IMG/VR virus record: IMGVR_UViG_3300042516_001240
Span: 1-36,635 of that record
Length of the DNA: 36,635 nucleotides
Origin: a virus
Reading direction: 5' to 3' (one strand)
Shown here piece by piece: positions 1 to 36,635 of the stretch. The stretch's first letter is position 1. Every line of letters begins with the position of its first letter. Both the position numbers and the translations under genes were made by a program. Under the pieces are notes generated by a model. That model did not search any database. It worked only from the letters and a program-made list of their open reading frames with translations, and was not told where the DNA came from.

Positions 1-318
1 AGCGTCTTCTACACTTTTAAGCACATTGGATGCATCTGGCTTCTTAATTGGCTTCTCCAAGCCGTTTAAACAGGCTTCTATGCGCTTTTTAGGCAAAGAC
101 TTAGGAATTGGCGCACGAATGTACAAATACAGCGTTACAGGGGTTTCCAATGGTTCGCTACTTCCCATTGCTTCTATTGCGGCTTCTTTGATTAAAGACT
201 CATAGTTTCTTGTTTTGTCAGGGGTGTAAGTTTGGACAAAGTTTCCTCGCTTTGCATACCTTGCTCTTTGTTTGCCAACAGGGTCAGCGTCTACTTTAAA
301 AGTGACCATGAAGCTCAT
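1..318 (-). CDS. rusA: RusA-like Holliday junction resolvase, N-terminal part (gene cut by window end)
   Basis: RusA-family endonucleases cleave Holliday junctions and branched DNA during phage recombination and before packaging. The 106 codons visible here begin with a V-DADPVGKQRARYAKRG stretch and end with KPDASNVLKSVEDA, which match the family's basic N-terminal strand and its metal-binding KPDxDN..K...DA region. I chose the ATG at 318 because it overlaps the methyltransferase stop as ATGA and has GGAG nine bases upstream; an ATG at 333 is possible. The second acidic residue of the DxD pair is Ser, which is unusual. The coding frame runs off base 1, and the missing C-terminus appears at 36541-36635. 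Confidence 0.85.
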   Translation of the reverse strand, partial: MSFMVTFKVDADPVGKQRARYAKRGNFVQTYTPDKTRNYESLIKEAAIEAMGSSEPLETPVTLYLYIRAPIPKSLPKKRIEACLNGLEKPIKKPDASNVLKSVEDA

Positions 319-1136
319 TTCAGGATTCTCCATGCTGTTGCTGCACACAAGGGGACTTGTCCGTTACCAATGGCTTTAAGTCTGTCCACCCTAGAGGCCA
401 CCCCATGAGCCACTCGACCCACGTTGGGTTCAGTTGACCACCATTTCCTGCTCCCATTAGCCGAGCCTCTTCGATTGTTGTGTTTTTGTTCAACAAATCC
501 CAACTCCCACTCCCGCCACACATCCCCTTTGTCCGAGGTGTAGGCCAAGTTAGAACCGCTGTGCTGAGACTCGTTTGAGTGCCTTTCTTGCCCTCCCTGC
601 GAATCTGTAGACCCTGCCTGGCCTCGCTGTGAACTGGTGTTGGCCAATTTGCCGACAATCCACATTCTGTCTCTCTGGTGTGGGGCATTAACATCGGCTG
701 CTCCCATAACAGTCCATTTACAGTCATACCCCATTTGGGTAAGGTCTCCAATGACTCTAACTCCTCCTCTAGTAGTGAGCATTGGGGAGTTTTCCACAAA
801 GACGTACTGTGATCGTACTTCGCCAACCACCCGTGCCATTTCTTTCCACATTCCGCTTCGCTCCCCATCGAGTCCATCACCCTTTCCTGCGGCAGAAATG
901 TCCTGACAGGGAAATCCACCTGAGATGACATCGACTTTTCCTGCCCAAGGCTTCCCATCGAATGTACAAATGTCATCCCAGATAGGGAATCTAGGTAAGA
1001 GTCCATCAGCTTGCCGTTGCAGTAAAACTCTGCGTGGGTAATCTTCGATTTCAACGGCTGCAACTGTTCTCCACCCGAGCAAATGTCCTCCAAGGATTCC
1101 CCCCCCAGCTCCCGCAAATAGTGCCAACTCATTCAA
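315..1136 (-). CDS. dcm: DNA cytosine-5 methyltransferase
   Basis: A 273-residue C5-cytosine methyltransferase that transfers a methyl group from SAM to cytosine in a DNA recognition sequence, likely protecting phage DNA from host restriction. Motifs in order: motif I LALFAGAGGG (about 4-13), motif IV GGFPCQDIS with catalytic Cys77, motif VI ENS (Glu115), motif VIII QRDR (154-157) and motif X GNGQVP (257-262). The variable target-recognition region between about 165 and 240 is short. The ATG at 1136 has AAGGA eight bases upstream, and the stop overlaps the start of rusA. Almost the whole gene is also open in the +1 frame (see the 320-1132 entry). Its neighbours are recombination and replication genes in one minus-strand operon. 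Confidence 0.93.
   Translation of the reverse strand: MNELALFAGAGGGILGGHLLGWRTVAAVEIEDYPRRVLLQRQADGLLPRFPIWDDICTFDGKPWAGKVDVISGGFPCQDISAAGKGDGLDGERSGMWKEMARVVGEVRSQYVFVENSPMLTTRGGVRVIGDLTQMGYDCKWTVMGAADVNAPHQRDRMWIVGKLANTSSQRGQAGSTDSQGGQERHSNESQHSGSNLAYTSDKGDVWREWELGFVEQKHNNRRGSANGSRKWWSTEPNVGRVAHGVASRVDRLKAIGNGQVPLCAATAWRILK
320..1132 (-). CDS. Overprinted ORF inside dcm (+1 frame), conserved-looking phage protein
   Basis: A 270-codon frame lies entirely within the methyltransferase gene in the +1 frame, starting four bases after the dcm ATG (ATGAATGAG) and stopping five bases before the dcm stop. From memory, its product resembles a widespread family of uncharacterised phage proteins, through the stretches ECGKKWHGWLAKYDHSTSLW, LPKWGMTVNG and NPTWVEWLMGWPLGWTDL and a C-terminal QQQHGES. 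By simple arithmetic (61/64 to the power 270), a chance open frame this long has probability of order one in a million, although codon bias of dcm could raise that. It may be a true dual-coding gene, or a frequently annotated shadow of methyltransferase motifs. Function unknown. Confidence 0.5.
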   Translation of the reverse strand: MSWHYLRELGGESLEDICSGGEQLQPLKSKITHAEFYCNGKLMDSYLDSLSGMTFVHSMGSLGQEKSMSSQVDFPVRTFLPQERVMDSMGSEAECGKKWHGWLAKYDHSTSLWKTPQCSLLEEELESLETLPKWGMTVNGLLWEQPMLMPHTRETECGLSANWPTPVHSEARQGLQIRREGKKGTQTSLSTAVLTWPTPRTKGMCGGSGSWDLLNKNTTIEEARLMGAGNGGQLNPTWVEWLMGWPLGWTDLKPLVTDKSPCVQQQHGES

Positions 1137-1341
1137 TTTGTCCTTCTTTCATTTGACGCATATAAAACCTGACCCGATCTCTTGCTCCAGTTCCGTAGAT
1201 TCTTTCGCAACGCTCAAGCCTGGCACGAACAAAATCGTTATCTCTGTTTGTTTGCCAAGTTCGGAATATCTCCCTTGCTTCGGCTTTCTCCAGAACAACT
1301 CTGTCGCCCTCATTGGATATGTTTTTTCGGCTATAACTCAT
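1129..1341 (-). CDS. Small charged hypothetical protein
   Basis: A 70-residue, strongly charged protein, rich in Arg and Glu and probably all helical. It carries EAREIFRTWQTNRDNDFVRARLERCERIYG in its middle and no recognisable catalytic motif. The stop overlaps the start of dcm by eight bases, and the ATG lies three bases after the HNH gene stop, so it is translated within the same operon. No clear Shine-Dalgarno sequence is visible, so translation may depend on coupling to the upstream gene. Function unknown; an accessory role beside the methyltransferase is only suggested by position. Confidence 0.7.
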   Translation of the reverse strand: MSYSRKNISNEGDRVVLEKAEAREIFRTWQTNRDNDFVRARLERCERIYGTGARDRVRFYMRQMKEGQIE

Positions 1342-1344
1342 GTT

Positions 1345-1830
1345 TTAACCAAAATTTGCATATTCGCCATGAAGTTGTACCGCTTTCTGTCGATACATTT
1401 CATGTGCCTCTTCAGGGCTGTTAAAAGCACCCAAGTAAAAATGTTTTTTATTTTGTTTGATTTGAGCAACCCACTTATTCATTCTTCTATTAAATGAAAC
1501 ACCCTTGAAGCCTGATTTATTCAATGATGTTTTTTTAATATTCATCATGTTTTGACATCTTGTAACCTCACGAAGATTCTGAATCATGTTGTCTTGCTTG
1601 TTTCCATTTATGTGATCCACATATTTTGGAAGATATCCATGATGGTATAAAAATATCAATCTATGAACATAAACAGCCTTCTTAAAAAACTTCATATAGA
1701 CATAACCATTCGGCATCAAATTGCCTAGAGCTGTTTTTTTTGCGTTAGGTCTGATAGAAAAATCAATCCAGTACAAAAAACCATTTTCATACTTAAGGTG
1801 ATTTTTAAGGAGTGTTTGAGATAAGTCCAT
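1345..1830 (-). CDS. HNH endonuclease with AP2 DNA-binding domain
   Basis: A 161-residue free-standing HNH nuclease of the type often found as a mobile homing element in phage genomes. The HNH_3 core spans about residues 54-98, with YVHRLIF, VDHINGNKQDN (71-81) and QN..N; the C-terminus (about 106-161) is an AP2-type domain with SGFKGVSF, W-A-I and YLGAF. It would nick or cut double-stranded DNA at a site recognised through the AP2 domain. The gene is visibly richer in A and T than dcm and the replication gene beside it, which fits later insertion. It sits between a 35-residue ORF and the 70-residue ORF and does not break a recognisable gene. Confidence 0.92.
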   Translation of the reverse strand: MDLSQTLLKNHLKYENGFLYWIDFSIRPNAKKTALGNLMPNGYVYMKFFKKAVYVHRLIFLYHHGYLPKYVDHINGNKQDNMIQNLREVTRCQNMMNIKKTSLNKSGFKGVSFNRRMNKWVAQIKQNKKHFYLGAFNSPEEAHEMYRQKAVQLHGEYANFG

Positions 1831-1836
1831 AGGGGT

Positions 1837-1944
1837 TTACTCTAGGTCACCAGTAAGCTCTAAAGCTTTGTTTATCAGGTGGAGAGGGTAAGGAACACCT
1901 TCTTTGACCTTGTCAAGTAGTCTCATGGCTTCAAAGTAATTCAT
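1837..1944 (-). CDS. Tiny conserved-type phage protein (35 aa)
   Basis: A 35-codon frame whose product starts MNYFEAMRLLDKVKEG and ends LINKALELTGDLE; it is probably two short amphipathic helices. Its ATG overlaps the stop of the replication protein as ATGA, and the frame is too compact and too well coupled to be an accident. Similar tiny proteins follow replication genes in other phages as far as I remember. Function unknown. Confidence 0.7.
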   Translation of the reverse strand: MNYFEAMRLLDKVKEGVPYPLHLINKALELTGDLE

Positions 1945-2699
1945 GCTCTTTTCCTCAACTCAGCCATCTTTGCCAAAACTTCAAGCGGAATAGGCGCTGC
2001 TTTTTTATCATCAGCTTTAATCTTTTCTAAAGCCGCATCAGGCTCATTTGATGGTGGAACTGTGACCCTGCCAATATCGGCAGGGTTTGGCTTAACAACC
2101 CAATCTGCTTTAAATGCTTGCCAACCACGAACCACACATTCCTCCAAGGCTTTCTCTAAAGTCCAATTGGCCTTCTTTGCTTCAGTAGTTATCGCATCAA
2201 TGGCTCTTTGAGTTATCGGTGCTTTCTTGGCTTTCCTCAAAGATTTGAATTCCTGCCAAACAGAATCAGAAACACCGTCAGGTGTTGCAACGACAGTTGC
2301 TTTATTCTGTATCTGTTTCTTATCTGTATCTGTATCTATAGCGTTACTTTGACGTTTCTGTAACGTTTCATCATCGTTACTTGGTTGTTTCTTTTTGTCT
2401 CGATGCTTGCGAACCCTTGTGGTGCTTGAGTCTGAGACAAATTGACGTTTATCCCAATTCAACAAATTCCATTGCTTATCAATAAAATTCTTACTGATGA
2501 ACAGTTGTTTTGTTTCAATGAGTTCTGCTTCTGATAAGCGCAACTGAAACGCTATCTCTGTTTCATGTAACGTTTCAAGTGTCTCGCTACATCTAAGGCA
2601 CATAAGCATGACATAGCGTCTTTGCATAGCCTCTGGAAGCATTTGAATTTTAGGGTCGTGTGCGAACTCCGAATAGAGTCGAAACCAAGGATTAGCCAT
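1941..2699 (-). CDS. Replication initiator / DnaD-like replication protein
   Basis: A 252-residue protein with the layout of phage replisome organisers. The N-terminal winged-helix-like part (about 1-95) starts MANPWFRLYSEFAHDPKIQML; then come a basic linker around TTRVRKHRDKKK, a low-complexity Asp/Thr/Lys/Gln stretch, and a C-terminal helical part (about 145-205) with VWQEFKSLRKAKKAPIT and GWQAFKADWV. Such proteins bind the phage origin and recruit host helicase or loader. The next upstream gene ends 128 bases away, and no strong ribosome binding site precedes the ATG. Called from general pattern, not from a catalytic motif; no helicase or primase gene was recognised elsewhere in the window. 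Confidence 0.75.
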   Translation of the reverse strand: MANPWFRLYSEFAHDPKIQMLPEAMQRRYVMLMCLRCSETLETLHETEIAFQLRLSEAELIETKQLFISKNFIDKQWNLLNWDKRQFVSDSSTTRVRKHRDKKKQPSNDDETLQKRQSNAIDTDTDKKQIQNKATVVATPDGVSDSVWQEFKSLRKAKKAPITQRAIDAITTEAKKANWTLEKALEECVVRGWQAFKADWVVKPNPADIGRVTVPPSNEPDAALEKIKADDKKAAPIPLEVLAKMAELRKRA

Positions 2700-2827
2700 A
2701 GTGTGTGCCGCTTTTTAAACCACCCTTAAAGGAATTGCCAGCAGGAGAAGGGTTAACTCTTTTCGGTTGGGTAGCAACTCCCGACCTAGCTGGATTCCAT
2801 AATATCAAAACAATTCTACTTTGTAAA

Positions 2828-3193
2828 TCAAATAAATTGATTGTTGGTGATCTCTTTCGCAGGTTTTGGTCTGCCAAGCAATCGTTTAGCCTGTGCATTC
2901 ATCACAGCGTACTCTGATTTACTAAAGATGCCTTTGGCGTTTCTGATGTCAAAAGGGTTTAGTAAGCAGCGAGTTTCGTCTTTTGGCTTGCTCTCAATTA
3001 GATGATCTGCAAGGGTGTACTTGGCAACTCTGTAGCGACCAACCTTGACCTCTTCTGTGGTTAGCTCACCTTTGTATCTCAACTTCTTAGCTGTGGACAA
3101 TACAGAGGATTTAGGCATTCCTGTTAAATCACAGACTTCTTGTGAAGTAAGTGGCCCATTCTGTAGAGCTTTAATGATCATGGCTTGAGTCAT
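2828..3193 (-). CDS. Winged helix-turn-helix protein
   Basis: A 121-residue probable DNA-binding protein. The first 60 residues form a MarR/IclR-like winged helix: MIIKALQNGPLTSQEVCDLT, then the recognition helix around KSSVLSTAKKLRYKGEL and a wing ending RYRVAKYTL. The C-terminal half is basic and polar, with no known domain. Its ATG overlaps the stop of the 59-residue leader gene as ATGA. Placed first among recognisable genes of the early operon, it could regulate early transcription or help load the replication protein; that role is inferred from position only. It is one candidate to bind the dispersed AGGGT motif. Confidence 0.75.
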   Translation of the reverse strand: MTQAMIIKALQNGPLTSQEVCDLTGMPKSSVLSTAKKLRYKGELTTEEVKVGRYRVAKYTLADHLIESKPKDETRCLLNPFDIRNAKGIFSKSEYAVMNAQAKRLLGRPKPAKEITNNQFI

Positions 3194-3369
3194 TGGTACA
3201 TTTCCTGAATGTTTATTGGGCGGTTTAGATGATTCTCTAAAGCCCTGGCTAAAAGAGCGACTACAGCGGCATTAAAGTCCTCTGGTTCGTCCACGTATGC
3301 ACTGCACATTGTGATTGCGTAATCAAGCAATGTTTCAGCACATTTTTGTTCAATTTGTTCGATGTTCAT
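3190..3369 (-). CDS. Operon-leading small acidic protein (59 aa)
   Basis: A 59-residue acidic, helical protein (MNIEQIEQKCAETLLDYAIT at the start, AAVVALLARALENHLNRP later). It is the first gene of the long minus-strand early operon and ends in an ATGA overlap with the winged-helix gene. There is no Shine-Dalgarno sequence upstream, and a possible -10 element ends only about six bases before the ATG, so the message may be leaderless. Function unknown. Confidence 0.65.
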   Translation of the reverse strand: MNIEQIEQKCAETLLDYAITMCSAYVDEPEDFNAAVVALLARALENHLNRPINIQEMYQ

Positions 3370-3403
3370 GCGGTAAATATAAGAGTTTTAATGGCCCTGT
3401 CTA
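3369..3403 (-). promoter_or_regulatory. Candidate early minus-strand promoter
   Basis: On the minus strand, TAGACA (3398-3403) and TATATT (3376-3381) are separated by 16 bases, a plausible sigma-70 -35/-10 pair. The transcript would start at or next to the ATG of the 59-residue gene at 3369, giving a leaderless message. The -35 hexamer abuts the conserved AGGGT motif at 3403-3422, so the factor that binds that motif could control it. Confidence 0.4.
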
Positions 3404-3422
3404 TTAGGGTTTGTCCTAGTAT
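3403..3422 (+). promoter_or_regulatory. Dispersed 20-bp motif, copy 1
   Basis: ATTAGGGTTTGTCCTAGTAT lies in the divergent gap between the minus early operon and the plus gene at 3480, 57 bases before that ATG. It matches the minus-strand copy at 35687-35706 at 18 of 20 positions, differing only at the central TT/AA. The core AGGGT-WW-GTCCT is an imperfect dyad, and the end TAGTAT looks like a -10 hexamer. Confidence 0.7.
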
Positions 3423-3479
3423 TTTTATTGAAAAAAGTAGTTTACAGTCCATACACCTTAACAAAACAGGAGAAGGTTA

Positions 3480-3635
3480 ATGAATGTTCAAGTACTCCGT
3501 CATGTGCGTCAATTGTTTCAAGGATATAGCGTTGACAAGCAGACAAAGAGATCATACGAGCGCCAATGGGTTCGTTCTGTCAGAAATCTTGGTGACAAGT
3601 ATTTGTTAGCAAAAAAGGTAGAGCGAGTTCAATAA
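3480..3635 (+). CDS. Small basic protein (51 aa)
   Basis: A 51-residue very basic protein beginning MNVQVLRHVRQLFQGYSVDK, with KRSYERQWVRSVR in the middle; probably helical and possibly DNA- or RNA-binding. The ATG follows AGGAGAAGG with good spacing. It is the first gene of the plus-strand recombination cluster, 57 bases downstream of the conserved 20-bp motif. Function unknown. Confidence 0.65.
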   Translation: MNVQVLRHVRQLFQGYSVDKQTKRSYERQWVRSVRNLGDKYLLAKKVERVQ

Positions 3636-3653
3636 AATTTAACAGGAGTGAAT

Positions 3654-3857
3654 ATGAAAAACGAACCAGCATTTCCACAAAATAATGATCGTATTGTTGC
3701 ATCTTTATCAATCGCTAACAGTCAAGGCATGACTTTGCGTGACTACTTTGCGGCTAAGGCTATGCAAACACTTGTTAGCAAACACAGCCATGAGGGTGAT
3801 GTTTCTCGTAACGCTTACAAAATTGCAGACGCAATGCTGAAAGCCAGACAGGAGTGA
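3654..3857 (+). CDS. Small conserved phage protein (GMTLRDYFAAKA type)
   Basis: A 67-residue protein starting MKNEPAFPQNN and carrying GMTLRDYFAAKAMQTLV, a pattern found in many small phage and prophage proteins of unknown function. The ATG at 3654 is preferred over a GTG at 3648, since AGGAG sits five bases before it. The next gene uses the same AGGAGTGAATATG leader, giving two near-identical translation starts in tandem. No enzymatic motif is visible. Confidence 0.75.
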   Translation: MKNEPAFPQNNDRIVASLSIANSQGMTLRDYFAAKAMQTLVSKHSHEGDVSRNAYKIADAMLKARQE

Positions 3858-3859
3858 AT

Positions 3860-4060
3860 ATGCCGATATTGAATGGAAAAAATGTAGTAAACCTTCAGGT
3901 AGATGGAGTAGACAGTAGAGACTATCCAGACTTCTCTGATGCTTACTTTTCAAGTGGATCTTATGAAGATGGAACACTATTGACAGACGATGAGTTGGAA
4001 AGACTTAACGATTTGGCAGCAGATGTTCTATGGGAAATGGCTTACGACAGTCTCACATGA
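3860..4060 (+). CDS. Small acidic hypothetical protein (66 aa)
   Basis: A 66-residue strongly acidic protein, with many Asp and Ser in DSRDYPDFSDAYFSSGSYED and a helical C-terminus LERLNDLAADVLWEMAYDS. It has the same AGGAGTGAAT leader as the gene before it. Its stop overlaps the next ATG (ATGA). An acidic small protein in an early cluster could be a DNA mimic or inhibitor of a host protein, but nothing in the sequence proves this. Confidence 0.65.
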   Translation: MPILNGKNVVNLQVDGVDSRDYPDFSDAYFSSGSYEDGTLLTDDELERLNDLAADVLWEMAYDSLT

Positions 4061-4239
4061 AAACACTATTCCAAACCTATGTGGAAGAGTTTTCTGACAT
4101 CCACTACTGCCCTTATTGCTTGACAACTAAAGGGAATAAAATAGTTTGCTGCCAAGAAGCAGACTTTATTGGGTTCAAAGATTTATATCTGGACCAACAA
4201 AAGCAAATCATTGAAGACGAGTTAAATAATCATTTTTAA
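4057..4239 (+). CDS. Small Cys-pair protein (60 aa), possible zinc ribbon
   Basis: A 60-residue protein with CPYC near residue 18 and CC about a dozen residues later (HYCPYCLTTKGNKIVCC), a plausible small zinc-binding knuckle, followed by a helix ending EDELNNHF. The start at 4057 overlaps the preceding stop as ATGA and lacks its own Shine-Dalgarno sequence, so it is likely translationally coupled. It is ten bases upstream of the erf-like gene. Function unknown. Confidence 0.65.
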   Translation: MKTLFQTYVEEFSDIHYCPYCLTTKGNKIVCCQEADFIGFKDLYLDQQKQIIEDELNNHF

Positions 4240-4248
4240 GGAAAAATC

Positions 4249-4869
4249 ATGGGCGTACATAAGAAGTTAATGGAAGCAAGAATTGCATTGCAAGCGGCTC
4301 CACTCAAGAAGTCTGGTCACAACAAGTTTGCAGGGTATCAATACTTTGAACTTGGTGACTTTCTCCCAACAATCAATCAGATCTTCCACAAGGTTGGATT
4401 GTGTGGCGTAGTTTCGTTTGACAAAGAACTGGCTACTCTGTGCATCACAGATACAGAAGATGGCTCTCAGATCGTTCTTACAAGCCCTATGGCAGAAGCT
4501 AACCTAAAGGGATGTCATCCCATCCAAAATTTGGGCGCTGTAGAAACCTACACTAGAAGATACCTATGGGTTTCAGCAATGGAGATTGTTGAGCATGATG
4601 CGCTTGACTCTTCTGCTCCCATCAAAGAAGAGAAGCAAGCTCCTGTGATTACACCAACACAAGGTGCAACAGACAATATTCCTCCAGAGGAATTACAGTA
4701 CTTGCAAGAGTTAGCAGTTGAACTGATTGCTACTTGTGAGCAAGGTGATCCCAAGGCAGCTTGGGTTAAGTTGGAAGGGGAGAACTTGGATGATCAACAA
4801 AAGATTGCCCTGTGGACACTCCTTCCCAGTAAAGTGCGTTCATCATTAAAGAAAGCTAAGGAAATTTAA
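4249..4869 (+). CDS. erf: ERF-family single-strand annealing protein
   Basis: A 206-residue recombinase of the ERF superfamily (P22 Erf-like), which anneals complementary single strands in phage recombination and end circularisation. Signature stretches: HNKFAGYQYFELGDFLPTI (24-42), GAVETYTRRYLW (96-107) and AMEIVEHDALD (110-120). After about residue 125 a Pro/Gln/Thr linker leads to a C-terminal acidic-helical tail, as in the family. AAGGAAAAATC precedes the ATG. The stop shares bases with the ATG of the next gene (TAATG), which encodes a likely ssDNA-binding partner. Confidence 0.9.
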   Translation: MGVHKKLMEARIALQAAPLKKSGHNKFAGYQYFELGDFLPTINQIFHKVGLCGVVSFDKELATLCITDTEDGSQIVLTSPMAEANLKGCHPIQNLGAVETYTRRYLWVSAMEIVEHDALDSSAPIKEEKQAPVITPTQGATDNIPPEELQYLQELAVELIATCEQGDPKAAWVKLEGENLDDQQKIALWTLLPSKVRSSLKKAKEI

Positions 4870-5108
4870 TGGACAAGAGAGATAACAGTGGCGTTCTTTT
4901 TAAGAACGATAAAAAAGAGACAGGCAACCACCCTGACTACAAAGGAAATATTACAGTCAATGGTCAAGATTTTTGGCTATCTGCATGGATTAAAGAGGGT
5001 AAGGGAGGCAAGTTCATGGGACTAGCACTCTCACCTAAAGAGCCACAAGCAAAACCATCAGCAAGGTCTAAAGCAACAGGCTTTGATGACGAAGATTTGC
5101 CGTTCTAA
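4869..5108 (+). CDS. Small protein with SSB-like acidic tail
   Basis: A 79-residue protein starting MDKRDNSGVLFKNDKKETGN; it has a compact beta-rich core (ITVNGQDFWLSAWIKEG, GGKFMGLALSPKEP), a short linker and the C-terminal tip DDEDLPF. That tip copies the acidic, Phe-ending tail by which bacterial SSB recruits partner proteins. The core matches a small phage/bacterial family I remember as uncharacterised, without a full OB-fold of SSB length. Coupled to the annealing protein by a TAATG overlap, it probably works with it on single-stranded DNA. A pseudoknot-like element starts a few bases after the stop. Confidence 0.75.
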   Translation: MDKRDNSGVLFKNDKKETGNHPDYKGNITVNGQDFWLSAWIKEGKGGKFMGLALSPKEPQAKPSARSKATGFDDEDLPF

Positions 5109-5113
5109 TATTC

Positions 5114-5187
5114 GGGGGGAAAGCGGATGCTGTGCCAGTTGCAATGACAAGCATCTGACTTAATGCACAGACGCAGCGAGTACCCCC
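5114..5187 (+). promoter_or_regulatory. Candidate structured RNA (clamped H-type pseudoknot)
   Basis: Between the SSB-tail gene and the next ribosome binding site, the sequence folds by hand into an H-type pseudoknot. Stem 1 pairs 5124-5130 with 5151-5157 (CGGATGC/GCATCTG, one G-U); stem 2 pairs 5131-5135 with 5165-5169 (TGTGC/GCACA). Two outer helices close it: GCG 5123-5125 with CGC 5172-5174 (sharing bases with stem 1, so alternative at the edge) and GGGGG 5115-5119 with CCCCC 5183-5187. It sits 14 bases before AGGAG of the 5212 gene, suiting a cis-regulator of translation or a message-stability element. Confidence 0.5.
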
Positions 5188-5211
5188 ACCACAATTCAAC
5201 AGGAGTTAATG

Positions 5212-5526
5212 ATGGACTATAAGAAAATATTTAAGACGATGTTCCCAATTGGTGAGTTTCCACGAGTGAGAAGCTCAGATCCAGTAACATCTTTTGAGGC
5301 AGCAGAGCAGATTAAAGAATCTGCTAAACAACATCACCAGGTCATCCTAGAATGCTTAAAAACACATGGTGCTTTGGGCAAAGATGGTATAGCTGCATTG
5401 ACAGACCTAGATGGTAATCAAGTCGCTAGACGCTTAAACGAGATGAAAGTATTAGGTCTTATCCAACTAACTGGCAAAACAGTTAAATCAAACTCAGGCA
5501 GAAACGAAAGAGAGTGGTCAATATGA
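5212..5526 (+). CDS. Winged helix-turn-helix protein
   Basis: A 104-residue protein. After a short N-terminal extension comes SSDPVTSFEAAEQIKESAKQ, then a winged helix: HHQVILECLKTHGALGKDGI, the probable recognition helix GNQVARRLNEMKVLGLI and a wing TGKTVKSNSGRNEREW. This arrangement is frequent in phage proteins of unknown function and is like the MarR/LexA-type winged helix. Tandem ATGs occur at 5209 and 5212; 5212 has the better six-base spacing from AGGAG. The stop overlaps the MazG gene as ATGA. It may regulate DNA metabolism genes or bind DNA ends. Confidence 0.75.
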   Translation: MDYKKIFKTMFPIGEFPRVRSSDPVTSFEAAEQIKESAKQHHQVILECLKTHGALGKDGIAALTDLDGNQVARRLNEMKVLGLIQLTGKTVKSNSGRNEREWSI

Positions 5527-5837
5527 GTTATGCAGATTTAGAAATGAAAGTTGTGCAGTGGGGTGAGGCTCGTGGCATTGTCCAGAACAGCACAGCATTT
5601 GCTCAAGCACTCAAAACTAAAGAAGAGTTAGATGAGTTGTTTGACGCTATCAACAATGAAGATAGAGAGGCCATCAAGGATGCCTATGGAGACATCTTGG
5701 TGACCCTTATCTTGGGTTGTGCTTGTATTGACCTTGATCTCGTAAGTTGCTTAAAAGGTGCTTATTTAGAAATCAAGGACCGCAAAGGATATCTCAATGA
5801 ATATGGGATATTTGTTAAGCAGTCAGAACCTGCATAG
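5523..5837 (+). CDS. mazG: MazG-like nucleotide pyrophosphohydrolase
   Basis: A 104-residue all-helical MazG-like protein: VVQWGEARGIVQNS, then the metal-binding EELDELFDAI, then EAIKDAYGDILVTLI, ending EIKDRKGYLNEYGIFVK. The E-x2-E/D plus E-x3-D arrangement of the MazG fold is visible. Phage MazG proteins hydrolyse nucleoside triphosphates or alarmones and are thought to keep the host metabolically active during infection. The ATGA overlap sets the start at 5523. Its last 23 bases overlap the convergent endolysin gene, so the two genes share sequence on opposite strands and no terminator separates them. Confidence 0.85.
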   Translation: MSYADLEMKVVQWGEARGIVQNSTAFAQALKTKEELDELFDAINNEDREAIKDAYGDILVTLILGCACIDLDLVSCLKGAYLEIKDRKGYLNEYGIFVKQSEPA

Positions 5838-6411
5838 CGTGATTTATGTGCTTAATTCTGTCGTCTAGACCAATAAAACCGCCATTGATCTTTTTGGTCA
5901 TGGTTTTGTAGTCACGAACATCTGCAAATTGGTTGAGTTTCTGGGTATTCCAGAACCAACCAGCAGTGAGAGCCGCATACATTGGAGTTGCAACCAAATC
6001 AGGCTCCATCACAAAATCCACCCCTAGAGCTTGCCCTGCATGATAGTAATTAGCATGGCCTGTCAACTGGATGCAACCCCTGCCTCTGAAACGATATCCA
6101 TCACCAGAGGCTTCATCCCTGTTTCCCATACGTGAGCTGTAAACAGTATTGGCAATAGCCTTTGGATTACGAGCGCACATCTGTGCTTTGGTAGCATCAA
6201 AGCGTTTAGGCCATAACTTTTGCAGAGCTTCTGCACGATAGTTCAGGTTCTCCTCTAAGATCTTAAAATTACCGCACTCATGGCTACATTGACCAATAAA
6301 CGATGCTTGGCGTACTGGAGTACTGATATCAAAACGCTCAAAAGTTGCGTTCAAAGCATCAACCCATTGCTCACCAATGTGTAGCTTTGCAAGTTGTTCT
6401 TTATTTACCAT
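5815..6411 (-). CDS. Endolysin, glycoside hydrolase family 19 type
   Basis: A 198-residue chitinase-like (GH19) lysozyme that cuts the glycan strands of peptidoglycan to release progeny. The catalytic region is GQCSHECGNFKILEE, with the acid Glu at about residue 45 and the second Glu at 53-54; YRFRGRGCIQLTG (106-118) is the conserved substrate-groove loop, and the C-terminus has TKKINGGFIGLDDR. There is no signal peptide or separate wall-binding domain, so export should depend on a holin. It is the most downstream gene of the lysis block, overlapping Rz by 11 bases. Confidence 0.93.
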   Translation of the reverse strand: MVNKEQLAKLHIGEQWVDALNATFERFDISTPVRQASFIGQCSHECGNFKILEENLNYRAEALQKLWPKRFDATKAQMCARNPKAIANTVYSSRMGNRDEASGDGYRFRGRGCIQLTGHANYYHAGQALGVDFVMEPDLVATPMYAALTAGWFWNTQKLNQFADVRDYKTMTKKINGGFIGLDDRIKHINHAMQVLTA

Positions 6412-6895
6412 TTAACAAATTCCTTACATCGTTATAAGCATCTATACAGGCATTTAGTTGGGCAGTGTTTCTATCACCCTGAGCAACTATTTCTGCGATG
6501 GCTTGGAGGGTTGCTCGCTCGGCATCAGAAGCTTGGTCAACCTGTCTGTCAGGTTCACTTCTTGTTTCTGGATTTGTGGGGGCAGCGGGGGTACTTGCGG
6601 GGGCTTGTACACAACTGGCGGTGGGGAGGCGCACCCTACCAGCACGAATGGCAGAATCCAAAGCACTTTGTTTTTGATTGACAACATTTGTAGTCTCCTG
6701 AAGTTTGGTGGCAGTAGAGTTAATTTGCTCAGTAAGTTTCAGTTCAGTCTGACGAGATTCCTCATTCTTCCGAGCAATCTCAATCTGCATTTCAGCATCA
6801 CGATCTGACCATCCGAAATGGTATCCACCACGATATGTACCAAATAAGATCACGAATGACCCAACCAGTAGCCAAGGAAGTGGTATGCCAAACAT
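6401..6895 (-). CDS. Rz: Inner-membrane spanin subunit (Rz-like)
   Basis: A 164-residue protein with an N-terminal membrane anchor (about 6-24, PWLLVGSFVILFGTYRGGY), then a long charged coiled coil (about 35-85) and a C-terminal periplasmic segment ending NACIDAYNDVRNLLNGK, as in many Rz proteins. Rz and Rz1 span the periplasm and fuse the inner and outer membranes in the last step of lysis of Gram-negative hosts. The Rz1 partner is embedded in a different frame at 6487-6687. The ATG directly follows the stop of the 168-residue membrane protein. Confidence 0.88.
   Translation of the reverse strand: MFGIPLPWLLVGSFVILFGTYRGGYHFGWSDRDAEMQIEIARKNEESRQTELKLTEQINSTATKLQETTNVVNQKQSALDSAIRAGRVRLPTASCVQAPASTPAAPTNPETRSEPDRQVDQASDAERATLQAIAEIVAQGDRNTAQLNACIDAYNDVRNLLNGK
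6487..6687 (-). CDS. Rz1: Outer-membrane spanin lipoprotein (Rz1-like), nested in Rz
   Basis: A 66-residue lipoprotein wholly inside Rz in another frame. It has a basic N-terminus, a hydrophobic segment and the lipobox LVGC with Cys19 as lipidation site. The mature part is very proline-rich (SPPPVVYKPPQVPPLPPQ), which is diagnostic of Rz1. AGGAG lies eight bases before the ATG, so it has its own translation start. The full nesting is known from lambda-like systems and explains the low-complexity Ala/Pro/Thr stretch of Rz in the same DNA. Confidence 0.9.
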   Translation of the reverse strand: MLSIKNKVLWILPFVLVGCASPPPVVYKPPQVPPLPPQIQKQEVNLTDRLTKLLMPSEQPSKPSQK

Positions 6896-7401
6896 TAGTC
6901 AACCTCTTTTCTTGCCATAGCTAAATGCTCACGATATTCATTGTCTTCCATGTGGTCTGGAGGAGTGCTTGGAGGTGGCGGTGGAGTCCAAGATTCATCC
7001 AACTCAGGATTAACCCACTTAGGAAGGTCACTGGAAGGCGCTGTCAATGTGTAAGTTGGTTGTTGACCAGAAACGCTTGTAACGCTCGTTTGTGGTGGGC
7101 AGGTAGGTTGTGTTGTACTAGGTGGATTTGAAGGCTTGATGGCGTTATTAACGGCTCCTACAGCCCTTTTGGACATAACTCCACCAATTCCACCAACAAT
7201 CAGCAGAACAATGTCGTTCAGCATCTTGGTATATGCTTGGTCAATAGGAGCCATTGACTTGATTGGTTGTGTCACAAAGGTGACAGAGTACAAAAGTGCA
7301 ATAACAATAAAACACAAGATCAGGGTGACTATGACAACCACAAAGCCCCAAACTCGTACTTCAATGTCTTCAGGGGTTAGGTTTTTCTGATTGGACATCA
7401 T
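6895..7401 (-). CDS. Two-TM membrane protein with proline-rich tail, possible holin
   Basis: A 168-residue protein with a strong transmembrane segment at about 18-44 (FVVVIVTLILCFIVIALLYS), a second at about 61-77 (LNDIVLLIVGGIGGVMS), and a long polar tail rich in Pro, Ser and Thr that includes WTPPPPPSTPP. It lies directly upstream of Rz in the lysis block, which suits a holin or holin-like protein, but the long tail is atypical for small holins. GGAG sits ten bases before the first of two consecutive ATGs. Its first 32 bases overlap the lipoprotein gene. Confidence 0.7.
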   Translation of the reverse strand: MMSNQKNLTPEDIEVRVWGFVVVIVTLILCFIVIALLYSVTFVTQPIKSMAPIDQAYTKMLNDIVLLIVGGIGGVMSKRAVGAVNNAIKPSNPPSTTQPTCPPQTSVTSVSGQQPTYTLTAPSSDLPKWVNPELDESWTPPPPPSTPPDHMEDNEYREHLAMARKEVD

Positions 7402-7570
7402 TAACTTTTTTCTCCAAGATTGGTGCTACCAGATATTCTGGACACATTTGAGTAAATAGACACTTAGGCTTCTGACATTGCTCTAAATGGAAGTTGTCTG
7501 GGTTCTGACATGGATATCGATAAACATCTTTGCATCCAGTTAAAAGTAACACTAAGAACAGATATCTCAT
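7370..7570 (-). CDS. Small Cys-rich lipoprotein
   Basis: A 66-residue lipoprotein precursor: MRYLFLVLLLTGC, with Cys13 as lipid acceptor in an L-T-G-C lipobox. The mature chain has several Cys (YPCQNPDNF, LEQCQKPKCL, MCPEYL), which could form disulfides in the periplasm. I remember similar short lipoproteins next to lysis genes of other phages. It might act in superinfection exclusion or in lysis. The start is fixed by an ATGA overlap with the 58-residue gene. Confidence 0.8.
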   Translation of the reverse strand: MRYLFLVLLLTGCKDVYRYPCQNPDNFHLEQCQKPKCLFTQMCPEYLVAPILEKKVNDVQSEKPNP

Positions 7571-7743
7571 GCCATTACATCCACTTGAGAAGCCTTAACC
7601 CATTGAGTTTTGATCTCTTGGGCTTTTTGTTGATGCTGGACCTGATGGTTCAACTCTGCCAACCTTTGCATATTTTGTTGGTGGATCACCCTATGAGCCT
7701 CCCATAGCATACGAGCATTCTCTTGATAAGTGGTAATTTTCAT
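7567..7743 (-). CDS. Small Gln-rich helical protein (58 aa)
   Basis: A 58-residue soluble protein, almost certainly one long helix or coiled coil, rich in Gln, His and Ala (HQQNMQRLAELNHQVQHQQK). It overlaps both neighbours as ATGA, so it belongs to the coupled chain of small genes between the internal virion genes and lysis genes. No signal or membrane segment is present. Function unknown. Confidence 0.7.
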   Translation of the reverse strand: MKITTYQENARMLWEAHRVIHQQNMQRLAELNHQVQHQQKAQEIKTQWVKASQVDVMA

Positions 7744-7889
7744 AACCCAATCTTTCCAAGTAAAAGGTTAACAATCTTGTCTGACAAATCATCAGGCAAG
7801 AACCTTAAGAATCCTAGAAACCACCAAGCAGCGCACCCGTAGCAGAACACCCTGCAAAACAAGTCGAATTGCTTCTGGTACTCGTTCAT
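7740..7889 (-). CDS. Small membrane protein (49 aa)
   Basis: A 49-residue protein with an aromatic and cysteine-rich hydrophobic segment (about 9-31, FDLFCRVFCYGCAAWWFLGF) and an amphipathic C-terminus. It is a single-span membrane protein or membrane-associated peptide. ATGA overlaps on both sides make it a real member of the small-gene chain. It is a possible holin or antiholin by size, without proof. Confidence 0.65.
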   Translation of the reverse strand: MNEYQKQFDLFCRVFCYGCAAWWFLGFLRFLPDDLSDKIVNLLLGKIGL

Positions 7890-8380
7890 CTACCACAACC
7901 GCCCTTCGGACATAAACTCATCAACTCATTGATACCAATAAAGACCAGTAGTAGAACAAAAGCAACACCACCAACAATCATGGCTATCTCTTGCATTTCT
8001 TCTTCTTTAGCCTTGGCCTTCTTTTCCTCGGCCTTCAATGCTGCCATCTCTTTGGCATCATCCCTGTCCATCTCAGCTTGACGGGCCTTGATCTTGTTCC
8101 AGACATCAATCTTTCCTGTCTGCATGAACAACATCTTTAACTCTTCCTCAAAGGCTCTGGCTTGCTCTAGTGCCATCTCAATCTGAAGAGCAGCACCCAT
8201 GTTCGAGCCTTTCTTCTCCCTCTTTGCTTGAAGCATGGCCTTTGTTGCTTGACTCTTAGCATCAAACATCTTGCCAATCATGGGGGCAAGACCACCTAAA
8301 TCGTTGGCTACCTTACTAGCCTTCTTAACCATTGAAATGGCACTCTGTAGGCCATTTAGAGCTGTGATTGGATCAATCAT
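7886..8380 (-). CDS. Coiled-coil protein with C-terminal membrane anchor
   Basis: A 164-residue protein that starts MIDPITALNGLQSAISMVKK. The ATG at 8380 is chosen over 8401 because it overlaps the preceding small gene as ATGA. A central charged coiled coil (about 75-130, KKAKAKEEEMQE) leads to a transmembrane segment near the C-terminus (about 131-151, IAMIVGGVAFVLLLVFIG) and a short Cys/Gly tail. The layout, soluble helices then tail anchor, suggests a virion-associated or lysis-accessory membrane protein. Similar proteins are seen near internal virion genes of other podoviruses as I recall. Function unknown. Confidence 0.75.
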   Translation of the reverse strand: MIDPITALNGLQSAISMVKKASKVANDLGGLAPMIGKMFDAKSQATKAMLQAKREKKGSNMGAALQIEMALEQARAFEEELKMLFMQTGKIDVWNKIKARQAEMDRDDAKEMAALKAEEKKAKAKEEEMQEIAMIVGGVAFVLLLVFIGINELMSLCPKGGCGR

Positions 8381-8496
8381 TTCTTCTCTACCTTCTTCCA
8401 TTCAATACAGTAGACCCTGCGGTTGTAAACATCTCCAACCCAAGTCCACTTAACACACCTGTATTCAATAGATACAGCCAGTAAAAAACTAATCAT
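8377..8496 (-). CDS. Tiny protein (39 aa)
   Basis: A 39-residue product (MISFLLAVSIEYRCVKWTWV at the start) with a short hydrophobic N-terminus and a basic C-terminus. It overlaps the 30-residue gene upstream and the coiled-coil gene downstream, each as ATGA. The overlap pattern is the main evidence that it is translated. Function unknown. Confidence 0.55.
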   Translation of the reverse strand: MISFLLAVSIEYRCVKWTWVGDVYNRRVYCIEWKKVEKK

Positions 8497-8585
8497 ATCC
8501 AAGCCCAAATTATTATGGATAAACTCCAAATGACAAGGGCAACCATACTGACTGCCGCAATAGTTGCAAGCAGCCAGTCTTTCAT
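8493..8585 (-). CDS. Tiny single-span membrane peptide (30 aa)
   Basis: A 30-residue peptide that is almost all transmembrane: MKDWLLATIAAVSMVALVIW then SLSIIIWAWI. It starts one base after the stop of the 819-residue virion gene and overlaps the next gene as ATGA. Size and hydrophobicity suit a membrane-targeting lysis modulator or an exclusion peptide, but there is no direct evidence. Confidence 0.6.
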   Translation of the reverse strand: MKDWLLATIAAVSMVALVIWSLSIIIWAWI

Positions 8586-8586
8586 G

Positions 8587-11046
8587 TTATCTAAACAGGT
8601 CTAAAAGACCCTTAATAGGTTTCTGTGGAACAAATTGATCTGGGTTATTTACAGATTCATTCATTGCTTGACCCATTGCTGTCCCCATACCGCCAGCTCC
8701 TTGTAATTGTTCACCAAGTAAGAATCGAGTTCCAGTTTGGCTAGAAAGTGCATTAGCTAATCTGTTTGCACCTACTGGCACAGCGGCAGCAGATGCGGCA
8801 CTAATTAATCCAGTGCCAAATCCACCCATCCCTAAACCTTCAGCAATCTGACCACCCAGGCCAAAACCACCTGCAATACCACTTCCACCCGCTACATAAG
8901 GCAATAGTGCTGCACCAGTTGCAGGTGCTACCTTTGGTGTAACAGCACCACGAGTTGTATCAACAATGTCTCTCAACAAAGTTATTTCATCTAAAAGTGC
9001 AGGGTTATCTGCAAATGCAACACGTTGTGCAGTTGGACTATCTGGTCTGCCAAGATTCAAAGTTCTTGTAAATGCAGGTGCTGAGAAACCAGTAGCCGCA
9101 TCAGGATTAATAGCTCTGTTTCTAGCTTCATTCAAGATAGAGTATTGAGCCGCTTGTTTACCAGTTGGTGACATCAAGCTAAAAGCAAGTTCTGCCGTTG
9201 CAGGATTCTTGTCAAAACTAAAGTTTTGCGCTACCAAATCAATATCATTTTGTGGTGTCTTGCTAGATACAAGCTTGTAGATGTTTGAATCTTGTCTAAA
9301 AGGCAAAACAGTCTCTTTAAATTGAGCCATTGCCTTTTGGTGTTGTGCGCCAGCAGGTGTGGTCAATGGAAGACCATCAGGACCAAATCCAGGTGTTGCC
9401 CATACATCCACATCATCAGCTAAACCTTTGTATAGTTGATTTATTGAATTTAACTGTTTCTCGCTATAAGAGCCAGGCACAAGACCCTTACGAACACGTT
9501 CCATTTCAGAAAAAACTGTAGATTGCAAATCACGCAATTCTCTGTAAGAACCACCGCCATTTTGAATCAATGTATTTAGCTTCTCAATAGTTTTTTCAAT
9601 GACAGGAGTCTGAGAGGTAGATGGAAATTGATTGATAACATCAATTGTTGCTTGGTTTGTATTACGCAACGGGATGATGTCATTACCAGCCAAAGCCTCT
9701 GCTTGCTTAAATTCAGGGCTTACATTTGATTTAGCAGTTTGATATTGTTTACGTAAGTCGTCAGCAATAATCTTCTTCTCGCCACCTTCAGACATTCTTG
9801 ATGGCTTAAGGTTTTCAGTAGTTTTTTCAATTAACTTTTTAACTTGATCTGCTTTTGTTTGATTTGAGGATTCTTTTGAAAAACCCAATTGACGCAATTT
9901 GTCAATAGTCCCTGCACCTGGGCCACCAACATCACCAACATCTACATTAACACCACGTTGGCGAGCAGATTCAATAAGTTGTCCTGATACTGGTTCACGA
10001 TATTGTGTGCCTGTTGGAACATTACCCGCTCTAGCGGCAACAGCACTAGCAGGTAAACCTGCCGCCAAGTTAATGCCAAGCAATGCCAATGGGTTATTGA
10101 TATCAAACTGACTACGAGCAGTCTCAGCAGCTCCAGTACCAACAGTAGCACCTGCCACTTGAGCAACAGGTTGAGCCGCTAAACCCTGACCAACTGCCTG
10201 AGTAGTCGCTCTTCCAGATTGTTGCAATATGCCACCAAGACCACCAGTTGCAGGAATACCTGCTACCGCACGAGTCACATTGCCAATGCCACGTTCAAAG
10301 TTTGTCTGTGGTTGTGGCAAACCAAGCATAGTTGCAATGTTTGACATGGACTGACTTGGAGTACCAAGTTGACTACCAGTAGCCCTGTTAATCAACATAT
10401 TCAAAGGTGTGCCAACAATGTCAGCAACCTGACCAATACCTTCAAGGCCATAGCGAGCAGTTAAGCCTACCTGACGGGCAACAGAGTCTTGATTCTGTCT
10501 TACAGGTGCTTTGGGTACTATTTGTTGTCCAAGTTGAGATGGATCAACATCACGATAACCAGCATTTTGCTGTTGCTCTGGTGTAGCCATGCCTCTCAGA
10601 TCAATTTTTGGTGTTGCTTGACCAAGCATAGATGGGTCAATATCACGAAAAGTAGCCATGTTTGTACCTACAACTTTCTGTACGTAGTTTTGCGTTTCTT
10701 TGAATGGAGGAACACCACCATACTTCTCAACATTGCTAGGTCCTGCGTTATAAGCGGCAGCAACCAATGTAGGATCTTGAAATCTTTGTGTTAACTGGCC
10801 TAGATATTTAACACCACCTCTGATGTTATCTTTCCAATCCATTCGGTTGACACCAAGATCTTTGGCAGTTGCGCTCATCAACTGCATAGGTCCATAAGCA
10901 CGATCATTAAACCTTGTTTTAGGACCTATAGCGTTAAACGAACCACCAGACTCAGTTTCTACAATCTTTTGCACCAAAGAAAAAGGAACGCCTTGCCTTT
11001 CGGCTTCTTGCCTAGCAAACTCGTAAACTTGTTCTTTGGTAGCCAT
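8587..11046 (-). CDS. Internal virion protein with lytic transglycosylase domain
   Basis: An 819-residue protein. Residues 1-130 form an SLT-type lytic transglycosylase: VQKIVETESGGSFNAIGP with catalytic Glu near 32, AYGPMQLM (50-57), AAYNAGP (97-103) and QNYVQKVVG. The middle (about 380-600) is helical and charged; about 730-790 is Gly/Ala-rich and hydrophobic (PYVAGGSGIAGGFGLGG), possibly membrane-inserting. Such proteins are ejected with the DNA and open the peptidoglycan for genome entry in podoviruses. It follows two other large probable ejection proteins in the same strand. It is not the endolysin, which is the GH19 protein at 5815-6411. Confidence 0.88.
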   Translation of the reverse strand: MATKEQVYEFARQEAERQGVPFSLVQKIVETESGGSFNAIGPKTRFNDRAYGPMQLMSATAKDLGVNRMDWKDNIRGGVKYLGQLTQRFQDPTLVAAAYNAGPSNVEKYGGVPPFKETQNYVQKVVGTNMATFRDIDPSMLGQATPKIDLRGMATPEQQQNAGYRDVDPSQLGQQIVPKAPVRQNQDSVARQVGLTARYGLEGIGQVADIVGTPLNMLINRATGSQLGTPSQSMSNIATMLGLPQPQTNFERGIGNVTRAVAGIPATGGLGGILQQSGRATTQAVGQGLAAQPVAQVAGATVGTGAAETARSQFDINNPLALLGINLAAGLPASAVAARAGNVPTGTQYREPVSGQLIESARQRGVNVDVGDVGGPGAGTIDKLRQLGFSKESSNQTKADQVKKLIEKTTENLKPSRMSEGGEKKIIADDLRKQYQTAKSNVSPEFKQAEALAGNDIIPLRNTNQATIDVINQFPSTSQTPVIEKTIEKLNTLIQNGGGSYRELRDLQSTVFSEMERVRKGLVPGSYSEKQLNSINQLYKGLADDVDVWATPGFGPDGLPLTTPAGAQHQKAMAQFKETVLPFRQDSNIYKLVSSKTPQNDIDLVAQNFSFDKNPATAELAFSLMSPTGKQAAQYSILNEARNRAINPDAATGFSAPAFTRTLNLGRPDSPTAQRVAFADNPALLDEITLLRDIVDTTRGAVTPKVAPATGAALLPYVAGGSGIAGGFGLGGQIAEGLGMGGFGTGLISAASAAAVPVGANRLANALSSQTGTRFLLGEQLQGAGGMGTAMGQAMNESVNNPDQFVPQKPIKGLLDLFR

Positions 11047-12479
11047 TAGTCATAAACCCTGAAAACGCCATTTGGCAATTGATAAGCAGTTTTACCTCTG
11101 TCAGGACCACTTGTCACAGGGAAACTAGGCAAATACTTACGCAATTTAGGATCTTCAAAAATTGATGCACTACCTTGTGGAGTTTGTGACCATTTCTCAA
11201 CCACATCAGGCACAGGATTCTTGGTTACATAGTTGTAATAATCCTTCTTGCGCTGATTTGCAACCCTAGTAACATCTAAGTAATATTGGACAGCTTCTTT
11301 AGGATTTGTAATTTGTGGTCCACGAGATGCACTAAATTGAATATCTTTATCAGAAGTTGCACCAACTAAATCTTGGATGTTGGCAGAAGCTACATCAGCA
11401 ACAGATTGCAAGAACAAAGGGGAATCAACTGCCACTGCTTTTGCTCTTTCACCACCAATTCCCAAGCCACTTGCAATAGCCGCAGCTTCAGACTTAAATG
11501 CCGCAAACTTACCTGGCTCAAACGCACCACGATTGATAATGTTTTGCAGGTTTTGCAAACTTGCATCAGAGCTTGAAGCCGCTTGGAATCCTTTAAAAGC
11601 CGCTTCTCTGATTGGCTTGTAACCTTCAAAAGCTTGAACTTCAGAAGGAGACAGTGCTGTTGGTTGACCTAATGCTTGTGCTTCAGTAACACGCTGTGTT
11701 CGGCCTGTTGCTGGAACAACAATATTAGTAGGTGTTGTTTCTAAAGTTGCTCTACCTTGACCTAATCTTTGATTGTAATTTAGTGTTTGCTCTGCCTGAG
11801 CGCCACCAGGAAGTATGTTAGTAAAGAATGCTCCAGTTGGGTCAATACCAAGTTGTTGATTTGGCCTAACTTCAGGCAATGTAGTAGCAAGTTTTGCTTG
11901 CACTCCTCCAACTACAGGCATAGACTCAAATCTACCAGTTCTGCTGTTGTATTGGGTTTGAATTTGATCTCTTTGTTGCGGCAAAGACCCAATAATATTT
12001 CCTTGGTTGTCAACACGCAAACCATCAACAAATGTTGGTTGCATTGCTTTCAATGTTTCACGAATTTGTGGTTGTGCAGGATTACCAGACAAGCGCAATG
12101 AGTCTGACAATGCTCTGTTGAAATCAATAGGTGCATTCAAAATGTCTATTTGGTTTTGACCTGCGGCAACAGTAGGACCACGGCCTCCTGCCGCTAATGC
12201 TCGTTGACCTGCTTGAGATGGAGTTGGAGCATATTGCTCTAAGAAACTACCAACTTCACCACGCTGACGTTGTCTCTCTTTCATCTCAGAAATAGCTTTT
12301 TGACCACTAATGTACTGATCAGGTACAGACATAGCAGACCTTAAGCCCATTGCAGGATCATTGCTTAACAAAGAGCCTAGCAAGAACTGAGTTGTAGCTT
12401 GCTTTTGCAAACTTTCTTTCTCAGTATCACTAAGACCAGTAAGTGCCGCATCAGACAGCAAACCAAAATTGAAAGCCAT
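11046..12479 (-). CDS. Putative internal virion (ejection) protein
   Basis: A 477-residue protein starting MAFNFGLLSDAALTGLSDTE, with Gln/Ala/Thr-rich sequence, no membrane segment and no known catalytic motif. Its C-terminal half is helical (LQNLQNIINRGAFEPGKFAA; YYLDVTRVANQRKKDYYN). It overlaps the transglycosylase gene by one base (ATG/stop) and follows the 624-residue repeat protein by nine bases. The set of three consecutive large proteins before the lysis genes resembles the internal core or ejectosome blocks of podoviruses, so a virion role is likely. Confidence 0.65.
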   Translation of the reverse strand: MAFNFGLLSDAALTGLSDTEKESLQKQATTQFLLGSLLSNDPAMGLRSAMSVPDQYISGQKAISEMKERQRQRGEVGSFLEQYAPTPSQAGQRALAAGGRGPTVAAGQNQIDILNAPIDFNRALSDSLRLSGNPAQPQIRETLKAMQPTFVDGLRVDNQGNIIGSLPQQRDQIQTQYNSRTGRFESMPVVGGVQAKLATTLPEVRPNQQLGIDPTGAFFTNILPGGAQAEQTLNYNQRLGQGRATLETTPTNIVVPATGRTQRVTEAQALGQPTALSPSEVQAFEGYKPIREAAFKGFQAASSSDASLQNLQNIINRGAFEPGKFAAFKSEAAAIASGLGIGGERAKAVAVDSPLFLQSVADVASANIQDLVGATSDKDIQFSASRGPQITNPKEAVQYYLDVTRVANQRKKDYYNYVTKNPVPDVVEKWSQTPQGSASIFEDPKLRKYLPSFPVTSGPDRGKTAYQLPNGVFRVYD

Positions 12480-12488
12480 ATAAACTCC

Positions 12489-14363
12489 TTAAATACCAAG
12501 CGCACCAAGCAAACCTTGGCGTGAACCAGAAGTTGTTTGCATTCCAGATCCACCACCAATGTTGAGTCCCAACGCCTGATTGATAATCTGTTGTTGTTCC
12601 AAAGGCAGATTGCGGATTGCATCCAATTGCTGTTGTGTGTACTGCTGTTGGAATTGACCTTGAGCCGCCAAGTTCTGAGCGCCTTGGAAGCCCATCTGTT
12701 GAGCATTCTGAGCAATACCTGCCATTTGACCTGCGGCAGCTAAGTTCTGCTGATTACCCGCTAAACCTGCTTGTTGGTTAGCCAAGTTTGCTTGCAAGAA
12801 GTTTTGCTGATTAGCCAAACCTGCTTGTTGTGTCAAACCTGCTTGTTGAGCATTAGCCGCATTGATTGCCGCTTGGTTAGCCAAACCTGCCTGATTAAAT
12901 GCAGAAGCACCAAACTGACCTGCTTGGTTCAAAGCACCCATGTTTGCCAAGTTGGTTGCTTGTTGATTGCCCGCATTGAACTGAGCCATCTGGTTCTGTG
13001 CGGCAGCGTTCTGTGCGGCAATAGTGTTTTGAGCGCCAGCACCAAACTGAGCGGCTTGGTTGGCAGCGGCCTGAGTTGACAAACCTGCTTGCTGAAGTTG
13101 TTGGGCATTAAACTGAGCCATTTGGTTCTGTGCCGCTTGGTTTGACAAGTCTGCAACATTACCTGCTTGAGCGCCAAACTGAGCCGCCTGATTAGCCGCA
13201 GCTTGAGAGGCTAATCCTGCTTGTTGGAGGTTACCAACATTGAATTGTGCCATCTGATTCTGAGCCGCTTGGTTAGCCAGATTAGCTTGCTGTTGAGCTT
13301 GCATATTAGCTTGACCAGTAGTGACATCAACACCTTGATTAGCCAATGCCGCACGTAGACTTGCATCTTGGTTAGCCAAACCAAACTGACCAGACAGAGC
13401 CAAAGCCTGTTGGGTAGTGGCGGCATCTTGTGCTTGGTTAAGTTGTTGAGCTTGCATTGATCTAGATAAATCAGCTTCAGAAGCTTGTTGAGCGGCTTGG
13501 TAAGCGGCAGCGTTCTGTTGGGCAACCAAACGAGCGGCATTCTCACCAAAGGCTCGATTAGTCTCTGCTTCAGCAACACCTTGGCGTGAACCACCAAAGG
13601 CTCTAGCGGCAGTAGCACTAGCCGCAGTCTGTTGTTGTTGCAATTGTCTAGAACGCTCTAGATCTCTCAAAGATTGATTTGTGACCTCTTCAGTATAAGG
13701 ATTCATGTACTGCTGAACATTCTGGTTTAAGAATGAACCTGCTTGTACATCACGAATATTCTGACGAGCTTGTGGAGCAATCTGACCCAAAGCAGTAGAG
13801 GCTACTTGTTGACCAGAAACACCTGCCGCACCAACTTCACGAACAGTATCTCTATTCATCTGAGCGGCAAGAGCCTGTGCTGAAGGACCTGCTTGTTGTC
13901 CAGTAAATCCTAATGAGGTATAACCTTGACCCCTAGCAGTAGCGGCAGGACCTGCCTGTTGACCAGTAAAACCAAGAGACTGATAACCAGTGGCTTGTGC
14001 TTGTGTAGCAGGACCAGCAGAAGCTGATTGAGCCGTAGCAGGGTTATAGCCTGTCTGAGCCGCCATAGCAGATGGAGCTACTTGAGCGCCACCAAATTGC
14101 TGTGCTTGGACATTCTGAGGCTGATAGTTTGCCGCTCTGTTAGCGACATCAAATGAAGCACCAATACCTTGGAATATGGCATTATTTGGATTAGCAAAGT
14201 CTCTGGTTAACTGAGCTGCACGTGCTTGATCTGGGTTGTATCCCGCAAACTGGCGAGGAGCTAATTCTCCAGCAACATCTCTGGATGTTTGCACATTTTG
14301 CAAGTAAGCATCACGCAATGCAGGATCAAGCTGCGCTGTTTGTTGACTAGAACCACCAGACAT
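12489..14363 (-). CDS. Gln/Ala-rich repeat virion protein (hendecad repeats)
   Basis: A 624-residue protein. The ATG at 14363 is preferred over 14387, because GGAGGTG stands six bases before it and the longer form would overlap the previous gene. The N-terminal third is Gln/Ala/Gly-rich with short repeats (GFTGQQAGPSA). From about residue 360 to 550 an 11-residue pattern recurs (LANQAAQNQMA, QFNVGNLQQAG and so on), partly as a 44-residue unit. Such hendecads form long parallel helical bundles. Position between the gp10-like protein and the transglycosylase suggests an ejected core or tube-forming protein. No catalytic motif. Confidence 0.7.
   Translation of the reverse strand: MSGGSSQQTAQLDPALRDAYLQNVQTSRDVAGELAPRQFAGYNPDQARAAQLTRDFANPNNAIFQGIGASFDVANRAANYQPQNVQAQQFGGAQVAPSAMAAQTGYNPATAQSASAGPATQAQATGYQSLGFTGQQAGPAATARGQGYTSLGFTGQQAGPSAQALAAQMNRDTVREVGAAGVSGQQVASTALGQIAPQARQNIRDVQAGSFLNQNVQQYMNPYTEEVTNQSLRDLERSRQLQQQQTAASATAARAFGGSRQGVAEAETNRAFGENAARLVAQQNAAAYQAAQQASEADLSRSMQAQQLNQAQDAATTQQALALSGQFGLANQDASLRAALANQGVDVTTGQANMQAQQQANLANQAAQNQMAQFNVGNLQQAGLASQAAANQAAQFGAQAGNVADLSNQAAQNQMAQFNAQQLQQAGLSTQAAANQAAQFGAGAQNTIAAQNAAAQNQMAQFNAGNQQATNLANMGALNQAGQFGASAFNQAGLANQAAINAANAQQAGLTQQAGLANQQNFLQANLANQQAGLAGNQQNLAAAGQMAGIAQNAQQMGFQGAQNLAAQGQFQQQYTQQQLDAIRNLPLEQQQIINQALGLNIGGGSGMQTTSGSRQGLLGALGI
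12720..13285 (-). repeat. 11-codon (33-bp) repeats, partly as 132-bp units
   Basis: The coding sequence repeats with an 11-residue period about 17 times. Two of the larger 44-residue units are nearly identical, with LxxQAAQNQMAQFN, LQQAGLxxQAAANQAAQFGA shared. It lies inside the 624-residue virion protein gene and could support slippage or recombination that changes the length of the helical region. Boundaries are approximate. Confidence 0.75.
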
Positions 14364-14365
14364 AA

Positions 14366-14770
14366 TTACACCTCCGTAGAAAGCCAATAATGTGTTGGCT
14401 TCATGTTAAATTTAGATACAAAAGTTCTTGACCAACCCCTACGTCCTGTCAGGGTGATTTTTTGGCATCCCATGTCTTCAGCGAACTTCTGAATACGGGG
14501 GGTGATGGTTTCTAGATCTGCTAGATCACCTGCCGCTAAAAATATGTGCAATACCCTCATTCTTGGGAATATCTGCACTTGAGTGACTACTGCGCTGTTA
14601 TCACTTGTCCATAATTGCATCGTACTACTGTCAATACAGTCGGCTACATCTTGCATATTATGCGTATTATCGTATTCTAAAGCAGGTTCTAAAATTTTCT
14701 CTACTTTTTTAAAATATACAGCCCATAGTGGTAGTTCACCATCTACTTTATATTTCTCGTAGTCAATCAT
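14366..14770 (-). CDS. GNAT-like phage protein
   Basis: A 134-residue protein with the outline of a divergent GNAT acyltransferase fold. It shows an N-terminal helix LPLWAVYFKKVEKILEPALE, a central STMQLWTSDNSAVVTQV strand pair, LHIFLAAGDLADLETITPRI and a late GCQKITLTGRRGWSRTF motif. I recall this family in structural regions of podoviruses, as an uncharacterised acetyltransferase-like protein. The classical acetyl-CoA loop RxxGxG/A is not clear, so activity is uncertain; a structural use of the fold is possible. The start overlaps the gp10-like gene by four bases (ATGA). Confidence 0.7.
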   Translation of the reverse strand: MIDYEKYKVDGELPLWAVYFKKVEKILEPALEYDNTHNMQDVADCIDSSTMQLWTSDNSAVVTQVQIFPRMRVLHIFLAAGDLADLETITPRIQKFAEDMGCQKITLTGRRGWSRTFVSKFNMKPTHYWLSTEV

Positions 14771-16242
14771 CTCAAACTGCCAGGTTTCCCATCAAATCTG
14801 ATAACACCGACTCGCCAATCAGTTAAAGCAACACCTTCAATCTTTACTGCAATCTGTCTACCAGTTAAACGAACTGATGTAGGAGAAGACAAGGTATATG
14901 GCCCATGTGTATATTTAGTAGTATTTGGGTAGAATTTAGTACTAAAACTAGCCCTGACATCACCTGCAGTCTTCTCATCAGGAACTAATCCTGTAAGACT
15001 CATAACCCTGTCGCCATTACCTAATTCAACTGGTCCTGACTCAGCAAATAGTGTCTGTGAATCATAGTTGTTGCCAACCTCATGCTCATAGACATATCCA
15101 TCTGAGGAAACCAGAATAGGGTTGCTAAAAATACCTTTGTCTGTACCGCAAGTACGATCTAAAGTGCCAATAGACCAATGATTCTCACGATAGTTATAGG
15201 TCACATAGGAATCTACCTCATTGGTAGACACACTTGGGTAATACCACCAAATCTCACCAAATGTTGAGTTATGGACGCAATAAACTTTAGAGGCTTGGGT
15301 AGTGTTCAGGTTGCTAAAAACAAAGTCAGAGACATCTGATGGCAAAGGCTTTACAAAGCCATCGTATATCCAGAATCCTGATCCAGACATCCAAATACAA
15401 GCATTGTCAGTAGCGGCTACTGCTTGCTTAGAAATAACTCCACAACCTGTGCCAACACGCTCAAAACTGTAAATAAAGGGTGGGCCAATGTAAGTAGCAG
15501 TATGGACATCCACATCTGTAAACAAGATGGTAGTACCACGAATCCGCTTAGAACACTGCAAAGAGCCAATGGTTGTTAGCTCAAAATCACCCGCTTGGTT
15601 GGTGGCGGCAGGAGTCCATACAGTATTGTTTTCTTGGTCACACCACTGTACTTTACGAGGATTACCACCCGCACCCAGAGCAAATAAGAAACGCTCTTGA
15701 GTTACAACCAAACCAGTACAACTAGTAGGAGCATTTGTAATGGCGGCAGCATCTACACCAGTATCCAACTGCCATTCAAGGAGCTTTCCATCCTTAGATG
15801 AGCAAGCAACCAAATACTCACCCCATGTATCCATAGACCATGTAGTGGCAGGAGTTACAGATCCCAAGTCTGGTCTGGCAACACCATAGGCAAAACTTCC
15901 ATAAGTGCCATAGCCATAACCAATCTTTTGGACTGCATCTGCATCACCAACAGTAAAACTGGTAGGCGTAATGTCTGTTAAAGTATTACTTTCACTCAGA
16001 ACATAGAGTTTTGAATGTGTCCCAATACCAATTCTTCGGTTATTGGAGTTATCACGCCAGTTAAGAAGACCTCTAGCTTTACCAGTTAGTTGAGTGGTTG
16101 TACGCTTTCTCCATCCACCAACAGGGCGAATAGTGCCTTCAAACCAACGAACTAGGTTAGAACTATTCCAACGTCCTTTAGCCTGATACTCTGTACCATT
16201 CTTGAATACACCTGGAGGAATTTGGAGCGGAATGTAGGCCAT
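14767..16242 (-). CDS. P22 gp10-like packaged-DNA stabilisation / tail hub protein
   Basis: A 491-residue beta-rich protein. Its N-terminus (PGVFKNGTEYQAKGRWNSSN; LVRWFEGTIRPVGGWRK) and its repeated Trp/Gly blades (WSMDTWGEYLVACSSKDGKL; NTVWTPAATN; TYNYRENHWSIGTLDRT) fit a beta-propeller of the P22 gp10 type, which sits below the portal and adaptor, closes the head and holds the fibre. The family resemblance is from memory of these patterns. There are no enzymatic motifs. It lies between the C1q-like protein and the GNAT-like protein. It is the main evidence, with the lack of a tape measure, for a short tail. Confidence 0.75.
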   Translation of the reverse strand: MAYIPLQIPPGVFKNGTEYQAKGRWNSSNLVRWFEGTIRPVGGWRKRTTTQLTGKARGLLNWRDNSNNRRIGIGTHSKLYVLSESNTLTDITPTSFTVGDADAVQKIGYGYGTYGSFAYGVARPDLGSVTPATTWSMDTWGEYLVACSSKDGKLLEWQLDTGVDAAAITNAPTSCTGLVVTQERFLFALGAGGNPRKVQWCDQENNTVWTPAATNQAGDFELTTIGSLQCSKRIRGTTILFTDVDVHTATYIGPPFIYSFERVGTGCGVISKQAVAATDNACIWMSGSGFWIYDGFVKPLPSDVSDFVFSNLNTTQASKVYCVHNSTFGEIWWYYPSVSTNEVDSYVTYNYRENHWSIGTLDRTCGTDKGIFSNPILVSSDGYVYEHEVGNNYDSQTLFAESGPVELGNGDRVMSLTGLVPDEKTAGDVRASFSTKFYPNTTKYTHGPYTLSSPTSVRLTGRQIAVKIEGVALTDWRVGVIRFDGKPGSLR

Positions 16243-16248
16243 ACTTTG

Positions 16249-16899
16249 TCAATCAGGTAGGTTGGAAACAAAGCTCATTGTAGCAATAACGCTAGGAACT
16301 GCAGGTCTTGTTGGGCTAGTGCTAGTCCCAAAATGCTCAATATTTACACCAGTATTTTCAGTTCTCCACATAATTTCAATGTAATCATTAGCAGCCATGT
16401 CAACAAAGAAATTCAATGCAGCAATGATATGACTTGGATCACCAGTGCCTTTTCTAGCTACTAGGTGAAATCTGCTATTTGAGTTGTCAATGTTTGTCCC
16501 ATTCTTGCGAAACCAAACATCAACATCTTGACCATCATTTGTGGTGTTTTTAAACTGAATGGAAAACTGTAAATTGTAAAGACCTGGGTTACTTACATTT
16601 AATCTTGAGGAGTTAGATAAAGTTACACCATTAGAGAAATCTGTTGTGTTAAATGTAATCGCATAGGCAACAGTTGTACTAGCGGCAGTTTGGTCTGTAG
16701 AGTCTTGAAACGCACCATAAGGAAAGTTGATGTACTTGCCACCAACTCTAGCAGTTAAGGCTTGAACAGCGTTAAGTAGTTTAATGAAAAACAACCTCAA
16801 TGTGCCATTATTCTGGTTCTGTACTTCTTGAGAGTAAGAAACACCAGAAGTCCCCAAATTAGGAACTGGTGGTACATCTAGTTGCTTCTGACTAGACAT
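16249..16899 (-). CDS. Jelly-roll (C1q/TNF-like) virion surface protein
   Basis: A 216-residue protein. An N-terminal extension (1-55) contains a possible trimerising helix (TLRLFFIKLLNAVQALTARV). Then a beta-sandwich domain runs from YINFPYGAFQDSTDQTAAST to the C-terminus, with NPGLYNLQFSIQFKNT and DVDVWFRKNGTNIDNSNSRF. The G-x-Y-x-F/x-Q-F pattern is typical of C1q/TNF-like trimeric jelly rolls in aquatic phages, where they decorate virions or bind receptors. Located beside the fibre genes. Receptor binding is an inference. Confidence 0.72.
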   Translation of the reverse strand: MSSQKQLDVPPVPNLGTSGVSYSQEVQNQNNGTLRLFFIKLLNAVQALTARVGGKYINFPYGAFQDSTDQTAASTTVAYAITFNTTDFSNGVTLSNSSRLNVSNPGLYNLQFSIQFKNTTNDGQDVDVWFRKNGTNIDNSNSRFHLVARKGTGDPSHIIAALNFFVDMAANDYIEIMWRTENTGVNIEHFGTSTSPTRPAVPSVIATMSFVSNLPD

Positions 16900-17123
16900 T
16901 ACTTTTTAATCCAAGTTTGCCAAACAGCACCTGCTGCCAAGATCAAACCACCAACCCACAAAACAGGTTGAGCAATAGAAGCTATCCAATTCAGAACCTT
17001 GACAGCACCTTTAGCCGCTTCAATAGCGCCTACTAGATCACTAGTGTTTTTATCAATGGTATCTACTTTGGCTTCAACTGCAACCAGTCTTTCGTAGATT
17101 TGTGCATGGGTTACTTCTTGCAT
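16899..17123 (-). CDS. Coiled coil plus TM protein, XhlA/holin-like
   Basis: A 74-residue protein. A heptad-rich N-terminus (YERLVAVEAKVDTIDKNTSD) is followed by a linker and a C-terminal transmembrane segment (about 47-70, ASIAQPVLWVGGLILAAGAV) ending TWIKK. This is the arrangement of haemolysin XhlA-type holin partners. It overlaps the jelly-roll gene by one base. It lies away from the endolysin block, among fibre genes, so either a lysis or a structural role is possible. Confidence 0.7.
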   Translation of the reverse strand: MQEVTHAQIYERLVAVEAKVDTIDKNTSDLVGAIEAAKGAVKVLNWIASIAQPVLWVGGLILAAGAVWQTWIKK

Positions 17124-17126
17124 GAC

Positions 17127-17270
17127 TCACTCCGATGGCTCTTTAGGCAATTGTGCATCAGCCTGTTCTTTGATCTTGACTATCAGAGGCCATACACCAG
17201 ACTTAGCTGGCATCTCACCCAATACATTCAAGATGAATTGGAGTTCGTTTGTTTCCAACTCTAATTTCAT
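17127..17270 (-). CDS. Small conserved-type phage protein (47 aa)
   Basis: A 47-residue protein, MKLELETNELQFILNVLGEM then AKSGVWPLIVKIKEQADAQL, two amphipathic helices separated by a short turn. Its ATG overlaps the stop of the DUF7936-like gene (ATGA), and it ends three bases before the XhlA-like gene. Short proteins with this pattern are common beside phage tail genes. Function unknown. Confidence 0.75.
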   Translation of the reverse strand: MKLELETNELQFILNVLGEMPAKSGVWPLIVKIKEQADAQLPKEPSE

Positions 17271-17569
17271 GCTTGACCCCAAGGAGTTCCGCTAGCTTTT
17301 ACAGGATTCTTCTTCAATTCAATCTGAGCCGCCAAAGAAGCCTCTGTAGCTTCCTTGTCAACAGATTCCCACACCCAATTAAGGACTGTGGCTTCTGTGA
17401 GGTTTGCATAGGGAATCGTAGGAGTGCCTTCAGCCCATGAGACTGTTGCGTAGGCAGAGGCAGAGTGTTCTCCATCTACTGCGCTAACTTGCCAATGACA
17501 GCAATAAACAAAGCCGTCTGATGTATTTCGATCAAGATTTGAGACTGACCAGTTGTATGTAATAGCCAT
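17267..17569 (-). CDS. Small phage protein (DUF7936-like)
   Basis: A 100-residue beta-rich protein. The sequence starts MAITYNWSVSNLDRNTSDGF and continues VYCCHWQVSAVDGEHSASAY, then TIPYANLTEATVLNWVWESV and a C-terminal KKNPVKASGTPWGQA. It matches a widely distributed small phage family placed after tail fibres, which I remember as DUF7936. It could be a fibre-associated structural protein or an assembly factor. It lies 17 bases after the fibre gene in the same strand. Confidence 0.75.
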   Translation of the reverse strand: MAITYNWSVSNLDRNTSDGFVYCCHWQVSAVDGEHSASAYATVSWAEGTPTIPYANLTEATVLNWVWESVDKEATEASLAAQIELKKNPVKASGTPWGQA

Positions 17570-17586
17570 GATGTTTTCCTTTAAGG

Positions 17587-19269
17587 TTAGATGCCTGCGT
17601 CTGCAAGGCGTTTACGAAGTGATTGTATTTCTGCCCACATCACAGGGATAAGAGCAGAAGCATCCATTTGCTGATAGACAGGGTTTCCATCTGCATCTAC
17701 TGCATCTTTTTCACCAGTATGTGCATAGGCGGGTGTTTCGTGAGCAATAAACATTGGACGCTCTTGTGTAGCGCCTTTCATCTTACCCATGTAAACAGGA
17801 GTTGAATCAATCAATGCACCACTACCAGTTACAGGGCCGCTAATGTCTTTAGCTCTGTAATCAGATGCTGTGTTGTACGCAACAAGACCAGCGCCTCGGT
17901 TATAAGTGATTGAGCCTCGTGCTGTATAACTTCCTTCAGTACCAAATTCAAAAAAATAATTGTTTCCAGAAGTTGCTCCGTTCCACATAGAAACAGGTTG
18001 TTGACTTGCTGTGGAGGAATAAAAAGTGCTTGCCGCACCTGCTGATGTTGTAGTCCCAACTAGCAAGCGACCGCTTGAGTCTATACGGGCGCTTTCAGAC
18101 CAAGTTATGGTGCTACCAGCAGTTCCAGTTGAAGTTGCTACTGACCAAATGTGGGATCCCAAAAACTGGTTGTATCGTGTTGGCTTGTAAGTAGAAGCAG
18201 TATTTTGATAAACCCAATTACTAGAACTGTTGTAATAGGCATTGGTTGTCATGTTGCTGTCATCGCCAAAGCTAGACAACCCTAATGAATAAGTAGCGCC
18301 AATCTGCATTGCTTTTGCGGCAGATTGCCAAGCACTAGGAGTAACTCCCAAGCCTAGATTGCCTGAGGAGTCGAGGCGGGCGGCTTCTGTTGCGTTTGTA
18401 ATAAAAAGCAGATTGGAAGCGGCTTCAGTTCCCATTACCATAGAACCAGTTTGTGCCATTACAGAATTGCCGCCACGAGGCGCATTAGCACCTGAGCCAA
18501 TTAAAATGTAGTTGGATGCACTAGAACTATCCGCAATTCTTGTTTGACCAGATACATGAAGTTTTGCCGCAGGACTACTTGTACCAATACCCAGACCTGT
18601 GCTGGTTAGGCGCATTTGTTCTGAGCCTGTAATGTTCCAAATATGGTTAGTAGAACTAATTGAGTTGGTTAAATATCCACTAGAAGTAAAGCCTATTGGG
18701 TATGTTTGAAGACTTCCATAATACGAATACCCTGTTGGAATTCCTTGTCCATTTGTAGAACCAGAGTCGTTAAAACCCATGACAGTATTTGCTTTTCCTG
18801 TCGTTGTATTTGTAATATATGCGTCTGTACCTTGTGCATGAATACGACTTAAAAGTCCCGAAAAAGTACCTGATCCTGTAGTTGCAAAGTTAGTCCCATC
18901 AAAAGTAAGCGCAGAACCGCTTGTAACAACCTTAGAGCCGTTTAAATACGCTACTCCGTTAGCAGTACCTCCAGAGAGGGTTACTGTGCTAGAAGCCGCT
19001 AATGTTGTGAAAGCGCCAGAGTCTGCAGTGCTTGAACCGATAGCAGTACCATCAATCGTACTAGATGTGCCAGTAACAACCAGTGTTCCTGCTACTGATA
19101 ATGTCTTACCAGAACCAACATTTAGACCAACACTAGTACCAGTGCCATCACCCTTAAATACAGCATCTACTGTATCTAAGTCAGTATTAATCTTAGTACC
19201 CCATGTGTCGGTGGATGCACCAACTTCTGGTTTGGTAAGTCCTAGGTTGGTCGTTGTGGTATCTGCCAT
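17587..19269 (-). CDS. Tail fibre protein with C-terminal chaperone (S74-like) domain
   Basis: A 560-residue fibre. The N-terminus ([38 protein letters not shown]) is the usual virion-binding start of such fibres. The middle consists of Ser/Thr/Gly-rich repeated beta segments ([38 protein letters not shown]) typical of trimeric shafts. The C-terminus (about 465-560) has [20 protein letters not shown] and a final coiled coil [17 protein letters not shown], fitting the self-cleaving intramolecular chaperone (peptidase S74). In that family, the chaperone guides trimer folding and is then released. It probably binds the host receptor. Confidence 0.88.
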
Positions 19270-19279
19270 TTTTTCACCT

Positions 19280-20041
19280 CTATGCGGCTATTTGCCAAGT
19301 TTCGCTATTATCTGCCACTGCAGTCCAAGATTTACTTGAATCATCAATTGCAGTCCATGTTTCAGATCCATCTGTGATTGGAGTCCAGGTTTCGTCTGTA
19401 TCGCTAGTTGCAGTCCAAGTCTCAGATACATCATTCTCTGGCAACCATTTTAAGTTACCAGAAACACTCATGCTAGATGTGCAAGAAATACTTAAAGAAG
19501 CACTCTGTCTTCTTTGTCCATTGATAACCAGACTGCTAGAAGCAACTATCGGGAACTGAGCATTAGCAACTACCTGAGAGCCAACAACCATTGTTGAAGC
19601 ATCAGCAACAGTCATTGCCGCAAATGCAACCCTAACCCCGTTGACAACCAATGTACTAGCATCATTAGCCGCTAATGCTCCAATAGCAACACGCCTAGCC
19701 GCAACAGACATACTGCTTGCACTAGAAATACTTGCCGCACCAATTCCAACTCTAATTCCAGAAGCAGACATGGAGCTAGAGCTAGATATAGCTTCAGCCC
19801 CAATAGCCACCCGTCTTGCAGATACACTTACAGAACTAGAAGAGCTAATTGCAAAACTAGCAGTCTTTACAGTATTGGCAGTTATTGCTACTGTTGATGT
19901 ATCAGAAACAGAAAACGCACCTATACAGATGCGTCTTGCCGCCAGTGTCATGGTACTGGTATCACTGATGGATGCGGCTCCAAGGCTTACGCCATAGGAG
20001 TAATTCCCTCCACCATAATAGCCAGAACCATAGGCAGCCAT
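19280..20041 (-). CDS. 20-residue-repeat protein, predicted solenoid fibre component
   Basis: A 253-residue protein. After a Gly/Tyr-rich start ([20 protein letters not shown]), residues 21-200 are nine repeats of exactly 20 residues with the pattern (G/A)A-x-S-I-S-x-x-S-(S/T)-M-x-(V/L)-x-(A/G)-R-R-(V)-x-(I). Residues 207-253 are four and a half repeats of 10 residues of the type (E/K)(T/S)WTxxxDxx. The regular spacing and alternating small and beta-branched residues predict a beta-solenoid or helix rod, with a Trp-rich tip. Position between fibre and adaptor-side genes indicates a virion surface part. No known family name recalled. Confidence 0.8.
19304..19423 (-). repeat. Four 30-bp repeats coding 10-residue Trp motifs
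   Basis: Four 10-codon units ([40 protein letters not shown]) and a fifth partial unit follow one another at the C-terminus of the solenoid-like protein. The conserved W and the ends of the units keep an exact 30-base step. Confidence 0.85.
19442..19981 (-). repeat. Nine 60-bp repeats coding 20-residue units
   Basis: Nine consecutive in-frame 20-codon units without insertion or deletion. Best-preserved units are [20 protein letters not shown] and [20 protein letters not shown]. Protein pattern is better conserved than the DNA, which argues for selection on the fold, not for recent duplication. Confidence 0.85.
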
Positions 20042-20042
20042 G

Positions 20043-20438
20043 TTATGTCAAAGTGATAGTCAGGCTAGTTGCGGGAATGCGGAACACATCGCCATCGTTA
20101 ATTACTCGTGATGTGGTCAAAGGAGCCCATGCAAGCAGATTTCCACCAGTACTAGCATCAAAGATACCTGCCCAACCAACTGTTCCCCAATTGCCACCAG
20201 AAGCGGCAGCAAACTCAATTGCGGCAGCGTTACTAAAAGTAGTAGCAGTACCAGAACCTGAGATAGTGCCAGTAACAACACGGGCGTAAGCATTGCCAGA
20301 AACTTCAGTACCACCACCTGTATCACTAGGTGCGGCAGTAAACAAACCAACATACCAGGCTGTTGGACGGGTAACTGAACCATTTGTAAACAAATAGGTC
20401 AGTACTAGATTTTCTGTGTAATCGCTAAATGATGACAT
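20043..20438 (-). CDS. Phage tail-fibre-like / virion surface protein
   Basis: A 131-residue beta-rich protein with features shared by a common phage family: MSSFSDYTENLVLTYLFTNG, RPTAWYVGLFTAAPSDTGGG, TEVSGNAYARVV, FAAASGGNWGTVGWAGIFDA and GGNLLAWAPLTTSRVINDGD. The family is usually annotated as phage tail fibre or minor structural protein. No enzymatic residues are apparent. It is one base from the solenoid protein gene and three bases from the adaptor gene, so all three are made together. Confidence 0.78.
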   Translation of the reverse strand: MSSFSDYTENLVLTYLFTNGSVTRPTAWYVGLFTAAPSDTGGGTEVSGNAYARVVTGTISGSGTATTFSNAAAIEFAAASGGNWGTVGWAGIFDASTGGNLLAWAPLTTSRVINDGDVFRIPATSLTITLT

Positions 20439-20441
20439 TTT

Positions 20442-21062
20442 TTATCCAAAAGAACGGGCTCGAACAAGAGGAGTTGAGGAAACAGATGCCCTTTGATCTG
20501 CAATCTCAATGTCGCTTAATGTGTTTGCGTATAGTTGACTCCATGTACCCAGACGCTCATCGTCTTTTAAGTATGGAGTTGCTTCTATCAAAGCACCATA
20601 CAAGTACAAGTCTGGGGCGTATGCCAATAGCCAGTTGCTTGTGTTTGAATCACTTAGCGCAGCAATCTTAGCATAATATGTCAGTTCACCAGTGTATGTT
20701 CCATCTGGTGTTGGGATTACTTCTATCTGAGTACCAGTTATTGTGTAATATGCTGGTTTTCCAGAGGCAACATAGTTATTTGCCTTTAAATTATCACCAT
20801 AAGCTTCAGTTACAAACTCAAGCCTAACAATGGGATTCGTATTTAATTGGAATTCTTTAGCCTGTAACCAATCTGCAGGATAAGCAAAATATTGCGTATC
20901 AATGCTTGCAGTAGCCCTTTTAATCATTTGGCGGGTACGCAACTTACGATTAAATTTAGCCTCTGCAAGAGTAATAAAACTAGGAACAATAGAAGTCAGA
21001 TCATCCCTGTTCAGATAATCTGCTATCGTTGTCTTTAGCCCTGCAAAAGTGTCAAGTGCCAT
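20442..21062 (-). CDS. Head-tail adaptor protein
   Basis: A 206-residue mostly helical protein. Its start MALDTFAGLKTTIADYLNRD and DDLTSIVPSFITLAEAKFNR, the strand region (FAYPADWLQAKEFQL; IEVIPTPDGTYTGELTYYAK) and the C-terminal helices (YAPDLYLYGALIEATPYLKD; WSQLYANTLSDIEIADQRA) correspond to phage adaptor (gateway) proteins that dock beneath the portal ring in P22- and SU10-like phages. Identification is from family pattern. It overlaps the glycosyltransferase gene by 11 bases, and lies downstream of capsid genes as expected. Confidence 0.8.
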   Translation of the reverse strand: MALDTFAGLKTTIADYLNRDDLTSIVPSFITLAEAKFNRKLRTRQMIKRATASIDTQYFAYPADWLQAKEFQLNTNPIVRLEFVTEAYGDNLKANNYVASGKPAYYTITGTQIEVIPTPDGTYTGELTYYAKIAALSDSNTSNWLLAYAPDLYLYGALIEATPYLKDDERLGTWSQLYANTLSDIEIADQRASVSSTPLVRARSFG

Positions 21063-21717
21063 TTTCTACATCCCTACACGCTAGTGTATGCTCATGTTTG
21101 TATTCAAACGTCCCGATATGGAAGATCTGCTTTGAAAGATCTTGATCCACATATGTTTTATGCCCATTTTGGGCGGCTCTACGGCAAAACCAGACATCTT
21201 CACCAATGTAGTCTTCCGCAGCGGGAACCCAAGGGATAGCAAACCAAGGATATTCCATAGATTTATAGACTTCGGATTTAACGAGCATTACACCCATTCC
21301 GCAGTAGTCTACTTCAACAAGCCCTGTTGAATTATCTTCAGTATATACCCGATTGACAAATGTTGCATCCATATCTGGGGTATTTTTTTTCACCGCAATT
21401 GGCTCAGTCGGAAATCTACGTTTTGCATAGTTTCCACAGACAATTCCAGTATCGTGCTTCAAAAGACGCAAGATAGTATCTTTGGGGAATCTCATGTCGC
21501 TATCTAGCCATAGCGTATGTGTGCATTCAGCGGCAACGGCATCCCTAGCAAGGTCCTGACGCTGTGCTGACAATAATGTGCCAGAGCTAGTGTAGATCAC
21601 TACTTTGTGGTGAGATGTACCTACTGTAAATCCAACCAATCTGGCTAAATCAAAAGCAAATCCAGAGTTAACAAAATCCCGTGTTGGAACCAAAATTCCA
21701 ATGGTCTTACTATCCAT
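21052..21717 (-). CDS. Glycosyltransferase, GT-A fold
   Basis: A 221-residue enzyme with an N-terminal nucleotide-binding half: IGILVPTRDFVNSGFAFDLA, SAQRQDLARDAVAAE and the metal/nucleotide-sugar motif LWLDSDMRFPKD (DSD at 72-74). A later acceptor-side part contains VDYCGMGVMLVKSEVYKSM and EDYIGEDVWFCRRAAQNGH. It would transfer a sugar from a nucleotide-sugar to a protein or surface target. It lies inside the head-gene run, between a small head gene and the adaptor gene, which suggests capsid or tail glycosylation; modification of host surface glycans is an alternative. There is no signal or membrane segment. Confidence 0.85.
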   Translation of the reverse strand: MDSKTIGILVPTRDFVNSGFAFDLARLVGFTVGTSHHKVVIYTSSGTLLSAQRQDLARDAVAAECTHTLWLDSDMRFPKDTILRLLKHDTGIVCGNYAKRRFPTEPIAVKKNTPDMDATFVNRVYTEDNSTGLVEVDYCGMGVMLVKSEVYKSMEYPWFAIPWVPAAEDYIGEDVWFCRRAAQNGHKTYVDQDLSKQIFHIGTFEYKHEHTLACRDVENGT

Positions 21718-22031
21718 TAAACTTCTCCAGGTCTTGTGCGAAATGCACGATTATCAGGGTCATTGAGCCAACGCTTCATATAAGCTTGGTCATCAAGTTT
21801 GCCTTCGGCTTTCATTTGATAATACAAAGCCATTGGGATAGATGCCACATGGTGCATATCTCCATTCCAATTAGCCCGTTCATCAAAAGAATTGAATCTC
21901 TCTTTATTCGCTTCTACTACTTGTGTAGCATCAATAATTGTTTCAATGGTTGCCTCATCTTTTTCAGCATCGTAATGCCAAAGCTTTTTGGTTCCCATTT
22001 CTGAGTTTACGTCAAAGATTTTTGTAGTCAT
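21717..22031 (-). CDS. Small head-region protein (RWLNDPDNRAFRTRPG family)
   Basis: A 104-residue protein with a central helix region (IDATQVVEANKERFNSFDER), MHHVASIPMALYYQMK and the C-terminal motif RWLNDPDNRAFRTRPGEV, which I recognise as typical of a short protein encoded just after the capsid gene in several phages. Its role is unknown; assembly or head completion is likely. Oddly, the ATG follows immediately on the U-tract of a terminator hairpin, and there is no Shine-Dalgarno sequence. Its one-base overlap with the glycosyltransferase gene suggests shared low-level expression. Confidence 0.75.
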   Translation of the reverse strand: MTTKIFDVNSEMGTKKLWHYDAEKDEATIETIIDATQVVEANKERFNSFDERANWNGDMHHVASIPMALYYQMKAEGKLDDQAYMKRWLNDPDNRAFRTRPGEV

Positions 22032-22061
22032 AAAAAAAAGGGTGGGTTATTAGCCCACCCC
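22032..22061 (-). terminator. Intrinsic terminator after capsid gene
   Basis: Minus-strand RNA has GGGUGGG (22060-22054), a loop of seven, CCCACCC (22046-22040) and eight U residues (22039-22032). It begins 12 bases after the capsid stop and ends directly at the ATG of the next gene. It should cut transcription after the capsid gene partially, giving more capsid than adaptor, fibre and lysis proteins. Confidence 0.9.
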
Positions 22062-22073
22062 TTGTATTTCAGA

Positions 22074-23054
22074 TTAGCTCTGAATTGTTGAGTTCAAGTC
22101 ATAGACAGCGCCATGAGCCTTCTCGTTCTTGATCTTCAAGCCCCACTCGCACAAAAGCATACGCTTCTCAGCATCACCAGTCTTAGCCAGTTCAACTGTC
22201 TGGAAGGGACGCAGGAAAGCAACGCTTGCGTACTCAGGATCAAGCACGAAAACATCACGCTCACGTTGGAAGCGGTTGGCAACAATACTCACGTTACCGA
22301 AATCGGAAACATAAATATCTGCGGCTCCGATGATGGTAGAAGGCTTAGGACCAGTAACGTTAAAACGCTGACCAGCAATACCAGCCATCTTAGACAAGTT
22401 CTGCTTGTTAACAGGACCAGCCATAACGATAGATGGTGAGCCACCTTCTGTCCACACCTTCTGAATTACGTCTTTCAGCAATGTCTCGCTGAATGAACGC
22501 AAGTTAGTGGTTGTAGCATCAGTACGAGCTGCATCAGGAATGGTTGTGTATGAAGGATCACCACCACCAGAACCTTCGTTTGTATTGGTCTTCAAGAAGG
22601 CCAACAAAGCACCAGTCTTACGAGCGGAAGATGTAGAACCAGCGGCAGCGGCTTGGTTAGCCAACATTGTGGCCTCCATGTCACGCTTAATTTCCGCAGA
22701 TTTTTTAGCCATTTGGTAGCTCAACTCAGAGCGTCTTCCTGCCTTGTCAACAGCTTCCAAAGTACCAGCAATGATTACATCCTTACGGCTAATCTGGGTG
22801 TAGTTGCCCAAACGAACTGTAGCTGTAACTGCTGTGAAAGAGGTGATGTCATCGCCCTCGATCTGTGCATTGGTTGTGATTGCAGCGGCCAAATCATCTG
22901 TTTGCCATTCAAAGAAAGTGTTGGTGACGTTCTCACGACCAACATTGCTCATAAATGGAGTCTCTTCTGGAGAGATCTGATAAATAACGTTGGAAAGGTC
23001 CTCCCGAACGCCTTTAGCGTCAAATCGGGTATAGGTATTGGTAATAGCAGCCAT
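22074..23054 (-). CDS. Major capsid protein (SU10/DUF5309 type)
   Basis: A 326-residue HK97-fold capsid protein of the SU10 major-capsid family (DUF5309). Recognisable parts: N-terminal FDAKGVREDLSNVIYQISPE, TPFMSNVGRENVTNTFFEWQ, NAQIEGDDITSFTAVTATVR, GNYTQISRKDVIIAGTLEAV, the ELSYQMAKKSAEIKRDMEAT helix, the Gly-rich turn NTNEGSGGGDPS, and the C-terminal LDPEYASVAFLRPFQTVELA. Length is usual for the family. The ATG is nine bases after the scaffold stop, with AAGGA before it. A strong terminator follows. Expected to be the most abundant virion protein. Confidence 0.9.
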   Translation of the reverse strand: MAAITNTYTRFDAKGVREDLSNVIYQISPEETPFMSNVGRENVTNTFFEWQTDDLAAAITTNAQIEGDDITSFTAVTATVRLGNYTQISRKDVIIAGTLEAVDKAGRRSELSYQMAKKSAEIKRDMEATMLANQAAAAGSTSSARKTGALLAFLKTNTNEGSGGGDPSYTTIPDAARTDATTTNLRSFSETLLKDVIQKVWTEGGSPSIVMAGPVNKQNLSKMAGIAGQRFNVTGPKPSTIIGAADIYVSDFGNVSIVANRFQRERDVFVLDPEYASVAFLRPFQTVELAKTGDAEKRMLLCEWGLKIKNEKAHGAVYDLNSTIQS

Positions 23055-23063
23055 GATAAATCC

Positions 23064-24050
23064 TTAAATAAATTTCTCGAAAAGGGATGCGGCATCTCTG
23101 ACGCTTCCTGTTTGTGCAAGACGCTTTTTTGCGTTATTTATATCACTAGACTTAGAACTTACGCTACCTGTTGAACCTGGAGTTGCCATCTTTGGCGCTT
23201 TTTTAATCTTCGCTTGGAATTCTGGACGTTTACTCATCATCTGGTCATACTTCCACGCTTTGTGAAGCGCCAGTAATGCCCGTGAATCTGTAATTGTGTT
23301 CAGTTCCTGCTCTGAAAAGCCCAACTGCTGCCCGTACTCCAATAAAGCTTTTCCTTCTGCTTTGGCTTTTTCTGGAGAAGTCCACTCTGGAATTTTCTCT
23401 TTCAAAATTGCAGTTTCCTGTGCCAAAACAGTATTGATCTGCTTTTGCATTTCAACTTCTCGCAATTGATTAAGTCGCATCTGCTCTGCTTGAACTGCGA
23501 ATTTCTGTTGTTGTCTGCGCTGATGTGATGTCCATTGACGGGCATATTCAGTCGGGTCTTCAACTTCTAAACGATTCCAATCAGGCTCTTGCGGCTCAAA
23601 CTCTTGCAGTTTTTGCTGTAATTGTCCTAATACCTGTGCGTATGTTTCACGCTCTGCACGTACTTGCTGAAACTCAGACTCCACAAATTTGCGCTCTTCT
23701 GCCAGTTTCTGCGTTTTCCGTGTGTAGTCAGCTTCTCGTTGGTAACCTCGGATAAGTTCTTCCTTCGGGACCTCGATTTCTTTACCATCAACTTTGACGA
23801 TAAACTTCTCAACCCTTGGGGCTTCTTCCTCGGATTCCTCCTCGTTAGCCTCTACTTCCTCAGAAGATTCCAATGCTTCGTCTTGCGGCTCCGCACCTTC
23901 CACTTCCTCAGACTCAGATTCGGATTGCTCCTCCTCTGGTTGCGCCTCTGCACCAGTGTCAACACCCTCTTGAGCGTCTAGCATGGAAGCAAAGCTTTGC
24001 GCTGCTTGATTTACTGTAATCGAACCGACTGCTTGTGCGTTATCGGACAT
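23064..24050 (-). CDS. Scaffolding protein
   Basis: A 328-residue, highly charged helical protein. It has an extreme Glu/Ser/Asp-rich first third (about 30-80), a short beta region KFIVKVDGKEIEVPKEELIR, long coiled coils (AEERKFVESEFQQVRAERET; RRQQQKFAVQAEQMRLNQLR), and a basic C-terminus ending KKRLAQTGSVRDAASLFEKF, which would bind the capsid shell. Composition, length and place between portal and capsid genes are those of phage scaffolds, which guide procapsid assembly and then leave. No protease gene was seen nearby, so release without proteolysis is likely. Confidence 0.85.
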   Translation of the reverse strand: MSDNAQAVGSITVNQAAQSFASMLDAQEGVDTGAEAQPEEEQSESESEEVEGAEPQDEALESSEEVEANEEESEEEAPRVEKFIVKVDGKEIEVPKEELIRGYQREADYTRKTQKLAEERKFVESEFQQVRAERETYAQVLGQLQQKLQEFEPQEPDWNRLEVEDPTEYARQWTSHQRRQQQKFAVQAEQMRLNQLREVEMQKQINTVLAQETAILKEKIPEWTSPEKAKAEGKALLEYGQQLGFSEQELNTITDSRALLALHKAWKYDQMMSKRPEFQAKIKKAPKMATPGSTGSVSSKSSDINNAKKRLAQTGSVRDAASLFEKFI

Positions 24051-24071
24051 ATTTACCTCTTAGTTTAACAA

Positions 24072-24347
24072 TCATTCTGCTTTCGGGGGTCTTCCCCGTC
24101 TGCGAACAAGGGCAACTTCTGCCATCTTGCCTGTATCCATGACAGAGCGTAACTTAGCTCTTAAGATGTCTATCGTGGTCAAAAGCAAATACGCTTGCTC
24201 TCTGATAGGACCTTCCATCAATTTGGAAGACCTGATCTCACGATAACAGTCATCTTCAATTCGCTTTAACATCTCATTGAGGAGTTCATCCTCAAGAAGT
24301 AGTCTGGCTCTGTCTCCTCTTGCGAGGTTAATTTCTAGATCGTCCAT
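24072..24347 (-). CDS. Small head-region protein with AT-hook-like tail
   Basis: A 91-residue helical protein: GDRARLLLEDELLNEMLKRI, EDDCYREIRSSKLMEGPIRE and TTIDILRAKLRSVMDTGKM, ending with RRRGRPPKAE. The RGRPP core is an AT-hook that can enter the minor groove of AT-rich DNA. It directly follows the portal gene (no intergenic bases) and precedes scaffold. Similar small proteins accompany portal genes in other podoviruses as I recall. Possible roles are head assembly or DNA contact at the portal; not established. Confidence 0.72.
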   Translation of the reverse strand: MDDLEINLARGDRARLLLEDELLNEMLKRIEDDCYREIRSSKLMEGPIREQAYLLLTTIDILRAKLRSVMDTGKMAEVALVRRRGRPPKAE

Positions 24348-26498
24348 TTACATCATTGGTTGGGGCTGTTGAGGGACTTGCGTCTGGCTCATTGCAGCTT
24401 GTTGACGAATTAATTCTCGGTCACGATTCATTGCGGCATCTATTTCCGCACTTTGAATTTGTACACCATATTTCAATTCTAGCTCATATCTACGCAAAAT
24501 ACCATCTTGTTCAATACGATCTCTTTCACGATCATCAGCCATGAGCATTCTTTCACGATCTAACTGTAATTCAGCGGCTTTCTTTTGAATATCAGCTTGA
24601 ATAGATTGTGCCTGTACTTGAGCCAATATCTCCTCTGGAGTTGGCTTTGGAGCAGGTGGTTCTGGCAACTGGAAATCATTAGGTAATTGATTAAAGTAAT
24701 TAGCCGAATCTTTAATTCCTGCCAACTGCAACATCTTAGTTAATGTGTTGGTGTACTGTGGTATTGATACAACAGGATTATTAGGACCAGTCTTTTCAAT
24801 CAACATTTCCTGACGGGCGGCTACCTGATTAAGAATATTAATTCTGTCTTCAATAGTGCCATCACCAACACCAACATTAACGATGACATCCATCTTTGCA
24901 TCCCATGACCTTGGGTCAATAGGAACAAAGGTGTTACGCAAACGCACCATACGGGCACGATCTTGGTTCTCAACAACCAACTTCAGGATGCCAGTAAACA
25001 GCTTACGCAAACCAGTTTCAGCAAAGATGCGAGCAATCATCTCAATGTGCTGATGGGCGGCATTGACAGTCGCAGATACAGCGGCTTTGGTGGTGCTTTG
25101 GAGAGCATCTGCATCTAACCCTGCGGCAGCTTTAGAAATGCCTGTACGGGTCTGTTTAATGTCATCCAAGTAGTCCAACATTGGGAATGCGGCTTGACCA
25201 ACAAATGGAGTGGTAAATGGCTGAACCATTCCTGGCGCTCTCATGCGGATAACTGCACCAACTTCGGTATTCAGCACATCTTCCATGTTGGCCTGACCTT
25301 CAACAATTGCTGTACGGGGGTGGATAGATTGAGCCAAGGAGTCTAGGATGCCACGCTGAACATTGGACTTGATTCTCTGGATGTCCATCACGACATCGGC
25401 AGGGCACATACCAAAGAATGTGTGTGGCTCTGGATCTGGGCAGAAGTCAGCAAACTGTCGCTCAGAAACGATCTCATTGCGGATAACTTTGTTGCCTGTA
25501 CCAATAGTACAAATCCTACGCATTTCAGCAATGCCATCACCATCAAAGTCTACCTTTAAGTAGCCCTCAATGTACATCACACTCTTGCTTGATGGATCAC
25601 CATTGTTTGCAGTGCTGATTACCGCAAATGGGTTGCGAGAAGTGTATTCTTGGTTGTTGTCAAAGTCATTACCATTACCAGACTGCTCAACCATTTCATC
25701 GTAGTCATAACCCATAGCGACTAGATCGGAAACAGTCTTCATGGTTCTGTGACCAACAAAAGTAGCATCCTCAATGGATTTAGCTCTGCGGTCAATCAAG
25801 AACTCTTCTGGTGGCAAAGCCTCAATCTTGACCTTACCAGATTTAATTCTGCGCTTGATCTCCACATCGTACATCATGGGTGGTGGAGTCATAATGCCTT
25901 GAGCTTCATTCATTGGCTCAGTACCAGGCACTGGATACTCACGCACCGCAGAGATCTCTACATTAGGATCACTGGTCAACATCATCATGCTTTGTTCATC
26001 AAGCATAGAGAATGACTCTGCACGAACTTCAACAGACTCATCCCACCAGTACTTCACAATACCGCACTTGCGTACCAAAGCATCTTTAAATGCTGAGTGG
26101 AGGATCTTAAAGCCAGGATTATCCCGTTTGAAAATAAAGTCAACATAGTCTGTTGCTTGTTCAGCATTCTGAACATCTTCAGGTCCTTGTGGAGCAAACT
26201 CAACCACACGCTCTGGGCCAAAGAAAATACGCATCAGGCTTGGCAAAATGCCCTGTACTGTATCTCGTACATCCATTGAGACTACTTGTGAACGACCATC
26301 TTCTTCGTCACCAAAGAGATCTCCATAGTAGTACTCAGTCGCTAATGCTCGATTGCCACCAATGTCATCATCAATGAAGGATATTGCATCAGTAATTTCG
26401 GCAGAGATAACGCCCTGAAGTTGTTCTTCAGACATTACCTCATCTTCCTCCATTTGGCCTTGGAGGGTTTCTGCCATCAACATTGGGTTTTCTTGCAT
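24348..26498 (-). CDS. Portal protein
   Basis: A 716-residue portal protein, forming the dodecameric ring through which DNA enters and leaves the head. Typical stretches: RSQVVSMDVRDTVQGILPSL, RIFFGPERVVEFAP, NAEQATDYVDFIFKRDNPGF, the acidic KYWWDES, PPEEFLIDRRAKSIEDATFV, GYDYDEM, the clip/wing region ADFCPDPEPHTFFGMCPADV, QRIKSNVQRGILDSLAQSIH, and a long C-terminal helical barrel rich in Gln and Met (AEIDAAMNRDRELIRQQAAM). Length suits the large podovirus portals. Located between the 127-residue and AT-hook genes, in the usual order terminase-portal-scaffold-capsid. Confidence 0.92.
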   Translation of the reverse strand: MQENPMLMAETLQGQMEEDEVMSEEQLQGVISAEITDAISFIDDDIGGNRALATEYYYGDLFGDEEDGRSQVVSMDVRDTVQGILPSLMRIFFGPERVVEFAPQGPEDVQNAEQATDYVDFIFKRDNPGFKILHSAFKDALVRKCGIVKYWWDESVEVRAESFSMLDEQSMMMLTSDPNVEISAVREYPVPGTEPMNEAQGIMTPPPMMYDVEIKRRIKSGKVKIEALPPEEFLIDRRAKSIEDATFVGHRTMKTVSDLVAMGYDYDEMVEQSGNGNDFDNNQEYTSRNPFAVISTANNGDPSSKSVMYIEGYLKVDFDGDGIAEMRRICTIGTGNKVIRNEIVSERQFADFCPDPEPHTFFGMCPADVVMDIQRIKSNVQRGILDSLAQSIHPRTAIVEGQANMEDVLNTEVGAVIRMRAPGMVQPFTTPFVGQAAFPMLDYLDDIKQTRTGISKAAAGLDADALQSTTKAAVSATVNAAHQHIEMIARIFAETGLRKLFTGILKLVVENQDRARMVRLRNTFVPIDPRSWDAKMDVIVNVGVGDGTIEDRINILNQVAARQEMLIEKTGPNNPVVSIPQYTNTLTKMLQLAGIKDSANYFNQLPNDFQLPEPPAPKPTPEEILAQVQAQSIQADIQKKAAELQLDRERMLMADDRERDRIEQDGILRRYELELKYGVQIQSAEIDAAMNRDRELIRQQAAMSQTQVPQQPQPMM

Positions 26499-26507
26499 AT
26501 TATTTCC

Positions 26508-26891
26508 TTATCGTGAGCCGATATAAGGGAGGATTCCAGAGCCAGTATTCTGTAGTAAAGAAGGGATGCCACCAACGTAATTGTTAGCCATACCACCATA
26601 TGCCATACCTGCTTGCGGGAGCATGAGAGATTTCTCATCTTCTTTAGGATTGAAAGAGTATTTAAATGTAGATTTAGCCATATCGCCCATTGTGGCGTTT
26701 GGATCTGTGATGCCTTTAAAAGCTTCTACTGTTGGGTTAATTTGTTGGTTAACCATACTGCCCATATAGTTGCCAAACTCAGCACCCATAGATGCTGGCG
26801 CTGCACCACCACCTGCAACTGCCTCTGACATAGCGCCTTCGGTGGCGGCTGATTTAAGCGATTCCATAAAGGCGGCAAGTAAGGCTTCCAT
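26508..26891 (-). CDS. Hypothetical head-region protein
   Basis: A 127-residue protein rich in Ala, Gly, Met and Asn. It has a helical start MEALLAAFMESLKSAATEGA, then MSEAVAGGGAAPASMGAEFG, and a loosely ordered Gly/Tyr/Pro C-terminus (GMAYGGMANNYVGGIPSLLQ). No known domain. It shares one base with the upstream Cys-rich gene and is nine bases before portal. A minor virion or assembly protein is likely from the position alone. Confidence 0.65.
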   Translation of the reverse strand: MEALLAAFMESLKSAATEGAMSEAVAGGGAAPASMGAEFGNYMGSMVNQQINPTVEAFKGITDPNATMGDMAKSTFKYSFNPKEDEKSLMLPQAGMAYGGMANNYVGGIPSLLQNTGSGILPYIGSR

Positions 26892-27328
26892 TATTCTTCC
26901 TCATCCATTTCGTATTCTGTTTTAGCCATCATCAACATATTCTGCTGATTCTTGGTCATTTTCTTGGTGATTGGTCCACCAGATAACCATGCGGCACAGG
27001 TACGCTCACCTGCACATTTAAAGTCAAACAACTCGCAATAACCCAGATTAGCCGCACCTTGGACATCTTTGGCATAGCCATCAGTCTCTTCATCAATGCC
27101 TTTTAAGATGCAGTCTAGCATCTCAGGGGTTTGAATGAAGGCAGCGCAATTACCGCATCGCATCTCTTGAACGTCATCTAGAGATACTGACCACATATCA
27201 GCAAGGTTCTGCCAGTACTCTTCGTTTTCTTCTTCAGGATTAGCAGGACCATAGTCAACATTCTTGATAGCCCAATTTCGGTTCTTTAAGTTGAACTCAA
27301 TGTCATAGGTTGCTATAGGGCATTTCAT
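26891..27328 (-). CDS. Cys-rich conserved phage head-region protein
   Basis: A 145-residue protein beginning MKCPIATYDIEFNLKNRNWA and containing ENEEYWQNLADMWSVSLDDV, RCGNCAAFIQTPEMLDCI, LGYCELFDFKCAGERTCAAW and SGGPITKK. The six to eight conserved-looking Cys in C-x2-C and C-x7-C-x5-C arrangements suggest a bound metal (zinc or iron-sulfur cluster), in a pattern I remember in unannotated proteins near phage portals. It overlaps its neighbours by one and four bases. Function unknown; a metal-stabilised virion protein is my best guess. Confidence 0.75.
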   Translation of the reverse strand: MKCPIATYDIEFNLKNRNWAIKNVDYGPANPEEENEEYWQNLADMWSVSLDDVQEMRCGNCAAFIQTPEMLDCILKGIDEETDGYAKDVQGAANLGYCELFDFKCAGERTCAAWLSGGPITKKMTKNQQNMLMMAKTEYEMDEEE

Positions 27329-27621
27329 TTCTTATTCCTAGCAGATATTGCTTTAGCCTTTGCCTTTGCATCAGCCTTTGAACTTGCACCCCAAGCTTGT
27401 AGGCTTTGCAACAAACGAGTGGGGCTTCCATCGGGTTTTCTCTCAGGTCCTGGCATATTACCCATCCGAGCAAGAAAAGAAGCTCTTCTTGGATTGTCAC
27501 CAGACTTTACTGGTGCTTTTAGATTACTGCCTGGATTCTCTCGCTCATAGGACTTACGGCCTTTTTCATTAAGACCACCTTTAGAGTTTTTACCCTCTTT
27601 GCGAGTCCAAGCCGCACTCAT
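27325..27621 (-). CDS. DUF6321-like basic phage protein
   Basis: A 98-residue very basic protein. It starts MSAAWTRKEGKNSKGGLNEK, then GRKSYERENPGSNLKAPVKS, GDNPRRASFLARMGNMPGPE and ends AWGASSKADAKAKAKAISAR. This matches the phage family I recall as DUF6321, whose function is unknown. The basic, low-hydrophobicity composition suggests binding to DNA in the head or to packaging proteins. It overlaps both neighbours by four bases (ATGA) in the block between large terminase and portal. Confidence 0.82.
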   Translation of the reverse strand: MSAAWTRKEGKNSKGGLNEKGRKSYERENPGSNLKAPVKSGDNPRRASFLARMGNMPGPERKPDGSPTRLLQSLQAWGASSKADAKAKAKAISARNKK

Positions 27622-27764
27622 TTTTTCTTAGCAGTCTTAGCCGCTTGTTTAAAGTCTTTGGCAGTAGGAGCGCCCTTAGTGCCAGGTTTACGCATCTTTT
27701 CCTTAGAGCCAGCCTTTATGCGCTCTTGTTTGGCATTGATGTTGACGTATAGACCTTGTTTCAT
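27618..27764 (-). CDS. Tiny basic phage protein (48 aa)
   Basis: A 48-residue Lys-rich protein: MKQGLYVNINAKQERIKAGS then KEKMRKPGTKGAPTAKDF, with a Lys tail. It overlaps both the DUF6496-like gene and the DUF6321-like gene as ATGA. I recall nearly the same short protein in many phages, always in this company, which suggests a conserved three-gene unit. Probably binds nucleic acid; function unknown. Confidence 0.8.
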   Translation of the reverse strand: MKQGLYVNINAKQERIKAGSKEKMRKPGTKGAPTAKDFKQAAKTAKKK

Positions 27765-27946
27765 TTCTTGCTCCGATTAGTAGCAGTACGACTTCCACGT
27801 TTAGGCATAGCACGAGCCTCAGACATCGCAATCGCAACAGCTTGGTCACGGGATTTAACCTTTTGACCAGAAGAAGACTTGAGCTTCTTGTCTTTGTACT
27901 CTTTCATTACCATGCTAATTTTTTTAGCAGCATCGTCCATTTTCAT
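27761..27946 (-). CDS. DUF6496-like small basic protein
   Basis: A 61-residue basic protein with KKISMVMKEYKDKKLKSSSG and QKVKSRDQAVAIAMSEARAM, the pattern of a family I recall as DUF6496 (found in phages and some bacteria, function unknown). The start is supported by GGAG seven bases before the ATG. It is the first gene after the terminase terminator, so it should be expressed by read-through or from an undetected promoter. Two more small basic genes follow in coupled frames. Confidence 0.8.
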   Translation of the reverse strand: MKMDDAAKKISMVMKEYKDKKLKSSSGQKVKSRDQAVAIAMSEARAMPKRGSRTATNRSKK

Positions 27947-27992
27947 AGAAATCTCCAGAAAGGTTGCTCAATAGTAACATATTGTGTTAAAC

Positions 27993-28020
27993 AAAAAAAG
28001 AGCTACTTATTAGGTAGCTC
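27993..28020 (-). terminator. Intrinsic terminator after large terminase gene
   Basis: Minus-strand RNA has GAGCUAC (28020-28014), a seven-base loop, GUAGCUC (28006-28000) and a run of seven U (27999-27993). The stem has seven perfect pairs and lies 17 bases after the terminase stop. It would lower flow from terminase into the portal block, or isolate it if another promoter exists downstream. Confidence 0.9.
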
Positions 28021-28036
28021 AAAGTGGCAACGGCAA

Positions 28037-29431
28037 TCAGACAAGTCCTCGGATTAACCTTTTAATCGGTTTACCCCAAGAATTGTTTGATCCCCATGAG
28101 ATGGTGGCGGCATCGGAGGCAAATGTCAACACAAAAGCATCAGCCATATCAGGAGATTTAAGTCCTCTCCTGCGAATATCATCCTTGGATTCAATCTTTA
28201 TCTTGCCGTTAGAAGTAAACGTATACCTGACAGTTGCAAGTTCTCCAATCAAATCTTCGTTATTAGGGATCTTGCAGTCTCTTTTCTCTAGCCAAGCCTT
28301 GGCTTTGTGCCACAACTCCGCTCTTAGGTTCAGATAAGTACCACCCATTGCAGGACTCTCAGAGACGTTAATCCCACGGGCAGGAAGCTTTAATTCTCTT
28401 AGTCGGTCAACAACACCTGCTCCCAGACCAATTGAGTCAACCAGAATCTCAGCAGGTCTATTCTTGTGGTCACAGGCTTCATACTGGGCCACAACTGCAC
28501 CTGTTAACTGCATCAAGTCCAGATTCCTCCACCTTTCTAGGGTGTGGACAACATTAGATTGACGCTTACATAAAACTGACGAGTCAGAACCAAACCTAGC
28601 TACGTCTAGTCCCCAGACTATAGGAGCATCTTCATAGGCTCTGGTGTCTCGATGTTTAGCAGATTCAAGTAGCTCCATAGGAATGATGGTGTCATCATCA
28701 CTACGGGGGAACTCTCCTAGAACACGAATCCTGTAAGCATTACTTTCCTCGCCATAGCGGGATTTCATGTCCTGAACGTACTCTTTACTGACACGGGTAG
28801 AGTCAATACAGGACACCCGTCTAGTCCACCATTCGTCTTTTAGTCGGTTGTGTGTCTCAAAAAAGAAACCAGAACTACGTACTGGGTTGCCCAGTAGGAT
28901 AGTTAAAGCGTTGTGTCCAGACATAGAACCAGCAGCGGCCTCAAACACTGCTTCAGGAACGCCAGAAGCCTCGTCTGCTACCAACATAACGTTATCAGAG
29001 TGAACACCTTGTAGAGCCTCTGGTTGTTCAGCACGAGATGTTCTAGCAGAGATAAACGCCTCAGTAGCGGAAGCCTTAAGCTCTATCCTCTCTTGTTTGA
29101 CATCAAGTAGCTCTTGGATGGGTTGTGGCAGTTCTTTCACCCACCTTTTGAGTTCCGCAAACAAAGCATCATAAAGTTGGGCAGAAGTAGGGGCAGTCAC
29201 CACTACTTTCACAGGATACCTGGTCAACAAGAACCAAAGCATCGCCCAAGAAGCAGTGGTTGACTTACCAACCCCGTGACCAGAACGAATCGAGATCTTT
29301 CGCTCACCAGAAGCAACAGCCGTCAAAAAGTCCTTTTGCCACTCATCAGGCTCTACTCCCAGTACTTCTTTGACAAAAAGAACAGGATCAGTCCTATAAA
29401 GGGTTATGAACTGGATAAAGGGGTTATTCAT
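28037..29431 (-). CDS. terL: Terminase large subunit
   Basis: A 464-residue DNA-packaging motor and nuclease. ATPase part: Walker A SGHGVGKST (50-58), coupling region TAPTSAQLYDALFAELKRWV, Walker B VMLVADEAS (148-156) with catalytic Glu154, and LLGNPVRSSGFF. Nuclease part (from about 265): VWGLDVARFGSDSSVL, then ILVDSIGLGAGVVDRL, then SPDMADAFVLTFA, giving the RNase H-like acidic triad. It uses ATP to pump DNA through the portal and cuts it at headful or cos sites. It overlaps terS by eight bases and is followed by a terminator. Confidence 0.96.
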   Translation of the reverse strand: MNNPFIQFITLYRTDPVLFVKEVLGVEPDEWQKDFLTAVASGERKISIRSGHGVGKSTTASWAMLWFLLTRYPVKVVVTAPTSAQLYDALFAELKRWVKELPQPIQELLDVKQERIELKASATEAFISARTSRAEQPEALQGVHSDNVMLVADEASGVPEAVFEAAAGSMSGHNALTILLGNPVRSSGFFFETHNRLKDEWWTRRVSCIDSTRVSKEYVQDMKSRYGEESNAYRIRVLGEFPRSDDDTIIPMELLESAKHRDTRAYEDAPIVWGLDVARFGSDSSVLCKRQSNVVHTLERWRNLDLMQLTGAVVAQYEACDHKNRPAEILVDSIGLGAGVVDRLRELKLPARGINVSESPAMGGTYLNLRAELWHKAKAWLEKRDCKIPNNEDLIGELATVRYTFTSNGKIKIESKDDIRRRGLKSPDMADAFVLTFASDAATISWGSNNSWGKPIKRLIRGLV

Positions 29432-29867
29432 TGTTTTCCAGTACTTCTTGCACTTTACCCATGTGCTTTAAAGCTTGGAGATGGAGGTCACCCAAACTGA
29501 TATTCACTTGGGTTTTAGCAGTGTCTCCATAGTTCTCAGGATCAAGCTTAGATGCCATCCATTTCCTTGTATCTACCTGGAGCCTAGCCTTATTCACACC
29601 ACTGTTAGATGTCTCATCAGCCTCATCTGCAATCTCTAGAGCCTCTTCAGCCAGTTTCTCAGCCTTTAACTTTCTCGCCTTCAGGACCGCATCTCTACGC
29701 TCATCAGTATGGTTTATCCAGAAAGAGAGCATCGGTCTAGAACACTCTATGAACTCAGCCAAGCGTCCTATGGTCATTCCTTGAGAGATATGTGCAGTAA
29801 CAAACTCTATCCCTCCCAGACTCTCTATCTTCTTCTCCAACGCTCTCCTCATAGGAAACCCTGCCAT
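29424..29867 (-). CDS. terS: Terminase small subunit
   Basis: A 147-residue protein. The N-terminal helix-turn-helix (QGMTIGRLAEFIECSRPMLS; FWINHTDERRDAVLKARK) recognises DNA; the central helices EKLAEEALEIADEADE form the oligomer, and the family motif VNKARLQVDTRKWMASKLDP plus ENYGDTAKTQVN follows. It selects viral DNA for packaging and hands it to TerL. AAGGAGAAGAT precedes the ATG. It is the first gene of the minus-strand late operon, so the 661-base gap before it should hold the late promoter and possibly the packaging site. Confidence 0.9.
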   Translation of the reverse strand: MAGFPMRRALEKKIESLGGIEFVTAHISQGMTIGRLAEFIECSRPMLSFWINHTDERRDAVLKARKLKAEKLAEEALEIADEADETSNSGVNKARLQVDTRKWMASKLDPENYGDTAKTQVNISLGDLHLQALKHMGKVQEVLENNE

Positions 29868-29938
29868 ATCTTCTCCTTGATTTAATGTCTACAAATTCTA
29901 AACTATAAAAAAATTTTTTGGAGGACTCTTTTATTCCT

Positions 29939-30034
29939 GATAGGGGGTGGGTGGGGGTCTTAGCTCTAATCGATAGGGGGATATGTATGAATCTCCCCTG
30001 CCACAGCGCCCCCTCCATTTATCGATAGGGGGGG
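29939..30034 (+). repeat. Three GATAGGGGG direct repeats
   Basis: GATAGGGGG occurs at 29939-29947, 29972-29980 and 30024-30032, the last two inside the longer ATCGATAGGGGG. Between them is GGGGGTGGGTGGGGG (29943-29957). Spacings are 33 and 52 bases. They lie 72-167 bases upstream of the small terminase gene, as packaging-site repeats often do. Confidence 0.75.
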
Positions 30035-30118
30035 TAAACCCTTACTGGTAAACCCTACCCTTACGTAGAAACCCTTAAGGGTAAACCACTAGGTACTAAC
30101 CCTATCAGGGTAAACCCT
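30032..30118. repeat. Cluster of ACCCT/AGGGT inverted and direct repeats
   Basis: Within 87 bases are GGGTAAACCCT (30032-30042), GGTAAACCCT (30047-30056), the perfect palindrome ACCCTTAAGGGT (30071-30082), ACCCTATCAGGGT (30099-30111) and AGGGTAAACCCT (30107-30118). The shared core AGGGTAAACCCT is the symmetric form of the motif at the other control sites. They look like operator or iteron arrays. Confidence 0.8.
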
Positions 30119-30437
30119 GCTGTGTTTTGGTCCAGTACTGTACATCCCTGCAGCCTGAAGTTCTATACAGTAGTAGAAACCCTAATCCCAAATGAGAATG
30201 ATTCGCATTCGCATCTCGTCTCATGTGTGCAAGGGATGTTGTTGGGTTTGTGTCTAAAAGGTTTCTCCCTGTTGTTTTCATATGGCTAAGTTTGTGAGTA
30301 CTAACTATGTTACCCTTTGTGTTTACCCTCTATACATTCCTTATATACCTACTGACAATAGATGAATCCCCTTCATTGGGTTGTTGGTTGTTTCGGGTTT
30401 CTATTGTGGCTACAGAATCAAATTGAAAACCCAGGTT

Positions 30438-30457
30438 CTAAGGGTATGTCCTATGCT
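30438..30457 (+). promoter_or_regulatory. Dispersed 20-bp motif, copy 2
   Basis: CTAAGGGTATGTCCTATGCT keeps the core AGGGTWWGTCCTA and lies 71 bases before the ATG of the first plus-strand accessory gene at 30529. It diverges from copies 1 and 3 at the flanks. Confidence 0.55.
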
Positions 30458-30528
30458 GTTTTTTGTTGTTTTAAGTTACTCTATTGATACTGACTAGGCA
30501 GCTCCTAGGGTTCTTGATAGGTGTTCAT

Positions 30529-30960
30529 ATGCAACAAATCACTTGGGTTAAACAAAAACTTTATGTTAGCGACATTCGCGAACTCTATACAAACCTCATT
30601 ACAGGCGACAAAGTAGAAAAAACTTACAGAGGTCAATTCTTCGGTAACTTCTACCCTTCTATGTATAAAAGGGTTTGTGAAGAACCAACCGAAAATGTTT
30701 TTCAGATCACAGAATTTGACGGTTGGGATTTTTATGCGGGAGGTGTAGACCTTCAAGATGATGGAGTTATTGGCTCTTATTGTTGTGATGGAGACGGCAT
30801 TGTCTCTGTAGAGCTTCTGACAGACGGAACAATCAATTTGAATGTTCAAGGTTCTTATCTCAAAGACCTTAGCTCCAATGTAGAGGAAGCTATTCAAGAA
30901 GCTACTGACTACATCAAAGCCGAATACCCTGAAATCTACGAAGAGTTCTTGAACTTCTAA
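30529..30960 (+). CDS. Hypothetical protein, first of accessory cluster (143 aa)
   Basis: A 143-residue acidic protein that I do not recognise. It begins MQQITWVKQKLYVSDIRELY, has a beta-rich middle (EFDGWDFYAGGVDLQDDGVI; CDGDGIVSVELLTDGTINLN) and a C-terminal helix EEAIQEATDYIKAEYPEIYE. The start at 30529 is preferred to 30484, because AGGTG stands seven bases before it, the same leader used by three later genes of the cluster. There are no membrane or signal segments. It probably belongs to phage takeover functions, by position only. Confidence 0.65.
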   Translation: MQQITWVKQKLYVSDIRELYTNLITGDKVEKTYRGQFFGNFYPSMYKRVCEEPTENVFQITEFDGWDFYAGGVDLQDDGVIGSYCCDGDGIVSVELLTDGTINLNVQGSYLKDLSSNVEEAIQEATDYIKAEYPEIYEEFLNF

Positions 30961-30971
30961 TAGGTGCAAAC

Positions 30972-31181
30972 ATGAAAAATTTCGCCATATCTCCAAAACT
31001 TGGGAAAACCCAAACCCTTGTTTTGGCTCGTCTGTCAAAGGATAAGTTCTTTGGCGGTTGTGGTTGGGTTTGGAAAAACTACAGTTCTACTGTCAAAGTG
31101 CTTGAGTCACTTGTTCGGTTGGGACTGGTTCAAAAATCGGTTGTTGGTTCTATGTCTGTCTATCAAATCTTGGAGAAATGA
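30972..31181 (+). CDS. Small winged-helix-like protein (69 aa)
   Basis: A 69-residue basic protein that fits a minimal helix-turn-helix or winged helix: KLGKTQTLVLARLSKDKFFG, then VWKNYSSTVKVLESLVRLGL and a final beta hairpin VQKSVVGSMSVYQIL. It has the AATAGGTGCAAAC leader. It could bind DNA and regulate the cluster. Its stop overlaps the start region of the 31-residue peptide gene. Confidence 0.6.
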   Translation: MKNFAISPKLGKTQTLVLARLSKDKFFGGCGWVWKNYSSTVKVLESLVRLGLVQKSVVGSMSVYQILEK

Positions 31182-31276
31182 TGAAAAATTTAATTTTTGA
31201 CGTACTTGCTGCACTTTTTGTTGGGCTTTCCCTGTGTGTGGGTTTGCTTGCTTACTTTGATGTTTTGGTTAAATAA
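31181..31276 (+). CDS. Tiny membrane peptide (31 aa)
   Basis: A 31-residue peptide with one transmembrane segment (FDVLAALFVGLSLCVGLLAY). GGAG lies five bases before the ATG at 31181, which shares a base with the preceding stop. Possible exclusion or membrane-targeting peptide; function unknown. Confidence 0.5.
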   Translation: MKNLIFDVLAALFVGLSLCVGLLAYFDVLVK

Positions 31277-31287
31277 GGGGAAAAATT

Positions 31288-31533
31288 ATGCACACGAAAC
31301 ACCTGGTTCTTCAGTTAAAAACTTTGGGCTTTGACCCTGTTACTTGGGAGGAGGGTAATTCTTCTATTGATGGAGAGGTTTGGCTTTCTTCTACTGTTCG
31401 CATAGAAGTCCCTGCAAATAGAGGTTCTCTGTTTGTTTGGAGGAATCGGGGAAATGATGAGTTCTACATTTCCCACCCAATCAAAAACCTAATTGACCTA
31501 AAACACGAACTTGATTCTGCTCTCAAGGTCTAA
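31288..31533 (+). CDS. Hypothetical protein (81 aa)
   Basis: An 81-residue protein of mixed alpha/beta type: MHTKHLVLQLKTLGFDPVTW, the strands EVWLSSTVRIEVPANRGSLF and WRNRGNDEFYISHPIKNL, and a C-terminal helix DLKHELDSALKV. AAGGGG precedes the ATG at eight bases. It is not recognised. It belongs to the AT-rich plus-strand cluster and shares its direction and compact spacing. Confidence 0.6.
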   Translation: MHTKHLVLQLKTLGFDPVTWEEGNSSIDGEVWLSSTVRIEVPANRGSLFVWRNRGNDEFYISHPIKNLIDLKHELDSALKV

Positions 31534-31566
31534 ATTCTTTAATTCGCAAATTTTATAGGTGTCAAC

Positions 31567-31899
31567 ATGAAAACTTTAACTTTCCCTGAGTTTGTCCAAG
31601 GTTTTAAACAATACAAGGTGAACTGTTTTTCAAAAAAAGGGCTTGAAATTCTTTACAAGCACTTCCAAGCAGACTTACCCGAGAATCTAAATTCTGAAAA
31701 CTTTAACCCAATTCGCCTAAAAGAGGTTTTTGCGGAATCTACTCCTTATGAAGTGATTTACTCCTTTGGTTTAAATATTGATGATAACCAACCTTCTTGG
31801 AAGTTTAGACCTTTGGTTATAAATGCTTTAAATCAAAGCTATGACTATATTGGAGAAACAGAACAAACAATTATTCATTTCAGAAGTGATTACTCGTAA
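31567..31899 (+). CDS. Hypothetical protein (110 aa)
   Basis: A 110-residue protein I do not recognise. It is helical at first (FPEFVQGFKQYKVNCFSKKG; LEILYKHFQADLPENLNSEN) and has beta character later (TPYEVIYSFGLNIDDNQPSW; KFRPLVINALNQSYDYIGET). The TATAGGTGTCAAC leader is shared with other genes in the cluster. There are no metal, nucleotide or membrane motifs. Confidence 0.6.
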   Translation: MKTLTFPEFVQGFKQYKVNCFSKKGLEILYKHFQADLPENLNSENFNPIRLKEVFAESTPYEVIYSFGLNIDDNQPSWKFRPLVINALNQSYDYIGETEQTIIHFRSDYS

Positions 31900-31926
31900 A
31901 ACTTTTAATTCTTAATAGGTGTAAAT

Positions 31927-32586
31927 ATGAAAACAATTCAAATCTTTCCAATGTCCAAAAAAGACGCTAATGTTGTCTGTGGTTCTCTGACAAGCACAAG
32001 CAAAATGCCCTGTAAATCCTATTCTTTACCGACAGAAGCTTGTCAAACAGGGTACAGAATGTCCAAAATTGAAGGTTCTATTTGTTCCTCATGTTATGCA
32101 GACAAGGGGTTCTACAAGATGTATGAGAACAACATCAAACCCGCTCAGTTTGCCCGTCTGGACAGTATTGAATCCGAGTTTTGGGTTTCGGGAATGATTG
32201 CCCACATTGGAAACGATGCATTTTTCAGGTGGCATGATTCGGGTGATCTGCAAAATTTGGAACATCTAGAAAAAATTGTCGCCATATGTGAGCAAACCCC
32301 AAATAGTAGACATTGGCTACCAACCCGAGAATATTCAATAATTAAACAATTTATTGAAAAACACAAATCTGTACCTAAGAATTTGACAATCAGACTGTCT
32401 GCTATATTTCCCGATAAACCTGTAGTTATTCCAAAAAGTTTGCAAGGTTTACCAGGTATTACCTCATCAAATGTTCACACAAAAAAACCTCTAGGTAATA
32501 TTTGCAAAGCTCCTTCTCAAGGTGGCTCCTGTTTAGATTGCAGGGAATGTTGGACAGATAATATTGTTTCTTATGAATTACATTAA
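31927..32586 (+). CDS. gp88-family phage protein
   Basis: A 219-residue protein matching the phage gp88 family (first named in mycobacteriophages; biochemical role unknown). Key stretches: LTSTSKMPCKSYSLPTEACQ, GSICSSCYADKGFY (51-63), RWHDSGDLQN (101-110), HWLPTRE (129-135), NLTIRLSA (142-149) and a C-terminal Cys cluster (Cys193, 202, 205, 208). The CxxC clusters suggest a bound metal, possibly iron-sulfur. The strand-rich middle with WLPTR recalls TIM-barrel radical-SAM-like proteins, which is only a guess. AGGTG leader. It is the best-known gene of the accessory cluster. Confidence 0.85.
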   Translation: MKTIQIFPMSKKDANVVCGSLTSTSKMPCKSYSLPTEACQTGYRMSKIEGSICSSCYADKGFYKMYENNIKPAQFARLDSIESEFWVSGMIAHIGNDAFFRWHDSGDLQNLEHLEKIVAICEQTPNSRHWLPTREYSIIKQFIEKHKSVPKNLTIRLSAIFPDKPVVIPKSLQGLPGITSSNVHTKKPLGNICKAPSQGGSCLDCRECWTDNIVSYELH

Positions 32587-32598
32587 AAGGGCAGCCAA

Positions 32599-32760
32599 AT
32601 GAAAATTGGAAATATTGGGGTTATTACATCCGAAGACCAAACATTAATGGAAATTGATTTAATAACCTGCGGAATGATTTTCTGTCATGCGTTACATAAT
32701 CCTAAAATACAAAAATGCTGTTATATTGAGGAGTTTTGGATTTTAATCGATAATATATAA
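32599..32760 (+). CDS. Tiny Cys-containing protein (53 aa)
   Basis: A 53-residue protein ending the plus cluster: MKIGNIGVITSEDQTLMEID and LITCGMIFCHALHNPKIQKC, then CYIEEFWILIDNI. Four Cys and two His could bind a metal ion. The spacing from gp88 is 12 bases with AAAAGGGCAGCC upstream. A terminator follows 15 bases later, supporting it as the last gene. Function unknown. Confidence 0.55.
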   Translation: MKIGNIGVITSEDQTLMEIDLITCGMIFCHALHNPKIQKCCYIEEFWILIDNI

Positions 32761-32775
32761 AGCATTATCAAAAAT

Positions 32776-32803
32776 ACCCAGAGTAAAAAACTGGGTTTTT
32801 TTG
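32776..32803 (+). terminator. Intrinsic terminator ending plus accessory cluster
   Basis: ACCCAG (32776-32781), a nine-base loop and CTGGGT (32791-32796) are followed by a run of seven T (32796-32802). A standard intrinsic terminator for the plus strand, 15 bases after the last gene of the cluster. Confidence 0.88.
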
Positions 32804-32815
32804 GTAGTGTTTTTT

Positions 32816-33028
32816 GAAGTGAGTGCTAACTTTTTGCAGATCAATTTAAAGGCTCCAGAATCTGTTTTTAGCGTCTCAAGCACACCAGGTATGCCTTGGA
32901 TAAAACACATGGCTTAAAACGGGTTTTAATGGCCTTTTAGGTGCATCATTGGATTGTGTTTCATGCGCTGATTTTTAGGTTTTGCGAAGTGAGTGCTAAC
33001 TTTCACTTTTTGCGAAGTGAGTGCTAAC
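32816..33028 (+). repeat. Three direct GAAGTGAGTGCTAAC repeats
   Basis: Exact 15-base copies at 32816-32830, 32986-33000 and 33014-33028; the last two share the longer TTTTGCGAAGTGAGTGCTAACTT context apart from small changes. A related GTGAGTACTAAC lies at 30294-30305. GAGTGCTAA is also the half-site of the CIRCE heat-shock operator, but no inverted partner at nine bases is present. Confidence 0.85.
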
Positions 33029-33037
33029 TTACAAAAA

Positions 33038-33057
33038 ACTAAGGGTTTACCCTAATA
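33038..33057. promoter_or_regulatory. Dispersed motif, symmetric copy 4
   Basis: ACTAAGGGTTTACCCTAATA contains the dyad AGGGTTTACCCT; on the minus strand it reads TATTAGGGTAAACCCTTAGT, sharing ATTAGGGTAA with the copy at 35687-35706. It lies between convergent genes, so it is unlikely to be a promoter of a nearby gene and fits a binding site of another kind. Confidence 0.55.
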
Positions 33058-33146
33058 AATGGGTATTTTAGAAAAAGTCGCATTTACTATTTACAAACTC
33101 AAGTTAACCAATTTTTAGAAGTTCAAAGTTTTTGAAACTTTTAAAA

Positions 33147-33431
33147 TTAGAAAGCATTTTCATTTTCAGATTGATATTCAAATAATCTTTTAATAGTAAT
33201 ATTTAAAGCGTCAATCTCGTCCATTTTCTTTATATGCCACATTCTTTTCTGTCCATGCCATCCAAGGGTAGAGTTAGTGTGGCAGTCCTGACATAAGGCT
33301 ATGCAGGTGTACTGAAGACCTTGCTTAACATGGTGAGCCTCCGATGGTCCTGACGCATCGCATACTGAACAGGGAAGAGATTTCACCAGAGCTAGGTGTA
33401 GTCTTTCCTTGGCGTTCAGCTTGTTGTTCAT
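33147..33431 (-). CDS. HNH endonuclease
   Basis: A 94-residue HNH protein with zinc-binding pairs CSVC (21-24) and CQDC (47-50), the nuclease core EAHHVKQG (31-38), then CHTNSTLGWHG and a helix KKMDEIDALNITIKRLFEYQ. It resembles Ref/DUF968-type phage nucleases that cut DNA with RecA or at branched structures; a packaging-associated HNH is another possibility. The ATG at 33431 is chosen because it overlaps the preceding stop as ATGA; a longer form from 33515 would overlap more. It is the last gene of the minus-strand arm. Confidence 0.85.
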   Translation of the reverse strand: MNNKLNAKERLHLALVKSLPCSVCDASGPSEAHHVKQGLQYTCIALCQDCHTNSTLGWHGQKRMWHIKKMDEIDALNITIKRLFEYQSENENAF

Positions 33432-33760
33432 TGGGTTGCCCTGATTTCCATTCTTGCTGAGTACTGGTTGGTTCTCCACACTTCTACCCTTGCTTGGGCA
33501 GCGGTCATCAACCACCGATACTTCTCTTCTTTCTCTACTGCAGCTCTGATACCTTCTAGGATTTCTATGTACTCTTCATGGGCATAAGCAAAGGTTTCCT
33601 GCTTTCCAAGAACTTCAGTCCCTGCCTGGCTCATCAGGTGAGCCTTCTTTGACTTGCGGAACTCCTCCAAATACAGGCGATCCGCTTTCGCTTTTGCGTA
33701 CAAGGGTGCGGTATCGATCAAATACTGAATTGCTTTGTCGGGGCTTATCTGGCTCTCCAT
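33428..33760 (-). CDS. Conserved helical phage protein (110 aa)
   Basis: A 110-residue all-helical protein: ISPDKAIQYLIDTAPLYAKA, KADRLYLEEFRKSKKAHLMS, FAYAHEEYIEILEGIRAAVE and LMTAAQARVEVWRTNQYSAR. I recall a widespread phage family with this pattern (VYLEEFRKSxKAxLM and QARIDVWR), of unknown function, often next to recombination or HNH genes. It overlaps the basic RGGSRKGAGRK protein gene by 146 bases in another frame, and is coupled to the HNH gene by ATGA. Confidence 0.82.
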   Translation of the reverse strand: MESQISPDKAIQYLIDTAPLYAKAKADRLYLEEFRKSKKAHLMSQAGTEVLGKQETFAYAHEEYIEILEGIRAAVEKEEKYRWLMTAAQARVEVWRTNQYSARMEIRATQ

Positions 33761-33935
33761 GAATCAATCTCCAATGTTTTTCTGCTAAACGCCTAATTCC
33801 TTCGGACAAAGAACCATTCCCTGCCAAGGTCAATGCTTGTTCGTGGATAGGCGCTACCCTTGCTCGGATAGTCCTACCCTCTTCGCTGATCTTCTTCCGA
33901 CCAGCGCCCTTTCTGGAGCCGCCACGTTGTTTCAT
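33615..33935 (-). CDS. Basic RGGSRKGAGRK protein, possible ribbon-helix-helix
   Basis: A 106-residue basic protein beginning MKQRGGSRKGAGRKKISEEG, then RTIRARVAPIHEQALTLAGN and GSLSEGIRRLAEKHWRLI. The N-terminal GGxRxGAGRK motif and the following strand-helix-helix are typical of small phage/plasmid ribbon-helix-helix or HTH DNA-binding proteins. Start at 33935, because an upstream frame would run into the methyltransferase gene. The C-terminal half (about 60-106) overlaps the 110-residue gene in another frame and looks like read-through coding, low in structure. It is a candidate binder of the dispersed motif. Confidence 0.6.
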   Translation of the reverse strand: MKQRGGSRKGAGRKKISEEGRTIRARVAPIHEQALTLAGNGSLSEGIRRLAEKHWRLIHGEPDKPRQSNSVFDRYRTLVRKSESGSPVFGGVPQVKEGSPDEPGRD

Positions 33936-33957
33936 GGCTTGAATTATAGCTACAGAA

Positions 33958-34467
33958 TCAAATTCTTTGTAGTACGAATCTGATCGTGTCTCCATCATCC
34001 TCTTGGAAAACAACCTCAAAGTCTGCTTTGTAGATGTTCCTGAAGTCGGACATTGGGGTCTTGCCTACTTGTTTCTTATACTCATTCTGAGATAGAAACA
34101 CCAATTGCTCTAGTTGGATAATCCTTGTGTGGCTTGGATCACCATAAGCCCAGACTGAGTTTCTGGATGGACAAGTCGCAAAGAAGTATCCATTTGGCTT
34201 GAGAAGTCTCCAGAACTCTGAGAACTGGGCAAAAAATAGTTTGTAGTCACCCTGTTGACCAAGATGCTCTAGCACCTCGTAAGCATGGATTTCGTCAAAC
34301 TCTTGGTCTGGGAATGGCAGCGGAAGCTCCATCAGATCCCACACAACATCAGGTTTATGGTCCTCGTTGTAGTCCAAAGTGGTCAGGTTAGACCAATCTT
34401 TAGTGCCATCAGAGGCCAATCTTTTTCTGTGATCAGAGCCACAACCGATTAAAAGTTCTTTTTTCAT
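33958..34467 (-). CDS. SAM-dependent methyltransferase
   Basis: A 169-residue class I methyltransferase. Motif I LLIGCGSDHRK (5-15), the acidic motif II end LDYNEDHKPDVVWDL, and motif IV/post-I LPLPFPDQEFDEIHAYEVLE followed by HLGQQGDY are clear; LLKPNGYFFATCPS is motif VI. It resembles Methyltransf_11 small-molecule or protein methyltransferases, not DNA methyltransferases, since no NPPY/DPPY is present. The substrate is unknown. It overlaps the 152-residue gene by four bases (ATGA) in the minus-strand early arm. Confidence 0.85.
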   Translation of the reverse strand: MKKELLIGCGSDHRKRLASDGTKDWSNLTTLDYNEDHKPDVVWDLMELPLPFPDQEFDEIHAYEVLEHLGQQGDYKLFFAQFSEFWRLLKPNGYFFATCPSRNSVWAYGDPSHTRIIQLEQLVFLSQNEYKKQVGKTPMSDFRNIYKADFEVVFQEDDGDTIRFVLQRI

Positions 34468-34922
34468 GTGATTTCTACTACCTTATCGCCATTAGATTTA
34501 ATGTAATTCTTTGTCTTCTGGATGTATTTCTCAAACTCAGACCTGGAAATACTTCCTTGTTGCAGATCTGCATACTCAATCAAATCCCTAATGGACTTGA
34601 TGCCTTGCCCATCCAAACCCATTTGCTTTGTATCTTGGAAGCGTAAAGCGGCTCTGTGAAGACTCTCTTGCGCTTTCTCACAGATTGGTAGTACTTCAGG
34701 ACCCACCCCACTTTTTCCCATCATTTCACTGAGATTAAGCACATCAACCAAAACTCTCCAATCATGGATAGTGCCTTGGCCTTTGGTCATAGCCTCTAGT
34801 GCTGAGTACTCAAGTAGTCTGAGTTTGTCCAGTTTGTCCCTCTGGGTTACTGATGCTCCGATTATCCCGTGCTGAATGGGATCGATCAGATTCCACATCT
34901 TGCGCTTCGTTCTTTTTCTCAT
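34464..34922 (-). CDS. Conserved phage protein (RKRTKRK family)
   Basis: A 152-residue helical protein: MRKRTKRKMWNLIDPIQHGI, IGASVTQRDKLDKLRLLEYS, ALEAMTKGQGTIHDWRVLVD, MGKSGVGPEVLPICEKAQES and LIEYADLQQGSISRSEFEKY. I recall this as a frequent phage family of unknown function. I prefer the ATG at 34922, matching the family start, over 34943. It overlaps the 65-residue gene by 113 bases in a different frame. The basic N-terminus may bind nucleic acid. Confidence 0.82.
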   Translation of the reverse strand: MRKRTKRKMWNLIDPIQHGIIGASVTQRDKLDKLRLLEYSALEAMTKGQGTIHDWRVLVDVLNLSEMMGKSGVGPEVLPICEKAQESLHRAALRFQDTKQMGLDGQGIKSIRDLIEYADLQQGSISRSEFEKYIQKTKNYIKSNGDKVVEIT

Positions 34923-35007
34923 TGTCTCTGCCAAATATGGCATCCCATCGGTTTGCGTATTCTTGATTGCTTACATTAAATGGTCTTGGAGAACTGCCCT
35001 TACTCAT
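34810..35007 (-). CDS. Small protein MSKGSSPRPF type, with extended C-terminus
   Basis: A 65-residue protein starting MSKGSSPRPFNVSNQEYANR then WDAIFGRDNEKKNEAQDV. The first 28 residues look like a common short phage protein that ends shortly after the WDxIFG motif; here the frame continues for another ~37 polar residues across the start of the next gene. The 35007 start overlaps the preceding stop as ATGA. Function unknown. Confidence 0.7.
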   Translation of the reverse strand: MSKGSSPRPFNVSNQEYANRWDAIFGRDNEKKNEAQDVESDRSHSARDNRSISNPEGQTGQTQTT

Positions 35008-35255
35008 TTTTTCATACCCCTTACGTAAGCAGCGAAACTCTGTGCAGTATCACCAAATGACTTCATTAAGGTGAACTCATGGGCAACCTCATCTAAAGTC
35101 TTGTTGCGTACTGGACAGTTCCTTCCTTGTGTACAGTCATAAGTGCAACAGTCCATTCCACTAGATTTGTTTGCTCTCAATATCTGCTTGCCAAGGTTAC
35201 TGTTTTGTTCAACCATGTTGAAGGCTTCATCTTCCTCTGGAGTCCATTCAGTCAT
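35004..35255 (-). CDS. Small Cys-cluster protein (83 aa)
   Basis: An 83-residue protein beginning MTEWTPEEDEAFNMVEQNSN, then SSGMDCCTYDCTQGRNCPVR and LDEVAHEFTLMKSFGDTAQS. The CCxxxCxxxxxC cluster suggests a small metal or disulfide site, as in many tiny phage proteins carrying the YDCxQGRxCPxR motif. The ATG at 35255 has AGGTG five bases upstream and overlaps the preceding stop as ATGA, so the longer form from 35291 is less likely. Function unknown. Confidence 0.72.
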   Translation of the reverse strand: MTEWTPEEDEAFNMVEQNSNLGKQILRANKSSGMDCCTYDCTQGRNCPVRNKTLDEVAHEFTLMKSFGDTAQSFAAYVRGMKK

Positions 35256-35401
35256 GTCTTCACCTGTAAAGATATTGGGATGTAGATGCAAGCCTTGTCT
35301 TTGCTGTTAATGACATGAACTGTCGTTTTATGCTCAGACAATGGCCTTTTGCAGTTTGCACACTTTGCATCTGGATGAGATGGTTTGCAATTTAGCATCA
35401 T
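35252..35401 (-). CDS. Tiny zinc-ribbon-like protein (49 aa)
   Basis: A 49-residue protein with CKPSHPDAKCANCKRPLSEH near the start and a beta-like remainder (TVHVINSKDKACIYIPIS). The Cys-His-Cys-Cys spacing suits a short zinc knuckle. Tandem ATGs sit at 35401 and 35398; the first overlaps the preceding stop as ATGA. It also overlaps the downstream gene as ATGA. Function unknown. Confidence 0.65.
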   Translation of the reverse strand: MMLNCKPSHPDAKCANCKRPLSEHKTTVHVINSKDKACIYIPISLQVKT

Positions 35402-35637
35402 GGCTCGTAGGTTTGTTTGTAGTTACTCTTGTGTTCATGGAAACGCATTGCAGCTTCCATTTCAAGCTCTTTGAATTGTTTATCAGCGAACAATCCAATC
35501 ACATCATGGCCTTTAAACAAAATCTCTTTTATGCCTTCGTTGTAAGTGCCGTCTTCGTCTTTTTCGTACTCGTAGACTATTGTTACAAGCTCACTGCCTT
35601 CGCCTACCAATGTATTGAATTCCCAAGTTTGTTCCAT
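35398..35637 (-). CDS. Acidic hypothetical protein (79 aa)
   Basis: A 79-residue acidic protein: MEQTWEFNTLVGEGSELVTI, VYEYEKDEDGTYNEGIKEIL, GHDVIGLFADKQFKELEMEA and AMRFHEHKSNYKQTYEP. Probably a small beta-rich domain followed by a helix. AACAGGAGTAAATC precedes the ATG. It starts a transcription unit: the conserved 20-bp motif ends 49 bases before it and overlaps the end of the PAPS-reductase-like gene. Not recognised. Confidence 0.65.
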   Translation of the reverse strand: MEQTWEFNTLVGEGSELVTIVYEYEKDEDGTYNEGIKEILFKGHDVIGLFADKQFKELEMEAAMRFHEHKSNYKQTYEP

Positions 35638-35686
35638 GATTTACTCCTGTTAAAAAATTACACTTTATCAATTATTTTGTATTTTC

Positions 35687-35706
35687 ATACTAGGACTTAC
35701 CCTAAT
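35687..35706 (-). promoter_or_regulatory. Dispersed 20-bp motif, copy 3
   Basis: On the minus strand this reads ATTAGGGTAAGTCCTAGTAT, identical at 18 of 20 positions to copy 1 at 3403-3422. It overlaps the last codons and stop of the PAPS-reductase-like gene and ends 49 bases before the ATG of the 79-residue gene. Confidence 0.7.
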
Positions 35707-36544
35707 CTCCGCAGAAACAAGATATTCCCTCTTCGTTTTTGTCAAACATATCTGTCTGAGCCAAAGCATATTTGTGCATTTCTGCATAACTTGGGCGGTC
35801 TTTGCGGAACTTTGCTCCATCGCCATAGGTCTTGTTTGAACTATTGGCGTGAGCTTCCATCTTCATCCACCACAAAGCCCTTTCTGGTTTTTCTTGGATC
35901 AGGGACTGAATCTGGTGAGCTGGCTTTAAAAAGCACAAGTCACAATTTCCATGCATTGTTACCCCATTGTTGTTTGGTAATTTCAAGTCAAAGGAATTGT
36001 TTTTCCAAAACTTACCCACATCTTCTTTGGTTATTCCTGCCGCCACTAATGGTGTTCTGCTTCGGTCAATCTTGGCTGCCCTTCTTTGTTCATCTGCCCG
36101 AATTCCAACCCAGTCCATGTTTTCATTGTGATGCCACCCTAAAGACTTCAAAAAGTGGTGGATAACCCGAATCTTCATGTTGATTGTGCAGATCCTGGCA
36201 ACTGGATTTGGCAGATAAGGCTTTCCATTCTGGTTAATGGAATCAAAGAAAGGTTCGCCATTGCGACTTGCAGTTTCATAAGTAACAACCCGAAAGCGCT
36301 CTTTTGGCACTTCGTGGGCTTTGTACTCAAGCCAATTTATCTTGACACCCCAGTTTGTCTCGCAAGCATGGACAAACTCCAAGGTCTCCTCGCATTCTTT
36401 CCCAGTATTTGCAAAACAGACAATTGCTTCAGGCGGGAGGCTCATCTGGTGAGCCTGTAGGATGCGGTAAAGCATATAAGCCGATGTTCTACCTCCTGAG
36501 AAGCTAATACAAGTTGGCTCAATAATTTCAAATGGGTTGCTCAT
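35702..36544 (-). CDS. PAPS-reductase-like N-type ATP pyrophosphatase
   Basis: A 280-residue enzyme of the PP-loop ATPase (PAPS reductase/DndC-like) superfamily. PP-loop SFSGGRTSAYML at about 14-25; then CFANTGKECEETLEFVHAC, RICTINMKIRVIHHFLKSL, DWVGIRADEQRRAAKIDR, and Cys motifs GNCDLCFLK and ISCFCGD that could hold a cluster or redox pair. Such proteins activate a substrate by adenylation before sulfur or nitrogen chemistry; phage copies are often called PAPS reductase without proof of sulfate reduction. The ATG at 36544 has AGGAG eight bases upstream and overlaps the RusA stop as ATGA. Confidence 0.88.
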   Translation of the reverse strand: MSNPFEIIEPTCISFSGGRTSAYMLYRILQAHQMSLPPEAIVCFANTGKECEETLEFVHACETNWGVKINWLEYKAHEVPKERFRVVTYETASRNGEPFFDSINQNGKPYLPNPVARICTINMKIRVIHHFLKSLGWHHNENMDWVGIRADEQRRAAKIDRSRTPLVAAGITKEDVGKFWKNNSFDLKLPNNNGVTMHGNCDLCFLKPAHQIQSLIQEKPERALWWMKMEAHANSSNKTYGDGAKFRKDRPSYAEMHKYALAQTDMFDKNEEGISCFCGD

Positions 36545-36635
36545 TCCAAACACTCCTTAATGCAAACATCTACTCCTGAAACACTTGAATAAACCTTGGA
36601 AACATGGATATTCACGATCTGAGAATCATCCTTGT
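36541..36635 (-). CDS. rusA: RusA-like resolvase, C-terminal part (continues from the other window end)
   Basis: The last 30 codons of a minus-strand gene, KDDSQIVNIHVSKVYSSVSG then VDVCIKECLE and a stop overlapping the next ATG. DDSQI followed by a V-x-K-x-Y segment is the C-terminal part of the RusA family, holding the third catalytic Asp. The N-terminal part is at 1-318. The phase fits: two bases of a codon remain at 36635-36634, and base 1 ends a full codon, so the gap is 1 modulo 3; family spacing suggests 16 bases. The joined protein would be about 142 residues, the family's usual length. Confidence 0.8.
   Translation of the reverse strand, partial: KDDSQIVNIHVSKVYSSVSGVDVCIKECLE

Follow-up and report, generated by a model that had tools for sequence, protein, structure and literature searches.

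The window, by which we mean the whole stretch of DNA analysed, was a 36,635-base virus record; among its genes were those for portal, major head, terminase and lysis proteins. On its plus strand, an Erf-like gene (4249-4869) was followed by an SSB-like gene (4869-5108), which ended in an acidic tail (...DDEDLPF) and matched a PHROG single-strand DNA binding protein (6.7e-15). A gap of 100 bases separated this gene from a winged-helix-like gene (5209-5526, plus strand), which matched PHROG 1123 (7.1e-14, unknown function) and, weakly, MarR (0.00063). The Shine-Dalgarno sequence of the latter gene, AGGAG, was recognized from the sequence at 5202-5206. Between the two genes, at about 5113-5191 of the plus strand, lay a structured RNA element whose outermost helix (P1) began 5 nt downstream of the stop codon of the SSB-like gene. 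Elsewhere in the window, nested frames at 6401-6895 and 6487-6687 (minus strand) resembled an Rz/Rz1 spanin pair, the inner frame having a lipobox-like start, and by eye an HNH-type homing-endonuclease-like frame (1345-1830, minus strand) adjoined a DNA methyltransferase-like gene (315-1136, minus strand).

All parts of the element were read on the plus strand. P1 paired GGGGG (5114-5118) with CCCCC (5183-5187), both strands being assigned by covariation, and was preceded by the unpaired U-2 and C-1 (5112-5113), which in the family were A/U and then a pyrimidine. The 5′ arm, GAAAGCGGAUGC (5119-5130), comprised the GAAA of internal loop 1, the GC of P2 (paired with 5176-5177), the GGAUG of internal loop 2 and C5130 of the closing pair. 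The 3′ arm, GACGCAGCGAGUA (5170-5182), supplied the ACGCA of internal loop 2, the second GC of P2 and the GAGUA of internal loop 1. Between the arms was the hypervariable and exchangeable apical domain X (5131-5169), defined by covariation of its base stem, its diversity, its swapping as a cassette and its fold; in the window it contained a stem (5131-5135/5165-5169), an inner hairpin (CAG/CUG and UGC/GCA) and a 7-nt 3′ bulge. Directly 3′ of P1 was a tRNA-like tail, ACCA (5188-5191), the analogue of A73-C74-C75, recognized from the frequency of ACC in the family. The minimum-energy fold of 5114-5190 was identical to the family structure (-28.8 kcal/mol, z = -2.75), and was equalled by 2 of 200 shuffles; the folding program used cannot draw pseudoknots. 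A longer stretch that included the flanks folded unremarkably (z = -1.41).

Such a stem followed the stop codon of the SSB gene, ahead of the next Shine-Dalgarno sequence, in most of 80 viral relatives of that gene. In many of them the fixed arms GAAAGCGGATGC and GACGCAGCGAGTA flanked a variable middle; others were shorter relatives, and two (L047 and L051) had a plain GGGGGG hairpin at the same place. The common scaffold was P1 – GAAAGCGGAUGC – X – GACGCAGCGAGUA – P1′ – ACC. A pattern scan of viral contigs found both arms in at least 119 IMG/VR stretches, and seven matches to the two-arm pattern were present in 84,980 bacterial and archaeal genomes. Scaling from the subset with an innermost U·G pair in P1 (44 stretches; 7 of 131 elements) gave a rough estimate of several hundred, perhaps 800, copies in viral contigs. 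With a covariance model, the element was located in 2 of 399 genomes of the order (Burkholderiales) of a Burkholderiaceae carrier, and a search of limited sensitivity in annotated phage records returned one clear copy, in the metagenome-assembled genome MW202879. The exact pattern was found in 35 of 48 viral records searched, with one copy in each, which ruled out a mobile repeat. Tandem sets of stems were also seen, with two in L005, two in L033 and four in succession in L088, where they lay behind an SSB gene (2757-2992, minus strand, and upstream). The outer two of these four stems kept P1, GAAA/GAGUA and ACC, and had an uninterrupted P2 in place of the GGAUGC/GACGCA core, indicating that the exact-arm pattern does not capture the whole family.

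Nothing in the window reached the gathering score of any Rfam 15 family, and the stretch 4850-5400 gave no hit even at E-values up to 10; 12 relatives produced only hits under the gathering scores of the families concerned. No description of the element was found in open-access papers. The RNA family is absent from Rfam 15, and the evidence that it is a new family is strong.

To assess the pairing, 40 diverse members were aligned. The structure named above had 94.5% standard pairs and 84 double-change cells, and its covariation score was 0.424; shuffled data scored 0.128, and sliding the partner strand never gave more than 0.109. Variation was confined to P1 and the base of X, and all five positions of P1 showed changes on both sides that preserved the pair. 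RNAalifold, unaided, arrived at the same three helices (P1, P2 and the basal stem of X). All 25 core letters were invariant in this set, whose members had been chosen by exact arms. In 2.9 million viral contigs, scanned for cores with changes in both strands of P2 or in both strands of the inner loop, such variants were near-absent: one uncompensated case and one sequence unlike the element were returned. Judged by its strands and their order, the GAAA/GAGUA loop probably forms a module like the bulged-G (sarcin-ricin) motif. The inner loop may adopt either of two pairings, UGC/GCA with GGA and GAC bulges or a C-G pair closing a 5x5 loop, between which covariation cannot choose since the core is invariant.

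A sequence-only reading of the window had proposed a cis-acting structured RNA, new to Rfam, between the SSB-tail and winged-helix genes and shortly 5′ of AGGAG, and had suggested covariation and Rfam checks. Both checks bore it out: compensatory changes were present among homologues, and no known family was matched. The letters and complementarities it described exist. Its closing G5/C5 helix is real and covaries strongly; however, its register (5115-5119) was off by one, because G5119 belongs to the invariant GAAA and the family register therefore starts at 5114 (5114-5118 with 5183-5187). The helix at 5131-5135/5165-5169 (UGUGC/GCACA) likewise proved real, being the covarying base of X. The helix said to interleave with it (5124-5130/5151-5157) is complementary in the window, but in the 40 diverse relatives only 41.6% of cells were paired and no change on both sides was seen. 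Its 5′ strand lies in the invariant arm and its partner in the hypervariable X, where the closest relatives of this X (L002 and others) had GCCUCUG in place of GCAUCUG. Lacking a conserved interleaving helix in these relatives, the H-type pseudoknot was ruled out, and the analogy with compact pseudoknot riboswitches that had been built on it is thus unsupported. The initial observation was therefore confirmed in part and its interpretation supported in part. The STAXI motif (PMC2864571) is likewise structured, lies near genes for single-stranded-DNA-binding and other DNA-handling proteins and is sometimes tandem; however, it consists of a pseudoknot in two or three copies, whereas the present element is usually a single stem with no supported pseudoknot and no Rfam match.

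Domain X was 23-52 nt long, with 127 distinct sequences among 131 elements, and folded modestly better than shuffled sequences (mean z of about -0.7 to -0.9). Thirty-five pairs of elements shared the same X with different flanks, and 39 shared the same downstream flank with a different X; X is exchanged between phages as a cassette. Two functions for this region were considered and rejected. As an antisense or guide sequence, X gave longest same-locus matches barely above those of shuffled X. Nor was the AUG in GGAUGC upheld as the start of a coding sequence or leader peptide, since the length of X had no strong frame preference and frame lengths were near those of shuffles.

The innermost P1 pair was U·G in 44 viral stretches compared to C·A in 5, counts that include near-relative contigs and are not fully independent. 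As a plus-strand RNA tolerates U·G, this bias indicates that the element acts as RNA of the plus strand, and it speaks against a DNA hairpin. In 141 of 171 elements the stop codon of the upstream frame was within 30 nt, and for 128 of these 141 the distance from stop to P1 was 4-12 nt. Strong sigma-70-like sites were present 4-9 nt before P1 in eight elements (1.3 expected; maximum of 5 in 200 shuffles), most clearly in L108, L113 and L118. From these sequences, a promoter would seem to set the transcript start at P1 in a minority of elements. An element acting at the DNA level, as a replication origin, a single-stranded DNA hairpin or a recombination site for cassette exchange, would agree with the single exact copy per record, the replication gene cluster and the swapping of X between fixed arms, yet the excess of U·G over C·A (44 versus 5), the co-directional placement behind stop codons and the placement at promoter starts all favour RNA, and we regard a DNA element as very improbable.

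The proteins encoded upstream were compared with PHROG and Pfam (n = 116). The ssDNA-binding PHROG families 7364 and 18154 matched 16 each, largely the same proteins; further matches were to Gp2.5-like family 112 (seven), family 44 (five), families 6015 and 378 (two each), Mu Gam-like proteins (three) and RecT (one). Independently, Pfam identified seven Enc34 ssDNA-binding and five SSB proteins. Where an upstream gene was annotated, it thus most often encoded an ssDNA-binding protein, and these proteins belong to four or more unrelated families. Downstream genes were diverse by eye, and included winged-helix, MazG-like and DNA-polymerase-like genes and others. The suggestion that the element is bound, as its general role, by the SSB-like or winged-helix protein of this phage looks unlikely, because the same core occurs behind SSB genes of several unrelated families and is followed by a wide variety of genes. 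In L003 and L021 an inserted gene split the ssb gene from the element, showing that the element stays with the downstream gene.

Downstream genes started 15-20 nt past P1 where a Shine-Dalgarno sequence was present and 7-11 nt past it in about 15 loci without one, some of these with DNA-polymerase-like genes. Genes in L151, L217, L095, L109, L114 and L103, some of them DNA-polymerase-like, began 7-11 nt past P1′ with no Shine-Dalgarno sequence, so that the stem base occupies the place of the Shine-Dalgarno helix. Such proximity to the start, together with two invariant internal loops of a kind typical of recognition sites, would suit a protein or small-ligand site that controls downstream translation in a riboswitch-like or autoregulatory manner. 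We consider this improbable, as there is great diversity among the downstream genes, SSB genes of unrelated families precede the same core, the Shine-Dalgarno sequence had no apparent alternative pairing and X is, in our judgement, far more variable than the usual side stem of a riboswitch.

Several other sequences recurred around the element. Directly 3′ of it in L082, L083, L097 and L100 was the sequence taatacgcc aagccgg ta gtggcg ... ccggcagcaggggcta, which could fold as a pseudoknot of its own or as a pair of hairpins. In the same position in L099, L113, L134 and L137, contigs that otherwise differ, the phrase ACACGCATG(G/A) was repeated. A gene for a small, Cys-rich, secreted-looking protein (MKKVIVGVWL...ASCTYSTY...CTTCC) repeatedly adjoined the element (L003:705-863, L118, L189, L190 and L194); the L003 protein had no PHROG match. 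Endonuclease VII/HNH-like genes of the MTTSKECFKCKTIKPLEEFY... type were directly upstream in L021 (5297-5728), L176 and L191. The spot upstream of the element looks as if it were an insertion hot spot.

At the base of the stem, ACC directly followed P1′ in 97 of 149 elements, at any P1 length, and RCC did so in 105 of 141; about a third of members were without an exact ACC. After C-run stems ACC was present in 47 of 58 cases, compared to 4.2% behind C runs generally. The window has the full ACCA; among the 97 ACC-tailed members the fourth base was mostly U (58) and not A. In these members N-1 was C or U in 87 and N-2 was A or U in 92. The innermost P1 pair was G-C in 57 of them and the outermost in 93, the latter count being partly conditioned by C-rich stems since it was made on ACC-tailed members. 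Most same-locus relatives without the core, or with plain hairpins, still kept the ACC/stem-base junction, and by eye a tRNA-like sequence preceded the element in L105 and L172.

The product of T4 gene 32 is the SSB of that phage. In substrates of RNase P, RCC forms base pairs with the GGU of the P15 loop in the RNase P RNA, and N-1 and the G1-C72 pair are located at the cleavage site (PMC11143913, PMC12710915). The enzyme is reported to cut T4 gene 32 mRNA and the phage M3 and C4 RNAs (PMC11143913). As a sequence, the stem base matches these site rules: a pyrimidine at -1, G1-C72 and A73-C74-C75. With the non-tRNA substrates (T4 gene 32 mRNA, M3, C4 and RCCA model hairpins; PMC11143913, PMC12710915) the element shares R-C-C after the stem, an unpaired pyrimidine before it, G1-C72 and a phage mRNA context, which in T4 is the SSB mRNA. 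It differs from them in its invariant GAAA/GAGUA and GGAUG/ACGCA loops, in its large variable distal domain and in that no T-loop-like hairpin was evident in it at 12 bp. P1 was 3-6 bp long across the family; with about four non-canonical pairs and 2 bp the stacked length would be about 9-12, and the loop there, although invariant, does not resemble a T-loop.

The best explanation, with a probability of roughly 0.42, is that the element is a tRNA-like cis element that fixes the 5′ end of an mRNA, through cleavage by host RNase P or through transcription start. The element is a structured RNA of the plus strand that acts in cis in phage replication operons, usually in one copy to a genome. It folds into one long irregular stem of P1, a GAAA/GAGUA loop of probable bulged-G type, the 2-bp P2, the conserved 5x5 loop and the exchangeable apical domain. 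Its base mimics the acceptor end of a tRNA, with an unpaired pyrimidine at -1, G1-C72 and then A-C-C. Host RNase P would most likely recognize this base and cleave just 5′ of P1, separating the SSB message from the downstream message, which would gain a structured 5′ end; with only partial cutting, the hairpin may in addition shield the 3′ part of the SSB message. At a minority of loci a promoter would set the transcription start at the same point of P1, which would make cleavage unnecessary there. The invariant loops may present the stem in the manner of a tRNA elbow. X would then correspond to the anticodon domain, uncontacted and hence free to vary. RNase P is favoured because of the stem-base signature, present also in relatives without the core, and because of the tRNA-like neighbours in L105 and L172. 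The measuring rule of the enzyme is not clearly satisfied, with no T-loop evident at 12 bp and a P1 of 3-6 bp, and RNase P by itself leaves the invariance of the 25 core letters unexplained. The family, its structure, strand, position and stem-base signature are established by the data, while RNase P cleavage, an effect on expression and the parts played by the core and by X are inferred. Our confidence in this mechanism is tentative because that conservation has no explanation unless the core imitates the tRNA elbow.

SSB is required in quantity, and a plain hairpin that segments or stabilizes the mRNA without RNase P, blocking 3′ exonucleases behind the abundant SSB message and/or shielding the downstream 5′ end, would agree with this, with the GGGGGG hairpin that is all L047 and L051 have at this place and with P1 as a likely transcript start at some loci. 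The core would then only add unusual stability; mere stability, however, needs neither an invariant 25-letter core nor an ACC tail, and this explanation is unlikely.

The invariance of the core in very different phages suggests a host partner, which could also be RNA polymerase. An RNA-only processive antiterminator or antipausing element, similar to HK022 put, would bind the polymerase and keep the replication operon transcribed; some copies are placed at a probable transcription start, comparable to putL close to its promoter (PMC9378689), and tandem copies exist. Put RNA is also a phage cis RNA of similar size, located at or near the transcription start and requiring no phage protein partner (PMC9378689). 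However, put consists of two stem-loops and no resemblance to it was seen, the element being a single long stem around an invariant core, found mostly between genes and once per genome. Most copies are within operons, right after a stop codon, and the ACC tail is left unexplained, making an antiterminator distinctly unlikely.

In this family, which probably has several hundred copies in environmental phages, core conservation is strict enough to imply an important partner, yet the tip is freely exchanged. If the base of the element is an RNase P site, T4 gene 32 would cease to be a lone example, and cleavage of replication mRNAs downstream of SSB genes would be a common phage practice. If it is not, another host machine would be addressed by diverse phages with one RNA. 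A broader proposal, speculative and on balance doubtful, is that the element represents a phage RNA device of a new class, which was recruited more than once, independently, downstream of SSB genes of unrelated families. Its invariant scaffold would be recognized by some universal host machinery (RNase P, RNA polymerase or the ribosome) and would carry a diversifying, exchangeable apical cassette with a function of its own, for example in evading, or competing with, other phages or host defences. Whether or not its base is an RNase P site, the element provides a ready marker of phage replication operons and an RNA that can be tested directly.
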